Shown here: positions 1 to 64,000 of the stretch, piece after piece
Layout: every line of letters starts with the position of its first letter
How positions within the stretch are numbered: the first letter of the stretch is position 1
Program-made: the position numbers and the translations under genes
Assembly (NCBI RefSeq): GCF_004101785.1
Contig: NZ_CP035130.1
Coordinates: 1,240,001-1,304,000, forward strand
Direction: 5' to 3'
DNA: 64,000 nucleotides
From: Gudongella oleilytica
GTDB taxonomy: Bacteria > Bacillota > Clostridia > Tissierellales > Tissierellaceae
The notes under the pieces: model-generated
Seen by the model: only the letters and a program-made list of their open reading frames with translations
Told to the model about the DNA's origin: nothing
The model's database searches: none

Positions 1-662
1 TTTAATAGGTCAACAAAACTATAATCTCTGTCAAGTGTTTTACCGTATGAATTTACATTTTGTCCAAGCAGTGTTATTTCCTTGGTCCCATTCGCCGCAA
101 GATCAGTTATTTCCCTGATAATCGATTCTGGATCCCTGCTCTTCTCCCTGCCTCTCGTATAAGGAACGATACAGTAGGTACAAAAGTTATTACACCCATA
201 CATGATGTTCACATATGACTTGTAGGAGTATTTCCTGTCAGCTTCAACTGATTCCTCTATTTCCCTGGTGTCTTCAACAATATCCACTACAAGCTTTCCG
301 CTTTCTTGATGTCTGTTTAACAGCTGTGGCAGCTTGTGTATGTTATTTGTTCCAAATACTATGTCAATGTGTCTGTGTTTCTTAAGAAAATAGCTTCTGA
401 TATCGTCTCTTTGCATCATACAGCCACAAAGAGCTAAAACAATCTCAGGTTTTCTTCTCTTAAGCTCCTTCAGCTCGCCTAACTGTCCAAAAACCCTGTC
501 CTCTGCACTCTTTCTCACTGCACAGGTATTGAATATAATAACATCTGCCTCTTCCTTATCCATGGTAGGACCATAGCCCATACCCTCCATTATCCAGGCG
601 ATCTTCTCAGAGTCGTGCTCATTCATTTGGCAGCCAAAAGTATTAATTAAAACCTTTTTCAT
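1..662 (-). CDS. miaB: MiaB, tRNA-2-methylthio-N6-dimethylallyladenosine synthase (N-terminal part, cut by window edge)
   Basis: Radical-SAM methylthiotransferase that adds a methylthio group to i6A37 of tRNAs reading UNN codons. The visible part starts at ATG 662 and has the UPF0004 domain with its three cluster cysteines (in NTFGCQMN, NTCAVR and LCGCMMQ), then the start of the radical-SAM domain with the CxxxCxxC signature (NNFCTYCIVP). It continues past position 1, so only about the first 220 residues are seen. It lies 37 bp downstream of the first of three M42 peptidase genes and is probably in the same transcript. The double cluster signature and MiaB-type spacing make MtaB or RimO less likely. 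Confidence 0.93.
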   Translation of the reverse strand, partial: MKKVLINTFGCQMNEHDSEKIAWIMEGMGYGPTMDKEEADVIIFNTCAVRKSAEDRVFGQLGELKELKRRKPEIVLALCGCMMQRDDIRSYFLKKHRHIDIVFGTNNIHKLPQLLNRHQESGKLVVDIVEDTREIEESVEADRKYSYKSYVNIMYGCNNFCTYCIVPYTRGREKSRDPESIIREITDLAANGTKEITLLGQNVNSYGKTLDRDYSFVDLL

Positions 663-699
663 TAAATGCTTCTCTCCTCAATGATTACTATATTATTCC

Positions 700-1692
700 C
701 TACAGCCTTTCCTCGAGATATGCTGTCAGTAGGGCTACACAATTGGTTATATCCTCCTTGGATGCCATCTCTACCGTGGAGTGTACATACCTTGTTGGTA
801 TCGATATTACACCAGAAGGCACTCCCGTCTTGTTCATGTGGATTGCTCCGGAGTCAGTGCCTCCAAATTCAAGGACCTCCATTTGGTATGGTATCCCTTT
901 CTCTTTTGCCAGATGAACAAGTCTTTCCCTGACGACAGGGTGCGATATCACAGAATTGTCCTTTACCTTTATTGCTGCTCCTTTATGAAGGCCGACTGCA
1001 AATCTTTTCGCCTTTGGAGTGTCTCCATGTATTGTTACATCGACAGCAATACCGAAATCAGGATCGACTCCATACGCCGCAGTCCTGGCTCCTCTAAGAC
1101 CAACCTCCTCCTGAACTGAGAAAACGAAGTACAGATCGTTCTCGGTCGTCTGGATGGACTTTAAAGCTTCAATAGCGACAAAGCAACCAACTCTGTCGTC
1201 AAGATAAGGAGTAAAGACTACGTTGGAATTCTCAGAGTAATCTGCGTGATAAACGCAAATATCACCTATGCTCACACTCATCTCCGCTTCTTCCTTTGTT
1301 TTAGCCCCTATATCAATGTACATATCCTCAAGCTTAAGCTTTGATAGGTCCTCAACAGGCTCAGAATATATCGCTCCAACTGTACCGTTTTCAAATATGA
1401 CCCTCTGACTGAAGGTTACTGCAGGTGAAATTCCACCTATATTGCCAAATCTTAAAAAACCATCCTTGTCAATATCAGTTATTATTAATCCTATCTGATC
1501 CATGTGGGCAGATATCATCACCTTTTTCCCAGGACCTTTTTTACGTGCTATCAGATTTCCAAGGGCATCGGTAGACAATTCATCCACGTGATCTTTTATC
1601 TCATTTGAGATAACCTCTCTAATGAGGTGTTCCCTACTTGATGGTCCGTAAACCATAACAATTTTTTTAAGCAGTTCACTATTAAAAACCAT
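700..1692 (-). CDS. M42 family metallo-aminopeptidase (copy 1 of 3)
   Basis: Predicted cytoplasmic dinuclear-metal aminopeptidase of the M42 (FrvX/CelM/TET) family, which trims short peptides and usually forms 12-subunit tetrahedra. At 330 residues it is of typical family length. Expected metal ligands and catalytic residues are visible: His63 in SAHMDQIG, Asp165/166 in YLDDRVG, the Glu pair near 195 in QEEVG, Asp218 in VDVT and His304 in YVHS. Its ATG touches the stop of the next upstream M42 gene, implying translational coupling. Substrate preference (glutamyl, leucyl or lysyl) cannot be read from sequence. It could equally be annotated as an endoglucanase-type M42 protein, an old misnomer for this family. 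Confidence 0.92.
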   Translation of the reverse strand: MVFNSELLKKIVMVYGPSSREHLIREVISNEIKDHVDELSTDALGNLIARKKGPGKKVMISAHMDQIGLIITDIDKDGFLRFGNIGGISPAVTFSQRVIFENGTVGAIYSEPVEDLSKLKLEDMYIDIGAKTKEEAEMSVSIGDICVYHADYSENSNVVFTPYLDDRVGCFVAIEALKSIQTTENDLYFVFSVQEEVGLRGARTAAYGVDPDFGIAVDVTIHGDTPKAKRFAVGLHKGAAIKVKDNSVISHPVVRERLVHLAKEKGIPYQMEVLEFGGTDSGAIHMNKTGVPSGVISIPTRYVHSTVEMASKEDITNCVALLTAYLEERL

Positions 1693-2714
1693 TATAAAGC
1701 CTCCTTTTCCAAATCAGATATGACTGCCTTGACCAATGCCAGAGTATTATCATAATCAAACTTGCTGATTACAGAAAGAGGACTGTGGATATATCTCGTA
1801 GGCACGGATATAGCAGTAGTAATACATCCAGTTTTGGAGGTATGGATACTTCCTGAATCATTTCCCCCCATTGAAGTCTTTCTGTACTGATACTTAATGT
1901 TATTCTTTTCAGCTACCTCAACTATCCATTTTCTGAAAGCTGCATCATATATTGTTGCTCTGTCAACAAGAGATATTGCTGGTCCGTTTCCCATAACAGT
2001 AGGAATATCGTATGTATCCAGATCAGGCATCTCATAACAGATCGTTCCCTCAAGTATTATTGCTACATCAGGTTCGACAGTGTATGCGGCTGGCCCAGCT
2101 CCAACCAGACCAACTTCCTCCATAACTGTAAAGACACCATGGATTTCAGTGTCAATTGAGGACTTCAAAAGCTCTACAAGTATTGCACAACCTACTCTGT
2201 TATCAAGAGCTTTAGCTTTGATCCTGTCATCTCCAAACTCCTCGTATTGAGTATCGAAGACTGCATAATCGCCAATAGAAACTATCTTTTCTGCCTCTTC
2301 CCTGGATGATGCTCCAATATCAATATATAGCTCGTTTATGTCCAGGACCTTGGTCCATTCGTTTCTCTTCTGAAGATGTATCGGCTTGGAGCCTATTACA
2401 CCCTTGATCTTATCCTTGCCTACCACAACAGTTTTGGAAACGAGCACTCTCTTATCTATACCGCCTACAGTCAGGAATTTCAGCAATCCTGCAGAATCTA
2501 TTTCCTTTATCATAAGACCTACCTCGTCCATGTGAGCAGTTACCATGACCCTTCCTGCTGCAGGAGTTTTACCACTCTTGTAGGCTATTACGTTTCCAAT
2601 CCCGTCTATTCGAACAGAATCGACAAAGGGACTGATCTCATGAATTATTATGTCTCTGACTTCCTTCTCATTTCCTGAGGCTCCACAAGCCTCGGTGAGT
2701 CTCTTTAAAAACAT
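1692..2714 (-). CDS. M42 family metallo-aminopeptidase (copy 2 of 3)
   Basis: Second M42 aminopeptidase, 340 residues, overlapping both neighbours by a few bases. It keeps the family signature: a His in TAHMDEVG, Asp in ALDNRVGC, the Glu pair in MEEVG, an acidic metal ligand near ILEGTI where the other copies have VDV, and His in RYIHS. The Asp-to-Glu change at the fourth ligand position distinguishes it from copies 1 and 3 and may alter metal or substrate preference; both residues occur in the family. It is clearly diverged from its neighbours rather than a recent duplicate, so the three probably form different homo- or hetero-assemblies with complementary specificity. Confidence 0.9.
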   Translation of the reverse strand: MFLKRLTEACGASGNEKEVRDIIIHEISPFVDSVRIDGIGNVIAYKSGKTPAAGRVMVTAHMDEVGLMIKEIDSAGLLKFLTVGGIDKRVLVSKTVVVGKDKIKGVIGSKPIHLQKRNEWTKVLDINELYIDIGASSREEAEKIVSIGDYAVFDTQYEEFGDDRIKAKALDNRVGCAILVELLKSSIDTEIHGVFTVMEEVGLVGAGPAAYTVEPDVAIILEGTICYEMPDLDTYDIPTVMGNGPAISLVDRATIYDAAFRKWIVEVAEKNNIKYQYRKTSMGGNDSGSIHTSKTGCITTAISVPTRYIHSPLSVISKFDYDNTLALVKAVISDLEKEAL

Positions 2715-3757
2715 AACAATCCCTCCAGTTCTCCCTCTTTCACAGAGTTGGTGAATTGAGCCAGCAACCTGGCGGTATGATGGATATCCTCGAGATCCAA
2801 AAGCTCAACTGAGGTATGCATATACCTTAAAGGTATCGATACAACAAGTGCAGGTATACCCTCCTTAGTGATTTGCATAGCTCTCGCATCGGTACCGGTC
2901 GGTCCTGGTGCTACATCCTTCTGACAGGGGATACCATGGACCTTTCCAGTTTCGAACAACCTCTTCACGAGAGTTGGATGGACATTGCCGCCTATTGTTA
3001 TTCCAGGCCCTTTTCCTAGCTCAATGGTATCTGCCTTTTCAAGCTCGGGAGTCGTTCCAAAACCCACATCGACAGCTATTCCAATATCCGGTTGGATATG
3101 ATAGGTGGAAGTGAAGGCTCCAGTCATCGATACCTCCTCCTGAACAGTTGCGACCATGTAGACGTCCGGATAATGATTCATACCATGTAACATTTTTAAT
3201 GTCTCTAAAAGAGCTGCAACACCTGCTCTGTCATCCATAGCCTTTCCTGCAGCCTTGGTGTTCAATAGCTTAACAGTGTTTCTTTTTACAGTAATAGTAT
3301 CACCAATGGATACTAACTCCAGAAGCTTTTCCTTGGAATAGCCTGTATCAATTATCATATCCTCAAGCTTTATAGCTTCCTCCTGCTCCTTTGCGTCCTG
3401 CAAATGTGGAGGCTTTGATCCAACTACACCCAATATAGTCTCGACACCATGTACCCAGACCTCCTGCCCTATAGTAGTCCTTGGATCAATACCGCCGATT
3501 GTAGTAAATCTTATAAAGCCATTATCCTCGATATATTTTACCATGAAGCCGATCTCATCAAGATGTGCTGCCATCATTATCTTGACTGCTCCATCGCCAG
3601 ATCCTTTTTTATGTGCTATAACATTGCCCATCTTATCGATCTTGACTGAATCGCATAATGGAGTAAAAGCGTCTATTACCGCCTTGCTCAACATGTACTC
3701 AAACCCAGAGACACCATGACCATTGGTCAATAGCTCTAAAAATTCATATTTATCCAA
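2705..3757 (-). CDS. M42 family metallo-aminopeptidase (copy 3 of 3)
   Basis: First gene of the three-gene M42 run. Its 350 residues carry the complete metal site: His in AAHLDEIG, Asp in AMDDRAG, the Glu pair in QEEVS, Asp in VDVGFG and His in RYMHT. The start is a TTG with a GGAGGG Shine-Dalgarno seven bases upstream; no better ATG fits. It begins just after an intrinsic terminator that ends the ispH transcript, so some readthrough or a weak promoter in the terminator region must supply expression of the peptidase block. Presumed role: peptide recycling for amino-acid fermentation. Confidence 0.9.
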   Translation of the reverse strand: MDKYEFLELLTNGHGVSGFEYMLSKAVIDAFTPLCDSVKIDKMGNVIAHKKGSGDGAVKIMMAAHLDEIGFMVKYIEDNGFIRFTTIGGIDPRTTIGQEVWVHGVETILGVVGSKPPHLQDAKEQEEAIKLEDMIIDTGYSKEKLLELVSIGDTITVKRNTVKLLNTKAAGKAMDDRAGVAALLETLKMLHGMNHYPDVYMVATVQEEVSMTGAFTSTYHIQPDIGIAVDVGFGTTPELEKADTIELGKGPGITIGGNVHPTLVKRLFETGKVHGIPCQKDVAPGPTGTDARAMQITKEGIPALVVSIPLRYMHTSVELLDLEDIHHTARLLAQFTNSVKEGELEGLLCF

Positions 3758-3772
3758 GCCTCATCCCTCCTC

Positions 3773-3810
3773 ATAAAAGAAAATGGGTTAAAAATTAATT
3801 TAACCCATTT
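3773..3810 (-). terminator. Intrinsic terminator after ispH-S1
   Basis: A 12-bp perfect stem (3781-3792 with 3799-3810) with a 6-nt loop, followed on the minus strand by TCTTTT. It sits 17 bp past the ispH-S1 stop and separates it from the M42 genes. Confidence 0.8.
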
Positions 3811-3827
3811 GGAATGTTCGATCACGA

Positions 3828-5870
3828 TTACTTAGTTTCCTCATCATCACCGGCAACTGATTCTTCTGCTTCAGCTTCCTCAACGACTGCCTCTTCAGCA
3901 ACTGTTTCCTCAACGGCTGTATATTCAGCGATGGGTTCCTCAACAGCCTCAGCTTCCATTTCTGCTTCTGCTGGCTCTACTGAGTCCTCAATTGCATCTT
4001 TTGCGCTCAGGCTGATCTTCTTGTCAGCTTCGTTGATCTCAGTTATCTTTACCATAAGCTTTTGACCAAGCTTTAGTACATCAGAAGGCTTCTCGACATG
4101 TTCTTTGGAAATCTGAGATACATGAAGCAATCCATCGACTCCCTTTATCACTCGTACGAATGCTCCGAAATCGAGAATGTTTACTATCTCTCCTTCTATA
4201 ACGTCGCCGACCTTATAGTCTCTTACAAACACTTCCCATGGCTCTTCTGTAGTTTGCTTCAAGCCAAGTGATATTCTGTTTTTATCCATATCAAATGCAA
4301 GTACCTTTACCTCAACCTTGTCGCCTTCCTTAAGGACATCTGATGGATGCTTGACTCTGAACCATGCAAGATCAGAAATATGGATAAGCCCATCGATTCC
4401 GCCAAGATCTACGAAAGCACCAAAGTCAGTAAGTCTTTGAACAGTACCTGCCAGCGTCTTGCCTACCTCTATCGTCTCCCAAAGAGCTTTTCTCTTGGCA
4501 TCGGACTCAGTTTTTTCTATCGCTTTTCTGGAAAGGATCATTCTTCTCTTCTGTATATCGAAATCAATTATTTTAGCCCTTAGGGTCTTACCCTTGAACT
4601 GGTTCAAATCTGAAACATAACTCATTGATATCTGTGATGCTGGCATAAATCCGTTAACACTGTTAACCATGACGGTTAGTCCGCCCTTAACTGCATTAAT
4701 TACTTTTGCTTCTACGATTTCCTCATTCTTGAAGGATTCCTCAAGAACCTCCCAATCCTTAATGAAGCCAACCCTTTTAGCTGAAAGAACAACGTTTCCT
4801 TCTCCATCGTCAAGCTTAACTACAAATACGTCTATCTCGTCGCCAACCTTGAAAAGGTCCTTAGGATTTACATCGCCATCCTTTGACAGCTCATCTCTTG
4901 TGATTATACCATCGCTTTTGTAATTGATATTGACCATTACCTCATTGTTTGTTACATAGAGCACAGTTCCTTTGAGGACCTCTCCCCTGTTGATTCTCTT
5001 GAATGAGCTCTCGATTGCTTCCATCATCTCATCTTTGTTGTAGTTCTCCATTACCTTAACAGCCTCCTTAATTATCCGGTCAGGTGTTGAAGCACCTGCG
5101 GTTATTCCTATTGTATTAAAATTTTGTAGCTCTTGTAAAGCTAATTCTTCCACTGTTTCTATAAGATAAACATTATTGCAGTACTTTCTGCTGATTTCTG
5201 CTAACTTGGTCGTGTTTGAGCTGGTTTTCCCGCCGATCACTATCATGGCATCAACTGTTTGAGCCAGCTCTGCAGCTGAATCCTGCCTTGCTCTGGTGGC
5301 ATTGCAGATCGTATTGAATACCTCTGATTCTCCAGATTTCTCCTTGACGATATCAGATAAAAGCTGAAACTTTTCAAGTCTGTTGGTAGTCTGAGACACT
5401 ACACATACTTTTTCAAGTTTTGGAAGCTGCATCGCTTCTTCCTCTGAATTGATGATGAATGCCTTGTCGTTGCACCAGCCATTTATCCCTACTACCTCCG
5501 GGTGCTCGGGATCTCCTATTATTACTATGTCATAACCTTTTTCACTGTAAGCCCTAACTCTTTTATGCACTGCCTTTACGTATGGGCAGGTACAGTCGAT
5601 TACTGAGAGACCCATCTGTTCAGCTTTATCCTGAATGGTCTCCGGAACCCCGTGTGATCTGAATATAAGCCTCCCCATCTCAAGGTCCTCAAAGCTCTCA
5701 AGAGTTGTAAGTCCTTTTTCCTCAAGTTCTTCTACAGCCTGGGGATTATGGATCAATGGTCCGTAAGAATATACCCTTTCACCATCCTTATCAAGCTCTT
5801 CAAGAGTCATTTTGACAGCTCGGTCTACACCGAAACAGAATCCTGCATTTTTTGCTATTATTATTTCCAA
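3828..5870 (-). CDS. ispH: Fused IspH (HMBPP reductase) - S1 RNA-binding protein
   Basis: Bifunctional 680-residue protein. Residues 1 to about 285 are 4-hydroxy-3-methylbut-2-enyl diphosphate reductase, the last step of the MEP isoprenoid pathway; the three [4Fe-4S] cysteines (Cys12, Cys95, Cys189) and the substrate histidines (His41, His73, His123) are present. Residues about 300 to 625 contain four S1 OB-fold repeats, as in ribosomal protein S1, and the last 50 residues form an Ala/Glu-rich acidic tail. Such fusions are known in Clostridia, so this is not a sequencing artefact. The start is TTG with GGGAGG upstream. It follows cmk and plsC, matching the classic cmk-plsC-ispH-rpsA order. 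The S1 part probably supplies an S1-like translation or RNA-binding function. Confidence 0.95.
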   Translation of the reverse strand: MEIIIAKNAGFCFGVDRAVKMTLEELDKDGERVYSYGPLIHNPQAVEELEEKGLTTLESFEDLEMGRLIFRSHGVPETIQDKAEQMGLSVIDCTCPYVKAVHKRVRAYSEKGYDIVIIGDPEHPEVVGINGWCNDKAFIINSEEEAMQLPKLEKVCVVSQTTNRLEKFQLLSDIVKEKSGESEVFNTICNATRARQDSAAELAQTVDAMIVIGGKTSSNTTKLAEISRKYCNNVYLIETVEELALQELQNFNTIGITAGASTPDRIIKEAVKVMENYNKDEMMEAIESSFKRINRGEVLKGTVLYVTNNEVMVNINYKSDGIITRDELSKDGDVNPKDLFKVGDEIDVFVVKLDDGEGNVVLSAKRVGFIKDWEVLEESFKNEEIVEAKVINAVKGGLTVMVNSVNGFMPASQISMSYVSDLNQFKGKTLRAKIIDFDIQKRRMILSRKAIEKTESDAKRKALWETIEVGKTLAGTVQRLTDFGAFVDLGGIDGLIHISDLAWFRVKHPSDVLKEGDKVEVKVLAFDMDKNRISLGLKQTTEEPWEVFVRDYKVGDVIEGEIVNILDFGAFVRVIKGVDGLLHVSQISKEHVEKPSDVLKLGQKLMVKITEINEADKKISLSAKDAIEDSVEPAEAEMEAEAVEEPIAEYTAVEETVAEEAVVEEAEAEESVAGDDEETK

Positions 5871-5873
5871 CGT

Positions 5874-6458
5874 CTAACCTCCCAACGTGTAGATCCTTGT
5901 CAGGATGTCCTGACTTAATTCTGTATATTTTTCATTTTCAAGTTTGCCGGGATTACTTGCAGCATAATCCTCCGGACTACCTATGATGATCTCAACTGGA
6001 CTAAATAATTTATAAGTGCTCCTCATAAAAACCGGGAGGACCGGTGCCTTTGCCTTTATGGCCAATAAAGCTACTCCCGCCTTGGCATTATCAGGATTAT
6101 ATTCCTTTACCCTTGTACCCTCGGGGAATATCCCAAGCACTCTTTCATCCTTTAATATCCTAAGGGCAGTTTTTACTGCAGATATGTCGGCAATTTGCCT
6201 GTCTACGGGGAAGACGCCAAGCCAGGACAAAGGTATAGCCATGATTTTCTTTTCGAAAAGCTCTTTTTTCCCCATCCAGGCAATCTTCCTGGGGAAAAAA
6301 GCTGCAAGAACAATGGGATCCCAGTTGCTCATATGATTCGCACATAAAACCAGTCTTCCTTCAGCGGGTACGTTGATTGCCCCACTTACCCTTACTCTGA
6401 AGATGATCTTAAATAGGACAAAAGCTATAGTTTTGACCACTGTATAGAACAATCCCAC
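5874..6458 (-). CDS. plsC: 1-acyl-sn-glycerol-3-phosphate acyltransferase
   Basis: Membrane-associated acyltransferase that makes phosphatidic acid from lysophosphatidic acid. The catalytic HX4D motif is seen in NHMSNWDP and the FPEGTR motif follows; a hydrophobic segment lies at the N-terminus. I chose the GTG at 6458 as start because it is preceded by AAGGGGGGAG and lies 10 bp after the cmk stop; an upstream extension to 6551 would overlap cmk by 80 bp and adds no conserved residues. With this start it has 194 residues, normal for PlsC. Part of the cmk-plsC-ispH cluster. Confidence 0.9.
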   Translation of the reverse strand: MGLFYTVVKTIAFVLFKIIFRVRVSGAINVPAEGRLVLCANHMSNWDPIVLAAFFPRKIAWMGKKELFEKKIMAIPLSWLGVFPVDRQIADISAVKTALRILKDERVLGIFPEGTRVKEYNPDNAKAGVALLAIKAKAPVLPVFMRSTYKLFSPVEIIIGSPEDYAASNPGKLENEKYTELSQDILTRIYTLGG

Positions 6459-6468
6459 TCTCCCCCCT

Positions 6469-7161
6469 TTATTCCAATTGGTTTTCTGACTCATCAGCCA
6501 TGATTTTACTATTCCTGACAATGGAAATGATATGCTCCACTGCCTCCTCAATAGTCATGTGAGTCGTATCCACCAGATATGAATCATCGGTTCTTGTTAA
6601 AGGCGATTCCTCTCTGGTGCTGTCGAAGGTATCCCGTCTTTTGATATCCGCAATCGTGTCCTCAAGAGTGATCCCCTCAACGCCATTTTCAAGGAGCTCG
6701 AGGTATCTTCTTCTGCCTCTTTCCTCTGCAGTTGCAGTTACGAAAAACTTAAAATCAGCAAAAGGGAGTACAACCGTCGTAATATCTCTCCCGTCCATCA
6801 CAACAGACTTCCTTTTGCTCATCTCCTGCTGGAGACTGACCATTTTCTCCCGTACAGCCTTGTAGCTGGCTATATAGGAAACATTCCTTGTGATGCTTCC
6901 CTCACGGATCTCATCATCCACGGCAGCTCCGTCGAGAATTATTCTGTTATCCCTGAAATCTATATTTGTAGACTCAAGAAGGGTCAGTACCATTCTTTCG
7001 TCTGTGGGATCAATGCCGTTATTTAATACCTTTAGAGTGTACGCACGATACATAGCCCCGGTGTCAATGTACTGGAAGCCGAGTCTTTCAGCTGTTATCT
7101 TTGCTACTGTACTTTTACCTGCTCCTGCAGGGCCATCTATAGCTATTGAAACATGTTTCAT
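6469..7161 (-). CDS. cmk: Cytidylate kinase
   Basis: Phosphorylates CMP and dCMP with ATP, feeding CTP and phospholipid synthesis. The P-loop GPAGAGKST lies near the N-terminus, and the CMP-binding DGRDITTVV segment and the Asp/Arg-rich LID follow. The start is taken at ATG 7161, with TAGGAGG nine bases upstream; an extra 11 in-frame residues upstream run into the aroH terminator hairpin. Length 230 residues fits the family. Confidence 0.94.
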   Translation of the reverse strand: MKHVSIAIDGPAGAGKSTVAKITAERLGFQYIDTGAMYRAYTLKVLNNGIDPTDERMVLTLLESTNIDFRDNRIILDGAAVDDEIREGSITRNVSYIASYKAVREKMVSLQQEMSKRKSVVMDGRDITTVVLPFADFKFFVTATAEERGRRRYLELLENGVEGITLEDTIADIKRRDTFDSTREESPLTRTDDSYLVDTTHMTIEEAVEHIISIVRNSKIMADESENQLE

Positions 7162-7175
7162 CGCGGTGCCTCCTA

Positions 7176-7202
7176 AAAAGAAATAACCACCCATGGGTGG
7201 TT
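7176..7202 (-). terminator. Intrinsic terminator after aroH
   Basis: An 8-bp stem (7185-7192 with 7195-7202) around a 2-nt centre, followed on the minus strand by ATTTCTTTTT. It is immediately downstream of the aroH stop and overlaps the leader of cmk, so it may attenuate rather than fully stop transcription. Confidence 0.65.
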
Positions 7203-7206
7203 TGTA

Positions 7207-7569
7207 TCAAGTAGCTAAGTCAGGCCTGAGGCTTCTGGCACCTTTGAGATAAACATGACGGACACTTCCCTGTCCTTCATCGGAATCATATAAAATCATA
7301 ACCCGAATGCATTTTTCAAGGCTGCCTTCCACAGCCATCTCACCAAAACACATAAGTCCACAATTTACATATCCCATATCCCTGACGGCTTTAGCAGGGT
7401 ATGCCTTATCCAAATCTCCGGTGGCAGAAAAAATCATGCTGACGACCCTGTCTCTTTGCAGATGGTTTTCTTCCTCAATCTTCCCCAATAGCTCCAAAGT
7501 TCCATCCAGGATAGCTTCCTGGGTATTCTCCTCAACAGTAATAGCCCCTCGTATTGACACTACACTCAT
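7207..7569 (-). CDS. aroH: Chorismate mutase, AroH type
   Basis: Converts chorismate to prephenate for phenylalanine and tyrosine synthesis. This 120-residue protein is the monofunctional trimeric AroH class: Arg in SIRGAIT at the N-terminus, Cys in CGLMCFGE, the following Glu in EMAVEG and Arg in CIRVMIL correspond to the Bacillus subtilis active-site residues. ATG start at 7569 with AAGGAGAG upstream. No other aromatic gene is adjacent; aroK is 22 kb away. Confidence 0.92.
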   Translation of the reverse strand: MSVVSIRGAITVEENTQEAILDGTLELLGKIEEENHLQRDRVVSMIFSATGDLDKAYPAKAVRDMGYVNCGLMCFGEMAVEGSLEKCIRVMILYDSDEGQGSVRHVYLKGARSLRPDLAT

Positions 7570-7620
7570 ACAAACTCTCCTTTACAATTATATAATATCA
7601 TGCGTAGGTAAACAAGCTAT

Positions 7621-8841
7621 TTATACATTAATTCCAGCCAAATAGCCGGTAGAATATGCGATTTGAAGATTATATCCACCAGTTAAAGCATCTATATCTA
7701 TTATCTCACCTGCAAAGTACAAGCCAGGCACTATCCTCGACTCCATGGTCGATGGATTTACCTCCTGGACCTTGATCCCTCCTGATGTAACGATTGCTTC
7801 ATCAAGAGGTCTGAAGCCTTTGAACTGCAAAGGAAACGCCTTTATAGCCTCAAGAAGTTTGCTTCGCTCTTCTCTTGTAATCTGATTTACGGTCTTTTCG
7901 GGATAAATTCCTGAAACCTGAATAATCAAAGGTATCAGCTTTTGAGGCAAAAGATCATTCAGAGCGTTTTTAAGCTGCTTATTCTTATATTCCTGAAAAT
8001 CTCTCAATAGCCTGTTATCAAGGGTTTCATCATCCAATGCAGGTTTAAGGTCGAGAGTAAGAACTGGTTTATTCTTCAGCCTGTTAATATGGTTGCTCAT
8101 GGTAAGTACGATAGGCCCGGATATGCCAAAATGTGTGAAAATCATCTCCCCGAACTCTTCATGTATAAGCTTTTTGTCACTATAGGCTCGCAGAGTAACG
8201 TTCTTAAGGGATAATCCCATCAAGTCCTTAAGCCACGGCTCTTCAAGCTCAATTGGGACAAGGGATGGCTTTAATTCAGTTACAGTATGCCCGAAGGCCC
8301 TTGCCATTTTGTACCCGTCACCCTCAGAACCGGTAGCTGGGTAGCTGGCACCCCCAGTTGCAATGACCAGCCTGTCAAACTGCATTTTTTCTCCAGTGGT
8401 CAATACAACCATAAAGATGTTGTCCTCCATATAGACGTGACTTACCCTGGAATTTAATAGCACTTCTGCTCCCATATGATCCAGGTACTTCTGAAAAGCC
8501 TTTATCACATCACTTGATTTATCGCTTTCAGGGAAAACTCTGTTCCCCCTTTCAACCTTCGTATTTAATCCGTAGCTCTCCAGAAGTCTTATGATTGCTT
8601 CATTATCGAATGTATACAGACTGCTGTATAAAAATTCCCTGTTGCTTATAATATTATCAAAAAACTCACTGATCGGCGATGCGTTTGTAATGTTGCATCT
8701 ACCTTTTCCTGTTATGAAAAGCTTCTTTCCAAGCTGTTTATTTTTTTCGATCAATGTAACGTCATGTCCTCTTCCGGCAGCTGCTCCCGCTGCCATTATA
8801 CCCGCAGGGCCGCCTCCGATCACACCAACTCTTGTAGTCAT
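7621..8841 (-). CDS. HI0933/YhiN-family flavoprotein
   Basis: Predicted NAD(P)/FAD-dependent oxidoreductase of 406 residues; the physiological reaction of this widespread family is unknown. The N-terminal FAD-binding GGGPAG dinucleotide motif, the family signature GKGRCNITN, and the C-terminal TSGGI and GLYFAGEIID segments are visible. It often neighbours cmk or aro genes in Firmicutes, as here. A palindrome and a TATACT-type -10 lie in its upstream region, suggesting its own promoter. Confidence 0.88.
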   Translation of the reverse strand: MTTRVGVIGGGPAGIMAAGAAAGRGHDVTLIEKNKQLGKKLFITGKGRCNITNASPISEFFDNIISNREFLYSSLYTFDNEAIIRLLESYGLNTKVERGNRVFPESDKSSDVIKAFQKYLDHMGAEVLLNSRVSHVYMEDNIFMVVLTTGEKMQFDRLVIATGGASYPATGSEGDGYKMARAFGHTVTELKPSLVPIELEEPWLKDLMGLSLKNVTLRAYSDKKLIHEEFGEMIFTHFGISGPIVLTMSNHINRLKNKPVLTLDLKPALDDETLDNRLLRDFQEYKNKQLKNALNDLLPQKLIPLIIQVSGIYPEKTVNQITREERSKLLEAIKAFPLQFKGFRPLDEAIVTSGGIKVQEVNPSTMESRIVPGLYFAGEIIDIDALTGGYNLQIAYSTGYLAGINV

Positions 8842-8891
8842 ATACCTTCCTCCTTAGTAGGAATAGTATAACAAAAAACGGGCAGGAATAC

Positions 8892-8907
8892 TTATCATTT
8901 ATGATAA
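8892..8907. promoter_or_regulatory. Candidate operator palindrome upstream of the YhiN gene
   Basis: A 16-bp perfect inverted repeat, two 7-bp arms TTATCAT/ATGATAA around two bases, located 51 bp upstream of the flavoprotein ATG. It resembles half of a Fur/PerR-type box, but the match is partial and could be chance in AT-rich DNA. Confidence 0.35.
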
Positions 8908-8931
8908 TATTAAATATGATTATTGTCTGTA

Positions 8932-8964
8932 AAATATTGGCCTGCACTTTATAAATATGCAGGC
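8932..8964 (-). terminator. Probable terminator after the RpiR gene
   Basis: A 7-bp perfect stem (8940-8946 with 8958-8964) 13 bp downstream of the RpiR stop, followed on the minus strand by an interrupted T-rich tract. Weak T-run, hence moderate confidence. Confidence 0.5.
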
Positions 8965-8977
8965 TCGATTGATTTTA

Positions 8978-9844
8978 CTATTGGTTATTTTCGTCGTAGA
9001 TACTATATTTCTTCCAGACGCTTTCAAGCTCTTCGAAATAAGGTGTTATATCCTCATCCTTGATGCTCGAAACCGCAATTATAAATGCATTGATCAGGCT
9101 CATAGGCGCAACAAGTGAATCCACAAAGGACAACATGTCGCTCCTAGCTATCAATGTCAGATGTGCCTTGGATGCCGCAGGAGAAATAAGGCTGTCTGTA
9201 AAGCTTATTACTTTGCAGCCCTTAGTCATTGCATACTCCATAGCCTCAAGGGTTCTTTTTGAATACCTCGGATATGTTATGCAGATTATTACATCGTCCT
9301 TTCCGACCTTCGCCAGCTGCTCAAATATGTCGTTAGGCCCAGGTTCCACAAGTCTGACATTGTCGAAAATAAAGTTTAAGTAAAAAGCCAGATAACCGGA
9401 TAGAAAGGATGAGCTTCTTAAGCCCATTATATATATCTTTTTGCTTGATGCAACGTACTCCACAGCCTTGTGGAAGTTTCCAAAGTCAATATCCGACAAA
9501 GTCTTTTTAAGATTATCAATATCTTTTTCAATCACTCTGGAAATTGAATTCTCATTCTTGGTGAATTCATCGGACAGGCTAAGTCTCTGCACTGTGGTCA
9601 GTTTGTTCCTTATGACCTCCTGAAGTTCCTTTTGAAGCTCCTTGTATCCATCGTAACCGATAGCATTGGCGAACCGTACTACTGTAGATTCACTCACTCC
9701 CAGGATGGAACCAAGCGAAGCCGCCGTCATAAATGCAGCCTTATCATAATGGTTTATCATATACTCTGCTATGATCTTCTGTCCCTTGCTAAGTCTGGAA
9801 TAGCTGTCCTGAATGGTTTTAATAACGTTCTGACTGCTGATCAT
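8978..9844 (-). CDS. MurR/RpiR-family transcriptional regulator
   Basis: DNA-binding regulator, 288 residues. The N-terminal 75 residues form the HTH_6 helix-turn-helix (the VSESTVVRFANAIGY recognition region is clear) and residues about 120 to 260 form a SIS domain, which in this family binds phosphosugars or related metabolites. It is the last gene of the 2-oxoacid oxidoreductase operon, 15 bp after korC, so it may sense a carbon metabolite and control that operon. The ligand cannot be inferred; co-location is the only link to the kor genes. Confidence 0.9.
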   Translation of the reverse strand: MISSQNVIKTIQDSYSRLSKGQKIIAEYMINHYDKAAFMTAASLGSILGVSESTVVRFANAIGYDGYKELQKELQEVIRNKLTTVQRLSLSDEFTKNENSISRVIEKDIDNLKKTLSDIDFGNFHKAVEYVASSKKIYIMGLRSSSFLSGYLAFYLNFIFDNVRLVEPGPNDIFEQLAKVGKDDVIICITYPRYSKRTLEAMEYAMTKGCKVISFTDSLISPAASKAHLTLIARSDMLSFVDSLVAPMSLINAFIIAVSSIKDEDITPYFEELESVWKKYSIYDENNQ

Positions 9845-9859
9845 TATCCGATGGCCCCT

Positions 9860-10387
9860 CTATGATACTAAATTGTAGCCCTCGACAAGGGCTTTTTTAT
9901 TCAGTTCCTCAGTTCCCTTAGGTACTCTGGATAAAACTGCCTTTTCAAGAGCCTCCTCAGAAACCAGACCTGTAATGCTGTTTATAGCGCCAAGTGCAAC
10001 TATATTGGCAACCATCGGCTTACCGAGTTTTTCCTCAGCTGTAGAAAGTATTGGAATCCTGAATATTTTAATATCCTCTCTTTCGGGCATTTCAACGGTC
10101 GTATCTATGACCAGTATCCCACCGGGTTCCAGATTTTTAAGATACTTATCGCATGACAGCTGTGTCAGAGAGAGAAGGAAATTGCACTCCTCGACCTTCG
10201 GGAAGGTTATCTCTGAATCACTTATGATTACCTCGGCTTTACTTGCTCCGCCTCGCGCCTCCGGTCCATAGGACTGTGACTGCAGCGCATTCTTGCCATC
10301 CAGTATGGCTGCCTCTGCAAGAATGATCCCCCCTGTTATCAAACCCTGTCCTCCAGAGCCGGACAATCTCATTTCCCAACGCTTCAT
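9860..10387 (-). CDS. korC: 2-oxoacid:ferredoxin oxidoreductase, gamma subunit
   Basis: Gamma subunit of a four-subunit 2-oxoacid:ferredoxin oxidoreductase, 175 residues. The family signature GSGGQGLITGG at the N-terminus and YGPEARGGASKAEV are plain. It follows korB by 1 bp. With the KorA/KorB pair it most resembles the 2-oxoglutarate type, although VOR-type subunits are similar; the substrate cannot be settled from sequence alone. Confidence 0.9.
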   Translation of the reverse strand: MKRWEMRLSGSGGQGLITGGIILAEAAILDGKNALQSQSYGPEARGGASKAEVIISDSEITFPKVEECNFLLSLTQLSCDKYLKNLEPGGILVIDTTVEMPEREDIKIFRIPILSTAEEKLGKPMVANIVALGAINSITGLVSEEALEKAVLSRVPKGTEELNKKALVEGYNLVS

Positions 10388-10388
10388 C

Positions 10389-11210
10389 CTAATCCACCTT
10401 CCTTACTCTTTCGATAAGCTTATCGTACTGCTCCGTATATTCAGGTCTTTCTATATGGTGGAGCTTTCCGACTACGAACTTTCCTTCCTTTTTCTCATCA
10501 GGAAGCTTATCCCATGCAGCCTTCATTATTGCATGATCCCTAAGGTATTCTACCATATCTACTGCAGTACCCTTCTTATTCTTTCTGCCGTAATAGGTTG
10601 GGCAGGTGGACATGGCTTCCACGAATGAAAAGCCTTTGTTTTGTATAGCTTCCTTGATATTTTTTTCTAAAGCATTTGCTGCATAAACAGTTCCCCTTGC
10701 AACATAGGAAGCCCCGGCAGCCTGTGCCAGATTGCAGAGATCAAAATTTGGATCGATGCTTCCATAAGGAGCTGTGGTCCCCTTATCTCCTGTAGGAGTC
10801 GTTGGTGAGAATTGCCCTCCGGTCATACCGTAGGTATTATTGTTGAATACTATTGTAGTAATGTCTATGTTCCTTCTGCAGGCATGGATCAAATGGTTTC
10901 CTCCAATTGCAGATGAATCTCCGTCCCCAGTTATTACTATTACATTAAGCTTTGGATTTGCAAGCTTAACTCCGGTGGCAAAGGCCAGTGCTCTTCCGTG
11001 AGTTGTATGAAGAGTGTTGAAGTCAAGATATCCCGGAGCTCTGGAGGAGCAGCCTATTCCAGATACTATGCATACCTCATCCTTATTCAATCCGAGGGCA
11101 TCTATTGCCTTCACTATAGCTCTTGTAACTATACCATTCCCGCAGCCTGGACACCAAATATGGGCTAGATTTTGTGTTCTAAAATATTCTTTAACCAGTT
11201 CACTAGGCAT
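10389..11210 (-). CDS. korB: 2-oxoacid:ferredoxin oxidoreductase, beta subunit (TPP-binding)
   Basis: Beta subunit, 273 residues, carrying thiamine diphosphate and a cysteine pair for the cluster region. WCPGCGNG near residue 20 holds the conserved cysteines and the TPP-binding motif runs GDGDSS to NNNTYGMTGGQ. The start ATG overlaps the end of korA by 8 bp. The complex oxidatively decarboxylates a 2-oxoacid to its acyl-CoA and reduces ferredoxin, either for amino-acid fermentation or, in reverse, for carbon fixation. Confidence 0.93.
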   Translation of the reverse strand: MPSELVKEYFRTQNLAHIWCPGCGNGIVTRAIVKAIDALGLNKDEVCIVSGIGCSSRAPGYLDFNTLHTTHGRALAFATGVKLANPKLNVIVITGDGDSSAIGGNHLIHACRRNIDITTIVFNNNTYGMTGGQFSPTTPTGDKGTTAPYGSIDPNFDLCNLAQAAGASYVARGTVYAANALEKNIKEAIQNKGFSFVEAMSTCPTYYGRKNKKGTAVDMVEYLRDHAIMKAAWDKLPDEKKEGKFVVGKLHHIERPEYTEQYDKLIERVRKVD

Positions 11211-12339
11211 TTTGGTCCTCCTTTATAAACGCGACGATCTCCTCAGGAGTGATGATATCGCCGTTGAATTTCCCATATTTCTCTATCCTGCATTTCTTCC
11301 CTGCTATCCTGTCCACTTCGAGGAAATATTGTCCTGCATTAAGCTCTACAACGTAAATAGAGGAAAGTTTTTCTCCGAGCTCAGCAAGTCTTTTCTCCGG
11401 TGAAGGCCATATGGTGACAGGCCTGAACAGTCCAACCTTTATCCCCTGCTCCCTAAGCGTATCAACTGCTGCCATTGAAGATCTTGCAATTGCTCCGAAG
11501 GATACTATGCCAATTTCCGCATCCTCCATCATGTACTCATCGTAAGTAACTATATCCTCTATGTTGTCCTCAATCTTGTCCATAAGACGGTTTAGAAGCT
11601 TCTCGGCTACCTGCTCATTTCCTGATGGGAATCCGGTTTCGTCGTGGACAAGTCCAGTAACGTGAAACCTGTATCCGGTTCCAAAGGGAGCCATTTCAGG
11701 AACTATTGCACCTTGAGGAACCTTATATGCCTTATACTCCTCAGGACCTACTGAAGGTGTCTTACGATCGTAAATCTCTACCGTGTCATTTTCTGGTATC
11801 TCAATTTTCTCCCTCATATGTCCGATGATTTCATCAAGTAAAAGTATTACTGGAGTTCTGTATTTCTCTGCCAGGTTGAACGCTCTTATAGTTGTGTAAT
11901 ATATTTCCCTTACCGATGATGGATAAAGGGCAATTATTGAGTGGTCACCGTGGGTACCCCACCTTGCCTGCATTATGTCTCCCTGTGCCGGTGAAGTCGG
12001 AAGTCCCGTGCTGGGTCCGCTTCTTTGAACATTTACTATTACAATAGGTGTCTCTGTGATGATCGCATATCCAATATTTTCTTGTTTAAGACTGAACCCT
12101 GGTCCGGAGGTCGCTGTCATTGATTTCAGACCTGCCAGTGATCCTCCCAGTGCTGCTGCGATCCCTCCGATTTCATCCTCCATCTGTATGAACTTGCCGC
12201 CCACCTTTGGAAGTGCCTCGGCAGAAAGCTCTGCTATCTCAGTGGAGGGTGTAATTGGATATCCGGCGTAAAACCTCATCCCTGCCTTCAATGCTCCGGC
12301 AACACATGCTTCATTTCCCTGCATCAATTTTATCGCCAT
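11203..12339 (-). CDS. korA: 2-oxoacid:ferredoxin oxidoreductase, alpha subunit
   Basis: Alpha subunit, 378 residues, with the pyrimidine-binding domain of the TPP site. GYPITPSTE near residue 28 and TSGPGFSLKQE are family hallmarks, followed by the domain II/III transketolase-C-like part (GPSTGLPTSPAQGD). Starts 2 bp after the ferredoxin-subunit stop, so korD-A-B-C is one translationally linked unit. Confidence 0.93.
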   Translation of the reverse strand: MAIKLMQGNEACVAGALKAGMRFYAGYPITPSTEIAELSAEALPKVGGKFIQMEDEIGGIAAALGGSLAGLKSMTATSGPGFSLKQENIGYAIITETPIVIVNVQRSGPSTGLPTSPAQGDIMQARWGTHGDHSIIALYPSSVREIYYTTIRAFNLAEKYRTPVILLLDEIIGHMREKIEIPENDTVEIYDRKTPSVGPEEYKAYKVPQGAIVPEMAPFGTGYRFHVTGLVHDETGFPSGNEQVAEKLLNRLMDKIEDNIEDIVTYDEYMMEDAEIGIVSFGAIARSSMAAVDTLREQGIKVGLFRPVTIWPSPEKRLAELGEKLSSIYVVELNAGQYFLEVDRIAGKKCRIEKYGKFNGDIITPEEIVAFIKEDQNA

Positions 12340-12341
12340 AG

Positions 12342-12542
12342 CTATTTACCTCCCAAATAAATCGCATAGTCAGGGCATCTCAGTTCACACTGGCCGCACT
12401 GTATGCAAGCATCAATATTTTTTATCTCTACCTTACCATTTTCTATCGCAAGAACGCTTTTCGGGCAAAAAGCGACGCAAATACCGCAGCCCTTGCACCA
12501 TTCCTTATCAACGGTCACGATCTTATCTTTCTTATCTGACAT
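12342..12542 (-). CDS. korD: 2-oxoacid:ferredoxin oxidoreductase, delta subunit (2x[4Fe-4S] ferredoxin)
   Basis: Small 66-residue ferredoxin-like subunit with two CxxCxxCxxxCP clusters (CKGCGICVAFCP and CIQCGQCELRCP), which carries electrons from the TPP site to free ferredoxin. The ATG at 12542 is preceded by GGGAGGG; an upstream extension to 12683 would run through the promoter and has no conserved residues. First gene of the operon. Confidence 0.93.
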   Translation of the reverse strand: MSDKKDKIVTVDKEWCKGCGICVAFCPKSVLAIENGKVEIKNIDACIQCGQCELRCPDYAIYLGGK

Positions 12543-12582
12543 GGTTTTCCCTCCCACAGATTGCTCATTCTCTTCTAATCTA

Positions 12583-12611
12583 ATGATATCAAACACATAA
12601 GGGTTTTGCAA
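12583..12611 (-). promoter_or_regulatory. Candidate sigma-A promoter of the kor operon
   Basis: TTGCAA (12606-12611), a 17-bp spacer and TATCAT (12583-12588) upstream of korD. Spacing is ideal; both boxes deviate slightly from consensus. Confidence 0.6.
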
Positions 12612-12699
12612 GATTTCTTTCATGTTCTGGTTAAATAAAAAAAAATTGCAAGTATCCTTGCAAACGATAGAATATAACAACATTTGAGAGGTTTTTATT

Positions 12700-12739
12700 G
12701 ATAAATAAAAGACAAGGTTATAAAAAACCCTTGTCTTTT
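12700..12739 (-). terminator. Intrinsic terminator after the carboxyltransferase gene
   Basis: An 11-bp perfect stem (12707-12717 with 12729-12739), 11-nt loop, followed on the minus strand by TTTATC. It separates the rluB-to-carboxyltransferase transcript from the kor operon. Confidence 0.8.
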
Positions 12740-12749
12740 ATTTTAATAT

Positions 12750-14147
12750 TTATACCGGATGTGTCTTTTCTTCCTGGTTTAAAAGGTCAGTCTCTATCCT
12801 GTATTTTTCTGCGAGTCTTTGCTTGAAGAACGGTATTGCAACCTGCGGGAACAATGCATAGCTTAACACGTCCTCATCCTGCTCAAGGTATTCCTTTATC
12901 TCATTTCTGTAGTTTTCAAGCTGCGGCTCAAGAAGATCTGCAGGTCTTCCCTCGAAAACCTCCTCATCTCCGATTATCTTCTTCCTGATTTCTTCAGAAA
13001 TTGGTGCCGCAGGCTTTCCATACAATCCCTTGACATAATTCTTCGATTCAGTCGGAACCATCTTGTATCTTTCTCCGAGAATAACATTGAAGACTGCGGT
13101 TGTACCCACCATCTGACTCATTGGAGTTACAAGAGGCGGATATCCAAAATCCTCCCTTACTCGTGGTATTTCCTTCAGCACCTCATCATACATATGCTCC
13201 TTGCCCTGTGCCTTCAGCTGGGAAACCAGATTGGAAAGCATCCCTCCTGGGACCTGATACTTCAGCGTATTTACGTCGACATTCAACATCTTGACATCCA
13301 GCAGTCCCTGAGCGAGATACTTATCCCTAAGCTCCCTGAAGTAGTCCGATATCTCAAGAAGCAAGTCCAGATCAATATCAGGAGCATATTCTGTTCCCTG
13401 GAGAGACACTATCATCGGCTCAGTTGCAGGCTGGCTTGTACCGTTGCCAAGTGGTGATATGGCAGTATCTACTATATCTGCTCCAGCCTCGATTGCCTTC
13501 ATATATGTCTGATTGGCGACTCCACTGGTAAAGTGAGAATGTATTTCAAGAGGCAGATCTACAGCTGCTTTAATTGATTTAGTCAGCTCATATGCAGGGT
13601 AAGGCAACAATATCCCCGACATGTCCTTGATACAAATTGAATCAACTCCCATTTCAGCCAATTCCTTAGCCACCTGAACATAGTATTCATTGTTGTGAAC
13701 AGGGCTGACTGTGTAGGATATGGCTCCCTGAGCGTGTCCGCCATACTTTTTTGTTGCCTTGATTGAAGTCTCCAGATTTCTCAAATCGTTTAGGGCATCG
13801 AAAACCCTGACTATATCTATTCCGTTCTCGATGGCCTTTTTGACGAACTCCTCGACCACATCATCAGGATAATGCTTGTATCCAAGAAGATTTTGGCCCC
13901 TCAGAAGCATCTGCAGCTTTGTATTCTTGAATGCCTTTCTAAGCTGTCTCAGCCTGTCCCAGGGATCTTCGTTTAGGAACCGCAGACATGAGTCAAAGGT
14001 TGCCCCACCCCAAACCTCAAGTGCATGGTATCCAACCCTGTCCAACTTCTCGGCTATCGGGATCATATCCTTAGTGCTCATTCTGGTGGCAATCAAGGAC
14101 TGATGAGCATCCCTGAATGCAGTTTCCATTATTTTTACCTTTGCCAT
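12750..14147 (-). CDS. Biotin-dependent carboxyltransferase subunit (oxaloacetate decarboxylase alpha / pyruvate carboxylase B type)
   Basis: Carboxyltransferase that moves CO2 between carboxybiotin and pyruvate/oxaloacetate. The 465-residue protein has the HMGL-like TIM barrel (AFRDAHQSLIATR near the N-terminus, IKDMSG, EIHSHFTSG with the metal histidines) and the conserved PYC_OADA domain, but no C-terminal biotinyl domain with its MKM motif. A separate biotin carrier and either a sodium-pump beta subunit or a biotin carboxylase must be encoded elsewhere. The start ATG abuts the mnmM stop. oadA is possible, but without partners I leave the symbol blank. Confidence 0.88.
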   Translation of the reverse strand: MAKVKIMETAFRDAHQSLIATRMSTKDMIPIAEKLDRVGYHALEVWGGATFDSCLRFLNEDPWDRLRQLRKAFKNTKLQMLLRGQNLLGYKHYPDDVVEEFVKKAIENGIDIVRVFDALNDLRNLETSIKATKKYGGHAQGAISYTVSPVHNNEYYVQVAKELAEMGVDSICIKDMSGILLPYPAYELTKSIKAAVDLPLEIHSHFTSGVANQTYMKAIEAGADIVDTAISPLGNGTSQPATEPMIVSLQGTEYAPDIDLDLLLEISDYFRELRDKYLAQGLLDVKMLNVDVNTLKYQVPGGMLSNLVSQLKAQGKEHMYDEVLKEIPRVREDFGYPPLVTPMSQMVGTTAVFNVILGERYKMVPTESKNYVKGLYGKPAAPISEEIRKKIIGDEEVFEGRPADLLEPQLENYRNEIKEYLEQDEDVLSYALFPQVAIPFFKQRLAEKYRIETDLLNQEEKTHPV

Positions 14148-14725
14148 TACGCCACTCCCCTCATCTCTACGCCTATAACCACAGGCGGAGCATTTTTTTG
14201 GTTTAAAAGTTCAAATCTAAAAGCATTGTATTTTATCTGATCCAGCTGCGAAACAAACTCCATTACCGCCTTGTACTCCTCTTCACCGCCTTCGTGGCTT
14301 CTGTAGCAGGTTATTGCCATTAATCCGGCTGGTGCAAGTAAGGTCAGAGCCTGTTTCAAGCTTTCCAGAGTTGTTTCCTTGGTTGTGGACAGGGATTTGT
14401 CACCACCGGGGAGATACCCCAGGTTATATATTATAAAATCCGCTTCCTCACTGACATGCTCCCTTATCCTTTCGTGACCGTCATTTATAAGTACCACCCT
14501 GTCGAGCAGGCCTTTGGCTCCCAGTCTGAATCTGGTCGCTTCTATTGCTTCATTTTGTATGTCGAAGGCATACACTCTTCCCGCCTGCCCTACAGCTGTG
14601 GCGAGGATCTCGGTGTCGTTTCCGTTTCCGGCTGTTGCATCGATACATACATTTCCTGCCTTCACATAGCTTTTGATGATAAGCTCAGTAAACTGAACTG
14701 CATTATTGAGCTTTTCATTCCTCAT
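14147..14725 (-). CDS. mnmM: MnmM (YtqB-type) tRNA wobble-uridine methyltransferase
   Basis: SAM-dependent class I methyltransferase of the YtqB family, shown in Bacillus subtilis to methylate nm5s2U34 to mnm5s2U34. The SAM motif DATAGNGND appears about residue 30, followed by VYAFDIQ, NDGHE and the family-specific NLGYLPGGD with STTKETT. ATG 14725 is preceded by GGAGGTGAAG; the longer frame to 14779 lacks a ribosome-binding site. The gene overlaps the end of the upstream GNAT-like gene by 11 bp and abuts the carboxyltransferase start. Older annotations call this family rRNA methyltransferase. Confidence 0.88.
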   Translation of the reverse strand: MRNEKLNNAVQFTELIIKSYVKAGNVCIDATAGNGNDTEILATAVGQAGRVYAFDIQNEAIEATRFRLGAKGLLDRVVLINDGHERIREHVSEEADFIIYNLGYLPGGDKSLSTTKETTLESLKQALTLLAPAGLMAITCYRSHEGGEEEYKAVMEFVSQLDQIKYNAFRFELLNQKNAPPVVIGVEMRGVA

Positions 14726-15116
14726 GAACTTCACCTCCACAGCAGCTGCAGCCACCATCGAAAAGCTTTTTAAGGTCAAGCCTGTATCCTTCAGGACTGT
14801 CCCGGAATCCGATCCTGTCCAGGAGATTATGTTTGTCCTTGCTATAGATGTAGTCTATTTGATTTAGCTCAAGCTTGTTAAACAGGGATCGAAGTATAGC
14901 CTCCTCCATGCCTTGCCCCGAATGTGAGCCGTCAACGTGCCAATTCCCGAGGAAAACTCCGTCATCTGAAAGATATGCTTCACATATGCCAAACAGCTTT
15001 TCATCCTCGAATCCGCCAAAAAATGTGCTGTCACGTAAGGCCTTAGGCTCCAGACCATTCTCCAGAAGGTATTTTCCCAATTGATCTTCATCTCTTATAT
15101 CCTTAAAAACCAGCAT
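14715..15116 (-). CDS. GNAT-like small protein with CxCC tail
   Basis: A 133-residue protein I do not recognise specifically. The layout (LGNWHVDGSHSGQGMEEAILRSLFNKL followed by DYIYSKDKHNLLDRIGF, split here for length) looks like a minimal GNAT N-acyltransferase fold with the acetyl-CoA loop poorly conserved. It ends in a cysteine cluster GGCSCCGG that could bind metal. ATG 15116 has AAGGAGATA upstream. Its last codons overlap mnmM by 11 bp, so the two are translationally coupled. Function unknown. Confidence 0.75.
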   Translation of the reverse strand: MLVFKDIRDEDQLGKYLLENGLEPKALRDSTFFGGFEDEKLFGICEAYLSDDGVFLGNWHVDGSHSGQGMEEAILRSLFNKLELNQIDYIYSKDKHNLLDRIGFRDSPEGYRLDLKKLFDGGCSCCGGEVHEE

Positions 15117-15128
15117 AATAATATCTCC

Positions 15129-15851
15129 TTATAGTGATCTTATGAATGCGAGCTCTTCATCGTTCAGGTATCTCCAGTTCCCGGATTCAAGTCCCCCCAG
15201 CTGAAGCTCTCCAAAGGCGACTCTTTTAAGTTTTTTAACCGGATGATTTACTGCCTCACACATCTTCTTTACTTGCCTGTTCCTTCCCTCAAAAATCTCG
15301 ATTTCCAATATTGAATCCTCTCCAAAGTTCTTCAACACTTTTACCTTGGCCTTGGAGGTAACCCGGCCATCTATCTTTATTCCGTTTCTAAGTCTTTCCA
15401 GTTCTCCCTTATTGGGGAGCCCCTCGACGATGGCAATATACTTCTTAAATATCCTCTTGCTGGGATGTGTAAGCTTAAATGCCAGCTCGCCATCATTTGT
15501 CAATAGAAGCAGTCCGCTTGTATCTGAATCCAGTCTTCCTACTGGATATATCCTTTCATCCACGCCTTCTATAAGATCAGTAACGACTGTTCTACCCTTC
15601 TCATCCTTAAGGCTTGTTACTATACCAACAGGCTTGTTAAGCATGATATATACCTTTCTCTTCTCAGGCTTTACAGTCTTGCCGTCCACGGAAACTCTGT
15701 CCTTGTCAGGATCTATCACTGTACCCATTTCAAGGACAACCTTCCCGTTTACCTGTACCTGCCCATTTTTAATAAGCTCCTCTGAAGCTCTGCGGGAAGC
15801 TACGCCGCAAAGAGCCATGTATTTTTGAAGCCTTATTCCTTCCTTGCTCAT
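15129..15851 (-). CDS. rluB: Pseudouridine synthase RluB
   Basis: Isomerises uridine to pseudouridine in helix 89 of 23S rRNA. The N-terminal S4 domain (RLQKYMALCGVASRRASE) is followed by the RsuA-type catalytic domain with the nucleophilic Asp in GRLDSDTSGLLLLTNDG. 240 residues from ATG 15851, which has GGGGGGAG upstream; an upstream extension overlaps scpB and is not conserved. The scpA-scpB-rluB order is conserved in Firmicutes. Confidence 0.93.
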   Translation of the reverse strand: MSKEGIRLQKYMALCGVASRRASEELIKNGQVQVNGKVVLEMGTVIDPDKDRVSVDGKTVKPEKRKVYIMLNKPVGIVTSLKDEKGRTVVTDLIEGVDERIYPVGRLDSDTSGLLLLTNDGELAFKLTHPSKRIFKKYIAIVEGLPNKGELERLRNGIKIDGRVTSKAKVKVLKNFGEDSILEIEIFEGRNRQVKKMCEAVNHPVKKLKRVAFGELQLGGLESGNWRYLNDEELAFIRSL

Positions 15852-15864
15852 GCAGTTCTCCCCC

Positions 15865-16401
15865 CTATTCTTCCATATAATCAGAATCAGCCAGTCCTTC
15901 CAGAGGAGGAAGCTGATCCAATGATTCCAGCCCAAAGTATTTCAAAAATTCATCCGTAGTGCCGTAAAGGATCGGCTTGCCGGGCTTATCCAGCCTTCCG
16001 GTTTCTCTGACAAGCCTTCTCATGGCAAGGGTCTCAATACTCCTGTCGCTTTTAACTCCCCTTATATGGTCTATTTCAGCCTTAGTCACCGGCTGTCTGT
16101 AGGCAATTATCGATAAAGTCTCCAAAGCTGCGTTTGACAGGGACTTGGTATTTCTTTCAAGAACGATCGATTTTATCCATTGATGATGCTCAGGCCTTGT
16201 CCCAAGCTGGTAAAAATCGTTGAATTTTATAAGCCTGATGCCTCTTCTGTTGTAGTCAAATTCATCCTTCATCTCCTTAAGCAGCCTTGTGACCTCCTTT
16301 TGGGGCAGTTCAAGCACTCTCGCCAGTTCCTTGGACTCCAGGGGGTCGCCGAAGGTAAACAGCAACCCTTCAATTATTGACTTTGTCTCTCTGTCATCCA
16401 T
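15865..16401 (-). CDS. scpB: Segregation and condensation protein B
   Basis: Winged-helix kleisin-associated subunit of the SMC-ScpAB condensin, 178 residues. The SIIEGLLF N-terminus and LSIIAYRQPVTKAEI motif are typical. ATG 16401 lies 7 bp past the scpA stop with AAAAGGGG upstream; a TTG at 16425 inside scpA is an alternative start. Works with scpA to compact and segregate the chromosome. Confidence 0.92.
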   Translation of the reverse strand: MDDRETKSIIEGLLFTFGDPLESKELARVLELPQKEVTRLLKEMKDEFDYNRRGIRLIKFNDFYQLGTRPEHHQWIKSIVLERNTKSLSNAALETLSIIAYRQPVTKAEIDHIRGVKSDRSIETLAMRRLVRETGRLDKPGKPILYGTTDEFLKYFGLESLDQLPPLEGLADSDYMEE

Positions 16402-16408
16402 CGATGCT

Positions 16409-17137
16409 TCAACCCCTTTTCTCAATTATCAAGTCAGAATTCCTGATATCCTGTTTGACAATAACAATCCTCATCCTCATCATCTCAAGAAGTGATAGGA
16501 AATACGCAATTATCCTGGATCTGCTTTTACAAACGGTTGCCAGTTCACTGAATTTAAAAGTTTTCCGCGAGCTCAGTCTCTCATTGATATCCTCGGCACA
16601 TTCCTCCATGCTGATTTCCTCTCTTTCCAGGTCGAATATCTGGTCCGAGGGATTCTCATACCTGAAGCGCTGAAGTATGGATTCCAATGTGTTAACCAGG
16701 TCCCTTAGCTCTACTGAGCTAAGCTCATCAAATGGATCCCTGAATTCGCTTATATCTTCCTGAGGCTTATAATACACTCTGCTATAGACTGCCTCGCTCT
16801 TTTTAAGCTCCTCAGATATCTCCTTGAAAAGCTTATACTCGATAAGTCTCTTCACAAGCTCTTCTCTGGGGTCGACCTCAACCTCTGCCCCATCGATGAT
16901 GACCGAGTCCTTGGGAAGGAGCATCTTGGACTTGATCTCAAGAAGAGTTGCAGCCATGAGAATGAAGTCGCTGGCAATTTCCAGGTTCATCTCCTCCCAC
17001 ATTTGGATATGAGCTATAAACTGTTCAGTGACAACATGAACAGGTATATCATAAATATCTATTTCATTCCTGTCTATCAGGCTCAGTAAAAGATCCAGCG
17101 GACCCTCGAAAGCCTCCATGCTAACCTGGTATTTCAA
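16409..17137 (-). CDS. scpA: Segregation and condensation protein A
   Basis: Kleisin subunit of the SMC condensin complex, 242 residues, with the canonical FEGPLDLLLSLI N-terminus and the C-terminal winged helix (FSELATVCKSRSRIIAYFLSLLE, interrupted here by no insert). TTG start at 17137 with AGGAGG six bases upstream. The N-terminal part binds the SMC neck and the C-terminal part the SMC head. Confidence 0.93.
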   Translation of the reverse strand: MKYQVSMEAFEGPLDLLLSLIDRNEIDIYDIPVHVVTEQFIAHIQMWEEMNLEIASDFILMAATLLEIKSKMLLPKDSVIIDGAEVEVDPREELVKRLIEYKLFKEISEELKKSEAVYSRVYYKPQEDISEFRDPFDELSSVELRDLVNTLESILQRFRYENPSDQIFDLEREEISMEECAEDINERLSSRKTFKFSELATVCKSRSRIIAYFLSLLEMMRMRIVIVKQDIRNSDLIIEKRG

Positions 17138-17147
17138 AGCACGCCTC

Positions 17148-17735
17148 CTAAACCAAAATCCTGATGATCAGTGAATATGCAAAGTTTACCAATGGACCCA
17201 ATATCCTCTGGACCATATCCGTAGCTATCAGTCCAAGCAATATTATATAGAAGTATCTTTCGTATTTATAAAAATAATACTCCATCTTTACAGGCAAAAG
17301 ACTTGCCACAACCTTTGATCCGTCAAGGGGCGGGAATGGCAGGAGATTGAAAACTCCAAGCATTATATTGTACCACATCCCTATTCCAAGTATATCTATA
17401 GCGGTCTGGTTGGTAACGTTCCCATAGACCAGGACAGCTCCAAGGATCATGGCTATGATAAAGTTCACTGTAACTCCCGCTATGGAGACCAATATAGTAT
17501 CACGCTTTCTATTCTTGAAATTCATAGGATTAATGGGCACAGCCTTAGCCCATCCGAATCTGAACACAAGCATGAACAAAAAACCCACAGGATCAATATG
17601 CCTGATCGGATTCAAGGTAAGCCTCCCAGCATCCTTTGCAGTGGGATCTCCCAGCCAGTATGCGGTCAGGCCGTGTGCCAGCTCATGAAATATAATTGCC
17701 GTTAAAAGCCCCGGAAGGCTTATCAAGTAGCTCAT
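17148..17735 (-). CDS. Site-2 protease family (M50) intramembrane metalloprotease
   Basis: Polytopic membrane protein, 195 residues. The zinc motif HELAH lies in the first membrane segment and the second zinc ligand in PPLDGSK. This YwhC/SpoIVFB-like subfamily without PDZ domain is regularly encoded next to scpA in Firmicutes, as here. Substrate unknown; it is not obviously SpoIVFB, since no spoIVFA neighbour is present. Confidence 0.9.
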   Translation of the reverse strand: MSYLISLPGLLTAIIFHELAHGLTAYWLGDPTAKDAGRLTLNPIRHIDPVGFLFMLVFRFGWAKAVPINPMNFKNRKRDTILVSIAGVTVNFIIAMILGAVLVYGNVTNQTAIDILGIGMWYNIMLGVFNLLPFPPLDGSKVVASLLPVKMEYYFYKYERYFYIILLGLIATDMVQRILGPLVNFAYSLIIRILV

Positions 17736-17757
17736 CAGTTACCTCTTTTCCGTTTGA

Positions 17758-19059
17758 TTATTCAATGACCGTATATATATACGGAGCTTTCTCAGGTGCC
17801 ATCGGAGAAATTGTATAGGCTTCGAAGGCCTTCCTTTCAGCCTCCTTAGTGTCTTCTTTGTCAGTGTGAAGGATGCAAAGCACATCTCCCGCCTCTACCT
17901 GGTCTCCAAGCTTCTTCTTTAAGGATATTCCGGCTCCAAAATCTATTGGATCTTCCTTGGTCCTTCTGCCTGCTCCAAGGAGCATAGCGGCAACACCGAT
18001 TTCCTCAGCATCAATGGCATTTACAAAGCCGGATGCTTCAGCCCTTATTTCCAGACTTCTCCTGGCATGGGGCAAAAGCGAGTTGTCTTCAACTACCCTT
18101 GGGTCTCCGCCCTGTATACTTATAAGCTCCTTAAGCTTTTCAACAGCTCTGCCTGAGCTTATGGTGTCCTTTAGAGCGCTGTAAGCCTTATCAAAGGTGT
18201 CATAGGCACCGCCCAGTACGCACATGTGAGCTGCAATCGTAAGTGCTACCTGAGTCTCATCTTCTGCTCCACTACCCGAAAGCACCTTAATGGCCTCTAT
18301 AACCTCGCTGCTGTTACCAACCTCGTGTCCAAGAGGCTGATCCATGTTTGTTATTACGGCAACAGTTCTTCTGCCAAGGCTGTTGCCAATGTCCACCATG
18401 GTTCTTGCCAAGGATTTCGCTTCATCAAGAGATTTCATGAATGCTCCGGACCCAACCTTCACATCCAGCACTATTGCCTCTGCTCCGGATGCTATCTTCT
18501 TACTCATTATCGAGCTTGCTATAAGCGGGATGGAATCTACGGTTGAGGTTACATCCCTCAATGCATATATCTTTTTGTCGGCAGGAGTCAGATTGGCAGA
18601 TTGGCCTACGATCGCCATTTTATAATTGTTGACATTATATATAAATTCCTTTGGCGAAAGCTCTGTTCTGAAGCCCTTTATAGACTCCAGCTTATCTATG
18701 GTACCGCCTGTATGACCCAGACCCCTTCCACTCATTTTCGCTACGGGAATTCCGGCCAGGGCAACCAGTGGGATTACTATAAGGCTTATCTTATCGCCTA
18801 CACCACCAGTTGAGTGCTTGTCGACCTTTATACCCTCGATCTCAGACAGATCCACCTGATCGCCAGATTCTACAAAGCTCATTGTAAGGTTTGATGTTTC
18901 CGCTGGAGTCATCCCTTTAAAATACACAGCCATAAGAAAGGCAGACATCTGATAATCAGGTATCTCGCCCTTTGTATAGCCGTGAATAAGGAAGTAAATC
19001 TCATCCCTGTTAAGCTCCAGGCCATGCTTTTTCTTTTCTATAATATCTACTGCTCTCAT
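17758..19059 (-). CDS. pdp: Pyrimidine-nucleoside phosphorylase
   Basis: Splits uridine, thymidine or deoxyuridine with phosphate in nucleoside salvage. The 433-residue protein has the family signature SGRGLGHTGGT and the phosphate-binding KHSTGGVGDK, both intact, plus the C-terminal PYNP domain. In many Firmicutes this gene follows nudF-xerD-deoB; here deoB and the purine phosphorylase are absent and pdp directly follows the XerD-like gene. Confidence 0.93.
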   Translation of the reverse strand: MRAVDIIEKKKHGLELNRDEIYFLIHGYTKGEIPDYQMSAFLMAVYFKGMTPAETSNLTMSFVESGDQVDLSEIEGIKVDKHSTGGVGDKISLIVIPLVALAGIPVAKMSGRGLGHTGGTIDKLESIKGFRTELSPKEFIYNVNNYKMAIVGQSANLTPADKKIYALRDVTSTVDSIPLIASSIMSKKIASGAEAIVLDVKVGSGAFMKSLDEAKSLARTMVDIGNSLGRRTVAVITNMDQPLGHEVGNSSEVIEAIKVLSGSGAEDETQVALTIAAHMCVLGGAYDTFDKAYSALKDTISSGRAVEKLKELISIQGGDPRVVEDNSLLPHARRSLEIRAEASGFVNAIDAEEIGVAAMLLGAGRRTKEDPIDFGAGISLKKKLGDQVEAGDVLCILHTDKEDTKEAERKAFEAYTISPMAPEKAPYIYTVIE

Positions 19060-19095
19060 ATTTGCCTCCTTGTTTTAGTCAAGCTCAATTATCCG

Positions 19096-19914
19096 TCAGT
19101 CCTTTGATCCATCAGCAATTTCAGATAAGATGTGGATGGAGGATGGGTCCGAATGACCAAGGAGCTGTCCTACTCTTTCAGGCTCCTCTCCACGGCTCAA
19201 CATATGTACCGCAAATGAGTTTCTAATGCTCTGTGGAGTAGTTTCACTCCCATAGCTCTTTATGATCTTCCAGAGGCCCTGTCTTGACAATCTGCTTCCG
19301 CTCCTGTTTGTAAACAGCGGCTCTTCCGGTCTGCTGTCCGGTCTGTACTTCAAAATATAAGAATCAATGCTGTCTCTTGGTTCAGAATCCATAGGTACGA
19401 GCCTGCCCATTATGGAGATAGTCTTACCCTTCAGGTCAATATCGCCTATGGACAGTGATATGATTTCAGATACCCTGAGCCCTGTTCCATACATAAGCTG
19501 GATTATCGCCCTGTCTCGTGCACCCTTTTCATTTTCTCCAGTTGGCAGTTCCAGAAGACTTCCAATCTGGTTTTCTGTAAGAACAGCAGGCTTTCTCCGC
19601 TCTTTTCTGGGTGGCTTAAGATTTCTCGTAGGGTCTGTCTTTACGATCCCTTCATCCCTTAAGTACTGAAACAGGCACCTTATGCTTGACAGGTGTCGTG
19701 ATATGGTTGAAGGATTTTTCCCTGACCTCTGAAGATTGAGCATGTACCTGATGATGATGGTGCTGCTTACATCATCGGGCTCATTCAGCTTCAGGTCATT
19801 AAGATACTCCTGAAATCCTTTGATATCTCCAATGTATGCTTCTGCCGAGCTCTTCACAAGGCTCTTCTCATCCGTTATATAATTCGAAAATCCTCTGATC
19901 CATTTATCAAACAT
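19096..19914 (-). CDS. XerD-like tyrosine-recombinase homologue lacking the catalytic tyrosine
   Basis: A 272-residue homologue of XerD, with the SAM-like N-terminal core-binding domain (about 1-85) and the catalytic domain (about 105-265). Numbering from ATG 19914 (GGAG upstream): catalytic Arg147 in GTGLRVSE, Arg231 and His254 in LGHSD are kept. The beta-hairpin lysine is missing, the first His of HxxR is Gln228, and the tyrosine nucleophile position is Leu263 (IHILSE where active enzymes have an IYTH-type motif). It therefore should not cut DNA. It occupies the usual xerD site between the nudix gene and pdp, so it probably descends from xerD; a working XerC/D or XerS/H must be elsewhere. 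Intact frame argues for a retained, perhaps DNA-binding, role. Confidence 0.85.
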   Translation of the reverse strand: MFDKWIRGFSNYITDEKSLVKSSAEAYIGDIKGFQEYLNDLKLNEPDDVSSTIIIRYMLNLQRSGKNPSTISRHLSSIRCLFQYLRDEGIVKTDPTRNLKPPRKERRKPAVLTENQIGSLLELPTGENEKGARDRAIIQLMYGTGLRVSEIISLSIGDIDLKGKTISIMGRLVPMDSEPRDSIDSYILKYRPDSRPEEPLFTNRSGSRLSRQGLWKIIKSYGSETTPQSIRNSFAVHMLSRGEEPERVGQLLGHSDPSSIHILSEIADGSKD

Positions 19915-19929
19915 AGCCAGCTCCAAAAT

Positions 19930-20478
19930 TTATTTTTCAGCTCTGTTCTTAACGATCTGTGCAGCGGTCTGTATGCCTATAATGGTCTTGCTGTCCATTA
20001 TCTCACCCCTGCTTATCATCCTGTTGAGTTCCTCAAGACTATAGCTTTCAATGTCAATAAATTCTCCAGCCTCCAGCTCCTGTTCACCAGGAGTAAGTTC
20101 TTCTCCAAGGAAAAGATATATCTTCTCTGTACTGAATCCCGGAGAAGTGTAGAACTCCAGAAGGTACTCAAGCCTGGCTGCAGAATATCCGGTTTCCTCC
20201 TTAAGCTCCCTAAGTGCGGTCTCCCTCGGCTCCTCATTGACCTCAAGTTTACCTGCCGGCAGTTCAAGAAGCACTTGGCCTGTCGCCTTCCTGTATTGCT
20301 TTACAAGCAAAACCTTTCCACTTTCATCAAAGGCAACAACTCCTACTCCGCCAGGATGTTCAACTATTTCTCTCTTGGAGTACTTTTTATCAGGCAGCTC
20401 GACCGTGTCTATTCTAAGGTTCACTATTTTGCCCTCATATATCCTGTCGCACTTCATGGTTTTTTCTTCGTAAGTCAT
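19930..20478 (-). CDS. nudF: ADP-ribose pyrophosphatase, Nudix family
   Basis: Hydrolyses ADP-ribose to AMP and ribose 5-phosphate. The Nudix box is complete (from GKLEVNEE to RELKEETGY) and the upstream LLELPAG is typical of the NudF subgroup. 182 residues from ATG 20478, with GGGAGGG upstream. The position before xerD matches the Bacillus order. Confidence 0.9.
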   Translation of the reverse strand: MTYEEKTMKCDRIYEGKIVNLRIDTVELPDKKYSKREIVEHPGGVGVVAFDESGKVLLVKQYRKATGQVLLELPAGKLEVNEEPRETALRELKEETGYSAARLEYLLEFYTSPGFSTEKIYLFLGEELTPGEQELEAGEFIDIESYSLEELNRMISRGEIMDSKTIIGIQTAAQIVKNRAEK

Positions 20479-20529
20479 TTTGACCCTCCCAACCATTGAT
20501 TATCTTTATATTATACCACATAAAGGCTT

Positions 20530-22209
20530 TTATTTAACCTTATTTGACAGCTCCAGCATCTCTCTTGCATGCTTCAGGGTCGTTTCGGTGGTACTCGCTC
20601 CACTTATAAGCCTTGCTAACTCCTCGATCCGTTCCTCTCTGGACAGCTTCCTCACAAGGGTTATAACGTCTTTGTCCCTCGAATCCTTGCTTATGGCAAA
20701 ATGCGTATCCGCGAGAGCTGCAATTTGAGGCAGGTGGGATACGGATATTACCTGGTGGTTCACTGCTATCCTTTTGATCTTTTCCCCCACGACCTGTGCG
20801 GTCCTTCCGCTTATCCCAGTGTCTATTTCATCAAAAATAAGTACCGGAATGCCATCCCCGTCGGCAATTATTCCCTTAAAGGCAAGCATTATACGGGACA
20901 TTTCTCCACCTGATACTATCCTTGAGAGAGGCTTCAAGTCCTCGCCCGGATTAGTGGATATAAGGAACTCTACCTCATCGATCCCGTATTTCCCTACCTC
21001 ATTCTTTCGGGTGAACGAGGTCTTGAAAAGGACATTCTCCATACTAAGAGACTGGAGCTCAGATTCCATGCTGCGATCAAGTCTCTCAGCAGCCTCCCTC
21101 CTGAGAATACTAAGTCTCTCAGCCTTTTTAAGCCTTTCAGCCTGGAGAGCATTGATCCTCTGGTCAAGCTGGGACAGCTCTTTGTCGAGGTTAAGAAGCT
21201 TTTCTCTTCTGTCCTCTGTCTTGTACTTAAACTGCATTATCAGTTCAACGGAATTTCCATACTTCTTCTTAAGAGAGTTCACCTTATCCAGTCTCTCCCT
21301 CAAAGAGAAAAGCTTCTCCTCGTCAATCTCCTGCGACTCGCAATAATGGGATAGCTCCCTGCCAATATCCTCAAGTTCATACCTCAGAGAATCTAATTTA
21401 TTGCTATATTGTAATAATTTTTCATCATATTTCTTAATATCCTTTAATGAAGCAATTGCTCTGTCTAAAAGAGCCAGTGCTCCTTCCTGTCCATACTCTC
21501 TGCTACTAATGGCATCCCCTGCCAAAGAAGCTCCTGCTATAATATCCTTTAGGTTGAAAAGCCTTTTGAATTCCAGTTCAAGCTTCTCGTCATCCTCTGG
21601 AGTGAGGTTTGCTTCAGCGATTTCATTTATCTGAAACTCGAGAAGATCCAGTTCCCTCTCCCTTTCCTGAGATGAAATTACCAGCTCTTCGCGCTTTCCT
21701 GCAAGCTCCCTGTAAATCTCATGATCCCTGGCAAGCTCTGCAATGATACTTCTTCCCTCGGCGTCTAAAAGCATATCCAGTATCCTGATGTGGTTTGATA
21801 CATCCAGCAAAGACTGATGCTCATGCTGGCCGAATACATCCACCAGCCCCTTGGTAAAAGAGGAAAGAGTTGACAATGTAACAGGTCTTCCGTTTATTCT
21901 GGACACACTTGGATATTTCTCGGAAAGCTCCCTTGTCAGTATCAGCCAGTCCTCAGCCTCGAATCCCTGTGAAGAGAGCGCTTCCCTGAATTTGTCGTTC
22001 AATGCGAACATTGCCTCCACGACCGCCTTATCACAGCCGCTTCGAATCATTTCACGGCTTCCTCTGCCTCCCAGTACCAGCTCCAACGCCTCGATAATAA
22101 TAGATTTACCTGAGCCAGTCTCTCCTGTGAGGAGATTAAAGCCCTCCTCAAATTCAATCGTCAGATCTTCAATTATGGCAAAATTACTGATGTGGAGCTC
22201 CTTTAGCAT
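20530..22209 (-). CDS. recN: DNA repair protein RecN
   Basis: SMC-like ATPase that acts early in double-strand-break repair. Walker A GETGSGKS near residue 35, the ABC signature SGGEMSRIM and Walker B LIFDEIDTGISG near residue 460 flank a long antiparallel coiled coil. 559 residues, normal. It directly follows tlyA with 12 bp between; the argR gene that usually lies between them in Firmicutes is absent. Confidence 0.95.
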   Translation of the reverse strand: MLKELHISNFAIIEDLTIEFEEGFNLLTGETGSGKSIIIEALELVLGGRGSREMIRSGCDKAVVEAMFALNDKFREALSSQGFEAEDWLILTRELSEKYPSVSRINGRPVTLSTLSSFTKGLVDVFGQHEHQSLLDVSNHIRILDMLLDAEGRSIIAELARDHEIYRELAGKREELVISSQERERELDLLEFQINEIAEANLTPEDDEKLELEFKRLFNLKDIIAGASLAGDAISSREYGQEGALALLDRAIASLKDIKKYDEKLLQYSNKLDSLRYELEDIGRELSHYCESQEIDEEKLFSLRERLDKVNSLKKKYGNSVELIMQFKYKTEDRREKLLNLDKELSQLDQRINALQAERLKKAERLSILRREAAERLDRSMESELQSLSMENVLFKTSFTRKNEVGKYGIDEVEFLISTNPGEDLKPLSRIVSGGEMSRIMLAFKGIIADGDGIPVLIFDEIDTGISGRTAQVVGEKIKRIAVNHQVISVSHLPQIAALADTHFAISKDSRDKDVITLVRKLSREERIEELARLISGASTTETTLKHAREMLELSNKVK

Positions 22210-22221
22210 GGCTTCCCTCCG

Positions 22222-23019
22222 TTATCCTAAATTATCGTGGGCCTCATCCAGTACCTTTTCAATAATTTCTTCAGATATTACTCGCTTGGCCTTAGAGAGG
22301 CAAAGTAAAAACTCAATGTTACCAGTAGTTCCGGTTATAGGTGAAAACGTAAGTCCTTCAGGGTACAGACCGCACTGCTCTCCATGAAGGATGACGGCCT
22401 TGATTACCTCCTTGTGGGTAGATCTGTCCCTGACTATGCCCTTCTTCCCGACCTTATCCCTTCCTGCTTCAAACTGGGGCTTAACAAGAGCAACTACCCT
22501 TCCATCCTCCTTAAGAAATGACGAGGCGACAGGAAGGATATGCTTCAGACTAATAAAGCTGACATCGATGGATACAAAGTCAAGTCTATCCTCTATGGAA
22601 TCCTCCTCCATATAGCGGATATTGGTCCTTTCCATGACAAGCACCCGAGGATCGTTTCTGAGTCTCCAGTCAAGCTGACCATAGCCAACGTCGACTGCAT
22701 ATACCTTCGATGCGCCGGATCGCAGCATGCAGTCAGTAAATCCCCCGGTTGAAGCGCCCATATCCATGCAGACGTTCCCCTGAAGGTCAATACCGAACTC
22801 GGCCATTGCCTTCTCAAGCTTCAAGCCTCCCCTGCTCACATACTGGAGAGGATTGGTCCTTATATGTATTTCAACGGTCTCATCCAGATATTCCCCCGGC
22901 TTATCGACCCGTTTTTCTCCAACATATACCGAACCCTCCATGATCACTCTCTTGCCCTTTTCCCTTGACTCGACCAGGCCTTTCTCATGCAGGATAATGT
23001 CAGCTCTCTTCTTAACCAT
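22222..23019 (-). CDS. tlyA: TlyA-family rRNA (cytidine-2'-O)-methyltransferase / hemolysin A
   Basis: Predicted 2'-O-methyltransferase of 16S and 23S rRNA cytidines. An N-terminal S4 RNA-binding domain (KRADIILHEKGL) precedes an FtsJ-like domain with the SAM motif DMGASTGGFTDC and the catalytic-lysine segment LVKPQFEAG. 265 residues. It starts 2 bp downstream of the OapA stop and belongs to the nusB-to-recN transcript. Confidence 0.92.
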   Translation of the reverse strand: MVKKRADIILHEKGLVESREKGKRVIMEGSVYVGEKRVDKPGEYLDETVEIHIRTNPLQYVSRGGLKLEKAMAEFGIDLQGNVCMDMGASTGGFTDCMLRSGASKVYAVDVGYGQLDWRLRNDPRVLVMERTNIRYMEEDSIEDRLDFVSIDVSFISLKHILPVASSFLKEDGRVVALVKPQFEAGRDKVGKKGIVRDRSTHKEVIKAVILHGEQCGLYPEGLTFSPITGTTGNIEFLLCLSKAKRVISEEIIEKVLDEAHDNLG

Positions 23020-23021
23020 GA

Positions 23022-23645
23022 TCAGTTCTCCTTGTCCTTCCTGACCTTCTCGCGAACAGGCTTCTTTTTTGGAGGCATAAACTCAAGGCCCGTCAGTCTT
23101 TCAAAAAAGCCTATTACCCTTGATACGCTGTAAATTATCTCCTCATAGTGATAGGCGGCAATCGACTTGCCAACTCCCTTTCCCCCTACAGTAAGAGAAG
23201 CCGTAACTGCTGTAAGAAGTATGGTAAGAAGTGTGCCGTCTACAAACCCAAGCCTTGTCATAAGCTTATAGATTATGCTGGTCGCAACAGCTCCCGAGAT
23301 AATTCCGCTTATGTCTCCAATGACATCGTTGCAGAAATTGCTTACCTGGCTTGCATTGCGGACAAGCTTAATGGCTGTCCTCGCCTCTCCGATCTTATTT
23401 GAGGCCATAGCGTGAAACGGTTTTTCATCAGCAGTTGTCACTGAGATCCCAATTATATCAAACAATATTCCAATGAATATGAAAAACAACAAAATCAAGA
23501 AACCAAGTATAACATCCAGGTTTTGAACCAGGCTTTCTGCAAAAATAGATAAGCCAACGGAGATAATAAAGGTCCACAGGGTGATAAAAAACACCCATTT
23601 CATATTATACTTCCGATAAAACCCTACGTCATCCTTCTTTGCCAT
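23022..23645 (-). CDS. oapA: OapA, membrane partner of OLE RNA
   Basis: A 207-residue polytopic membrane protein. Hydrophobic segments lie at about 17-40, 44-72, 112-130 and 137-155, with a charged central segment (DEKPFHAMASNKIGEARTAI, then KLVRNASQ) and a strongly basic C-terminal tail. Location is diagnostic: it is directly downstream of the ~618-nt OLE RNA gene, in the isoprenoid/xse/tlyA neighbourhood. OapA homologues bind OLE RNA and bring it to the membrane in Bacillus halodurans. ATG 23645 has GGAGG upstream; the 10 extra residues to 23675 are not needed. Assignment rests on context, size and topology rather than an alignment. Confidence 0.82.
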   Translation of the reverse strand: MAKKDDVGFYRKYNMKWVFFITLWTFIISVGLSIFAESLVQNLDVILGFLILLFFIFIGILFDIIGISVTTADEKPFHAMASNKIGEARTAIKLVRNASQVSNFCNDVIGDISGIISGAVATSIIYKLMTRLGFVDGTLLTILLTAVTASLTVGGKGVGKSIAAYHYEEIIYSVSRVIGFFERLTGLEFMPPKKKPVREKVRKDKEN

Positions 23646-23710
23646 TTCTTTCCTCCATAACAGCGTCAACCTCATTGAATTGATTTATATGTATATTATC
23701 CAATTATATG

Positions 23711-23736
23711 AAAAAGCTGATAGCGAAGCTATCAGC
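23711..23736 (-). terminator. Intrinsic terminator at the 3' end of OLE RNA
   Basis: A perfect 9-bp stem (23716-23724 with 23728-23736), 3-nt loop, followed on the minus strand by TTTTT. It defines the RNA 3' end and lies 66 bp before oapA, so oapA expression needs readthrough or an extra start. Confidence 0.88.
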
Positions 23737-24328
23737 CTAACCTAGTGGTAGTAACCAGAGTAAATCTTACGGCTTCAGGTCCAGTAGGATTTCCCAAGAA
23801 GGAACTGCCCGTCGCCGGTGCAGCGGTTTCCCTTTATTCCTCCATCTGTCCTGTTGCCAAAGACAGAACTGGATTGCCACTTAGTCCGCACTGTAATCCT
23901 CTTGTTACCTCATAGCTTGAACAGTCTAGGAGTTTTCCTCAACAGCCAGTCTATTCCCTAGCCTCTTTTGCAGATTAGGTTTCGATAACAGAATCTGATC
24001 AGAACTGGGCCCCGTCTGGTCAAATTGAACTTATCATCCGCACTACTCCACTCAAGGCAGGCTACTCTGCACATTTTATTAGATATTTAGTGTCTTGCAG
24101 GTTTATCACGATATAATACTATTTATCACTATATCATGTCTCCACGAAGGCAGGGTCCACGCCCGCATGCCATTGCAGATCGCCCCATCCTTCTTACTCC
24201 TTATGAAAGCCCACGACTGGGCGTCGCAAGCCAAGCATAAAGAACTTCATCGATATGCCCTTTGACGGATTTTTAGCCCCGCCTTCAAGAATAGCTGTGC
24301 TGACTAGAATACTGTACCACTTATTGCT
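23711..24328 (-). ncRNA. ole: OLE RNA (ornate, large, extremophilic RNA)
   Basis: A noncoding gene of about 618 nt between ispA and oapA. Evidence: no open frame on either strand; a promoter (TTGCAA-17-TATAAT) just upstream and a strong terminator at the end give a transcript of the known OLE length (about 610 nt); many local hairpins, for example GCCCA-GTCG-TGGGC (24209-24222) and a CTGTC/GACAG stem near 23852; and the hallmark gene order xseA-xseB-ispA-OLE-oapA-tlyA-recN. Base composition is richer in G+C than nearby intergenic DNA. OLE forms a membrane ribonucleoprotein with OapA and is linked to growth under alcohol, cold, magnesium and energy stress. I could not align it to the Rfam model, so identity rests on length, structure potential and synteny. 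Confidence 0.87.
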
Positions 24329-24334
24329 AAGCCG

Positions 24335-24363
24335 ATTATATCACAATTTCCTCCATTTTGCAA
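24335..24363 (-). promoter_or_regulatory. Promoter of OLE RNA
   Basis: TTGCAA (24358-24363), exactly 17 bp, then a consensus TATAAT (24335-24340). The predicted start is near 24328. The -35 box lies just beyond the ispA stop at 24368, so OLE can be made independently of the upstream operon. Confidence 0.8.
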
Positions 24364-24367
24364 TGGA

Positions 24368-25222
24368 TCATACCTGTCTGCCGGCGAGCTCAAGAGTCAG
24401 ATCCCGGAAAAATGATGTGTCAACTTCATCGAGAGAGTCCAGTATTGAAACAGCTCTATTGCTAAGCTCCAACACCTTCTTCTCCGCCTCTTCCCTTGAA
24501 TGGAAGGATAAATAGGTACACTTTTCAATACTCTCGTCCTTCTCGTCGTCAAGAAGGTCGTCCTGTATTTGATATGCAAGCCCAAGCCTCAATCCAAAGT
24601 CCCTCAGCTTTTCAATATGCTCTGAATCGGCACCTCCAAGGATCGCTCCTGAAATTATGCTTGCCTGTATCAGGGCAGCAGTTTTACTCTTGTACATAAA
24701 CAAAAGGCTTTCCTCATCCATGGATTCCAACTCAGATCTTAGGTCAATAGCCTGTCCTCCAATCATTCCCTTACAGCCGGAGGCTCTTGCTATTTCCTGC
24801 ATAGCCTTAATGGATTCCATATCACAGCTTTCCTTTGCAGCAGACAGCATAGTCTCAAATGCAAGGTTCAAAAGACCATCTCCTGCAAGTATTGCCATTG
24901 CTTCGCCAAAGACCTTGTGGCTTGTAAGCTTCCCTCTTCGGTAGTCGTCATTATCCATTGCAGGAAGATCGTCATGTATCAGCGAATAAGTGTGGATCAT
25001 CTCAATAGCTATGGCATAGGGCAGCGCTTTGTATATATAATCGTGATACATCTCATAAGCCTTTATCGTCATAAGTGGCCTTAGCCTCTTTCCGCCTGTA
25101 AAAAGGCTGTACTCCATAGCCTGAGAAATCTCGAGCTCATAGGGGGTCCTCGACTTTATAGCATTCATAAGGCCCTCATCAATTAGCCTAAGATACTCAT
25201 TCCTGTTATCAGTAGCTCTCAT
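24368..25222 (-). CDS. ispA: Polyprenyl (farnesyl) diphosphate synthase
   Basis: Condenses IPP with DMAPP/GPP to farnesyl diphosphate. Both aspartate-rich motifs are intact: LIHDDLPAMDND (first) and QIQDDLLDDEKD (second). 284 residues from ATG 25222, preceded by GGAGGG; this start overlaps the xseB end by 14 bp. The short spacing and lengths match bacterial FPP synthases. Downstream is OLE RNA. Confidence 0.94.
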   Translation of the reverse strand: MRATDNRNEYLRLIDEGLMNAIKSRTPYELEISQAMEYSLFTGGKRLRPLMTIKAYEMYHDYIYKALPYAIAIEMIHTYSLIHDDLPAMDNDDYRRGKLTSHKVFGEAMAILAGDGLLNLAFETMLSAAKESCDMESIKAMQEIARASGCKGMIGGQAIDLRSELESMDEESLLFMYKSKTAALIQASIISGAILGGADSEHIEKLRDFGLRLGLAYQIQDDLLDDEKDESIEKCTYLSFHSREEAEKKVLELSNRAVSILDSLDEVDTSFFRDLTLELAGRQV

Positions 25223-25463
25223 CGATACCCTCCTGACCTTGCCCTGGAAAATCTTCCTCCTGAAGACTTCCGTCTCTTTCAAGCACCTGCTTTACTTCTC
25301 CCTCAGCCTTCGTCAACAATCCCCTTAAATGCTCGTATATATCCATAGCCTCCTTGAACTTTTCCACTGATTCCTGAAGCTTCAACTCTCCACCCTCAAG
25401 CTCCTGAAGAAGCTCCTGGATCCTTTCATAGCCTTCTTCGTAGTTCATATCCTTAATTTTCAT
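25209..25463 (-). CDS. xseB: Exodeoxyribonuclease VII small subunit
   Basis: 84-residue small subunit of ExoVII, coiled-coil protein with the YEEGYERIQELLQELEGGE-type N-terminus (cut here) that assembles along the large subunit. ATG 25463 with GAGGAGG upstream overlaps the last codons of xseA. Needed for processive single-strand DNA degradation. Confidence 0.92.
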   Translation of the reverse strand: MKIKDMNYEEGYERIQELLQELEGGELKLQESVEKFKEAMDIYEHLRGLLTKAEGEVKQVLERDGSLQEEDFPGQGQEGIDESY

Positions 25464-26688
25464 CCTTAGCCTCCTCGAAAACCTCTTCAACCCTTGCCTT
25501 TAGGCTGCCATCCTTAAGTCTTACTGAGATCACATCCTTTGGTCTTATCCCTTCGATGCTTCTTATTATCCTTCCATCAGGATCAGTCACTATTCCATAG
25601 CCCTTTTCAAGTGGAAGCCCCGGATCGGAAAGCTTAAGTCTGGCATCATACCCGGCAAGCCTTTCCCTGTAGCCTGAAAAGCTTCGAAACATTGAATGCT
25701 CCAGTTGTCTGAATATGCCATCAAGCTCCATTTGCTTATCTGAAAGGGACCTGTAGGGACTTGAGTAGGATAACCTCTTCATTAGTCCATCCAGCTTATC
25801 ATCCTCCCTGGAGATTTTTCTCCCCATTTCTCCAAGGACCGAGCTCCCAATCGAGCTTACTTCATCCAAAAGGGTCTTTCTATCAGGTACTGACAGCTCT
25901 GCTGCAGCAGAGGGAGTAGCAGCTCGGACATCAGCGACAAAGTCGGCTATTGTAAAGTCCGTCTCATGACCGACAGCTGAAATCACCGGTGTGTCCAAAT
26001 CTACTATGCATCTTGCAAGAGCCTCGTCGTTAAATGCACCAAGCTCTTCGAAGGATCCTCCACCCCTTCCTACGATTATCACGTCTATATCTTCCCTTGC
26101 ATCAAGGTACTTAAGCGCTTTTATTATATCCTTGGGAGCCCCGTCTCCCTGAACCAAAGCTGGATAAAGCAGCATATTTACAGCTGGGTAACGTCTCTTG
26201 AGTATACTAGTAATATCTCTAATTGCAGCACCCGTTGAGGATGTGACTACACCGATTTTCTTAGGTATCCTCGGTAAGGGTACCTTCCTCTCCTGGTCGA
26301 ACAGGCCTTCCTCAGCAAGCTTCTTTTTCAGTTCCTCAAAAGCCCGGTACAGATCTCCAAGGCCTTGTTTTCCCATCTTTCTGGCATATACCTGATAGCT
26401 TCCATCCTTCTCATAAACGGATACCTGCCCCGATATCACGACTCTCATGCCATCCTTCGGTTTGAAATCTATAGCCTCGTTATCGTTCTTGAACATAACG
26501 CACTTTATCCTGCTCTTGTCGTCCTTCAGGCTAAAATACATATGTCCGCTGTAATGGTGGGTGAAGTTGGAAATTTCACCCTCTATCTGCAGATATGTAA
26601 GCAATATATCTCCTGCAAACAGCTTCTTGATATAGCCGTTTACCTCGCTGACCATCAATGGCCTCATACGATCATTCCCTTCCTTCAT
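25453..26688 (-). CDS. xseA: Exodeoxyribonuclease VII large subunit
   Basis: Catalytic subunit of ExoVII, 411 residues, with the N-terminal OB fold (IEGEISNFTHHYSGHMYFSLKD region) and the catalytic GRGGGSFEEL and SAVGHETDFT motifs. Start at ATG 26688 with AAGGAG upstream overlaps the preceding TsaD-like gene by 17 bp; an alternative ATG is at 26667. Confidence 0.93.
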   Translation of the reverse strand: MKEGNDRMRPLMVSEVNGYIKKLFAGDILLTYLQIEGEISNFTHHYSGHMYFSLKDDKSRIKCVMFKNDNEAIDFKPKDGMRVVISGQVSVYEKDGSYQVYARKMGKQGLGDLYRAFEELKKKLAEEGLFDQERKVPLPRIPKKIGVVTSSTGAAIRDITSILKRRYPAVNMLLYPALVQGDGAPKDIIKALKYLDAREDIDVIIVGRGGGSFEELGAFNDEALARCIVDLDTPVISAVGHETDFTIADFVADVRAATPSAAAELSVPDRKTLLDEVSSIGSSVLGEMGRKISREDDKLDGLMKRLSYSSPYRSLSDKQMELDGIFRQLEHSMFRSFSGYRERLAGYDARLKLSDPGLPLEKGYGIVTDPDGRIIRSIEGIRPKDVISVRLKDGSLKARVEEVFEEAKDEN

Positions 26689-27610
26689 TAAGTCTCCTTG
26701 TCAGCCAGGCTATGCCTACTGCATTGTCGGAGGATAATCCGGATTTTGTAAAGCTTAGAAGTCCCTGTGGAAATATTTCAGCAAGTCTTTCTCTTATGAT
26801 CCTGTTCTCTGCAACGCCGCCTACGACGATTACCCTTTCATATGCTTCAAGAGAAAGTCCGTATCGGATGAGTGCTTCGCAGACTTTAGCTGAAGTTAAG
26901 AATAATGTATTGCAAATATCCTCGGGCTTTGATCCCTTATCGATTTCCTTTGAAAACTTGTTCTCAAGCCCTGAGAGGTTTACACAGCCATCCTTTGGAT
27001 CAACTTTTAAGCTAATAGGCAAACCGGATCCCATAATTGAGAGCCTGTCCATCTCCATCCCGCTGGGAAATCCCATCCCAAGCTTGACTCCTACACGATC
27101 AACCAGCTGGCCCAGACTTATATCAAGCGTTCCTCCAAGAATTTTTGTAGAAAATTCATCAGATAAGTCAGTAAGTTCAACCAACTCAGTGGTGCCTCCG
27201 GATATATGAAGCAACAGAGCTTTCTCTATGCCCGGATTGTCCATAAGTGCACAAGCCCCATGCCCATCCTGATGACTAAGCCTAAATAAAGGTACCTTAA
27301 GCATAGCTGCAACAGCTCTGCCAAAGCCTTCCCCTGCAAGGAAAACCGGCATATACGAGCCCTCCTCAGATCGGGGCCTTGTGCTTACACCAACTGCCTG
27401 TATACCCTTTGTATCGCACCTTAGCTCCTCAAACAGCTCAGGAAGGTTCTTTACATGCTGAAAAAGGGCCTCCTGCTGTCTAAGACCCCTTTCTCCCTCT
27501 TTTACCTTCAGGAGCCTTCTTAGATCCTGGACGATATTCCCATCCTGGTCTACGACGGATATTGAAGTAGTATAGTTACTTGTATCCAAACCCAAGTAAA
27601 GTCTACTCAT
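26672..27610 (-). CDS. TsaD/Gcp-like paralogue (peptidase M22 family)
   Basis: A 312-residue ASKHA-fold protein related to TsaD, the threonylcarbamoyl transferase for t6A37. It has the metal-binding HQDGH motif, ISGGTTELV and VVGGVAEN. This divergent paralogue between nusB and xseA recurs in Clostridia beside a genuine tsaD elsewhere, and its exact role is unknown. ATG 27610 overlaps nusB by 8 bp; 13 extra upstream residues are unlikely to be translated. I would not call it tsaD itself: sequence around the catalytic centre is shorter and less conserved. Confidence 0.85.
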   Translation of the reverse strand: MSRLYLGLDTSNYTTSISVVDQDGNIVQDLRRLLKVKEGERGLRQQEALFQHVKNLPELFEELRCDTKGIQAVGVSTRPRSEEGSYMPVFLAGEGFGRAVAAMLKVPLFRLSHQDGHGACALMDNPGIEKALLLHISGGTTELVELTDLSDEFSTKILGGTLDISLGQLVDRVGVKLGMGFPSGMEMDRLSIMGSGLPISLKVDPKDGCVNLSGLENKFSKEIDKGSKPEDICNTLFLTSAKVCEALIRYGLSLEAYERVIVVGGVAENRIIRERLAEIFPQGLLSFTKSGLSSDNAVGIAWLTRRLNEGRE

Positions 27611-28013
27611 CTTTCTCAAGGCCTCTGACAAGGCCTCCCAGTACTCCATTTACATACTTGTAGGAATCATCTGAGCTGTATTTTTTCGTTATCTCAATTG
27701 CTTCATTGATGGATACCTCGACCGGGATATCATCCCTGTAAAGAATCTCGTATGCAGCCAGTCTCAGAGTCGACAGATCGACCTTAGCCAGCCTTTCAAG
27801 AGACCATCCCTCAAGGTTTTTTGTGATAAGTGAATCTATATGCTCCCTGTTATCAAGCACTCCCTGGATCGCTTCCTCAATAAATTTTGCCTCGTTTCCT
27901 TCAAACTGGAAGTTCTCAAGGAAGGCTCCTACTACATCCTCCCCAAACTCGCCGTTACATTCGATTTGAAACAAAAGCTGCATTGCACCTTCTCTTGCCT
28001 GCTTTCTACCCAT
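27603..28013 (-). CDS. nusB: Transcription antitermination factor NusB
   Basis: All-helical RNA-binding protein of 136 residues that with NusE (S10) loads onto boxA of rRNA leaders. The ARE-GAMQLLFQ N-terminus and the ILYRDDIPVEVSINEAIEI-like C-terminal segment (cut) are diagnostic. Head of the conserved nusB-xseA-xseB-ispA block. Confidence 0.93.
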   Translation of the reverse strand: MGRKQAREGAMQLLFQIECNGEFGEDVVGAFLENFQFEGNEAKFIEEAIQGVLDNREHIDSLITKNLEGWSLERLAKVDLSTLRLAAYEILYRDDIPVEVSINEAIEITKKYSSDDSYKYVNGVLGGLVRGLEKDE

Positions 28014-28056
28014 ACCCTGCTCCTATCCTTTTATCAAAGTTCCAAGCTCCAGCCGA

Positions 28057-28446
28057 CTATTTTGTCTCCGGAGTTTCCTTGTCCGTTTTAGTCTTTCCAA
28101 TTCCCTCAATAAACACATTTACTTCCCTGACGGTAAGGTCAGTCATAGATTCAATAGCTTCCTTGACCTTCTTTTGCACCTCAAGACCAACCTCATTAAG
28201 CTTTGAGCCATAGCAAAGCATAAGGTGCATCTCAAGGTAAACCCCATCGTCCCTTACCTCAACCTTTATCCCCTTTGTCGGATTCTTCTTGCCAAGAAGC
28301 TCAGTTATGCCGCCTGCAAGGTTGCCGCTCATTCCCACAACGCCCTCTACCTTGCTTGAAGCCATGCCTGCAATACTGGCGATCACTTCGTTGGATATTT
28401 TTATGCTTCCGTTCTCTATGCCCTCCATATGGATCTTATCAGTCAT
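28057..28446 (-). CDS. Asp23/Gls24 family envelope stress protein
   Basis: 129-residue Asp23-family protein (the SNEVIASIAGMASSKVEGVVG start and VYLEMHLMLCYG core are typical, read in parts). In staphylococci the family member is membrane-anchored through AmaP and affects cell-wall stress; in Clostridia this copy precedes nusB almost universally (YqhY in Bacillus, which affects acetyl-CoA carboxylase regulation). YqhY is the closest positional equivalent. Promoter found upstream. Confidence 0.9.
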   Translation of the reverse strand: MTDKIHMEGIENGSIKISNEVIASIAGMASSKVEGVVGMSGNLAGGITELLGKKNPTKGIKVEVRDDGVYLEMHLMLCYGSKLNEVGLEVQKKVKEAIESMTDLTVREVNVFIEGIGKTKTDKETPETK

Positions 28447-28475
28447 AATAACACTCCTTCGATCATTATAAAGGT

Positions 28476-28504
28476 ATTATACCAAAGCTGACCACTCATT
28501 ACAA
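28476..28504 (-). promoter_or_regulatory. Promoter of the asp23-nusB-xse-ispA operon
   Basis: TTGTAA (28499-28504), 17-bp spacer, consensus TATAAT (28476-28481), 30 bp before the Asp23 gene. Confidence 0.7.
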
Positions 28505-28521
28505 TACAGCCTCCAAGCAGG

Positions 28522-28549
28522 AAAAAGGCCTAAAGCTAAGCTTTAGGCC
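28522..28549 (-). terminator. Intrinsic terminator after the CD1247-type gene
   Basis: 11-bp perfect stem with 1-nt centre (28527-28549) followed on the minus strand by TTTTT; 5 bp past the stop. Confidence 0.85.
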
Positions 28550-28554
28550 AATGA

Positions 28555-28920
28555 TTATTCTTCGTCCTCTTCGTCTTCGTCATCGAAATATTCATCGATT
28601 CCAAATCCCTTGTGACAGCCGCAGCCTTCATCGTCACAGCAGTCAGTGTAATCGTCAAACTCAAAGTCGTCATCATCAAACTCATAGTCCTCTTCGTCTC
28701 CGTAGATGTCATCCTCTACGTCGGCAAGGTCCTCGTCGATGAAGTTTACGTACTCCTCAAGATCGATCTGATCCTCAACGATCTCCTCCATAACCTCTGC
28801 GAACTCTTCCAGCGTTTCGACGATAGTCAGGAGAAGCTTGCCCTCCTTAGTGGATTCGTCGATACCCAGCCCATCAGCCAGGCCCTTAAGGTATGCTACC
28901 TTCTGAAATAAGTATTCCAT
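28555..28920 (-). CDS. Acidic CD1247-type protein
   Basis: 121-residue protein with a short N-terminal helical domain (MEYLFQKVAYLKGLADGL) found in Clostridia and sometimes misnamed an AraC regulator. The rest is a long Asp/Glu run containing a small Cys-His cluster (DCCDDEGCGCHKG) that could bind metal. ATG 28920 is preceded by AAGGAGGGG. It sits between efp and the Asp23 gene with its own terminator. Function unknown. Confidence 0.8.
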   Translation of the reverse strand: MEYLFQKVAYLKGLADGLGIDESTKEGKLLLTIVETLEEFAEVMEEIVEDQIDLEEYVNFIDEDLADVEDDIYGDEEDYEFDDDDFEFDDYTDCCDDEGCGCHKGFGIDEYFDDEDEEDEE

Positions 28921-29013
28921 TTTACCCCTCCTTATAAAGTTCTCAATGGAGCTTCTTGCTAAATGCAAAAAGCACTCAAAGGCGATCAACGAGGCAGGAG
29001 AATCTTCCAGCGA

Positions 29014-29571
29014 TTATACTCTGGACAGATATTCTCCGGTTCGCGTGTCGATTTTTATTCTGTCTCCAATGTTCACAAACAACGGAACACTGATGGAAAC
29101 TCCGGTTTCAACTATTGCCTGCTTTGTTGCTCCCTGAGCTGTGTCACCCTTTACTCCCGGTTCAGTCTCAGTTACCTCTAACTCAACAAAGTTAGGTGCC
29201 TGTACTTCGAAGGCCTTGCCCTGGAAGAATCTGATAACTGCTGTATCATTCTCCCTAAGGTATTTGATAGCTTCCTCAACTGATTCATAGGAAAGCGGGA
29301 GCTGCTCATATGTTGCAGTATCCATGAAGTGATATAGCTCGCCATCTGAATACAGGTACTGCATTTCCTTTGTTTCAATAACAGCCTTCTCGAATCTCTC
29401 AGTCGGGTTGAAGGTGATTTCCTTCGCTCCCCCTGACAAAACGTTTCTGATTTTAGCCCTTACAAATGCTGCGCCTTTTCCAGGCTTAACATGTTGAAAA
29501 TCGATTATCTGCCATACATCCCCGTCCATGACGAAGGTTATACCCTTTCTAAACTCCCCTGCTTGTATCAA
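29014..29571 (-). CDS. efp: Elongation factor P
   Basis: Relieves ribosomes stalled at polyproline. 185 residues in three beta-barrel domains; the modification-site loop reads [10 protein letters not shown], with Lys at the tip as in bacteria that modify or leave it bare, and the C-terminal domain ends [20 protein letters not shown]-like (split for length). TTG start at 29571 with GGAGGG upstream. Confidence 0.95.
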
Positions 29572-29632
29572 GCTATTCCCTCCTGTTCATATCAAAACGC
29601 ATTGCAATGATCGCAATACCCCTAATAACAAC

Positions 29633-29661
29633 ATTATATCAGTATTACAATAACCTAACAA
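29633..29661 (-). promoter_or_regulatory. Promoter of efp
   Basis: TTGTTA (29656-29661), 17 bp, TATAAT (29633-29638). The -35 overlaps the aroK stop. Confidence 0.65.
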
Positions 29662-30179
29662 GGTAAAAGTTTACGGTAGCTGTCCTTGATTTTTCGGGAG
29701 AATTCACTCCGTGTCATGCCATCTACATGTATGGCCATATGGCAGGATGAATAATACAAAGCTTCCCTGCTCCTGTAAAGCCTTTCTATCCTGTCTCTAA
29801 GTTCTCCATCCCCAGCAAGAAGAGGTCTGGCAATGCTGCTGCTTTCAATATTTGAAGCAATTGAGTCGATTGAGCCATGGAGAAAAAATACTACACCTCT
29901 GTCCTTTATAAGCTTAACATTCTCTGGATCAAGGATTATTCCCCCTCCAGTCGAAACGACAGTGTTCTCAAAGGACATGGCATACGCAAGGACCTCCCTT
30001 TCCTTCTGACGGAAAAATGGCTCTCCATGTTTTTCAAATATCTCCTCAATGGTCATTCCCATCTCATCAGAAATCATCCTGTCCGTGTCAAGAAATCTCC
30101 AGCCCATATACTTAGCCAGGTACCTTCCCTTTACGGATTTACCCACGCCGCTCATACCTATCAATACGATATTTTTCAT
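29655..30179 (-). CDS. aroK: Shikimate kinase
   Basis: Phosphorylates shikimate in aromatic amino-acid synthesis. P-loop GMSGVGKS, the shikimate-binding Asp in DTDRM, Arg in FFRQKE and GGG motif are present. 174 residues. It is the last gene after the minor pilins, 12 bp downstream; an aro gene next to pil genes is common but not functionally linked. Confidence 0.92.
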   Translation of the reverse strand: MKNIVLIGMSGVGKSVKGRYLAKYMGWRFLDTDRMISDEMGMTIEEIFEKHGEPFFRQKEREVLAYAMSFENTVVSTGGGIILDPENVKLIKDRGVVFFLHGSIDSIASNIESSSIARPLLAGDGELRDRIERLYRSREALYYSSCHMAIHVDGMTRSEFSRKIKDSYRKLLPC

Positions 30180-30191
30180 TGTTTTTCTCCA

Positions 30192-31187
30192 TCAATATAC
30201 TTTAATATATTGTATCACAGGTTTAAAGAAGCCGGGCAAGTGAATTCCTACTTGTGCTACGTTAGGATTAGCTATAACATCAACGATATTATCATTATTA
30301 ATCGGACCATCGCTTATAAGTTTACCATTTAGATAAAATGTTGCTCCCTCTTTTATCGTCAGGCTGCCTCCTTCTATTATGAGTATCCCATTAAGCTTGA
30401 AGTCTGATTCGATTATTACATCCCCTTCAACGTAAAAAATAGCTTTGATACCTGATGCATAATTATTAAGATCCAGTCGTAGCTCCACAATGTCATCAGA
30501 ATTCTTTTTTGACATTTGAAATATTGTAATTTGGGGTTGCGAAAAACTATAATACTTAGAGAATCCGTCAACTAAGATTTCTGTTTTATATACTCCATAG
30601 CCCGTCCTTTTGATAAAAGCATCAATATTGCCTTGCTCAAGAACAACCACATTTGGAATAAGTAGATTTTCTTCTTCAACTATTCCAGGTAAATTTTCAT
30701 AGACTAAGTCCAGCAACTGCAATTCCTCGGAATCAAGCGAGTCAGGTGTTACTATTGGATCTCCTTCAAGGAATATCGGATTATAGAGTTCTCCAACAAT
30801 TTCGATAGACGGCATATCATCGCCTAAATTCACAGGATAATGAAGGTCGACTTTAAGTTGACCTTGGTTGTAGGAAATATCTCCTATAATACCGGATTCA
30901 CTTCCAAGCTCCTCGGGTGTTACTGTCCATTTCTTACCCTGGTTACTTAATGCTTTATAAATAGCATCTTTCAAATTGAATATCAGCCCGCCCTCTCCAG
31001 AGCTGTACAGGATCTTATAAAGCTCATTCTCGGCTGTGAGTCTGTCTGCTATCCTCTGTTCAAGAGCAGAAGCCAAATGATTTTGATATGTAATCATATA
31101 CAGGCAGTAAAATGTCATCATAAAAACTAAAGAAAACACAATAAGGGACATCATTAGAGCAGATCCCCTTCTATTTATAAACTTCAA
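30192..31187 (-). CDS. PilX-like minor pilus component (set A)
   Basis: 331-residue protein with a single N-terminal membrane helix after RRGSALMMSL, the arrangement of PilX/GspK-type components that lack the classic prepilin glycine-Glu5 motif. The C-terminal third has hydrophobic beta repeats (DVIIESDFKLNGILIIEGG region) like bactofilin/polymer-forming domains. TTG start overlaps the stop of the previous prepilin gene (TTGA), so translation is coupled. Probably part of the pilus tip or initiation complex. Confidence 0.75.
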   Translation of the reverse strand: MKFINRRGSALMMSLIVFSLVFMMTFYCLYMITYQNHLASALEQRIADRLTAENELYKILYSSGEGGLIFNLKDAIYKALSNQGKKWTVTPEELGSESGIIGDISYNQGQLKVDLHYPVNLGDDMPSIEIVGELYNPIFLEGDPIVTPDSLDSEELQLLDLVYENLPGIVEEENLLIPNVVVLEQGNIDAFIKRTGYGVYKTEILVDGFSKYYSFSQPQITIFQMSKKNSDDIVELRLDLNNYASGIKAIFYVEGDVIIESDFKLNGILIIEGGSLTIKEGATFYLNGKLISDGPINNDNIVDVIANPNVAQVGIHLPGFFKPVIQYIKVY

Positions 31188-31744
31188 TCGATAACACGCC
31201 CCTTTACTGAAGCCGCTGCAATGTAGGTTCTTGTCTTATCATCACCCTGATCTACCTCCAAGCATATACGGATCAGTGCGTTTTCAGCATCTAAGCCGGT
31301 ACCCTCAATAGACACTACATTTTCTGCTACAGTATTGAAGCCTGAAAATTTGTCATAAGCTGGCATCTTTACAATGCTGTTGTTGTAAGCGATCCTTTTG
31401 ATCGTGCCATCACCCATGTAATATGTCTTGTAGTTATACTTCGTTCCATCATCATCCTTCACTGTTTCCATTAGGATAAATCCAAAATTATCGGGGTAAA
31501 TATCAGAAAGGCCGGGGCATGCATCTATTGGGTAGACCTTTTCCGATCTCTTGATCTCATCCTTAATATATTCCAGGGAGTATATCGCAGATATTGAGCT
31601 TTTATCCTGTTCTTCAACTCTTTTTGTGATAAGATTGGAAAGCTGAAGGACAGACATTAAGCTCGCAACAACAATTGAAACCAATCCCAGCCCTACAACC
31701 ACCTCAATTAGTGAAAACCCCTTGTATTTGCCTGCTGACTTCAA
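31184..31744 (-). CDS. Type IV prepilin-like protein, PilW type (set A)
   Basis: 186-residue minor prepilin. Cleavage site KG|FSLIEV gives a mature N-terminal Phe and Glu5, followed by a hydrophobic helix. I place the start at TTG 31744 because TGGAGG lies six bases upstream; an ATG at 31765 has no Shine-Dalgarno. The gene overlaps the upstream prepilin gene by 41 bp. Confidence 0.8.
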   Translation of the reverse strand: MKSAGKYKGFSLIEVVVGLGLVSIVVASLMSVLQLSNLITKRVEEQDKSSISAIYSLEYIKDEIKRSEKVYPIDACPGLSDIYPDNFGFILMETVKDDDGTKYNYKTYYMGDGTIKRIAYNNSIVKMPAYDKFSGFNTVAENVVSIEGTGLDAENALIRICLEVDQGDDKTRTYIAAASVKGRVID

Positions 31745-32099
31745 GTCTGACCTCCATGTTGTCATATTTTTGTGATTTGATCCTTACTCCGATCAACATA
31801 TAATTCCCCTCAGCTTCCATCAGATCAAGGGTACAGCTATACACATCTTCATCAATTTCCTCATCCCGGTATTCAATGCTGCCTTCGTTGAGTAAACTCT
31901 CAACTGATTCCAATACCTCATCGTCATCAGTTTTAAGTTTTTGTGCCACATAATCACAAAGATAAATCATCTCGCCTCTCTCCGCAGCTCTGTCCATGCT
32001 TATCATGGAATTCGTCATTAAAGGTAAGCTGGCAGCAGCGACAATTCCTAAAAAAGTGATCCCTAAAAGTATTTCCAGCAATATAAACCCCTTTTTCAT
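31704..32099 (-). CDS. Type IV prepilin-like protein, PilV type (set A)
   Basis: 131-residue minor prepilin with a very short leader, MKKG|FILLE, Glu5 and a hydrophobic helix (LLGITFLGIVAAASL). The C-terminal domain is acidic. Probable minor subunit priming pilus assembly. Confidence 0.82.
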   Translation of the reverse strand: MKKGFILLEILLGITFLGIVAAASLPLMTNSMISMDRAAERGEMIYLCDYVAQKLKTDDDEVLESVESLLNEGSIEYRDEEIDEDVYSCTLDLMEAEGNYMLIGVRIKSQKYDNMEVRLEVSRQIQGVFTN

Positions 32100-32100
32100 G

Positions 32101-32547
32101 TCAATCGACCTTCTTTAATGTTATGTCAGGTGTTGCTACTGGAATAGTAATTTGATACCAATCTCCGCTTCTTGTTCTAAAGGTTATGGTCTGTGCATTG
32201 TTTCCTGAGCTTCCGATTCTATTGAACAGCAGATTTCCTTTCGTGCAGCCCTCAAGGATCACTCCATTCTTAAGCTCGACCTTCTTTATTTCCTTCGTAC
32301 CTTCACTTATTCGATAGCTATTTTTTGCCAGATCAATGTCAAAGCTGATGGACTTTTTTTCAACAACGGCTTTATTTCTCGCATATAACAGATCCTTATA
32401 CAGGTACTTGATCTCCTGCTTCTCCCTCATGGCGTGGACAAAGGAAAATCTCGGAACAGCAATGGCCAAAAACAAAGAAATAAGGGCTACCACCATCAGC
32501 AGCTCGATGAGTGTGTAGCCCTTCCTGTTACTCTCTAATAACGCCAT
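32101..32547 (-). CDS. FimT/GspH-type pseudopilin (set A)
   Basis: 148-residue pseudopilin: leader ending KG|YTLIEL with Glu5, hydrophobic helix, then the GspH/FimT fold (FSFVHAMREKQEIK, ARNKAVVEKK). FimU-type subunits cap or initiate pili. Start overlaps the SLH gene end by 13 bp. Confidence 0.83.
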   Translation of the reverse strand: MALLESNRKGYTLIELLMVVALISLFLAIAVPRFSFVHAMREKQEIKYLYKDLLYARNKAVVEKKSISFDIDLAKNSYRISEGTKEIKKVELKNGVILEGCTKGNLLFNRIGSSGNNAQTITFRTRSGDWYQITIPVATPDITLKKVD

Positions 32548-34280
32548 TCATTAAGCGTATAAAGCATATAAGCAACCTCAGCTCTTGTGATCTTTCTGTT
32601 TAAGTCAACAAAGCTGGGTGATTTGTATGCCTTTTCATACATCATCTGAGTCGCCACGCTGTTCCAGCGGAAGCTGTAATCACGGAGTACCCGTCCCATA
32701 ATAAGCTCCACCTCATAATATGAAATTGGATTGTGGGGTCTGAAGGTCCTGTCAGTATACCCCAATATATAGCCGTTGTTCAGTCCATAGCTTATGATCC
32801 TGTCATAGGTGCTGAAAGTCAGATAGTCATTGAAATAGGTCGCTCTTGCTACATAATTGGGAAGCACCCAGTTTTCGATCCTGCTTAAAAGTATAAGGAA
32901 TTCAGCCCTCGTTATATTTTGTGACGGTCTGAAGGTACCATCAAGTGGAGTTGAGCCAGGGTATCCGAGGATTATTCCCCTTCTGACCATGGTCTCGATC
33001 TCATCCTTTGCCCAATGGTCACGGACATCTGTGAGGATCCTTATGCTGTCGTCCATAAATACTGCGTAGACACTGTCTCTGTTTGCGAGTGTATGAGGTG
33101 CAACCTTAGTGCTTATCATGCCGTCTGATACTACCGACGGCAGATAATACCATCTTTCATCGATGAACTTGTATATGCCGCCCTTGTTGGAATCCCCGTA
33201 ATACGGGAAGCTAAGGGTCACATACTTGGTTTTATCGATCGTATTTGCAGGGTTGTCGAGAAGCACCCTGTAAAGCTCAGAGGCTCTTATACTCGGTCCT
33301 AATTGATAATATGAGGTATTCATAGTATCTATCGTTAAATGTGTAGGAAGATAGAAGGTTCCAGGCTCTATGGTAACCATTATTCCAGGGTCGTCTATCC
33401 CATCGAATATTGCATTAGCTGTAAGCTCTCCACCTTTGGCGGTTACAAATACTGAAGTGGTCTTATTGACTGCCTGACTGCCTAATAGCTCTCTATAGGT
33501 ACTGTTATATGATAAATAGAATTCTGATCTGAAACCTTCAACGAACGCGTCGCTGTACTCAGCGGACGCCATGCTTAACCTATACCTGTCCTTTATTTCC
33601 CTTTCACTGAGGATATGTCTGTCATAGTCCATCTCAAGGCCTGATAGGTAATCCTTTTGAGCAGCAGTGTTACCCTCGATTTCACCTGCGCTCTGGCCGT
33701 TGGTAAGACCTTCATCCATGTTGTTCTTTGCAGGATCAAACATCATTTTTTCATAGGTTTCTTCATAGCCGATTTTAAAACCTGCTTTAAATTCAGTTAT
33801 AAACTGATCTTCATAGTCTTCTGACATCTGGTCAAGATTAAAGGCTCTCGATATAGTTCTGTCACTTGGAATGGCATCCACCCAGTCAGAGTCTCTGCCT
33901 CCATAAAAGTCGTTCAGAGCAGCTGTCTTACCCATGCTTTTACCTAAAGCATCTGCATAATTGACCTTAACATCACCCTTTCGGGCATCCTCATATCCTT
34001 CAACAAATCCCTCTTCAAAGTCACCTAGTCTGCCAGCAAGTCTTATCTCATCATATTGGTCTTCATCAAAAATGTCAGAAGTAATATATGCATCCAGTGC
34101 ATCATCCTCATCCTCAAAGCTTGGATCTATTCCATAAAATTCAGCACCCTTTGAATATCCGGCATCATATGCTTCATCTGCAGTTATCACGGAAACCTCT
34201 ACTTGACCAGCAAATACCGTACCAGGCAGCACAAGGAGTGCAAATGCAAGTATCAAAATCATTGTCCATTTAGCTTTCAT
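32535..34280 (-). CDS. S-layer homology (SLH) domain protein of the pilus locus
   Basis: Secreted 581-residue protein: signal peptide (cleavage near VFA|GQ, residue 24), a helical region (about 30-270) with repeated Gly-aromatic motifs (AGYSKG, EGFVEGYED, AGFKIGYEE, EGFRSEF), a beta region (about 275-400), and two full SLH repeats plus a partial third at the C-terminus (DHWAKDEIE, GYPGSTPLDGTFRP, NNGYILGYTD). SLH domains bind pyruvylated wall polysaccharide, so it is anchored outside. Being coded between pilO and the pseudopilins it may form the wall passage or anchor of the pilus. I start at ATG 34280 (AGGAGGGG upstream); the GTG two codons earlier overlaps the site. Confidence 0.8.
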   Translation of the reverse strand: MKAKWTMILILAFALLVLPGTVFAGQVEVSVITADEAYDAGYSKGAEFYGIDPSFEDEDDALDAYITSDIFDEDQYDEIRLAGRLGDFEEGFVEGYEDARKGDVKVNYADALGKSMGKTAALNDFYGGRDSDWVDAIPSDRTISRAFNLDQMSEDYEDQFITEFKAGFKIGYEETYEKMMFDPAKNNMDEGLTNGQSAGEIEGNTAAQKDYLSGLEMDYDRHILSEREIKDRYRLSMASAEYSDAFVEGFRSEFYLSYNSTYRELLGSQAVNKTTSVFVTAKGGELTANAIFDGIDDPGIMVTIEPGTFYLPTHLTIDTMNTSYYQLGPSIRASELYRVLLDNPANTIDKTKYVTLSFPYYGDSNKGGIYKFIDERWYYLPSVVSDGMISTKVAPHTLANRDSVYAVFMDDSIRILTDVRDHWAKDEIETMVRRGIILGYPGSTPLDGTFRPSQNITRAEFLILLSRIENWVLPNYVARATYFNDYLTFSTYDRIISYGLNNGYILGYTDRTFRPHNPISYYEVELIMGRVLRDYSFRWNSVATQMMYEKAYKSPSFVDLNRKITRAEVAYMLYTLNEWRY

Positions 34281-34291
34281 TTTCACCCCTC

Positions 34292-35719
34292 CTATCTCTT
34301 AACAAGTACAAGTATTTTACCGACTGTAAGAACATCGCCTGCTTTTATTTCATTGTTTGCCATTATCTCGTTCTTATACTTTTCAGTTCCATATGTTTTT
34401 CGCGAAATCCCGGTTATTGTATCACCGGGCTGTACCTCGTAAAACATGAAGTCAGATGCTTTTATCTTTTCGTCCTGGATTACCTCTTCCGTATGATTGC
34501 TGAAGAATGCCTCCAACTTGTCGAATATAAGGACTCCGAAGTCATCTCTCTCCTTGCCCATTTCGTAGTAAATATGAGTTATCTTAAGAGGATACATGGA
34601 GGTGTCACCTGGAAGCATAACATTAATGTTACCCCATCCAAGCCAAGGCACTCCGATTGATACAACCTGCTCGATTTCTTCTCCGCTCTGTGTGATTGCC
34701 CTTATGCCTATATTCCCCGGAGAATAATCAAAGGAATATATCCACATCTTAAGCTCGTTTGGAGGATATCTAAGCTCTATGTTCTGTTTTGATATATCAA
34801 CATAGGCTCTGTTCTCTTCATTTACGCCAAGGATCTTGTACTCAAGCCTCATCCCATACTTGCCGTGCTGTGCAATCGTTGATGGGACAGCAGAGCCTGC
34901 GATCAGCTCATGGGATGGAATGAAATCGTAATTTCTCATTTCGAAGCTGTGGAGGATGTCGCCCTTTATTTCAACTACAGGCTCAGTGCCTCCTGTTGTA
35001 CCTCCACCTGTTCCGCCTCCTCCTGTTGAGCCTGACGAGGTCTCACCTGTGAAGCCTGCAAAGCTTCCAAAAAGGGTTCCTGTATTTGGATTATCCGCAA
35101 CCTCAACAGGTATTACATTTGGATCTGTATCCGCAAGGCCTTCGAGGCTGTATACCTTGATGTTCATAGTACCGCCAAGAGATGCGTCGTCTTTTCTGTC
35201 AAGAGAAAGAGTGTCGACCATCATCCTTCTTGGACTCATCTCAACCGCTCTTACCATATTCATTATGCCGGCATAGCTTCCGCTGAATGGAACCGATATA
35301 CCCATATTATAGACGTCCATGTCCGCAACTTTTTCAGCACCCGGTCTTGTGAAGTTCAGGTCAACTATCTCTACCTGATCCTCTGGCAGCATATCATTCA
35401 AAAGATAGATTATCTGTGATTGATCCAGAGTCGGGAAATAGTATGAGACGATCTGGTTTCTCTCCCTGTGCAGCTGCTCCCACTCTGCCTTAATGTCAGC
35501 TTCTCTTCTTAGAGTTGCATTCATCTCCATTATCTTTGTTTCCAGCTCATATTTCTGAACTGTCAGCTCCTCCTGCTTCAACTCCTGAGGTTCAATGATA
35601 TACCTGTTCCCAAGCCACGCGATGCCTACTATAGCGAGCAGTGTAAGAAGTACCTTTTCGCTGTTGGTCAAAGGTCTGGTTTTTATTTTACTTAGAAATG
35701 ATGGCTTTTTAGTTGGCAT
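34292..35719 (-). CDS. pilO: PilO-like T4P alignment protein with beta-sandwich and LysM domains
   Basis: 475-residue inner-membrane protein. Membrane helix 22-39, coiled coil about 45-92 and a PilO ferredoxin-like core to about 195, then a Gly/Ser/Thr linker (about 225-248), a beta-sandwich resembling carbohydrate-binding modules (about 252-408), and a LysM domain (426-473; YEVQPGDTI and NNEIKAGDVL). Standard PilO is about 200 residues, so the second half is an addition. LysM binds peptidoglycan, which would fix the alignment complex in a thick Gram-positive wall. Overlaps pilN by 11 bp. Confidence 0.82.
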   Translation of the reverse strand: MPTKKPSFLSKIKTRPLTNSEKVLLTLLAIVGIAWLGNRYIIEPQELKQEELTVQKYELETKIMEMNATLRREADIKAEWEQLHRERNQIVSYYFPTLDQSQIIYLLNDMLPEDQVEIVDLNFTRPGAEKVADMDVYNMGISVPFSGSYAGIMNMVRAVEMSPRRMMVDTLSLDRKDDASLGGTMNIKVYSLEGLADTDPNVIPVEVADNPNTGTLFGSFAGFTGETSSGSTGGGGTGGGTTGGTEPVVEIKGDILHSFEMRNYDFIPSHELIAGSAVPSTIAQHGKYGMRLEYKILGVNEENRAYVDISKQNIELRYPPNELKMWIYSFDYSPGNIGIRAITQSGEEIEQVVSIGVPWLGWGNINVMLPGDTSMYPLKITHIYYEMGKERDDFGVLIFDKLEAFFSNHTEEVIQDEKIKASDFMFYEVQPGDTITGISRKTYGTEKYKNEIMANNEIKAGDVLTVGKILVLVKR

Positions 35720-36269
35720 CCACCAGCACCTCCTTTAGGGTCAGGTTCATCGAGTACCTGTAATAGCTATCTATAGCCGAAATGTTGGATATAAATATAC
35801 TGTCGGAATAAGGAAGCTGTTCAAGCCCCTTGCCGAACTCTGCAATGGAGTATTTGTCAGTTGCAAATCCCGACATTTGGATCTCTCTTCCTGCTACATT
35901 CAAGGTATTAAGGAAAACTCCCTCAGGAAGTCTTGAGTTTATATCCTCAAGAAGGTTTTCTCCGATAATATCCCTTGCCTGAATGTTCTTGTCCAGCTGG
36001 ATTATTCTCTCAACCTCAGCCCTGAATTGTGCAGTTTCCTCCTCAAATGCCTTTATCTCTTCAACCTTCTTAACAGTTGCAGGGTTTTCAGCAACCTCTC
36101 TCAGGCTGTTTACCTCCCTGTTCAGGGCATTTATCTGTATCTGGTTCAATCCTCCCCAGATCCCAAGACCGACGATCACTGCTACAAGCAGAAAATAGAG
36201 GATCGTCATTTTGTTGAACCTGAACTGCCTTTTATCGAGAAACGGTTCAAAGAAGTTTAGATCTCTCAT
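35709..36269 (-). CDS. pilN: PilN-like T4P alignment protein
   Basis: 186-residue bitopic protein: cytoplasmic N-terminus with the PilM-binding peptide (RDLNFFEPF, cf. INLLP motif), membrane helix at about 23-40, coiled coil and a PilN-type ferredoxin fold (GVFLNTLNV, YSIAEFGKGL). Sits between pilM and pilO as in other systems and overlaps both. Confidence 0.88.
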   Translation of the reverse strand: MRDLNFFEPFLDKRQFRFNKMTILYFLLVAVIVGLGIWGGLNQIQINALNREVNSLREVAENPATVKKVEEIKAFEEETAQFRAEVERIIQLDKNIQARDIIGENLLEDINSRLPEGVFLNTLNVAGREIQMSGFATDKYSIAEFGKGLEQLPYSDSIFISNISAIDSYYRYSMNLTLKEVLVDAN

Positions 36270-37333
36270 TTTTTCACCTCGCTGTAGCGTATAAGTCCGC
36301 CGATGGCGTTGGCGTAACGGTTAAGGTCACCGTTCAGCTTTACTCTCTCCATCGAATTAAGAACAACAGTATCTATACCAAAAAAGTCCCTGAACATCTT
36401 TTCAATACCCTTAATTTTTGAAAGACCGCCGTACAATAGTATCAGGTTGATCTCGTTGCTTACCTCTCTGGTCTTATAATATCTGAATATCATTTCTATT
36501 TTATCATACATCTCATAAAGACTGTCTCTAAACGTCTCTATTGCAGCAACCTCGTCGCCCTCTCCGGAAGGTTTTTTGTTAATGTCGTCAAGCTGTGTCA
36601 ACAGCTTGAGAATTTCCTCCTCCTCAAACATGGGAGCCTTCTTTTCTACCTCCCTGAAGAAGTAGTCTGATCCTGTGTCAAGCTCCCTGGCTACCCTTAT
36701 AATTCCATCCTCAACGATAGAAAGGGATGTGGATTTTGCACCTAAATCGATGCAGGCAACGGTATTGTTGGGAGCATAGGTTTCATTTATCATTCCGCCA
36801 TTTGCGATCAGCTTGGCGATGGCATTGCCATGATAGTCCATTACTGCAGGCTTAAGGTTCACATTCTTCAAAAGCGTAAGATGTGATTGGATCAAGGTCC
36901 TTGGAATCCCCACAAGCATAAGGAGAAGCTTCTCAATTCCCTCCTCAACTCTTGAGCCAAGGCTTATATACTTGACGATATAATCCTCTGCATTGATGGG
37001 GATATAATCCTCAAGCTGGTAATTGATTATGGCCTGGATCTCCTCCGGAGTCACCTTGGGAAGCGTGACCTCACGCATTACCACCGTTGATGAATTGACA
37101 ACGCAATGTGCATCGTCCTGACCTATGCCATGCTCCGACAAGCCTGCCCTTATAAGATAGGTCATCTGGTCCAGATCCTTTATCTCACCGTCAGAATAAA
37201 GCTCCTTTGGCAGCTCAATGGTGAAGCATTTGTCAATGAGCAAGCCTTTCTTAGAGTACTTTCCCTCGACTCCTTTGATGCTGTCAGAGCCAAAGTCCAG
37301 GCTTACTATTTTGCCGTTCTTCAATATGCCCAA
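36266..37333 (-). CDS. pilM: PilM, actin-like T4P assembly ATPase
   Basis: 355-residue actin-fold protein that recruits PilN to the pilus machine. Signature segments VSLDFGSDSIK and IDLGAKSTSLSIV form the nucleotide site, with LLYGGLSKIKG near the C-terminus. TTG start with GGAGG upstream. First gene after the prepilin peptidase. Confidence 0.9.
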   Translation of the reverse strand: MGILKNGKIVSLDFGSDSIKGVEGKYSKKGLLIDKCFTIELPKELYSDGEIKDLDQMTYLIRAGLSEHGIGQDDAHCVVNSSTVVMREVTLPKVTPEEIQAIINYQLEDYIPINAEDYIVKYISLGSRVEEGIEKLLLMLVGIPRTLIQSHLTLLKNVNLKPAVMDYHGNAIAKLIANGGMINETYAPNNTVACIDLGAKSTSLSIVEDGIIRVARELDTGSDYFFREVEKKAPMFEEEEILKLLTQLDDINKKPSGEGDEVAAIETFRDSLYEMYDKIEMIFRYYKTREVSNEINLILLYGGLSKIKGIEKMFRDFFGIDTVVLNSMERVKLNGDLNRYANAIGGLIRYSEVKK

Positions 37334-37384
37334 TTTACTTCCTCCTCTCTACCGAAATACTTTATAAGAATCTAAAAATTATTT

Positions 37385-38143
37385 CTATGTCAATATTTGG
37401 AAATACCAATTAATAATACTTTCTTCACAAAGCAGGGTAATGAAAAATCCTAAAATTATGAAGGGCCCAAATGGAATTGGATCTTTCCTTGACTTTATTC
37501 CTGAGACTAATAAAAATACGGAGATGACTGCACCAAGCATAAATGAAAGAAATATAGTAAGCAGAATACCCTTGACTCCAAGTACAAAACCTAAAGCTCC
37601 AATAAGTGTTACATCTCCTCCGCCCATACCGCCCTTTGAAAAGATAACGATGAGAAGGAACAAGCCGCCAGCAATTGCTAGGCCGATTATACTATCAAGT
37701 AAGCCCAAGGGTTTGGCATATGCAAAGTAATTGATAAGCTTATGGATCGACCCAATGATAAGTATGGATAATACCAGACTGTCAGGTATTATTTGCTCCT
37801 TAAGATCGATCATGAATATTGCGATGAGAACCGAGGAAATGAGAGCAAAAAAAACAAAATCTATGCTCCAGCCTAAAAAAATGTAAAGAAATATATATGT
37901 AAACGCGTTGGCAGCTTCTATAAGGGGATACTGCAAATTGATCTTAGTACCACAGTATCTGCATTTTCCACTAAGTGATAAATAGGATATGAGTGGAATA
38001 TTATCGTACCACCTTAGCTTATGGCTGCACACAGGGCAATGAGATCCAGGAAATGCAATGCTTTCCTCCCTGGGGATCCGGTAAATAAGAACATTCAAAA
38101 AGGAACCTATCAATAAACCATATACAAAAATAATAAAAGCCAT
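37385..38143 (-). CDS. pilD: Prepilin peptidase (type IV leader peptidase / N-methyltransferase)
   Basis: Aspartic intramembrane protease that cleaves prepilin leaders and methylates the new N-terminus. 252 residues, polytopic, with the N-terminal zinc domain cysteines (HCPVC and CRYCG) that mark bifunctional peptidases, and two catalytic aspartates (MIDLKEQIIPD and GGGDVTL). ATG 38143 chosen over 38179 because it has GAGG upstream. Its promoter lies inside the duplicated sequence flanking the IS element. Confidence 0.93.
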   Translation of the reverse strand: MAFIIFVYGLLIGSFLNVLIYRIPREESIAFPGSHCPVCSHKLRWYDNIPLISYLSLSGKCRYCGTKINLQYPLIEAANAFTYIFLYIFLGWSIDFVFFALISSVLIAIFMIDLKEQIIPDSLVLSILIIGSIHKLINYFAYAKPLGLLDSIIGLAIAGGLFLLIVIFSKGGMGGGDVTLIGALGFVLGVKGILLTIFLSFMLGAVISVFLLVSGIKSRKDPIPFGPFIILGFFITLLCEESIINWYFQILT

Positions 38144-38189
38144 ATTTATCCTCGCTGATATATTGCTAAATTCCAACAATTATAGTGAT

Positions 38190-38218
38190 ATTATACCTTA
38201 GAATCGGATATTTGTCAC
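38190..38218 (-). promoter_or_regulatory. Promoter of pilD
   Basis: GTGACA (38213-38218), 17 bp, consensus TATAAT (38190-38195). An identical copy lies at 40308-40336 because of the duplication around the IS; that copy points into the 3' end of the transposase gene as antisense. Confidence 0.7.
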
Positions 38219-38346
38219 ACTATTTTGCATATTATAACAGATTTTGGCATATTTTTTTCCAAATAGTTCCACTATGTGTATGAGAACTATATGATTGCAA
38301 ATAAACAACTACCTTTTAATATCAACTATCAACGATTAATATACCC
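38190..38346. repeat. Left copy of the 157-bp direct repeat flanking the IS (target-site duplication)
   Basis: Matches 40308-40464 with one mismatch (T at 38273, C at 40391). Contains the pilD promoter region. Confidence 0.95.
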
Positions 38347-38482
38347 GGGTCTTTGACACTTACTTCAAAAAATAATCGCTAAAGCCATTGGAAAGGCTTT
38401 ATTTTTTTGTCAATTTTCGGAAATATTTATATTATAATATATCGTAATATATTATAATATAAAGCATAGGGGGAGTTTTAAT

Positions 38483-40231
38483 ATGAGATTATCATTTTCA
38501 AAGTTTAAGAATTCGACTTCACTTTATGTTATCAAAGATGTTATAGAAGGAAATAAACGTACTACTAAAATAGTTGAGAAATTAGGTACTGTAAGAGAAT
38601 TAGAAGAAAAATTAAATGGACAAGATCCTATTGAATGGGCAAAAGAATATATTGATGAATTAAATAAAAAAGAAGATGAACAAAATAGAGATGTTATTGT
38701 GAAATATAGTCAATCAAGGCAAATTGATAAGAATATCCAAAGGTCTTTTAATGGTGGATATTTATTCTTACAGCAGCTTTATCATATGCTTGGATTAAAT
38801 AAGATCTGTGATAATATCTCTGCTAAATATAAGTTTGAATTTAATCTTGACTCAATTCTTTCAAGGTTAATTTACGGAAGAATCCTTTTTCCTTCTTCAA
38901 AATTAAATACTTATCAGGAGTCTAGTAATCTTTTAGAAGAGCCAGACTTTGATTTGCAGCATATTTATAGGGCTTTAGAGGTTATTGCAAAAGAAAGTGA
39001 TTATATTCAGTCAAAACTCTATGAAAATAGTTTATCTGTTTCAAAAAGAAACGACCGTATTCTCTATTATGATTGCACTAATTATTTTTTTGAGATAGAA
39101 AATGAAGATGGACTTAAACAATATGGATTTTCTAAGGAACATAAGCCTAATCCTATAGTGGGAATGGGACTATTTATGGATGGTGATGGTATCCCCCTTG
39201 CTTTCGATATTCATAGTGGTAATACCAATGAACAAACTACTCTGAAACCGCTAGAGAAGAGAATTTTTAAAGACTTTGAGTTATCTAAATTCATTGTATG
39301 TACTGATGCTGGATTATCTTCAACAGATAATCGTAAATTTAATGACATAAATGGTAGAGCATTTATTACAACTCAGTCTGTAAAAAAATTAAAGAAACAT
39401 TTGAAAGAGTGGGCTCTTGATCCAACAGGATGGCACCTAGCAGGCAGTGATAATTTATTTGATATTAACCTAATCGATCAAGATGGAGAAAACTATGATA
39501 AGTACAAAAATAAAACCTTTTACAAAGAACGTTGGATAAAAGAAGATGGGCTTGAGCAAAAGCTTATTGTTACCTATTCTCTCAAATACAGAGATTACCA
39601 ACGAAAGATTAGAGCTGGGCAGCTAGAACGTGCAGCTAAGTTAATTACAAACAGAAAATCAGATATCAAAAAGAAAAATCAAAATGACTTCAGAAGGTTT
39701 ATATCATCTACAAACGTTACAAAGGATGGAGAAATTGCAGATGAAACTATATATGGTATAGATACAGATGCAGTGGTTAAAGAAGAAAAGTATGATGGAT
39801 TTTATGCTGTATGTACAAATTTAGAAGATGATGCTGAAGCTATTACAAAGATTAACCACAGAAGATGGGAAATTGAAGAATGTTTTAGAATTATGAAATC
39901 AGAATTTAAGGCAAGGCCTGTTTATTTAAGCAGAGACGATCGTATACAGGCACATTTCACTACATGTTTTCTTGCATTAGTTTTATATAGATATTTAGAG
40001 AAATTATTAGGTGAACAATTTACAAGTCAGGAGATTATTAATGGTTTAAGAGATATGAATTTCTACTCTATTCCAACAGAAGGATATATTCCAACCTACA
40101 CGAGAACTGATTTTACTGATGCTTTGCATGAGGCATTTGGGTTCAGAACGGATTATGAGATAGTAAGCATAAAAAAGATGAAAAATTATTTTAAGGAAAC
40201 AAAAAAGAAGAATACATTACGCAGTTTTTAA
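38483..40231 (+). CDS. IS1634-family (IS4-like DDE) transposase
   Basis: 582-residue transposase, the only gene on the plus strand. Catalytic segments of the IS4-type fold are visible: first Asp in YYDCTNYF, second in VCTDAGLS, and the Glu of RRWEIEECFRIMKSEF, the family's YREK-like block. AGGGGG upstream of ATG 38483. Full length with no frameshift, so it may be active. Codon usage is AT-rich compared with neighbours, consistent with recent arrival. Confidence 0.93.
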   Translation: MRLSFSKFKNSTSLYVIKDVIEGNKRTTKIVEKLGTVRELEEKLNGQDPIEWAKEYIDELNKKEDEQNRDVIVKYSQSRQIDKNIQRSFNGGYLFLQQLYHMLGLNKICDNISAKYKFEFNLDSILSRLIYGRILFPSSKLNTYQESSNLLEEPDFDLQHIYRALEVIAKESDYIQSKLYENSLSVSKRNDRILYYDCTNYFFEIENEDGLKQYGFSKEHKPNPIVGMGLFMDGDGIPLAFDIHSGNTNEQTTLKPLEKRIFKDFELSKFIVCTDAGLSSTDNRKFNDINGRAFITTQSVKKLKKHLKEWALDPTGWHLAGSDNLFDINLIDQDGENYDKYKNKTFYKERWIKEDGLEQKLIVTYSLKYRDYQRKIRAGQLERAAKLITNRKSDIKKKNQNDFRRFISSTNVTKDGEIADETIYGIDTDAVVKEEKYDGFYAVCTNLEDDAEAITKINHRRWEIEECFRIMKSEFKARPVYLSRDDRIQAHFTTCFLALVLYRYLEKLLGEQFTSQEIINGLRDMNFYSIPTEGYIPTYTRTDFTDALHEAFGFRTDYEIVSIKKMKNYFKETKKKNTLRSF

Positions 40232-40240
40232 ACAAAGCGA

Positions 40241-40284
40241 AAACTCTGAAGTGCACTAATTACAATGCATTCCAGAGTTTTTGT
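40241..40284 (+). terminator. Terminator of the transposase gene
   Basis: AAACTCTG (40241-40248) pairs with CAGAGTTT (40273-40280), and the inner GTGCA/TGCAT region extends the stem; T-run follows. It lies inside the IS, just before the right end. Confidence 0.65.
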
Positions 40285-40307
40285 GTCTCTCAACTGTCAA
40301 AGATGGA

Positions 40308-40464
40308 ATTATACCTTAGAATCGGATATTTGTCACACTATTTTGCATATTATAACAGATTTTGGCATATTTTTTTCCAAATAGTTCCACCATGTGTATG
40401 AGAACTATATGATTGCAAATAAACAACTACCTTTTAATATCAACTATCAACGATTAATATACCC
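40308..40464. repeat. Right copy of the 157-bp direct repeat flanking the IS
   Basis: Duplicate of 38190-38346, offset exactly 2,118 bp, one mismatch. Confidence 0.95.
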
Positions 40465-40479
40465 TCAGATTAATTTCAC

Positions 40480-40513
40480 CAAAACAAAAGGAGGTATATG
40501 TTTACCCCCTTTT
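40480..40513 (-). terminator. Probable terminator of the minor-pilin set B operon
   Basis: Stem 40486-40496 with 40503-40513 (one mismatch), loop of six, followed on the minus strand by TTTTGG. It lies 33 bp past the set B prepilin stop. Confidence 0.55.
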
Positions 40514-40545
40514 GAATATATAAGTTGATTTGCCCAATAGAATGC

Positions 40546-42015
40546 CTAAAAAATATACGGATCACTGTTTAACCATCCTGTTTTTGATAAAACAACTTTA
40601 TCTAGGTTATTTGTGTTTACTACCGTTATTTCAACTTCTCCATATACTCCAATTATACCTGTTCCGACAACTCCACCACCATTTTTTGTTATTGTAGCAG
40701 TTGCCCCAGCAAGTCCAATTACCTTAATTGTACCATTTTTACCACCTTTTGTTATTGCTACGACTGGCTTTGGTATTTTACTTTGAATTACAGTTAAAGT
40801 TAAGTTTACAGGGTTTGAATAGCCTACGACAGTACCTGTTGCATACTTTGTGCCATAAGTCGATGTATCAATAGTTAAAGGTGACCAAGTTATGGGATAT
40901 GTGTTTGTTGAGCCATCGCTCATTGTAGCAGCTACCTCAGTAGGCGGAGTATATGAAACGCCCTGATTTACTGTAGCAGTAATGTCAGCTATGTCTGTTA
41001 TCGATAGTGCATTTACGATCACAGTAAGAGTAAATTCTTTAAGGTTACCGTCAATATCCTTATATCCATCTACTGTGCCCTGTGCTGTAAAAGTTCCAGC
41101 AATAGTTGAAGTTATCATTGTATCCCAACTCAACACAGGAACCTCATGAGTAAAAGTATTGCTTCCATCGGAAGATTCTGCAGTAACATAATCAGGCATA
41201 GCAAATAACTGTCCTTGATTAATACTAATGGTAATATCATCTATATTACTAATCGTATAATTACCAACAACCACAGTAAATGTAGCTGTACCATTATACC
41301 CTACTACTCTACCTACACTTGTTCTCATTCCTGTCGTTGAGGTATCAATTGTTGAAGGCGTCCATCTTGCGGCTACTTTTCTTGTCGACCCATCGGACAT
41401 CGTTGCTGTTACTCTAAGCGGCGTTGATACAGCAGTATTTAGTTGGGCATATGCTGTTGGGGGATCAGCTAAGCTCACTATAGATACAGGCGTAACCCCA
41501 TCAGCATTATCAGTGAAAAATTCTACATAAATACCATTTGTATCACCGGTAATGCCAATTTTATCCAGATTTAAACCAACTACTTCAGTTTTAAGATTAA
41601 ATTTCGTGGTTCCACTCTTGCCAATTGTATAGCTTATCATATTGTTTGATGTTTTTTCAAATAGCAAGGTGTAATCATCAACATTTGAAGTCCCGATTAT
41701 TAATGAGTCTGATCCTGCATCCTTATAAATTATCTCTCCATTTTCCAAATAAATCTGGTGGGAATTAGGTGTAGGAGTAGTAGGAATTGTCGATAAGATC
41801 TTAATGCTATTCGCATATCTGATTTTCTTGGCAATAAAATCAGTAGGCATCCTGACCTCAAATTGGCTATCAGCGCTGTCTCTGGACAAAGCAAAACTCC
41901 TAATCCCGAATATGTTCATTGAGAAAATAATTGAAATTACTAGACTGAAGATCGCAATAGTAATTATCAGTTCAACAAGCGTTACTCCTTTTCTGTTGTG
42001 GAAATAATTATTCAT
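40546..42015 (-). CDS. Minor prepilin with three Ig-like (Big_4-type) repeats (PilW type, set B)
   Basis: 489-residue prepilin, unusually long. Leader NNYFHNRKG|VTLVE with Glu5 and a hydrophobic helix, a PilW-like beta domain to about 180, then three tandem repeats, each ending in a pattern like MSDGSTRKVAARW...TIDTSTTG...VGYN (about 185-255, 260-340 and 340-410), which match bacterial Ig-like domain 4. A Gly-rich C-terminus follows. Such repeats are typical of surface adhesins, so this may be a tip adhesin. ATG 42015 is favoured over a GTG three codons upstream. Thr/Ser-rich, as for exposed proteins. Confidence 0.78.
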   Translation of the reverse strand: MNNYFHNRKGVTLVELIITIAIFSLVISIIFSMNIFGIRSFALSRDSADSQFEVRMPTDFIAKKIRYANSIKILSTIPTTPTPNSHQIYLENGEIIYKDAGSDSLIIGTSNVDDYTLLFEKTSNNMISYTIGKSGTTKFNLKTEVVGLNLDKIGITGDTNGIYVEFFTDNADGVTPVSIVSLADPPTAYAQLNTAVSTPLRVTATMSDGSTRKVAARWTPSTIDTSTTGMRTSVGRVVGYNGTATFTVVVGNYTISNIDDITISINQGQLFAMPDYVTAESSDGSNTFTHEVPVLSWDTMITSTIAGTFTAQGTVDGYKDIDGNLKEFTLTVIVNALSITDIADITATVNQGVSYTPPTEVAATMSDGSTNTYPITWSPLTIDTSTYGTKYATGTVVGYSNPVNLTLTVIQSKIPKPVVAITKGGKNGTIKVIGLAGATATITKNGGGVVGTGIIGVYGEVEITVVNTNNLDKVVLSKTGWLNSDPYIF

Positions 42016-42030
42016 GGATTCCACCCCTTA

Positions 42031-42378
42031 TCAGTATTTCGGTTGAAATACAGTAATACTTACCGATCCAGTTCTAATTGGTTGACTTAGCGTCTCAACA
42101 TTCCCCAATGCTGTAATTGTTGAACTATCTGAAGAAAATGTAATAGTTAAATTTGAAGGAGAAGGGTCACTATCTTTCTGGTTTAGCACTATTTCTGTTT
42201 GTCTTTGGGTTTCAAACCCAGCCTCTGATTTATCCCCTGCCAAAGTAATCCAACTGAAGCCGTTTGTGAATATACTGAGTACTGAAAGCGCAACTATACC
42301 AATTATTGCCATAGCTACAATAACTTCAATTAACGTGAATCCATTTTCTGCTTTTTGAATCGATTTTATCCATCTCAT
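42031..42378 (-). CDS. Minor prepilin, PilV type (set B)
   Basis: 115-residue prepilin with leader KAENG|FTLIEV, Glu5 and a hydrophobic helix (IVAMAIIGIVALSVLSIF). Small beta C-terminal domain. ATG 42378 has TTTGGAG upstream; the PilX-type gene stop overlaps nearly adjacent. Probably co-translated with its neighbours. Confidence 0.82.
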   Translation of the reverse strand: MRWIKSIQKAENGFTLIEVIVAMAIIGIVALSVLSIFTNGFSWITLAGDKSEAGFETQRQTEIVLNQKDSDPSPSNLTITFSSDSSTITALGNVETLSQPIRTGSVSITVFQPKY

Positions 42379-42379
42379 A

Positions 42380-43474
42380 CTAATCACTCCAAATGGCTCT
42401 ATGGTATCCAGCTACTCCTTCAATATTCAAATCTGCCATATCTCCAGATCCTTTGCTTATGATTGAATTACTATCAGGTCCATCAAAAGTATTGCAAATA
42501 AATGATCCAAATATTTCTGAGTTACCACCGCCATTATATTCTATAGTGGCATTAGGAGCATATATCGTTACATTCGAATCGGGTGAGCCATTAAATTCAA
42601 TTGTATCTGATTTATCATAGTAAATATAAAGCTTTGTTTCACTATCAGTTCCTATAGTTGCAGTTCCTGAGGCTGATATTGATCCTGAAATATATAGGTG
42701 AACCTGTCCTCCTCCATGAGCATAAAACTGTGTATTACCATTTATATTTATATTACTTAGTGTACCCTTTAATTTCCCATCTACCATTGTATAATTTTCA
42801 GTGTTAATATCTATTGTACCGTTCTCTATAACAGTCGGAAAATCAGCAGGGTTAATTGATGGTAATACCATAGGTACTGTAAGTGTATTTACCAAATGTC
42901 CTGGTACAATATTGCTTTCTGCCTCAGCAACGTCTGATGGTGTAGCAGCAACTCCCAATGTTATATTACCATTTATCAAAGTATTGCCAAAGGTTATGGA
43001 AGCACCGTTCGTACCTATATCGCCGTTTATTGTGACATTGTTTCCTGTATCAATAATCTGATCTGCAAATATCGCATGATCCAACAGGTTCAATTCTTTC
43101 ATTGTGAGATAAACCCTAGATTCCTCCGTTCCTTGCGGTGAATAAGAAATTGATTCAATAATAAATTCATGCTCGGTACCAGTGACATAAATCTCAAAAT
43201 CTCTTCCATCAATCTCACCCACAGCGGGTCCTAATTTTGTTTTTTGTATAATTCCATCCAATTCTGCGGGGTTTGAAATCAGAAATGAAGCCATCGCATC
43301 AGCTCCGCCTCTTGCTACAAAATAGCTTTTCATCTTATTCTCTTGGATAGCTACTTGTTTGTTCTCAGATAAAGAAATTGCAAGAACAGTGGTACCAAGT
43401 ATTGTTAATATAAAGAATATAATGATTGTTACAGCAAGAGCTGCTCCCCTTCTATTTTTGAGAAATTTACTCAT
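42380..43474 (-). CDS. PilX-like component with polymer-forming repeats (set B)
   Basis: 364-residue protein: FLKNRRGAALAVTI start with a long membrane helix, then a globular region and a C-terminal half rich in short beta repeats (ITLGVAAT, NININGNTQFYAHGGG, IYAPNATIEYNGGG) like DUF7305/polymer-forming proteins that accompany T4P. Start ATG 43474 has GGAGGTG upstream; the 17 extra upstream residues are not conserved. Probably a surface or pilus-tip associated protein. Confidence 0.75.
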   Translation of the reverse strand: MSKFLKNRRGAALAVTIIIFFILTILGTTVLAISLSENKQVAIQENKMKSYFVARGGADAMASFLISNPAELDGIIQKTKLGPAVGEIDGRDFEIYVTGTEHEFIIESISYSPQGTEESRVYLTMKELNLLDHAIFADQIIDTGNNVTINGDIGTNGASITFGNTLINGNITLGVAATPSDVAEAESNIVPGHLVNTLTVPMVLPSINPADFPTVIENGTIDINTENYTMVDGKLKGTLSNININGNTQFYAHGGGQVHLYISGSISASGTATIGTDSETKLYIYYDKSDTIEFNGSPDSNVTIYAPNATIEYNGGGNSEIFGSFICNTFDGPDSNSIISKGSGDMADLNIEGVAGYHRAIWSD

Positions 43475-44275
43475 CTTATAACACCTCCATTCTGCAATAA
43501 CCCCTGATATATGAATCTTAGACACACTATATTATACATTTTCTGAAATGTAATTTACTATTACTAGGAATTAACAAATTAAGAAATAAATTGCCAAATT
43601 CGAATTGCTATTCACTCTTTAAAAATAGAAAATTTCAACATTATTATACCATTTATTGGGAAAATAATAATATTTTTTTAAAATAAAACAAAAATATAAA
43701 CCTTTGGAGCCATTATACCCAAGAAATACGTTTGTAATTCAGTTAAATACAGTATCTTTGATTTTTTATATCTTGTCATATACAGTGACATCCTGTAACT
43801 AGTATATAGATGTCAATTATTCAAAATCCGATTTGGACCTATATGGGTGTTGTTATTATGCATAGTATAAGTTACAATAAGAAATCTAAAATAAACTATC
43901 AATGAAAAATATCGATAAATATCCAAGAAATAGAATCCCTGTAAAAGTAATCGGATAATTACCAACTCTATCCTTATTCTGCCATAGAGCGAAGAGAACT
44001 AAGGGTACCTATGAATTTAACAATGTAAATTCACAGGTACCGATGGTGCTTGCCATGAAGGGGTTAACCTCGTATAATCCATAGTCGAGGAAATCAACTG
44101 TTAAAAGATAATCGACTATGTTGAATGCACCAATTCATATTAAATGCCAGAATAGTAATCTTTTTTGGTTGTATAACATAAAAATAACTCCGTTCATTTT
44201 TTTCATCTCTTTTCCTTAGGGAATCTTTAATTTGAGTGAAATCGTTAATCAATTCTCTCATAATGTGAGATTAGA
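43475..44275. other. 800-bp AT-rich gap without a gene
   Basis: No credible coding frame. It holds a 15-bp-arm hairpin (44004-44018 with 44027-44041, one mismatch) and two mutually exclusive stems (44068-44072/44086-44090 against 44080-44088/44112-44120). I see no match to a riboswitch class I can recognise. The rest is AT-rich with scattered TATAAT-like words. Confidence 0.5.
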
Positions 44276-45550
44276 TTATGGTTTTAAGGCAGTGATCGGA
44301 ACCACATAAACTCCATCCTCCCTTAAATATGCAGCCTTGCAAATTCCACAGACTACGCACATGACCTTTGGTGGTTCTCCCCCATCGTCTGCTATTTTGT
44401 TCTTTATTCTTATCAATGCATTTGCTGCTTCATCGATCTGATTGCTACCAAGCTTTATCTCTATGGCAATCCAGTCTCCATTCTCCAATTCTACAACTGA
44501 GTCGATCTCATCCCCATCATAATCTTGATAGTGATATAGCTTACCATTAAAGGATTCTGCATAGATCCTCAAGTCTCTTTCACATAGTGCTTCAAATAGA
44601 AAGCCTAATGTGTTCAAATCGTTAATAAGCATCTTAGGAGTTGCATTCAGTAAAGCACAGGCTAATGAAGTGTCCACAAAGTGCCTCTTATCCAGCTTTT
44701 TCAATCTTGTTGATGATCTTATATTTGAAGAGAAAGCTTTCTGGTTCTCTATCAGGAACATTCTTTCAAAAAGAGTCAAATATGTCGAGATGGTATCTTC
44801 ATCCAGATCATCTTTTTCGTGTTCCCTTATATCTTGTCTTAAAGTTCTCATCGAAACCGTTGTGCTTTCATTCCTTGCCAAGGACCTAAGGAGTAGATTC
44901 ATCTTCCGAGTGTTCCTATTGATCCCTTCCAGTCTATATATGTCATGGTTGATAGTTGAATCTAAATATTCTCTTGCAAGAGTGGTATACTCCGATGCTT
45001 CAATACCCAAACTCCCTGGCCATCCCCCCCTGATTATAAGGTTTATGATCCAGTCTAAACTTGCCTCATCAACCCCAATGTTCTTGTAGTTTCCATTGCA
45101 AATTTCATTAAAGGAAATCTGCCCAGATGAGTCCTTCGACTCGTACAAAGACATTGGTCTCATCCTTAAAGTTGATATTCTTCCTGCACCACTATGCAGA
45201 ATCCCCTTTTGTGCAGGAGTGGCGGAACCTGTCAATATGAACTGCCCCTTTTTACCTCTTTGGTCCACTTCAAATCTTACAGCATCCCATAGTTCAGGAA
45301 CTTCTTGCCATTCGTCTATCAGCCTTGGTGTATCCCCTTCCAAAACCAGTTTGGGATCTATTTTTGCTAAAGATTTGTTCTGGAAATTTCCAGCTGGATC
45401 TCCTAGATATAAGTTGCTATTGCTGTGGATATTAGCGGTCCAGGTTTTTCCACACCATTTAGCACCTTCAATGCAGACCGCTCCAAATGTCTTTAAATGA
45501 CTTTTTACAGCTTCATCAATGATTCTTGGTAAATAATCTTGATTCCTCAT
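44276..45550 (-). CDS. DUF4143-type AAA ATPase
   Basis: 424-residue P-loop ATPase of the ATP-binding/DUF4143 group. N-terminal nucleotide site: EGAKWCGKTW (variant Walker A) and LIDEWQEVP (Walker B-like); the C-terminal DUF4143 domain (FLFEALCERDLRIYAE, IEIKLG) looks like a restriction-endonuclease fold with EIK-type residues. Family members occur in genomic islands and may be defence or toxin-antitoxin like; the function is not established. It has a well-formed promoter with repeats overlapping it (45570-45640). Confidence 0.85.
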   Translation of the reverse strand: MRNQDYLPRIIDEAVKSHLKTFGAVCIEGAKWCGKTWTANIHSNSNLYLGDPAGNFQNKSLAKIDPKLVLEGDTPRLIDEWQEVPELWDAVRFEVDQRGKKGQFILTGSATPAQKGILHSGAGRISTLRMRPMSLYESKDSSGQISFNEICNGNYKNIGVDEASLDWIINLIIRGGWPGSLGIEASEYTTLAREYLDSTINHDIYRLEGINRNTRKMNLLLRSLARNESTTVSMRTLRQDIREHEKDDLDEDTISTYLTLFERMFLIENQKAFSSNIRSSTRLKKLDKRHFVDTSLACALLNATPKMLINDLNTLGFLFEALCERDLRIYAESFNGKLYHYQDYDGDEIDSVVELENGDWIAIEIKLGSNQIDEAANALIRIKNKIADDGGEPPKVMCVVCGICKAAYLREDGVYVVPITALKP

Positions 45551-45569
45551 ATTATTTCACCTCAACTAT

Positions 45570-45598
45570 ATTATAAAGCTATTCGGTCATTTTTGCAA
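45570..45598 (-). promoter_or_regulatory. Promoter of the DUF4143 ATPase gene
   Basis: TTGCAA (45593-45598), 17-bp spacer, TATAAT (45570-45575). One copy of the 23-bp-period repeat lies in the spacer. Confidence 0.75.
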
Positions 45599-45640
45599 TT
45601 CTCATTCGGTCATTTTTCAGTTTTATGTTCGGTTACTTTT
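45581..45640. repeat. Three direct repeats of 23-bp period over the ATPase promoter
   Basis: A 14-bp unit ATTCGGTCATTTTT at 45581, an identical copy at 45604, and a degenerate copy at 45627 (three differences). Period exactly 23 bp. One unit occupies the promoter spacer and the other two are upstream, the layout of a repressor or regulator array. Confidence 0.8.
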
Positions 45641-45660
45641 TTATATATAACCATTTGGAC

Positions 45661-45726
45661 GAAACAAAAATAGCCACAGGGCTTCGTAATGCACTGTTTT
45701 CAGCACATCACAGCCTTGTGGCTATT
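45661..45726 (-). terminator. Terminator after the DUF2971 gene
   Basis: A 15-bp stem (45669-45683 with 45712-45726, one mismatch), 28-nt loop region, followed on the minus strand by TTTGTTTC. It lies 200 bp past the DUF2971 stop. Confidence 0.55.
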
Positions 45727-45929
45727 ATATGAATGTTATTGGGGTATCCCCCCTATGGAATTTTGCGATTTTTCACACGTGACCCTGACGCGGTCACCAT
45801 TTGCAAGGGTTGTAGGGATTAGACTCCCCCTGTGTAATGATTGGTGGCTCAAATTTAAGCTGTCAATGTCATACTCAGATTTGAGTAAAAAAATCACGTT
45901 GATAAAATCACGTTCAAAAACTTTCCTGA
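45727..45929. other. Gap between the ATPase operator region and DUF2971
   Basis: No gene supported. It contains a GTGACC/GGTCAC inverted repeat (45779-45797), and an 82-codon plus-strand frame (45689-45937) that has no ribosome-binding site and looks like degraded mobile DNA. Confidence 0.4.
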
Positions 45930-46634
45930 TTATTTAATAGTGCCCTTCAATGAACTTTCTTCGAATCGTACATTGTTCAAACCTAAATTCTTAACAGCTT
46001 CCTTTGTCACATTCTTCTTATACTCAGCCATGAATGGATTAAATGTAATTATTAAATCATTGAAGAAGGTATCATTCAAAGAGACATATAAACACTTAGC
46101 ATCTTTAATAAGATTTGCATCATCAACTATAAAATACCTAAGCTCCTCTTCGTAACTCCAGACTTTTCTCTTTTGACATGCCATGTAATAAACATGTGTG
46201 GATCTAAATCCATCATTACCTTGAGAAGGGCTCTTGCTAGCAAGATCATCATCATACTCAACTTGTCCATATAAGATTCCACCGACCTCATTTAGATTAA
46301 TTAAATTCTTATTTCCTACGTCAGAATAGAAATAGGATTCTTGAGTAAAGACCTCTACATTTGGAAAGCCAATTCTAATACCATTTTCTTTATTTGCATA
46401 AATGTGCCACAGCGGTATGGACTCTTTTGCAGAATAAGACAAACAACTAGCGAAAAATTTTACATGTTCATTTCTAACAGATTCAGATAAATCGTTAAAA
46501 TTATCTACCTTGTTAAATTTTAGAACCCTATTAATTAGAATATACAATAGACTTTCTACTGTTGTGTAATGGTATAAACACCCATGTTCTTCAAATTGCT
46601 CCATGAATTTATTTTTCAAATAATCATCCTCCAT
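45930..46634 (-). CDS. DUF2971-domain protein
   Basis: 234-residue protein with the DUF2971 pattern: CLYHYTTVESLLYI near the N-terminus, DNFNDLSE, then PLWHIYANKENGIRIGF and YMACQKRKVWSYEEELRYF. By resemblance of the HxT..L..I start to DarT-type enzymes I infer an ADP-ribosyltransferase-like fold, but no activity is shown. Such genes occur in defence and mobile islands. The start is uncertain: ATG 46634 lacks a good Shine-Dalgarno, and a TTG at 46619 follows GGAGG. A TGnTATACT extended -10 lies at 46726-46734. Confidence 0.75.
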   Translation of the reverse strand: MEDDYLKNKFMEQFEEHGCLYHYTTVESLLYILINRVLKFNKVDNFNDLSESVRNEHVKFFASCLSYSAKESIPLWHIYANKENGIRIGFPNVEVFTQESYFYSDVGNKNLINLNEVGGILYGQVEYDDDLASKSPSQGNDGFRSTHVYYMACQKRKVWSYEEELRYFIVDDANLIKDAKCLYVSLNDTFFNDLIITFNPFMAEYKKNVTKEAVKNLGLNNVRFEESSLKGTIK

Positions 46635-46770
46635 GAGATTCTAAAAAACACTTCTCCAAAAACGGATACACCTCATTCAATCAATCAACTAATTCACCTG
46701 CTCCTAAACCTTTTCTTATATTTCCAGTATACCACAACACCAATTAAGCAAAGTCCCCCAATAACACCAA

Positions 46771-46798
46771 AGGCTCAGAATCTAATGATCCTAAGCCT
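46771..46798 (-). terminator. Probable terminator or RNA hairpin upstream of DUF2971
   Basis: 12-bp stem (46771-46782 with 46787-46798), AUUA loop, fully paired on the minus strand with two G-U pairs but mismatched on the plus strand, which indicates minus-strand function. Moderate T content after it. Confidence 0.5.
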
Positions 46799-46835
46799 CC
46801 TTGTTGGTTTTAATTTAATTTGTTATTTTAAGTGG

Positions 46836-46956
46836 TAAGACAGTGAACCTGTCCCCTTACTGTTATCTTTTCTGCAAATAAAAAGCTGCGGCCAAGAGAT
46901 TTTTCCATCGACCACAGCCAAATAATCATTTCACTATAAGACAGTGTTCCTGTCCC
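46836..46956. repeat. Pair of 20-bp REP-like units flanking the pilA terminator
   Basis: TAAGACAGTGAACCTGTCCC (46836-46855) and its copy with two changes (46937-46956). Each contains a GACAG/CTGTC inverted repeat. Confidence 0.6.
46878..46918 (-). terminator. Terminator of pilA
   Basis: Stem 46885-46893 with 46910-46918, intact on the minus strand through two G-U pairs, followed by TTTTT. It lies 140 bp past the pilA stop. Confidence 0.75.
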
Positions 46957-47059
46957 TCTGTCTTGTAGAAATAGCTTAATCTTAAGTGTCTATTGCTTTC
47001 TACAATAAGTTAATAAGTTAGTGCCTATCACCGATTAACTTCATAGACTGACTTTTCCT

Positions 47060-47479
47060 TTATTTAACAGTTCCATCATTAAGCCATCCAGCTGTAACAG
47101 CGGCTTTTGCTTCTACCTTAACAGTATAAGGTGCCGTACCTGATATGGTAAATTGCCAACCATCAGTTGCAGCAGTAAATTGTTGACTTTTGGGAACTTC
47201 CGCTAAATACTTAGGTACTACTGCAGTTTTAATTGTAGCTGCCGTAGGCGCTGTAGTAGCTAAATTTAAAGTTCCATCAGCTTCAGCTAAAGATATTGCT
47301 GATTGAATTGTTCTAACTGATGCTGCATCAGCACTTATTGCTGCATTATTTCTTGCGCCTGTTAATCTTGGGATTGCCAATGCAGCCAATATACCTAATA
47401 TTGCAATTACAACAACTAGTTCAATAAGGGTGAACCCTTTCCTCTTCTTGCTCATTTTTTTACTAATTAATTGATACAT
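47060..47479 (-). CDS. pilA: Major type IV pilin
   Basis: 139-residue type IVa pilin: leader MYQLISKKMSKKRKG, cleavage before FTLIE with Glu5, hydrophobic alpha1 (VVVIAILGILAALAIPRL) and an Ala/Thr-rich C-terminal domain without cysteines. Start ATG 47479 has AAGGAGG upstream. Its own promoter and terminator, plus location between pilC and accessory genes, fit a highly expressed pilin. The small size is typical for Clostridia. Confidence 0.92.
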   Translation of the reverse strand: MYQLISKKMSKKRKGFTLIELVVVIAILGILAALAIPRLTGARNNAAISADAASVRTIQSAISLAEADGTLNLATTAPTAATIKTAVVPKYLAEVPKSQQFTAATDGWQFTISGTAPYTVKVEAKAAVTAGWLNDGTVK

Positions 47480-47555
47480 TTTAATTCCTCCTTGTGTTTT
47501 TTATTTTTCATCGACTTGCCTTAATGTATATGAATTTTATTAAAGCCGTTCCTTC

Positions 47556-47587
47556 AATTCACAATGCACAATTCACAATGCACAATG
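47556..47587. repeat. Heptanucleotide tandem repeat (pilA leader)
   Basis: Alternating AATTCAC and AATGCAC units, 7-bp period, 4.5 copies. Same heptamer family, in the opposite orientation, as 60216-60285. Confidence 0.8.
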
Positions 47588-47592
47588 AAAAG

Positions 47593-47731
47593 ATTTAAGA
47601 TTCTTCGCTATTGCTCAGAATGACAAATGCTGAGATCCCTCCACTTCGGTCGGGATGACAGGGTTAAGATTCTTCACTCCCGCTCAGATTGACAACTACT
47701 GAGATCCCTCCACTTCGGTCGGGATGACAGA
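47593..47731. repeat. Two tandem copies of a 69-bp interspersed repeat (pilA leader)
   Basis: Copies around 47598-47662 and 47667-47731 share GAGATCCCTCCACTTCGGTC (period 69). Each has an ATCCC/GGGAT stem. The motif pattern resembles a repeat seen widely across bacterial genomes. Confidence 0.75.
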
Positions 47732-47783
47732 GGAAAGTGGCCGGTAATGACGCGAATTATTGTAATAATTCCAATATACAGCC

Positions 47784-47812
47784 ATTATGAACCTAAGATA
47801 ATTATTTGTCAA
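47784..47812 (-). promoter_or_regulatory. Promoter of pilA
   Basis: TTGACA (47807-47812), 17 bp, CATAAT (47784-47789), just past the pilC stop. It gives a leader of about 300 nt containing the repeats at 47556-47731. Confidence 0.7.
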
Positions 47813-47819
47813 TGATTCA

Positions 47820-49019
47820 CTATACCGTCTGCATCATGTCGAACATTGGCAGATACATCGCGATAACGATGAAGCCTATCATTATTGCCATAAAGACTAT
47901 CATTATGGGTTCTAAGAGTGAGGTCAGCTTAGTTAGTGCAACCTCAACCTCTTCATCGTAGAAGTCTGCAGTTTTCATAAGTATGTCGTCCAGAGAACCT
48001 GATTCCTCACCGATCTTAATCATAGAATCAACCATTGGAGGGAAAACCTCAACATCCTTTATCGATCTTGATAGGGGTACTCCCTTTCTGATCTGCTCGA
48101 TACCGTCCAGCAATCTACCCTCAATAACTTTGTTGTTAACAACTCTTGACACAACCTCCATTGACTTTATGAGAGGGATTCCTGAATCCATAAGTGTCGA
48201 TAATGTTCTTGTAAAGCGTGAGGTCACTACCTTTGCAGTTGTGTCCTTTACAACAGGCAATCTCAACTTTAGCTTGTCGAAGTTTAAGCGCCCTTCATCA
48301 GTCCTCATATATGCTCCCAAGCTGGTGGATATTGCAATCAGTGCTCCAGCGTACAGATACCAGTAGGTTTTGATTGAATCACTTATCCCTAACAACAGTC
48401 GTGTGGGTCCAGGTAGAGGTACTCCACTGCCTGTAAACATACCGACGAAGGTCGGCATTACGAATACCAGCATAAAGACAACTACTGCTACACTTACTAC
48501 TGCAAGGGCTGCCGGGTAGATCATCGAGCTTTTTACCTTGTTTTCTATCTTGTTTTCTTTTTCAAAGTGCACTGCCATTCTTTCAAGGATCGCATCAAGG
48601 TTACCACTGACCTCTCCCGCCTCCACCATACTTGTAAGTATTGATGGAAACACTAGTGAGTGCTTTTTCATACCCTCTGATAGAGCAAGGCCTTTTTGAA
48701 CGTCCTCATTGACCACTCCAACAGCAGCCTTTAGTGTCTTGTTTTCTGTCTGAATCTCGAGGATATCGAGGCACTTTACAATACCCAAGCCTGCATCTAT
48801 CATTGTGAAGAACTGCCTGCAGAAAACTGCAAGGTCCTTTTTCTTCACCTTTTTCTTGAACAGTTCAAACCTGGCTTCCTCTCCAACGTCTCTTTCAACC
48901 TGAAGAGGCATGTAGCTGTTGGCTTTTATCATGGCAATAACGTCTGATTCACTGGCGGCATCGAATACGCCCTCGACAGTCTGTCCATTTTTTGCTATGG
49001 CTCGGTACTTGTACTTCAT
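47820..49019 (-). CDS. pilC: PilC, inner-membrane T4P platform protein
   Basis: 399-residue polytopic platform protein of the GspF family, with two repeated cytoplasmic T2SSF domains (LAVFCRQFFTMIDAG and TRFTRTLSTLMDSGIP) and three membrane segments. ATG 49019 has GAGG upstream; the earlier GTG lacks support. Works with PilB and PilT. Confidence 0.93.
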   Translation of the reverse strand: MKYKYRAIAKNGQTVEGVFDAASESDVIAMIKANSYMPLQVERDVGEEARFELFKKKVKKKDLAVFCRQFFTMIDAGLGIVKCLDILEIQTENKTLKAAVGVVNEDVQKGLALSEGMKKHSLVFPSILTSMVEAGEVSGNLDAILERMAVHFEKENKIENKVKSSMIYPAALAVVSVAVVVFMLVFVMPTFVGMFTGSGVPLPGPTRLLLGISDSIKTYWYLYAGALIAISTSLGAYMRTDEGRLNFDKLKLRLPVVKDTTAKVVTSRFTRTLSTLMDSGIPLIKSMEVVSRVVNNKVIEGRLLDGIEQIRKGVPLSRSIKDVEVFPPMVDSMIKIGEESGSLDDILMKTADFYDEEVEVALTKLTSLLEPIMIVFMAIMIGFIVIAMYLPMFDMMQTV

Positions 49020-49028
49020 CAGCCTCAC

Positions 49029-50081
49029 CTACACAATGTATTTTTTGATCTCTTCCTGGTTGACCGCCTGGGTCAGCGCAATGTCTTTTCTTAGAAGTCC
49101 TCTGTTATAAAGATCAACCAAAGACGAATCCATGGTCTGCATCCTGAACTTCCCGCCTGTCTGGATGCTGGTATCTATCTGGTGTATCTTGTCCTCACGT
49201 ATTAGATTCCTTATGGCAGGAGTTGCAATCATTATCTCATGAGCTGCAACCCTTCCCTTGCCGTCTCCCTTGGGCAGAAGCTGCTGGGATATTACGGCCT
49301 GGATAACAGATGCAAGCTGTACTCTTACCTGCTGCTGCTGATATGGAGGAAAAACGTCTATGATACGGTCTATCGTCTTTGCAGCTCCAAGGGTATGGAG
49401 TGTGGAAAGGACCAAGTGCCCTGTCTCAGCTGCTGTTATTGCTATTGATATGGTGTCAAGGTCTCGCATCTCACCGACCAGGATAACATCCGGGTCCTGC
49501 CTGAGTGCTCCTCTTAAAGCACTTGAGAAGCTTTGCGAGTCCGATCCTATCTCTCTTTGGTTAACTATCGACTTCTGGTGTCTGTGAAGGTATTCTATCG
49601 GATCCTCCAGTGTCAGTATGTGGACGTTACGTTCCCTGTTGATCTGGTCTATCATCGTTGCAAGGGTAGTTGATTTACCGCTTCCTGTAGGCCCTGTTAC
49701 AAGTATCAAACCTCTTGGAAGCCTTGTAAGATCACTTATTACACTTGGCAAACCAAGCTGCTGCATTGTTGGTATCTCAAGTGGTATGATACGAAGCGCC
49801 ATTCCATAGCTGCCTCTTTGAATATATGCATTGACCCTGAATCTGCCCTTTCCGGGGCTTGCATAGGAAAAGTCCACCTCTCCCTTGTCCTTGAGAACCT
49901 CGAATTGTTTTTCACTCAAGGTCTGCTTTACAAGCTCCTCGGTGTCACTTGGCGAAAGTGGCTTATCGCCCAAATGGATCAAGGCACCGTTGATCCTAAG
50001 ATTTGGAGGGATCCCGACAGTGATATGAATATCCGATGCGACTCTTTTTAATCCTTCATCCACAATTTGATCTATATTCAA
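49029..50081 (-). CDS. pilT: PilT, T4P retraction ATPase
   Basis: 350-residue hexameric secretion ATPase that retracts pili. Walker A GPTGSGKST, the Asp box and His box (LSTLHTLGAAKTIDR), and the AIRNLIRE motif diagnostic of PilT. It suggests true retraction and twitching. Confidence 0.94.
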   Translation of the reverse strand: MNIDQIVDEGLKRVASDIHITVGIPPNLRINGALIHLGDKPLSPSDTEELVKQTLSEKQFEVLKDKGEVDFSYASPGKGRFRVNAYIQRGSYGMALRIIPLEIPTMQQLGLPSVISDLTRLPRGLILVTGPTGSGKSTTLATMIDQINRERNVHILTLEDPIEYLHRHQKSIVNQREIGSDSQSFSSALRGALRQDPDVILVGEMRDLDTISIAITAAETGHLVLSTLHTLGAAKTIDRIIDVFPPYQQQQVRVQLASVIQAVISQQLLPKGDGKGRVAAHEIMIATPAIRNLIREDKIHQIDTSIQTGGKFRMQTMDSSLVDLYNRGLLRKDIALTQAVNQEEIKKYIV

Positions 50082-50093
50082 TGGTACCGCCTC

Positions 50094-51773
50094 CTATCCA
50101 AGGGTAAAGCCTACCCTCATGACCTCTTCAAAGCTTGTCTTACCCTGCTCTGCCAGTGCTTTTGCTGACTGGAACAGAGTTGTCATACCCTGCTCCAAAG
50201 CTTTTTCCCTTATTTTGTCGGTATTGGCTCCGGTGTCGATCAGCTTACGAATCTCTTCGTTTACAGGCATTATCTCGTGAACTGCCGCTCTTCCTGAGTA
50301 GCCTGCGTTGCAGGCGTTGCAGCCTACGGGCTTGTGCAGTACCAGGGTCTTGTTTGTATCCATTCCAAACATTTTCAGCTCATTGTAGCCTGCCTCATAG
50401 GGCTGCTTGCATTTGTTGCAAAGGGTTTTTACAAGCCGCTGAGATACGATACCGATTAACGCTGAAGATACTATATATGGCTCAACACCCATATCTATAA
50501 GTCTGGCTATGGTCGAGGGGCTGTCGTTGGTGTGAAGTGTGGACAGTACAAGGTGTCCTGTTATCGCAGCCCTTACTGCTATCTCAGCCGTCTCGCTGTC
50601 ACGTATCTCTCCAACCATTACTATGTCAGGGTCCTGACGGAGTATGGAACGGAGCCCGGATGCAAAGGTCAGTCCGGATTTTACGTTTACCTGCACCTGG
50701 TTTATTCCGCTTAAGCGGTACTCTACAGGGTCTTCAACCGTGATTATATTTTTCTCTATCTGGTTCAGCTCTCTCAGAACTGTGTAAAGCGTTGTAGTTT
50801 TGCCGCTTCCGGTAGGCCCGGTTACAAGGATCATGCCGTAGGGCTGTCTTAGAATCGTATCAAACAATCCTAAGTTGTGCTGGCTTAATCCAAGTCCTTC
50901 CTTGTTGAAGTTGAAGCTGGTTTTGTCCAATAGCCTTAGAACTATTTTCTCTCCGTATACAGTCGGAAGAGTCGAAATACGCATATCGATCTCCCTGTCA
51001 TTGATCTTTGTTTCCACACGGCCGTCCTGAGGTACTCTCTTTTCAGCTATGTTCATCTTGCCGATGATCTTGATACGGGTTACTATGGCTGAGTGATTTG
51101 ACCTTGGAAGGCTCATAATCTCCCTCAGGTCCCCGTCGATACGGAAACGGATCCTGATTTCCTCGGCGTATGGCTCAATATGGATGTCGGATGCTTTGCT
51201 CCTTGTCGCCTGCTCGAAAAGTGAATTTATAAGCCTTACTATTGGAGCTGAGGCGACCTCGGCCTCCTCTACATCATCAAAGTCGTTTTCAGTATATACT
51301 GCTCCATCTGTGAATTCCTCAAGCACCCTCTTGGCACTTGCACCTGAGTAAAACCGGTCTATTACTTTGTTTATATCAGCACCGGTAGCAAGGACTGATT
51401 CAAGCTCCATTTTCGTATAGAGCTTTATATCGTCGACAGCAAAGAAGTTCAATGGGTCTACCATGGCGACTATCAGCTTGCCATCCTTTTTATCTATGGG
51501 GATAAGCTTGTACTTTCTAACTATGCTCTCAGGCAGTATTGTTGCAACTGACTGGTTTATCTCATATTTGTTAAGGTCGATCCTGGGAAAGCCCAGCTGA
51601 AATTCGAGGACCTCAACTATATCCTCCTGGGTCACAAAGCCAAGCTCTACAAGAACCTCTCCCAATTTGCGGTTGGTTCCGTTTTGGGACTCAAGGGCTG
51701 TGTTAAGCTGTTCCGAGGATATTTTGCCTGCATACAGCAATAATTCCCCAATTTTAAGCGTTGATTTCTGCAT
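50094..51773 (-). CDS. pilB: PilB, T4P extension ATPase with MshEN domain
   Basis: 559-residue assembly ATPase. Walker A GPTGSGKTT, Walker B and His box, plus a tetracysteine zinc site (CNKC and CNAC). The N-terminus has two 24-residue MshEN motifs (residues 7-30 and 36-59; KIGELL... and KLGEVL...) with Lys in place of the usual Arg. MshEN domains bind cyclic di-GMP, so pilus extension may be c-di-GMP controlled. First gene of the locus. Confidence 0.93.
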   Translation of the reverse strand: MQKSTLKIGELLLYAGKISSEQLNTALESQNGTNRKLGEVLVELGFVTQEDIVEVLEFQLGFPRIDLNKYEINQSVATILPESIVRKYKLIPIDKKDGKLIVAMVDPLNFFAVDDIKLYTKMELESVLATGADINKVIDRFYSGASAKRVLEEFTDGAVYTENDFDDVEEAEVASAPIVRLINSLFEQATRSKASDIHIEPYAEEIRIRFRIDGDLREIMSLPRSNHSAIVTRIKIIGKMNIAEKRVPQDGRVETKINDREIDMRISTLPTVYGEKIVLRLLDKTSFNFNKEGLGLSQHNLGLFDTILRQPYGMILVTGPTGSGKTTTLYTVLRELNQIEKNIITVEDPVEYRLSGINQVQVNVKSGLTFASGLRSILRQDPDIVMVGEIRDSETAEIAVRAAITGHLVLSTLHTNDSPSTIARLIDMGVEPYIVSSALIGIVSQRLVKTLCNKCKQPYEAGYNELKMFGMDTNKTLVLHKPVGCNACNAGYSGRAAVHEIMPVNEEIRKLIDTGANTDKIREKALEQGMTTLFQSAKALAEQGKTSFEEVMRVGFTLG

Positions 51774-51919
51774 CTTTCACCCTTCTCCCCGATCGCTTGA
51801 CAGCAGCAATGATCTATGTTTGGCGTTAATTTATATCAATATTTTTGAATATTTCATTTATTTTAGTCCGATGTCAATATTTTATAACGAAAATACCATA
51901 AAATCAATGTTTATTTCCA

Positions 51920-51949
51920 ATTATATTTCAGCTATGAACAAATTGTCAC
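51920..51949 (-). promoter_or_regulatory. Candidate promoter of the pilBTC operon
   Basis: GTGACA (51944-51949), 18-bp spacer, TATAAT (51920-51925). Confidence 0.5.
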
Positions 51950-52087
51950 AAATATTTCCATTGTAATATTATTTGCCAAATATGAATGAAATGCAACAAA
52001 AATTTGATCAAATAATAAATAATTCAGTTTGATATCGTATAAAATACCCATAAGTTAACTTTTTATGAACAAATATTAATCATTTTC

Positions 52088-52123
52088 AAAAAAATTAAAC
52101 TGCTGATTTCTAATTTCAGCAGT
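52088..52123 (-). terminator. Terminator of udk
   Basis: 8-bp stem (52099-52106 with 52116-52123), 9-nt loop, followed on the minus strand by TTAATTTTTTTG. Confidence 0.8.
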
Positions 52124-52133
52124 ATATTTATCG

Positions 52134-52763
52134 TTACTTAACTTTTCTGTTTACTATGTCATTTACCTTTGTAACGATTATGTCGATGGCTACCTTATTG
52201 TAGCCGCCTTCAGGAATGATAATGTCTGCATACCTCTTTGTAGGCTCGACGAACTGCATGTGGGCAGGCCTGACGGTTGTCATGTATTGCTTTACTACTG
52301 AATCCAGGGTTCTTCCTCTGTCCTTGATGTCCCTTAGTATCCTCCTGATGACTCTTACGTCTGCATCAGTATCTACAAACAGCTTTATGTCCATAAGGTT
52401 TCTAAGGTCCTCGTCGTATAGGATAAGGATACCTTCGAGAACGATTATGTCCTTTGATTCAACAAGGACAGTTTCCTTCTTTCTGTTGTGATTCTCAAAG
52501 TCATATATAGGCTTTTGAATCGATTTACCGTCGAGAAGGTCCTTGAGGTGGCTTATAAGAAGCTCGTTATCGAAGGCAAAAGGGTGATCGTAGTTGGTCT
52601 TTACTCTTTCTTCGAAGCTTATATCGCTCTGGTCCTTGTAGTAGGAGTCCTGCTCTATAATAGCGACATTCTTGTCAGTTATTGACTTATATATCTCCCT
52701 TGTTACGGTTGATTTGCCAGAGCCTGTTCCTCCTGCTATTCCTATGAGTATGGGCCTTTTCAC
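52134..52763 (-). CDS. udk: Uridine kinase
   Basis: Phosphorylates uridine and cytidine in salvage. P-loop GGTGSGKST near residue 11, DSYYKD and the PIYDFENH substrate segment are typical. 209 residues, GTG start with GGGAGG upstream. Follows trhP, as in Bacillus (yrrO-udk). Confidence 0.94.
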
Positions 52764-52769
52764 CTTTGA

Positions 52770-53999
52770 TCAATCCTCCCTGGGCTTTCTTATGAGATCG
52801 AACCTTTCAACAGGCTGCATTGTTTTAAGCCTTAGTATCTGCTGGGGGTGAGGCGCTACATCTATAGGAACGTTCTCCTCGTCCCACATTTCCCCGATTG
52901 TCTGAACGAAATAGTCCTTTCCAGGTCCGAATACTTCTATCTCCTCACCGACGAACATCCTGTTCCTTTGTTCAACAGTTGCTATGCCTGATTCCTTGTC
53001 ATAATCCAGCACCATTCCTACAAAGTCATAGCATCTAAGGTATGAGCTGGTTCCATATACATGGTCCTCGGTTCCCGGTTTCTTGAAGAAGAAGCCAGTT
53101 GTAAAGTCCCGGTGGCTGACCTTTTGGATCTCAGTAAGCCATGCAGGATCGTATTTGTAGTTTTCAGGATCCTTAAGGTAAGCATCTAATGCCATACGGT
53201 AGGATCTGATTACTGTTGCGACATAATAGGAGCTCTTTACCCTGCCCTCGATCTTAAGGCTGTGGATGCCTGCCTCTATGACCTCCGGAAGGTGTTCCAG
53301 CATACAGAGATCCTTGGAGTTGAAGAGAAACGTTCCCTCCTCGTGCTCCTCTATTGGGAAGTACTGTCCGGGTCTTTTTTCTTCAACCACATGGTATTTG
53401 TATCTGCAGGGCTGGGCACAGTCGCCCATGTTGGCATCCCTGCCAGTCATGTAGTTGCTTATAAGGCATCTTCCCGAATAGCTCATGCACATTGCCCCGT
53501 GGACGAAGCACTCTATATCCATGTCATCGGGAAGTCTCCTGGTTATATTTGTTATCTCCTCCAGTGAAAGTTCTCTGGCAAGTACGATACGTCTTACACC
53601 AAGGCCATGCCAGAACATTATGGTTTCGTAGTTTGTTACGCTTGCCTGTGTGCTTATATGGATCTCCATATTTGGAGTTGTTCTCTTGATTACTGTAAAC
53701 ATTCCGGGATCTGATACTATGAAGGCGTCAACTCCTGCCTCCTCCAGCTCCTTTGCATACTCCTCGATCCCCTCCATGTCCTTGTCGTGGGGAACGATGT
53801 TAAGTGTTACGTATACCTTTTTCCCTCTGTCATGGGCAAACAATACGCCCTCCCTGATCTGATCAAGGGTAAAGTTCTTTGAAGCCTTACGCATTCCGAA
53901 GGCCTCTCCGCCCAGGTATACGGCATCTGCCCCGTATATTATCGCCATTTTCAGTTTTTCCAAATCGCCGGCTGGTGCCAGCAGCTCTACTTTCTTCAA
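52770..53999 (-). CDS. trhP: TrhP, U32-family tRNA U34 hydroxylation protein
   Basis: 409-residue U32-family protein that makes 5-hydroxyuridine at tRNA position 34 using prephenate. The U32 signature, CFVHGAMCMSYSGRCLISN, and the cluster cysteines DCAQPCR are intact. A single gene represents what is two in Bacillus (yrrN, yrrO); this one resembles yrrO. TTG start with AAGGAGG upstream; overlaps trmR by a few bases, so the two enzymes are translated together. Confidence 0.9.
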   Translation of the reverse strand: MKKVELLAPAGDLEKLKMAIIYGADAVYLGGEAFGMRKASKNFTLDQIREGVLFAHDRGKKVYVTLNIVPHDKDMEGIEEYAKELEEAGVDAFIVSDPGMFTVIKRTTPNMEIHISTQASVTNYETIMFWHGLGVRRIVLARELSLEEITNITRRLPDDMDIECFVHGAMCMSYSGRCLISNYMTGRDANMGDCAQPCRYKYHVVEEKRPGQYFPIEEHEEGTFLFNSKDLCMLEHLPEVIEAGIHSLKIEGRVKSSYYVATVIRSYRMALDAYLKDPENYKYDPAWLTEIQKVSHRDFTTGFFFKKPGTEDHVYGTSSYLRCYDFVGMVLDYDKESGIATVEQRNRMFVGEEIEVFGPGKDYFVQTIGEMWDEENVPIDVAPHPQQILRLKTMQPVERFDLIRKPRED

Positions 54000-54649
54000 T
54001 AGTTTGCCTCCTTGCAGGTTATTGCGACTCCGTCACCTATTGGTATCACTGATGAGATGTAGCCTTCAAGGTTATTTATTCTCTCAAGATAGTCCCTGAG
54101 TCTGTTAACTATAGTTCTTTTTCTTCTCATCACGAGGCTGTCCTCTGCCACCATACCCTTGTATAGCACGTTGTCTGAGACGATCATCCCTCCAGGCTTA
54201 AGAAGCGCTGAGGCATAGTCAAAGAACTCCATATAGTGTCCCTTGGCTGCATCGAGAAATATGAAATCATAGGAGCCTGACAGATGCGGGAAGGTTTCAA
54301 GGGCATCCCCCGGGATGACCTTAATGCTTTTTTCATAGCCTGCTCTTTTTATGTTTTCAAGCGCTATCGGGATTATTTCCTGGTTTCTTTCAAGACTTGT
54401 GATCGTCCATCCACTTTCAAGGCACTCCCCCATAAGTATGGCTGAATAGCCTATTGCAGTCCCTACCTCAAGGACTGCTGCAGGTTTATGGATCCTTAAA
54501 AGAGTCCTTAGAAGCTGACCAACCTCCGGTTGAACTATGGGAACATGGTTCTCCTCGGCGTAAGCTTCCAGCTCCTGTAAAAGAGGTGAGCTTTTAGGAG
54601 TCAGCTCCCTTATATAGGTTGTGATGTAGTCTTCATTTATATGAGCCAT
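53996..54649 (-). CDS. trmR: TrmR, tRNA 5-hydroxyuridine methyltransferase
   Basis: 217-residue class I O-methyltransferase (YrrM family) that converts ho5U34 to mo5U34. SAM site VLEVGTAIGYSAI, then LDAAKGHY and SDNVLYKG. Coupled to trhP, its substrate maker. ATG 54649 chosen; the frame to 54688 overlaps queT. Confidence 0.9.
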   Translation of the reverse strand: MAHINEDYITTYIRELTPKSSPLLQELEAYAEENHVPIVQPEVGQLLRTLLRIHKPAAVLEVGTAIGYSAILMGECLESGWTITSLERNQEIIPIALENIKRAGYEKSIKVIPGDALETFPHLSGSYDFIFLDAAKGHYMEFFDYASALLKPGGMIVSDNVLYKGMVAEDSLVMRRKRTIVNRLRDYLERINNLEGYISSVIPIGDGVAITCKEANY

Positions 54650-54650
54650 T

Positions 54651-55142
54651 TTACCATTCCCTGTATTTTGATGCCTTTTCGTAGACATAGAGAATAAGGC
54701 TTCCGAATATGGAGACGCTTACAAGCTCTCCTGCAGTTATTCCAAGCACTGTGTATAGGTATGGGATCTTGGTGAAATAGGATACCCAGATCGACACGAT
54801 GACTCCGTTTAACAGGATAGGCGGCAGCATACCTATGTATTTGTTTTTTGCCTTTGAGGTAAGATATGCTGCTATAAGAGTTACAAGTGAGCCTCCTATA
54901 ATGTCAACGAGTCCAAAGCCTGAATAGGGTGCCAACAGAAAGTTGGCCAGGAGAACTCCGATAAAAAGACCTGGCACCGCTGCAGATTCGACTAAGGGGA
55001 GCAGCGTAAGCCCCTCTGCGATTCTTAACTGAACTGGTCCAAATGTCAGGTTAGCCATTGGAAATGGCAGAGCCTGAAGAAGAACCAGAACTAAGTATAT
55101 GGCAGCTATCAAGCTTGCCTTGGTTAGGTATCTAATGTTCAT
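54651..55142 (-). CDS. queT: QueT-type queuosine-precursor transporter
   Basis: 163-residue ECF S-component with about five membrane helices; the LTFGPVQLRIAEGLTLLPL and GFGLVDIIGGS segments match QueT, which brings in preQ0/preQ1 or queuine. Needs shared EcfAA'T modules coded elsewhere. No preQ1 riboswitch is visible in the short 18-bp gap upstream. Stop is 1 bp before trmR. Confidence 0.85.
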   Translation of the reverse strand: MNIRYLTKASLIAAIYLVLVLLQALPFPMANLTFGPVQLRIAEGLTLLPLVESAAVPGLFIGVLLANFLLAPYSGFGLVDIIGGSLVTLIAAYLTSKAKNKYIGMLPPILLNGVIVSIWVSYFTKIPYLYTVLGITAGELVSVSIFGSLILYVYEKASKYREW

Positions 55143-55160
55143 GATATCATTCCTTCCCTG

Positions 55161-55754
55161 CTATAGATTCAGTATCAGCGGGACTAAAACCGGAACTGCA
55201 GAGGTGCAGATTACTCCGGATATAAATGCTATTATTGCCGTTTCAGGATCCGTGGACCTGGAGACGATCGGCAGCCCAGTATCCATGGCCGTTGCGCCAG
55301 CAGGAGCGATGGCTTCAAGAAAGCCAAGCTTTTTGGCCACCGTAGGTATGATAATAAATGCTATTAGCTCTCTTGTTACATTGGCGATAAATGCCATGGC
55401 TGATAGCTGACTTGAATAATTTGCAACGAGGATAGATGAGAGTGTGTACCATCCAAGTCCGGCACCTATTGCACCTGCCTCGTTGAATGGCATACCAAGA
55501 ACGATCCCTGCAACTGCTGAGCCTGCTATGCTCCCGATAATGATGGCTAAAGGTATAAACAGTATCCTGAATCCGATTGCCTTTATTCTGCCGAATACAG
55601 ATCGGTTAAGCCCGATATCTATCCCGACAAAAAACAGCAGAAGCATAAGCCCGATGTCGATAACAAGATCAGTGTATGCAAGAGCTCCCTGAGGAAGGAT
55701 GAACATTCCCATAAGAGCTCCAACAGCTACTGCTAAGAGTATCCTAAGGGTCAT
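55161..55754 (-). CDS. LysO lysine exporter, C-terminal part
   Basis: 197-residue polytopic protein of the LysO/YbjE (DUF340) family, containing the larger second half of the exporter (GIDIGLNRSVF, GAIGAGLGWYTLSS, TAMDTGLPIVSRSTDPE). Starts inside the end of the N-terminal gene (4-bp overlap), so the two halves form one complex. LysO exports lysine and toxic analogues. Confidence 0.88.
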   Translation of the reverse strand: MTLRILLAVAVGALMGMFILPQGALAYTDLVIDIGLMLLLFFVGIDIGLNRSVFGRIKAIGFRILFIPLAIIIGSIAGSAVAGIVLGMPFNEAGAIGAGLGWYTLSSILVANYSSQLSAMAFIANVTRELIAFIIIPTVAKKLGFLEAIAPAGATAMDTGLPIVSRSTDPETAIIAFISGVICTSAVPVLVPLILNL

Positions 55755-56041
55755 TTTGCACTACCTCCTGTAACAAATCTTTTTACAAGAAGAACTCCCA
55801 GGATGCTGAAGCTGATGGTGAATATGCTCATTACTACTGCTCTGTATCCGATTTGAAGGAAGGAATCAATTACGCCCTGATCCATCCCGATCTTTACTCC
55901 CATTACCCCCAGCAACAAAAGAAGACAGGCAGTCTGGATGCTGCCCAGTCTTTTCTTCAGCTGTTCGCCAAGGCTTGCTCTGGCTCCAACCAAAGCTCCC
56001 AGCATGATGACTGCCAGGTACATTATAAGTCTTGTACCCAT
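55751..56041 (-). CDS. LysO lysine exporter, N-terminal part
   Basis: 96-residue membrane protein with three helices, equal to the first quarter of E. coli LysO. Split lysO is common in Clostridia, so this is not a frameshift in a single gene; both ends have proper starts and stops. Confidence 0.85.
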   Translation of the reverse strand: MGTRLIMYLAVIMLGALVGARASLGEQLKKRLGSIQTACLLLLLGVMGVKIGMDQGVIDSFLQIGYRAVVMSIFTISFSILGVLLVKRFVTGGSAK

Positions 56042-56059
56042 TCGTATTCTCCTTTTGTC

Positions 56060-57721
56060 CTATACCTCCATAATGATAGGCAATATCATAGGATTTCTCT
56101 TTATTGTTGTATAGAGGAAGGTCCTCAGGTCATCCCTTATGTTGGACTTTATTGCAGACCAGTCCTTGATCTTCTTTGCTTCACAGGCTTCAAGGGTCTC
56201 CTTTACTACCCGTCTTGCTTCGACCATAAGGTCCTCGGATTCCCTGACGTAGACGAAGCCTCTGGAAACCAGATCAGGTCCTGCTGCTACGATGCCCTTC
56301 TCCTTGTCCATGGTCACTACGACTACTATGAGTCCATCCTCTGAAAGGTGCTTTCTGTCCCTTAATACTATATTTCCAACGTCGCCGACTCCAAGGCCGT
56401 CCACCAGAATATGTCCCGACGGCACCATCTGCCCGAGATTTGCTTCGTTTTTTGACAGCTCCAGGGTCTGACCGTTCTCGAGGATAAAGATGTTTTCTCT
56501 TGGCGTTCCAAGTGCTTCACTTATGTCGGCGTGCATCTTTAGGTGCTTAGTCTCACCGTGGACAGGAATAAAAAACTTCGGCTTTACAAGACTGTGCATA
56601 AGCTTCAGCTCTTCCTGGCAGGCGTGGCCTGATACGTGGATGTCCTCGTATGCCTCAAATACTACCTCTACACCTTTCCCCAGAAGGTTATTTATTACTT
56701 TAGATACGGTTTTTTCGTTTCCCGGTATCGGTGTTGCCGATATTATGACAAGGTCATCGCTCATAAGATCGATCTGTCTGTGCTCATTTGATGCGACCCT
56801 TGTCAGGGCGCTCATTGGCTCTCCTTGAGACCCGGTCATTATCAGGACGATCTCGTCCTTTCTGTATTTGTTCATGTCCTTTATGTCTATTATCGTGCCC
56901 TCGTTGAAGCGAAGGTATCCAAGCTCCGAGGCGACCGTGGTCACGTTGACCATGGATCTTCCGGACATTATTACCTTACGGTCATTAAGCTCCGCTGCAT
57001 CTATGATCTGCTGAACCCTGTGCACGTTTGAGGCGAAGGTAGCGACGATTATCCTTCCCTTTGCCTTGTAGAAAAGGTTCCGGAAGGTTTCCCCGACTGT
57101 TCTTTCACTCATTGAATAGCCCGGTCTCGTAACATTGGTCGAGTCTGACAATAGTGCCAGGACCCCTTTATTTCCAAGCTCGGCGAACCTGTTAAGGTCT
57201 ATTTTGTCCGAGGTTATTGGTGTAAAGTCCACTTTGAAGTCGCCAGTCTGGATAACTGTTCCAACCGGGCTTGTCAGCGCGATGGCCGCACTGTCCGGTA
57301 TGCTGTGGGTAGTTCGTATGAATTCCACTTCAAAATGGCCCAGCTTTATCTTCTCTCCGTGAGCCACCACATTCAGCTGTGCATTTGGCAGGTTGTGCTC
57401 CTTCAGCTTGTTGTTCAGCAAGCCCAAAGTCAGCTTGGTCCCGTAAATGGGGATGTCAAGCTTTTTCAGAACATAGGGAATAGCCCCAATATGGTCCTCA
57501 TGACCATGGGTCAATACCAATCCCTTTATTTTCTCCTTGTTCTTGATCAGGTAGGAAATGTCCGGTATGACTATGTCTACTCCGAGCATTTCATCCTCGG
57601 GAAATGTCATGCCACAGTCCACGATTACTATTGAATCCTTGTATTCGTGAACGGTTATGTTTTTCCCGATCTCTCCCAATCCACCCAACGGGATAATTTT
57701 CAGTTTATTTTGTTTTGCCAC
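56060..57721 (-). CDS. rnj: Ribonuclease J
   Basis: 553-residue metallo-beta-lactamase/beta-CASP RNase with endonuclease and 5'-3' exonuclease activity. Zinc ligands THGHEDHIG, VHGETKHL and GDFKVD, plus the C-terminal domain, are present. GTG start with AAGGAG upstream. Central to mRNA turnover in Gram-positives; only one copy is seen here, so J1 or J2 cannot be told apart. Confidence 0.93.
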   Translation of the reverse strand: MAKQNKLKIIPLGGLGEIGKNITVHEYKDSIVIVDCGMTFPEDEMLGVDIVIPDISYLIKNKEKIKGLVLTHGHEDHIGAIPYVLKKLDIPIYGTKLTLGLLNNKLKEHNLPNAQLNVVAHGEKIKLGHFEVEFIRTTHSIPDSAAIALTSPVGTVIQTGDFKVDFTPITSDKIDLNRFAELGNKGVLALLSDSTNVTRPGYSMSERTVGETFRNLFYKAKGRIIVATFASNVHRVQQIIDAAELNDRKVIMSGRSMVNVTTVASELGYLRFNEGTIIDIKDMNKYRKDEIVLIMTGSQGEPMSALTRVASNEHRQIDLMSDDLVIISATPIPGNEKTVSKVINNLLGKGVEVVFEAYEDIHVSGHACQEELKLMHSLVKPKFFIPVHGETKHLKMHADISEALGTPRENIFILENGQTLELSKNEANLGQMVPSGHILVDGLGVGDVGNIVLRDRKHLSEDGLIVVVVTMDKEKGIVAAGPDLVSRGFVYVRESEDLMVEARRVVKETLEACEAKKIKDWSAIKSNIRDDLRTFLYTTIKRNPMILPIIMEV

Positions 57722-57753
57722 TTTACCACTCCTTGTTTTTCTCTAAAATTCTT

Positions 57754-58203
57754 TCATTTATTCTTACATTTTTTGCATATCCCGTAGAATTTGACATTGT
57801 GATCCCGGATAACAAACCCTTCCTCTTTTTCGATCTCATCCTCAAGGGCTTCAAGAAGATCCAGCTTCACCTCAGTCACGCTTCCACATTCTGTGCATAT
57901 TAAATGATGATGGTGATGATTCTCGTTGCCGAGATTCAGTTCGTAACGACTCACTCCATCGTCAAAATTAATCCTGTATACTATCCCCAGCCTTTCAAAA
58001 AGCTGGAGTGTCCTGTAAACAGTGGCTATGCCCACATCCTTGCTTTCACGGGCAACTATTCCGTGTACCTCTTCGCAGCTCAAATGAGACTCCTTGTTCT
58101 CCAAAAGGATCCTAAGGACGTCCTCTCTTTGATTTGTGTATTTGTAGCCTCGTTTCTGCAGCTGATCCATGTAGCCTTTAATGGTGGTTTCCACTGTTTT
58201 CAC
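57754..58203 (-). CDS. Fur-family transcriptional regulator
   Basis: 149-residue metalloregulator: winged helix (EVHGIVARES, VYRTLQLFERLG), the His-rich segment HHHHH, and the structural zinc cysteines CTEC and CKKC. Member type (Fur, Zur or PerR) cannot be decided. The start may be GTG 58203 or a GTG nine bases further in. In the alaS-ireB-ruvX-DUF1292-fur order typical for Clostridia. Confidence 0.9.
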   Translation of the reverse strand: MKTVETTIKGYMDQLQKRGYKYTNQREDVLRILLENKESHLSCEEVHGIVARESKDVGIATVYRTLQLFERLGIVYRINFDDGVSRYELNLGNENHHHHHLICTECGSVTEVKLDLLEALEDEIEKEEGFVIRDHNVKFYGICKKCKNK

Positions 58204-58208
58204 CCGCC

Positions 58209-58460
58209 TTATTGTAAATGCTCTCTGCTTAGCTCTTCGTAGGCTGATTTTACCTCCTCGAACTCTTCCTCGTCATCTATAGTAACAAATATGGGTTCTC
58301 CGTCCTGGTCCAGCTCAAGCTTCAATAGATAGGTCATTGTGTCCAGCTGGTCAGCATTCAACAGTGCAACGTAATCGGTATCGTCCAGGCTGAATTTCGC
58401 CTTGACGAGGAACTCGATCTCATTTCCAAGCTCGTCATAAAATACATGTTTTTCAGTCAT
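58209..58460 (-). CDS. DUF1292 protein
   Basis: 83-residue acidic beta-rich protein, the YrzB-type DUF1292 family (EFLVKAKFSLDDTDYVALL). Conserved between ruvX and fur in Firmicutes; role unknown. Confidence 0.88.
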   Translation of the reverse strand: MTEKHVFYDELGNEIEFLVKAKFSLDDTDYVALLNADQLDTMTYLLKLELDQDGEPIFVTIDDEEEFEEVKSAYEELSREHLQ

Positions 58461-58471
58461 GATATCCTCCT

Positions 58472-58882
58472 TTACTTTGAATCGAGATAAGTTTGCAGGA
58501 TATAGGATGCTGCCACTTTGTCGATAATGTTTTTTCTTTCCTCTCGCCTTATGTCACCCTCAATAAGTACTCTTTCGGCAGACACTGTGCTTAGTCTTTC
58601 GTCTACATATATCAGCTCGATCTTAAATTTGTTTTTAATCTTTTCGCCGACCATTTTTGCCATTTCACCCGAAGGACCAATTGTTCCGTTCATGTTATAA
58701 GGCATTCCGACAACGACCTTTCTGACCTGGTATTGATCAAGCAGGGCCTCGATAGCCTCAAGGTCTTTTTTCTTGCTTTCCCTCTCAATGGTTGTGAGAG
58801 GCTGAGCCGTTATGCCCAATGGATCGCTTATTGCGACTCCTATTCTCTTTGTTCCAACGTCCAAGCCTAAAATTCTCTCCAT
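58472..58882 (-). CDS. ruvX: RuvX (YqgF), putative Holliday-junction resolvase / pre-16S rRNA nuclease
   Basis: 136-residue RNase-H-fold protein with the N-terminal GLDVGTKRIGVAIS and the DERLST acidic site. YqgF processes the 5' end of 16S rRNA in E. coli, while the resolvase role is less certain. Conserved with alaS and ireB, although the aldo/keto reductase now lies between. Confidence 0.92.
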   Translation of the reverse strand: MERILGLDVGTKRIGVAISDPLGITAQPLTTIERESKKKDLEAIEALLDQYQVRKVVVGMPYNMNGTIGPSGEMAKMVGEKIKNKFKIELIYVDERLSTVSAERVLIEGDIRREERKNIIDKVAASYILQTYLDSK

Positions 58883-58903
58883 ACTCTCTCCATTATATCA
58901 TTA

Positions 58904-59851
58904 TCAAATAACTTTTATACAAAATTCCGGACAAACTGTGGCACAATATCCGCAAAGGATGCATTTATCGTTTGGGACCGCCATTCCGTCAATTACAGTT
59001 ATGCCTCCCTGCTGGCATCTGCTCTCGCAGTTCCCGCAGCCCTGACAGTAATCCTGAACTATAAGCCTTCTGTTTGATCTGTTTATCTTTTCCTTTGTAT
59101 TTTCTTCTATATACCCACTTTGCAGCATTTGAACAGCCGCGTCGACCTCTTCAGTCGACTGCAGGCCTATTGCTATTGAATGAAGCTCCTTCATATCTCT
59201 TAAAAAACCTATGGCCTCCTCAGCACGCTTTATGAGATGTCCTCCTCCAAGAGGCTTCATGCTGTAAATGCCACGACCTTCTTTATGGCAAGCTTTAATC
59301 GCTTCTACCATATCGTCCCTGGTGCCGTCATGGATCCCGATGCCGTCTACGTTAAGCAGGGGGTGGACTATGTCAAGCTCCCTGTATTTAAGGAATCCCC
59401 TTACCCCTGCCACTTTGTGGGTCGATATCCCGACAGCCCTTACCTTGCCCTGATCTCTTGCCTTTAAAAGGTACTCAATGGCAGGGTAGTGCCCTCTTAT
59501 TGTATGCTCACTTTCCTGCTCGTGAAGTAAAAATATATCTATATAATCAGTCTGAAGCTCCTTCAAAGCTTTATGCAAGCTGTCCTCTGCCAGCTTTTCA
59601 GTATAAGCATAGGTTTTAGTGGCAATTACATAATCACTTCTTATTATACCCTGGATCCCTCTTCTGATATATTCATAATTTTCGTATATCTCCGCTGTAT
59701 CTATGAAGTTGATACCTTTTTCGTAGGCGTATCTGATGAGCCTTGCGCCCTCATCCAGGCTTAGATTTGCCTGAAAGGGGGTCATGGTGAGGGAACCGAA
59801 GCAAAGCCCGGATACCTCTATGTCAGTATTGCCCAATCGTCTTCTTTCCAC
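58904..59851 (-). CDS. Aldo/keto reductase with C-terminal 2x[4Fe-4S] domain
   Basis: 315-residue oxidoreductase. Residues 1-265 form the AKR barrel with catalytic Asp and Tyr in IDTAEIYENYE and Lys in IATKTYAY; residues 270-315 hold two ferredoxin-type cysteine sets (CQGCGNCESRC and CILCGYCATVC). Similar fusions are common in Clostridia. Substrate unknown. It lies between ireB and ruvX, where no gene is usual. GTG start with GGAAAC upstream. Confidence 0.88.
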   Translation of the reverse strand: MERRRLGNTDIEVSGLCFGSLTMTPFQANLSLDEGARLIRYAYEKGINFIDTAEIYENYEYIRRGIQGIIRSDYVIATKTYAYTEKLAEDSLHKALKELQTDYIDIFLLHEQESEHTIRGHYPAIEYLLKARDQGKVRAVGISTHKVAGVRGFLKYRELDIVHPLLNVDGIGIHDGTRDDMVEAIKACHKEGRGIYSMKPLGGGHLIKRAEEAIGFLRDMKELHSIAIGLQSTEEVDAAVQMLQSGYIEENTKEKINRSNRRLIVQDYCQGCGNCESRCQQGGITVIDGMAVPNDKCILCGYCATVCPEFCIKVI

Positions 59852-59875
59852 TTCCGGTTTCCTTTCGTTTCTTTA

Positions 59876-59910
59876 CATAAAGAGGATGGATAGCCCTGTG
59901 CCATCCATCC
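59876..59910 (-). terminator. Probable terminator after ireB
   Basis: 10-bp stem with one mismatch (59884-59893 with 59901-59910), followed on the minus strand by TCTTTATG. Just past the IreB stop. Confidence 0.5.
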
Positions 59911-59918
59911 ATTCAAAG

Positions 59919-60182
59919 TCAGTCTTTAGTGCATTTCAAGTATGCCCGAAGTATTTCCTCCAATAGCTCGTCCCGCTCGATCTTTCTTATGATCGTTCGG
60001 GCGTTGTTGTGGCTTGTAATATAGGTGGGATCTCCTGAAAGGATGTACCCGATGATCTGATTGATGGGATTGTATCCCTTTTCCTCCAGTGAGTTGAAAA
60101 CAGAAATCAGTATTTCTCTGGGCTCTGTAAGTGTTTCCTTAGTGGCTTCGAATTTCACGGTTTCGTTCATTTTATCGTTCAC
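59919..60182 (-). CDS. ireB: IreB-family regulatory phosphoprotein
   Basis: 87-residue IreB/UPF0297 protein with the family patterns [26 protein letters not shown] and [11 protein letters not shown]. In Enterococcus it is phosphorylated by the IreK kinase and controls intrinsic cephalosporin resistance. GTG 60182 is the likely start (GGGGTGG upstream), an ATG at 60170 being possible. Always next to alaS and ruvX. Confidence 0.92.
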
Positions 60183-60215
60183 AGTACCACCCCTTTAACT
60201 ATTATAACATAATCA

Positions 60216-60285
60216 GTGAATAGTGAATAGTGAATAGTGCATTGTGAATTGTGAATTGTGAATTGTGAATTGTTAATTGTGAATT
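60216..60285. repeat. Heptanucleotide tandem repeat between alaS and ireB
   Basis: Ten 7-bp units in a row, first GTGAATA three times, then GTGCATT, four GTGAATT, GTTAATT and GTGAATT. It touches the alaS stop codon. Confidence 0.85.
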
Positions 60286-62923
60286 ATCTCTTCAACTGTT
60301 CCCTTACCAAACCTTCAACACTATCCATTGCTTCCTTCAATTTGGAGACATCCTTGCCTCCGGCCTGTGCCATCTCCGGTCTTCCACCGCCGCTTCCGCC
60401 TGTTGCAGCTGCTACAGCCTTTACAATGTTTCCAGCATGTATTCCCTTCTCAGTTACATCCTTGGTCGCCATGGCAACAAGTGAAACCTTTTCGCCGATG
60501 GCAGTTGCAAGAACGACTACTCCTGAACGAAGCCTTGCCTTTAGCTCATCTCCAAGGTTCCTCAGGCTGTTCATATCCATCTCGGGCGCAGTGTACACTA
60601 TTACCTTGACTCCCTCGACTTCCTTTGCAGTTGAAAGTATCTCATCCGCTATATTTGCAGAAAGCTTGTCTTTAAGCCTTCCTATCTCTCTTTCCTTTTC
60701 CTTGAGCTCCTCCATGATGACCTGTGCTCTTTCCTTCAACGATTGTCTGTTGGTCTTCATCGAATGTGAAAGCTGCTCGAGCTCTTTTTCAAGACTGTTC
60801 ATGTAATCAAAGGCATTTAGCCCTGTCAGTGCCTCTATCCTTCTTACTCCGGCAGCAATACCTGCCTCCGACACTATCTTGAACAGACCTATCTGCCCTG
60901 TATTTGAAACGTGTGTGCCGCCGCAAAGCTCCTGGGAGTAGTCTCCCATGGAAACGACTCTTACCACTTCGCCGTACTTATCCTCAAACAGCCCTATAAC
61001 ACCTTTCTCCTGTGCCTCCTTAAGAGTGACAACCTCTGTAACCACCGGCATCGCCCTTAACAGGTTATGGTTTACCTCGGCCTCGATCCTTGCGAGGTCC
61101 TCCTTGCTTACTGCCTCGAAGTGAGTGAAGTCGAAGCGGAGTCTGTTTGGCATTACAAGTGAGCCTGCCTGGTTTACGTGACCGCCTAAAACTGATTTCA
61201 GTGCCTTGTGCAGCAGGTGTGTAGCTGAGTGGTTCCTTCTCGTAGCATCGCGCAGCTCGTCATCCACAGCTGCCTCTGCTTTCATATCTTCCTTCAGCTG
61301 GCCTTCCTTAACGGATATAATATGGAGTATAGCGCCTTCCTTGGTAGGTCTTGCATCGGTTACCTCAGCATAGCCTCCCTCGAACAGAAGCTTGCCCTTG
61401 TCTCCTACCTGACCGCCCTGCTCGCCGTAGAAAGGAGTCTCTTTAAGGATAACAAGTCCTTCCTCTCCCTCGCTCAGGTGGATGACTCTCTCGCCCTCCT
61501 TGAACAAGGCTAGCACTACAGACTCAGCCCTGGTGGTGTCATAGCCAAGGAAGGTCGATTTGAAGCCCTTTGTTAGCTCCTCTTCTTCCTTTCCGCCCCA
61601 TCCGCCGTCTGTGCCTTCTCTTGCACTTCTTGCCCTTTGTCTCTGCTCCTCCATATTAGCCTTGAAGCCATCTGTATCGAGCTTGATGCCCTTCTCGTTC
61701 AAGATCTCCAGAGTAAGCTCCAATGGGAAGCCATAGGTATCGTAAAGCTTGAATGCCTTGTCTCCTCCGAATACCTCAGATCCGGCTGCCTTCATTTCTT
61801 CGATATATTCATCGAGGATATCTATTCCCTGGTTGATTGTCTCCTGGAACTTCTCCTCTTCTGCTCTTATTACCTTTTTGATCTGTGCCTCGTTTTCCTT
61901 AAGCTCCTTGTACTCAACGCTCCAGGAGTCTATTACAACACCTGCCATCTGGTCAAGGAAGCCCTTTTCTATTCCCAGTAGCTTGCCGTGTCTTGCAGCA
62001 CGCCTGATAAGCCTTCTTAGAACATAGCCTCTTCCTTCGTTGCCGGGAATTACTCCGTCGCTGACAAGGAATGTCATAGCCCTTGTGTGGTCAGTTATGA
62101 GCCTTACTGACACATCCTTCTCGTAGGCTGAGCCGTATTCATATCCGCTTATCTCTTCAACCTTGTGGAGGATGTCTCTTATGGCACCGATGTCGAATAT
62201 GGTGTCCACGTTCTCCATTATGCAAGTAATTCTCTCAAGACCCATTCCTGTATCTATATTGGGATTTGGCAGCGGATGGTAAACTCCCTGCTCGTCCTTG
62301 TCAAACTGGGTGAAAACAAGGTTCCAAACCTCGAGGAATCTGTCACAGTCGCAGCCTGGTTTACAATCCTCGTGTCCGCAGCCGTACTCCAGGCCCCTGT
62401 CTATATATATCTCTGAGCAAGGACCTGATGGTCCTACTTCAAGTTCCCAGAAATTGTCCTCTTTTCCAAGCCTTACTATTTTCTCTGCAGGCACTCCGAT
62501 ATCCTTGTTCCATATCTCATATGCCTCGTCGTCCTCAAGATAGACGCTCACCCAAAGATCCTCCGGCTTTAGCTCCATCCTCTCAGTGAGGAATTCCCAT
62601 GCCCATGCTACTGCTTCCTTCTTGAAATAGTCCCCGAAGGAGAAATTTCCAAGCATCTCGAAGAAGGTGGCATGTCTTGCAGTCCTTCCTACGTTTTCGA
62701 TGTCACCGGTTCTTATACACTTCTGACATGTTGCCATCCTATTGTGGGGAGGTGTCGCATCGCCTGTGAAGTATGGCTTAAGCGGTGCCATTCCCGCTCC
62801 GATCAGCAACAGAGATTTATCATTTTTAGGCACCAGTGAAAAGCTTGATGCTACCAGATGGTCTTTTTCTTTGAAGAAATCAAGATATTCTTTTCGTATC
62901 TCATGCAGTCCCAACTTTTTCAT
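60284..62923 (-). CDS. alaS: Alanyl-tRNA synthetase
   Basis: Class II synthetase, 879 residues: catalytic domain, tRNA-recognition helices, the editing domain with HSATHLLHKAL and CGGTH, and the C-Ala DHHA1 domain with a Gly-rich stretch (GGSGGGRPEMAQ). ATG 62923. No T-box leader is visible in the 89-bp upstream gap, which contains the preceding terminator. Confidence 0.96.
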   Translation of the reverse strand: MKKLGLHEIRKEYLDFFKEKDHLVASSFSLVPKNDKSLLLIGAGMAPLKPYFTGDATPPHNRMATCQKCIRTGDIENVGRTARHATFFEMLGNFSFGDYFKKEAVAWAWEFLTERMELKPEDLWVSVYLEDDEAYEIWNKDIGVPAEKIVRLGKEDNFWELEVGPSGPCSEIYIDRGLEYGCGHEDCKPGCDCDRFLEVWNLVFTQFDKDEQGVYHPLPNPNIDTGMGLERITCIMENVDTIFDIGAIRDILHKVEEISGYEYGSAYEKDVSVRLITDHTRAMTFLVSDGVIPGNEGRGYVLRRLIRRAARHGKLLGIEKGFLDQMAGVVIDSWSVEYKELKENEAQIKKVIRAEEEKFQETINQGIDILDEYIEEMKAAGSEVFGGDKAFKLYDTYGFPLELTLEILNEKGIKLDTDGFKANMEEQRQRARSAREGTDGGWGGKEEEELTKGFKSTFLGYDTTRAESVVLALFKEGERVIHLSEGEEGLVILKETPFYGEQGGQVGDKGKLLFEGGYAEVTDARPTKEGAILHIISVKEGQLKEDMKAEAAVDDELRDATRRNHSATHLLHKALKSVLGGHVNQAGSLVMPNRLRFDFTHFEAVSKEDLARIEAEVNHNLLRAMPVVTEVVTLKEAQEKGVIGLFEDKYGEVVRVVSMGDYSQELCGGTHVSNTGQIGLFKIVSEAGIAAGVRRIEALTGLNAFDYMNSLEKELEQLSHSMKTNRQSLKERAQVIMEELKEKEREIGRLKDKLSANIADEILSTAKEVEGVKVIVYTAPEMDMNSLRNLGDELKARLRSGVVVLATAIGEKVSLVAMATKDVTEKGIHAGNIVKAVAAATGGSGGGRPEMAQAGGKDVSKLKEAMDSVEGLVREQLKR

Positions 62924-62949
62924 AATTACACCTCACCCTAAATATTAGA

Positions 62950-62972
62950 AAAATCCTCCCCTTCAGGGAGGT
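62950..62972 (-). terminator. Terminator after the AI-2E-type permease gene
   Basis: 6-bp GC-rich stem (62956-62961 with 62967-62972), 5-nt loop, followed on the minus strand by ATTTTTC. Confidence 0.75.
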
Positions 62973-63012
62973 TAGTCTATCTATAATATTTTAATGCAAA
63001 TAGGGCCTTATG

Positions 63013-64000
63013 TCAATTTGTTCCGGTTTCTGAGTTGTCGGAAAGTCTTTTGTTGACCTTATCTTTAATATACCTGTAAAGTATTATCCCTATGTTCACA
63101 GCCGGAACTGAAACGATCATTCCCATTATACCGAAAATGGTTCCTCCCGTTATTATGGAAACCAAAACAGTCAGGGGATGCATTCCGGTGGTCTTTCCAA
63201 GGACCTTTGGGCCCAGTATGTTGTTCTCCATCCATTGGATAAGTAAAAAGAGCGCTCCCACCCATAGTGCCTTCGTGGGACTGGAAATAAAGGCGAACAC
63301 AACTGCCGGCAGGAATCCAAGGAAAGGTCCGATATAGGGGATGATATCCGCAAGTCCTGTTATAAACCCGATTATTATCGCAAACTCTATTCCCATCAGG
63401 AACAGGAATATGGTAGTGGTAATTCCAACTACTACAGCCATGAGAAGTCTGCCCCGGATAAACTGCGACATCGCATCATCCATCTCGCCGAGAAGCTTAT
63501 ATATCTCCTCCTTGTACCTTGAAGGGATCAGAACATCTACTTTCTTTTGGAAATGGTCCTTGTCAACCAGGAAGTAGAAGGTTAAAACAGGTGTAAGTAC
63601 CAGGCTTACTATCCGTGACAGCATACCAGCCAGACCGAGAATAAACTTCTCTGCCCCGTTTGCAAGGCTTTGCTGTATCCGGTCGATGTTCTGTGAAACT
63701 ACATTTTCAATTGACTGGAGTATTTCAGGCATCTCACCAAATGTGTCAGAATAGCTGGAGTAAAGATTCTGGAACCAATTTGTGACTGAAGTTAAGTACT
63801 GAGGCAGATTTGCACCCAGTCGCATGATCTCCCTGCCTGTTCTTGGAAGCACTGCAAGGAACAATATGACGATGCCGCCCAGGATTATTAGGTATACTAT
63901 GGATGCAGCAAGGATCCTTTTCATCCCCTTCCGTTCAAAGTAAGTGACGGAGGGATTTAATAGATATGCCAGCAGCATTGATACCAGTATCGTGAAGAAG
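63013..64000 (-). CDS. AI-2E family transporter-like permease (cut by right edge)
   Basis: C-terminal 328 residues of an AI-2E/PurR-type permease (YrrI in Bacillus is the positional equivalent upstream of alaS). Eight membrane helices expected; the C-terminal motif IGPFLGFLPAVVFAF and IMGMIVSVPAVNI are visible. The frame is open to position 64000 and lacks its N-terminus, so the reading starts beyond the window. Transport substrate unknown; the family name is historical. Confidence 0.88.
   Translation of the reverse strand, partial: FFTILVSMLLAYLLNPSVTYFERKGMKRILAASIVYLIILGGIVILFLAVLPRTGREIMRLGANLPQYLTSVTNWFQNLYSSYSDTFGEMPEILQSIENVVSQNIDRIQQSLANGAEKFILGLAGMLSRIVSLVLTPVLTFYFLVDKDHFQKKVDVLIPSRYKEEIYKLLGEMDDAMSQFIRGRLLMAVVVGITTTIFLFLMGIEFAIIIGFITGLADIIPYIGPFLGFLPAVVFAFISSPTKALWVGALFLLIQWMENNILGPKVLGKTTGMHPLTVLVSIITGGTIFGIMGMIVSVPAVNIGIILYRYIKDKVNKRLSDNSETGTN

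Follow-up and report, generated by a model that had tools for sequence, protein, structure and literature searches.

An OLE RNA locus of Gudongella oleilytica with a sequence-conserved terminator hairpin between the RNA and oapA

OLE RNAs are, to our knowledge, among the largest conserved bacterial RNAs, and we know of no established biochemical role for them. The genes spoIVB and spo0A are common neighbors of ole. According to passages of PMC12265935, the OLE particle of Halalkalibacterium halodurans helps cells to tolerate Mg2+, cold, and alcohol as well as poor carbon sources. For the same species, the searchable text of two further papers reports an operon in which ole has a separate promoter of its own (PMC9723947) and gives rise to an RNA whose 3′ end is processed (PMC11332333). 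Our search of the H. halodurans locus (L087) recovered OLE at 538.6 bits, an ispA-ole-oapA order (by eye), and a promoter-like site at the matching place. No terminator was found between ole and oapA in that locus, whereas the locus described here has one.

We analyzed a window of 64,000 nucleotides from Gudongella oleilytica. A sequence-only reading had placed an OLE RNA of about 618 nt in this window, a call open to revision if Rfam returned no match or if the neighboring protein was something other than OapA. RF01071 matches strongly over its whole length (model positions 1-616) at 24336-23729 on the minus strand (472.6 bits against a cut-off of 50 bits; E 1.4e-135), and OLE is the sole Rfam family to reach its own cut-off in the window. 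The identification is correct, and the RNA is a further member of the known OLE class. The distance from the predicted start (∼24328) to the U tract is ∼618 nt, in agreement with the earlier estimate of length. The gene order is xseA-xseB-ispA-[OLE]-oapA-tlyA-recN and thus includes the ispA-[OLE]-oapA neighborhood known for OLE, as had been claimed. The gap between the ispA stop and the oapA start is ∼722 nt, and oapA lies immediately downstream, 83 nt from the end of the Rfam match. Features of the locus are as follows:

20530-22209, minus strand: recN (TIGR00634, 513 bits)
22222-23019, minus strand: tlyA rRNA methyltransferase (TIGR00478, 268.7 bits)
23022-23645, minus strand: oapA, 207 aa (41% identity to H. 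halodurans OapA; weak CNNM match, 24.5 bits against a cut-off of 28.4)
23651-23656, minus strand: ribosome-binding site of oapA, GGAGGA (sequence)
23714-23738, minus strand: sequence-conserved 3′ terminator hairpin, inner GGCUGAUAGC-UUC-GCUAUCAGCU, with U tract (terminator scan, folding, motif)
23729-24336, minus strand: full-length OLE RNA (RF01071)
23809-23816, minus strand: GGCGACGG loop, putative OapB-site region (sequence and Rfam match)
24007-24012, minus strand: GGGCCC loop containing the palindrome GGCC, putative kissing loop B3 of the dimer (passages of PMC12286853 place such a palindrome in L9.3)
24245-24254, minus strand: AUCGAUGAAG, within the k-turn region to which OapC binds (identical letters in H. 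halodurans OLE primers)
24269-24276, minus strand: A-rich loop CUAAAAAU, putative dimer contact B1 in L4 (sequence; role from passages of PMC12286853)
24335-24363, minus strand: OLE promoter TTGCAA-17-TATAAT with extended -10 (promoter scan)
24368-25222, minus strand: ispA, farnesyl diphosphate synthase, before OLE (NCBIfam NF045485, 286.3 bits against a cut-off of 275; start codon by eye)

The window OLE has in common with RF01071 and with the cryo-EM dimer of C. acetobutylicum OLE (accessible text of PMC12286853) an A-rich loop, a GGCC kissing loop, and a k-turn. Dimer contacts are kept by sequence, with CUAAAAAU at 24276-24269 and GGGCCC at 24012-24007, and the window loops probably correspond to the published numbering. 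The roles of loops and k-turn are those given in the searchable parts of PMC12286853 and PMC9723947. The structures differ at the 3′ end: RF01071 leaves its last 21 positions unpaired and stops before the terminator hairpin, and the match in the window ends inside the terminator, where this OLE carries a hairpin.

The protein encoded at 23645-23022 (minus strand), proposed earlier to be OapA, is identical to H. halodurans OapA (taken from L087) at 80 of 194 amino acids (41%; E 6e-53). Its nearest named relatives among the best 80 of 309 matches are from a 'Soehngenia' MAG (72%) and Gudongella (71%). Nine OapA matches in relatives (L023, L018, L015, L016, and others) contain one or two stop codons, which we take as overrun of the match past the C-terminal end. 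A weak CNNM domain is common to OapA and the MpfA/CorC Mg2+ transporters. The MpfA family combines CNNM with CBS and CorC_HlyC domains, whereas the window protein has a CNNM match under threshold and matches neither CBS nor CorC_HlyC. The genome encodes one CorC_HlyC (MpfA-type) protein, separate from OapA. Across relatives, 33 such proteins occur in 38 genomes with OLE versus 34 in 22 genomes lacking it, which agrees with the anticorrelation of OLE and MpfA-type proteins published in passages of PMC11332333.

Candidates for other particle partners are encoded elsewhere in the genome. OapB (96 aa; match to PDB 7K9B, 'OLE-associated protein B', E 1.7e-13) is directly upstream of infA, and OapB-like ORFs were seen by eye at infA in all 30 genomes inspected, its own included and regardless of OLE (taken from 58 genomes with an infA match). 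The OapC candidate is an L7Ae protein (41.3 bits) located between the end of rpoC and rpsL (neighbors by eye), which we take to be the usual position of OapC (YbxF). Ribosomal protein bS21 is also present. With OapA, OapB, an OapC candidate, and bS21, the strain carries the usual parts list of OLE.

The sequence-only reading held that this locus extends the range of OLE in anaerobic Clostridia. It does not, because 151 of the 391 genomes sampled from the class contain OLE, which, according to accessible text of PMC11332333, was already known from 2,822 Bacillota genomes. Among 60 relatives, OLE and OapA each occur in 38, and comparison of the tables by eye indicates that these are the same 38 and that both are absent from the same 22. 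In each of the 38, OapA is just downstream of OLE. Likewise, an OLE signal is upstream of OapA in all 80 named loci (best 80 of 309), of which at least eight are partial or split through contig ends or gaps and one (L085) scores only 17 bits. In L045, the partial OLE adjoins a run of 30 Ns, an assembly gap. Absence of OLE and OapA as a block provides OLE-plus and OLE-minus relatives for comparative work.

The promoter proposed in the earlier reading, TTGCAA-17-TATAAT, is located at 24363-24335 (minus strand), with 10 of 12 matches and a TG before the -10. Counting in the named loci left out L085 and L086; of the 70 scored for promoters, 61 have a promoter-like site close to where OLE begins, versus 16.1 expected from shuffles. 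The proposal of an OLE promoter separate from ispA thus stands as to the site but not as news, given the report for H. halodurans in the searchable text of PMC9723947. A sigma-28-like reading of GCTGATAG was dropped since no -35 partner was seen by eye in the window.

At the other end, the predicted perfect terminator is present at 23738-23714 (minus strand) as 11 pairs, a 3-nt loop, and a T run, the combination of GC-containing stem and T tract that characterizes intrinsic terminators. The segment 23760-23700 folds at -19.1 kcal/mol, and none of 200 shuffles was equally stable. Across the named loci, a terminator was found at the OLE 3′ end in 35 of 78, versus 0.75 expected. The letters of the hairpin are conserved as GCTGATAGC-loop-GCTATCAGC-Tn, such that sequence is kept and not merely shape. 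Calling the hairpin at 15 or more of the 20 letters of AGCTGATAGC...GCTATCAGCT (loose score, 14 of 20), we found it in 47 of 80 named OLE/oapA loci and, counting the window, in 27 of 30 loci of relatives that have OLE (30 of 38 examined; the two sets overlap in some genomes). All ten positions pair in 44 of the 47 loci and nine pair in the other three. Loops are 3-7 nt in these loci (3-5 nt in 42) and reach 16 nt in relatives.

A convincing hairpin of this type is absent from 33 of 80 OapA loci, 31 of which fall below the loose score and two of which (L060 and L095, at 14 of 20) were judged to be chance because 15 of 1600 shuffles did equally well. It is likewise absent from three of 30 OLE-plus loci of relatives. 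OLE therefore has no general need of the hairpin. The hairpin stands at varying distances from the OLE core, with intervening insertions in several loci. In L060 (Thermotalea, 4653-4974), ∼230 nt with an inverted repeat of their own separate OLE from the hairpin position; this insert seems to replace the 5′ arm, and the 3′ arm, GCTATCAGCC, remains.

Presence of the hairpin was mapped on a tree of 72 OLE RNAs, from which eight incomplete loci of the 80 were excluded. The rows include part of the 5′ arm, which makes the comparison slightly circular. A supported branch (98/93) of 36 rows has the hairpin in 36 of 36. Record names assign this branch to Tissierellales and to Natronincolaceae of Peptostreptococcales. 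The surrounding group of 48 rows has six without it, and it is absent in sampled Bacilli, C. senegalense, Caloramator, Oscillospiraceae, and Syntrophomonadaceae. Over the whole tree, the hairpin label changes five times, at least four of them by well-supported branches, and none of 500 shuffles was as low.

Rates of change within the 36-row branch, from which no row was dropped for want of the motif, distinguish the stem from its surroundings. Across the 18 positions of the inner stem, the mean is 0.5 changes per site and 13 positions never change, although locating the arms by likeness to the motif favors conservation somewhat. The six linker positions before the hairpin show 8-13 changes each, and the 574 OLE columns average 3.29 changes, with 40% unchanged. 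Among all 42 hairpin rows of the tree, the values are 0.89 for stem, 11-17 for linker, and 3.98 for OLE columns. The letters of the hairpin have thus hardly changed across two bacterial orders.

Terminators of tmRNA and RNase P in the same order lack such conservation. They resemble the OLE terminator in having a hairpin and T-rich tail, but their stems mostly differ from genus to genus whereas that of OLE is kept. The commonest 7-mer of the terminator arms occurs in 25 of 30 OLE, 6 of 30 tmRNA, and 4 of 30 RNase P loci, with terminators found in 29, 26, and 27 of 30, respectively. The control genomes differ from the OLE set and include some without OLE, and RNase P matches were under the family cut-off with approximate ends. 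Of 60 relatives, 25 carry a single copy of the exact palindrome. It is located at the OLE 3′ end in 24 of them, and the remaining one (G020) lacks OLE. These counts rule out a genome-wide shared terminator or a DNA-uptake-like repeat. Across the class, the exact palindrome was found in 7 of 391 genomes, at OLE 3′ ends in five; in the other two (G223 and G280, both lacking OLE), it follows unrelated genes. With OLE present in 151 of these genomes, the exact hairpin characterizes a single lineage rather than OLE in general.

Relatives without OLE show what is left when the locus is absent. The tlyA region was examined in 21 of the 22 (in G029, no tlyA match reached the cut-off). Sixteen have ispA and tlyA side by side, separated by 15-370 nt or, in two, with overlapping ends by extrapolation; three have ∼2 kb between the genes and two have no ispA in the stretch examined. 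The adjacency in 16 strains implies that OLE and oapA are missing jointly as a neat block. Two of these 16, from different families, keep a hairpin at the empty site, with 19 (G020) and 18 (G048) of 20 letters:

L164, 1500-1523: retained hairpin of G020, between ispA and tlyA
L217, 3049-3073: retained hairpin of G048, between ispA and tlyA (first seen by eye)

None of 4000 shuffles of each gap reached 17 letters, and both hairpins fold, with 1 and 4 of 200 shuffles equally stable in G020 and G048, respectively. The other 14 strains have no hairpin between ispA and tlyA. G014, a genus-mate of G020, lacks it. We read the two hairpins as the scar of a lost OLE locus; the hairpin can thus persist, for some time at least, after the RNA is gone, and its retention may reflect either selection or recency. 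A candidate oapA remnant in G020 (tblastn, E 0.009) was rejected because 85 of 400 shuffles were as good, as were 242 of 397 and 183 of 382 for oapA in G048 and G014. Searches with nhmmer returned no OLE remnants at empty sites.

Spacing between the hairpin and oapA bears on how oapA is expressed. The median distance to the oapA start is 47 nt; it does not exceed 50 nt in 27 of 47 loci (one of which, L079 at -12 nt, has a wrong start) and is longer in 20. In the window, it is 68 nt. Promoter-like sites of the scanned types occur between hairpin and oapA in seven loci, versus 7.2 expected from shuffles. The gap in the window has a lone TATAAT at 23708-23703, at which the scan scored no promoter. 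Because the short gap in most loci leaves little room for a promoter, oapA expression is predicted to depend mainly on read-through of the hairpin.

From the observed identities of OLE and OapA, the promoter- and terminator-like sites, and the conservation and spacing of the hairpin, we infer how 3′ end formation, read-through, and stoichiometry may be arranged at this locus. Transcription from a dedicated promoter behind ispA to a dedicated terminator would yield an OLE RNA of ∼618 nt, and in this lineage its 3′ end would be set by a hairpin of nearly fixed sequence. By homology, the RNA is expected to fold as the known dimer and to be anchored to the membrane by OapA, with OapB, the OapC candidate, and bS21 available in the cell for the particle. 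The hairpin would act as a valve at which most transcripts stop as OLE RNA and few continue to OapA, keeping the RNA abundant and the protein scarce and setting their ratio. We assign a probability of about 0.8 to this explanation of an OLE gene with own promoter, terminator, and particle, and a hairpin valve before oapA. A switch by antitermination, in which a hairpin arm pairs with a conserved OLE segment, found no support, as 50 of 60 shuffled arms in one case and 46 of 60 in the other matched the real arm.

A valve requires stability of the hairpin but not fixed letters, which suggests that the stem is recognized. We tentatively suggest that a protein or RNA recognizes GCUGAUAGC/GCUAUCAGC and regulates termination, and hence oapA, or ispA where OLE is gone. 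Near-invariance of the inner stem next to a linker with 8-13 changes per position, loops that vary (3-5 nt in 42 of 47 loci), the excess of one arm 7-mer over the tmRNA and RNase P controls, and retention at the empty site of two OLE-less genomes are all consistent with a sequence-specific control site. On the other hand, we have no candidate factor, and 14 other genomes with adjacent ispA and tlyA lack the hairpin. Conservation of the stem could also be explained if the hairpin were a 3′ terminal domain of mature OLE in this clade, either bound by a partner in the particle or stabilizing. That 27 of the 30 OLE-plus loci of relatives have it where OLE ends fits such a domain, as does a fraction of unchanged positions (13 of 18) above that of OLE columns (40%), but variation in its distance from the OLE core, intervening insertions, and persistence in two genomes without OLE leave this reading less likely than not.

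An ordinary inherited terminator with a stem that drifts slowly by chance would account for the intrinsic-terminator features and for the identical palindrome behind unrelated genes in G223 and G280. It is unlikely, because the order shows no such sequence conservation in its tmRNA and RNase P terminators and because changes have saturated the linker beside the hairpin. Least probable by far is a DNA operator or promoter element that is palindromic by chance. Although the near-perfect inverted repeat is what an operator would look like, the spacing of half-sites varies from 3 to 16 nt, there is no enrichment of promoters downstream, and the stem changes that preserve G-U pairs together with the T run that follows point to RNA. 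The hairpin may thus be a sequence-specific module under selection of its own, recognized by a factor and controlling read-through to oapA, that may outlive OLE and OapA and mark a regulatory partner not yet described; we offer this reading as a possibility, below even odds.

Term searches in the accessible texts on OLE returned no description of a terminator hairpin at its 3′ end, and the passages on a terminator read in PMC10898510 concern a riboswitch. A terminator of fixed sequence across a clade, and empty sites that keep the hairpin, appear not to have been described previously; the claim is provisional since key early papers on OLE and figures are outside the literature searched. An element of fixed sequence between OLE and its partner gene that is able to outlive the RNA offers a small, testable handle on OLE.

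Other genes of the window were seen alongside the locus. The sequence-only reading had noted a type IV pilus locus nearby. Genes of the type IV pilus/type II secretion type are indeed present at 47820-51773 (T2SSF and two T2SSE ATPases, one with MshEN), but they are ∼23 kb away and the window shows no sign of a link to OLE. In the interval 19096-22209, a NUDIX gene directly follows recN and is itself followed by a tyrosine recombinase (by eye); neither spoIVB nor spo0A was noticed among the ORFs listed for this interval. Adjoining xseA at 26672-27649 is a gene for a TsaD/Kae1-like protein (108.9 bits against a cut-off of 207.8), perhaps a diverged paralogue.
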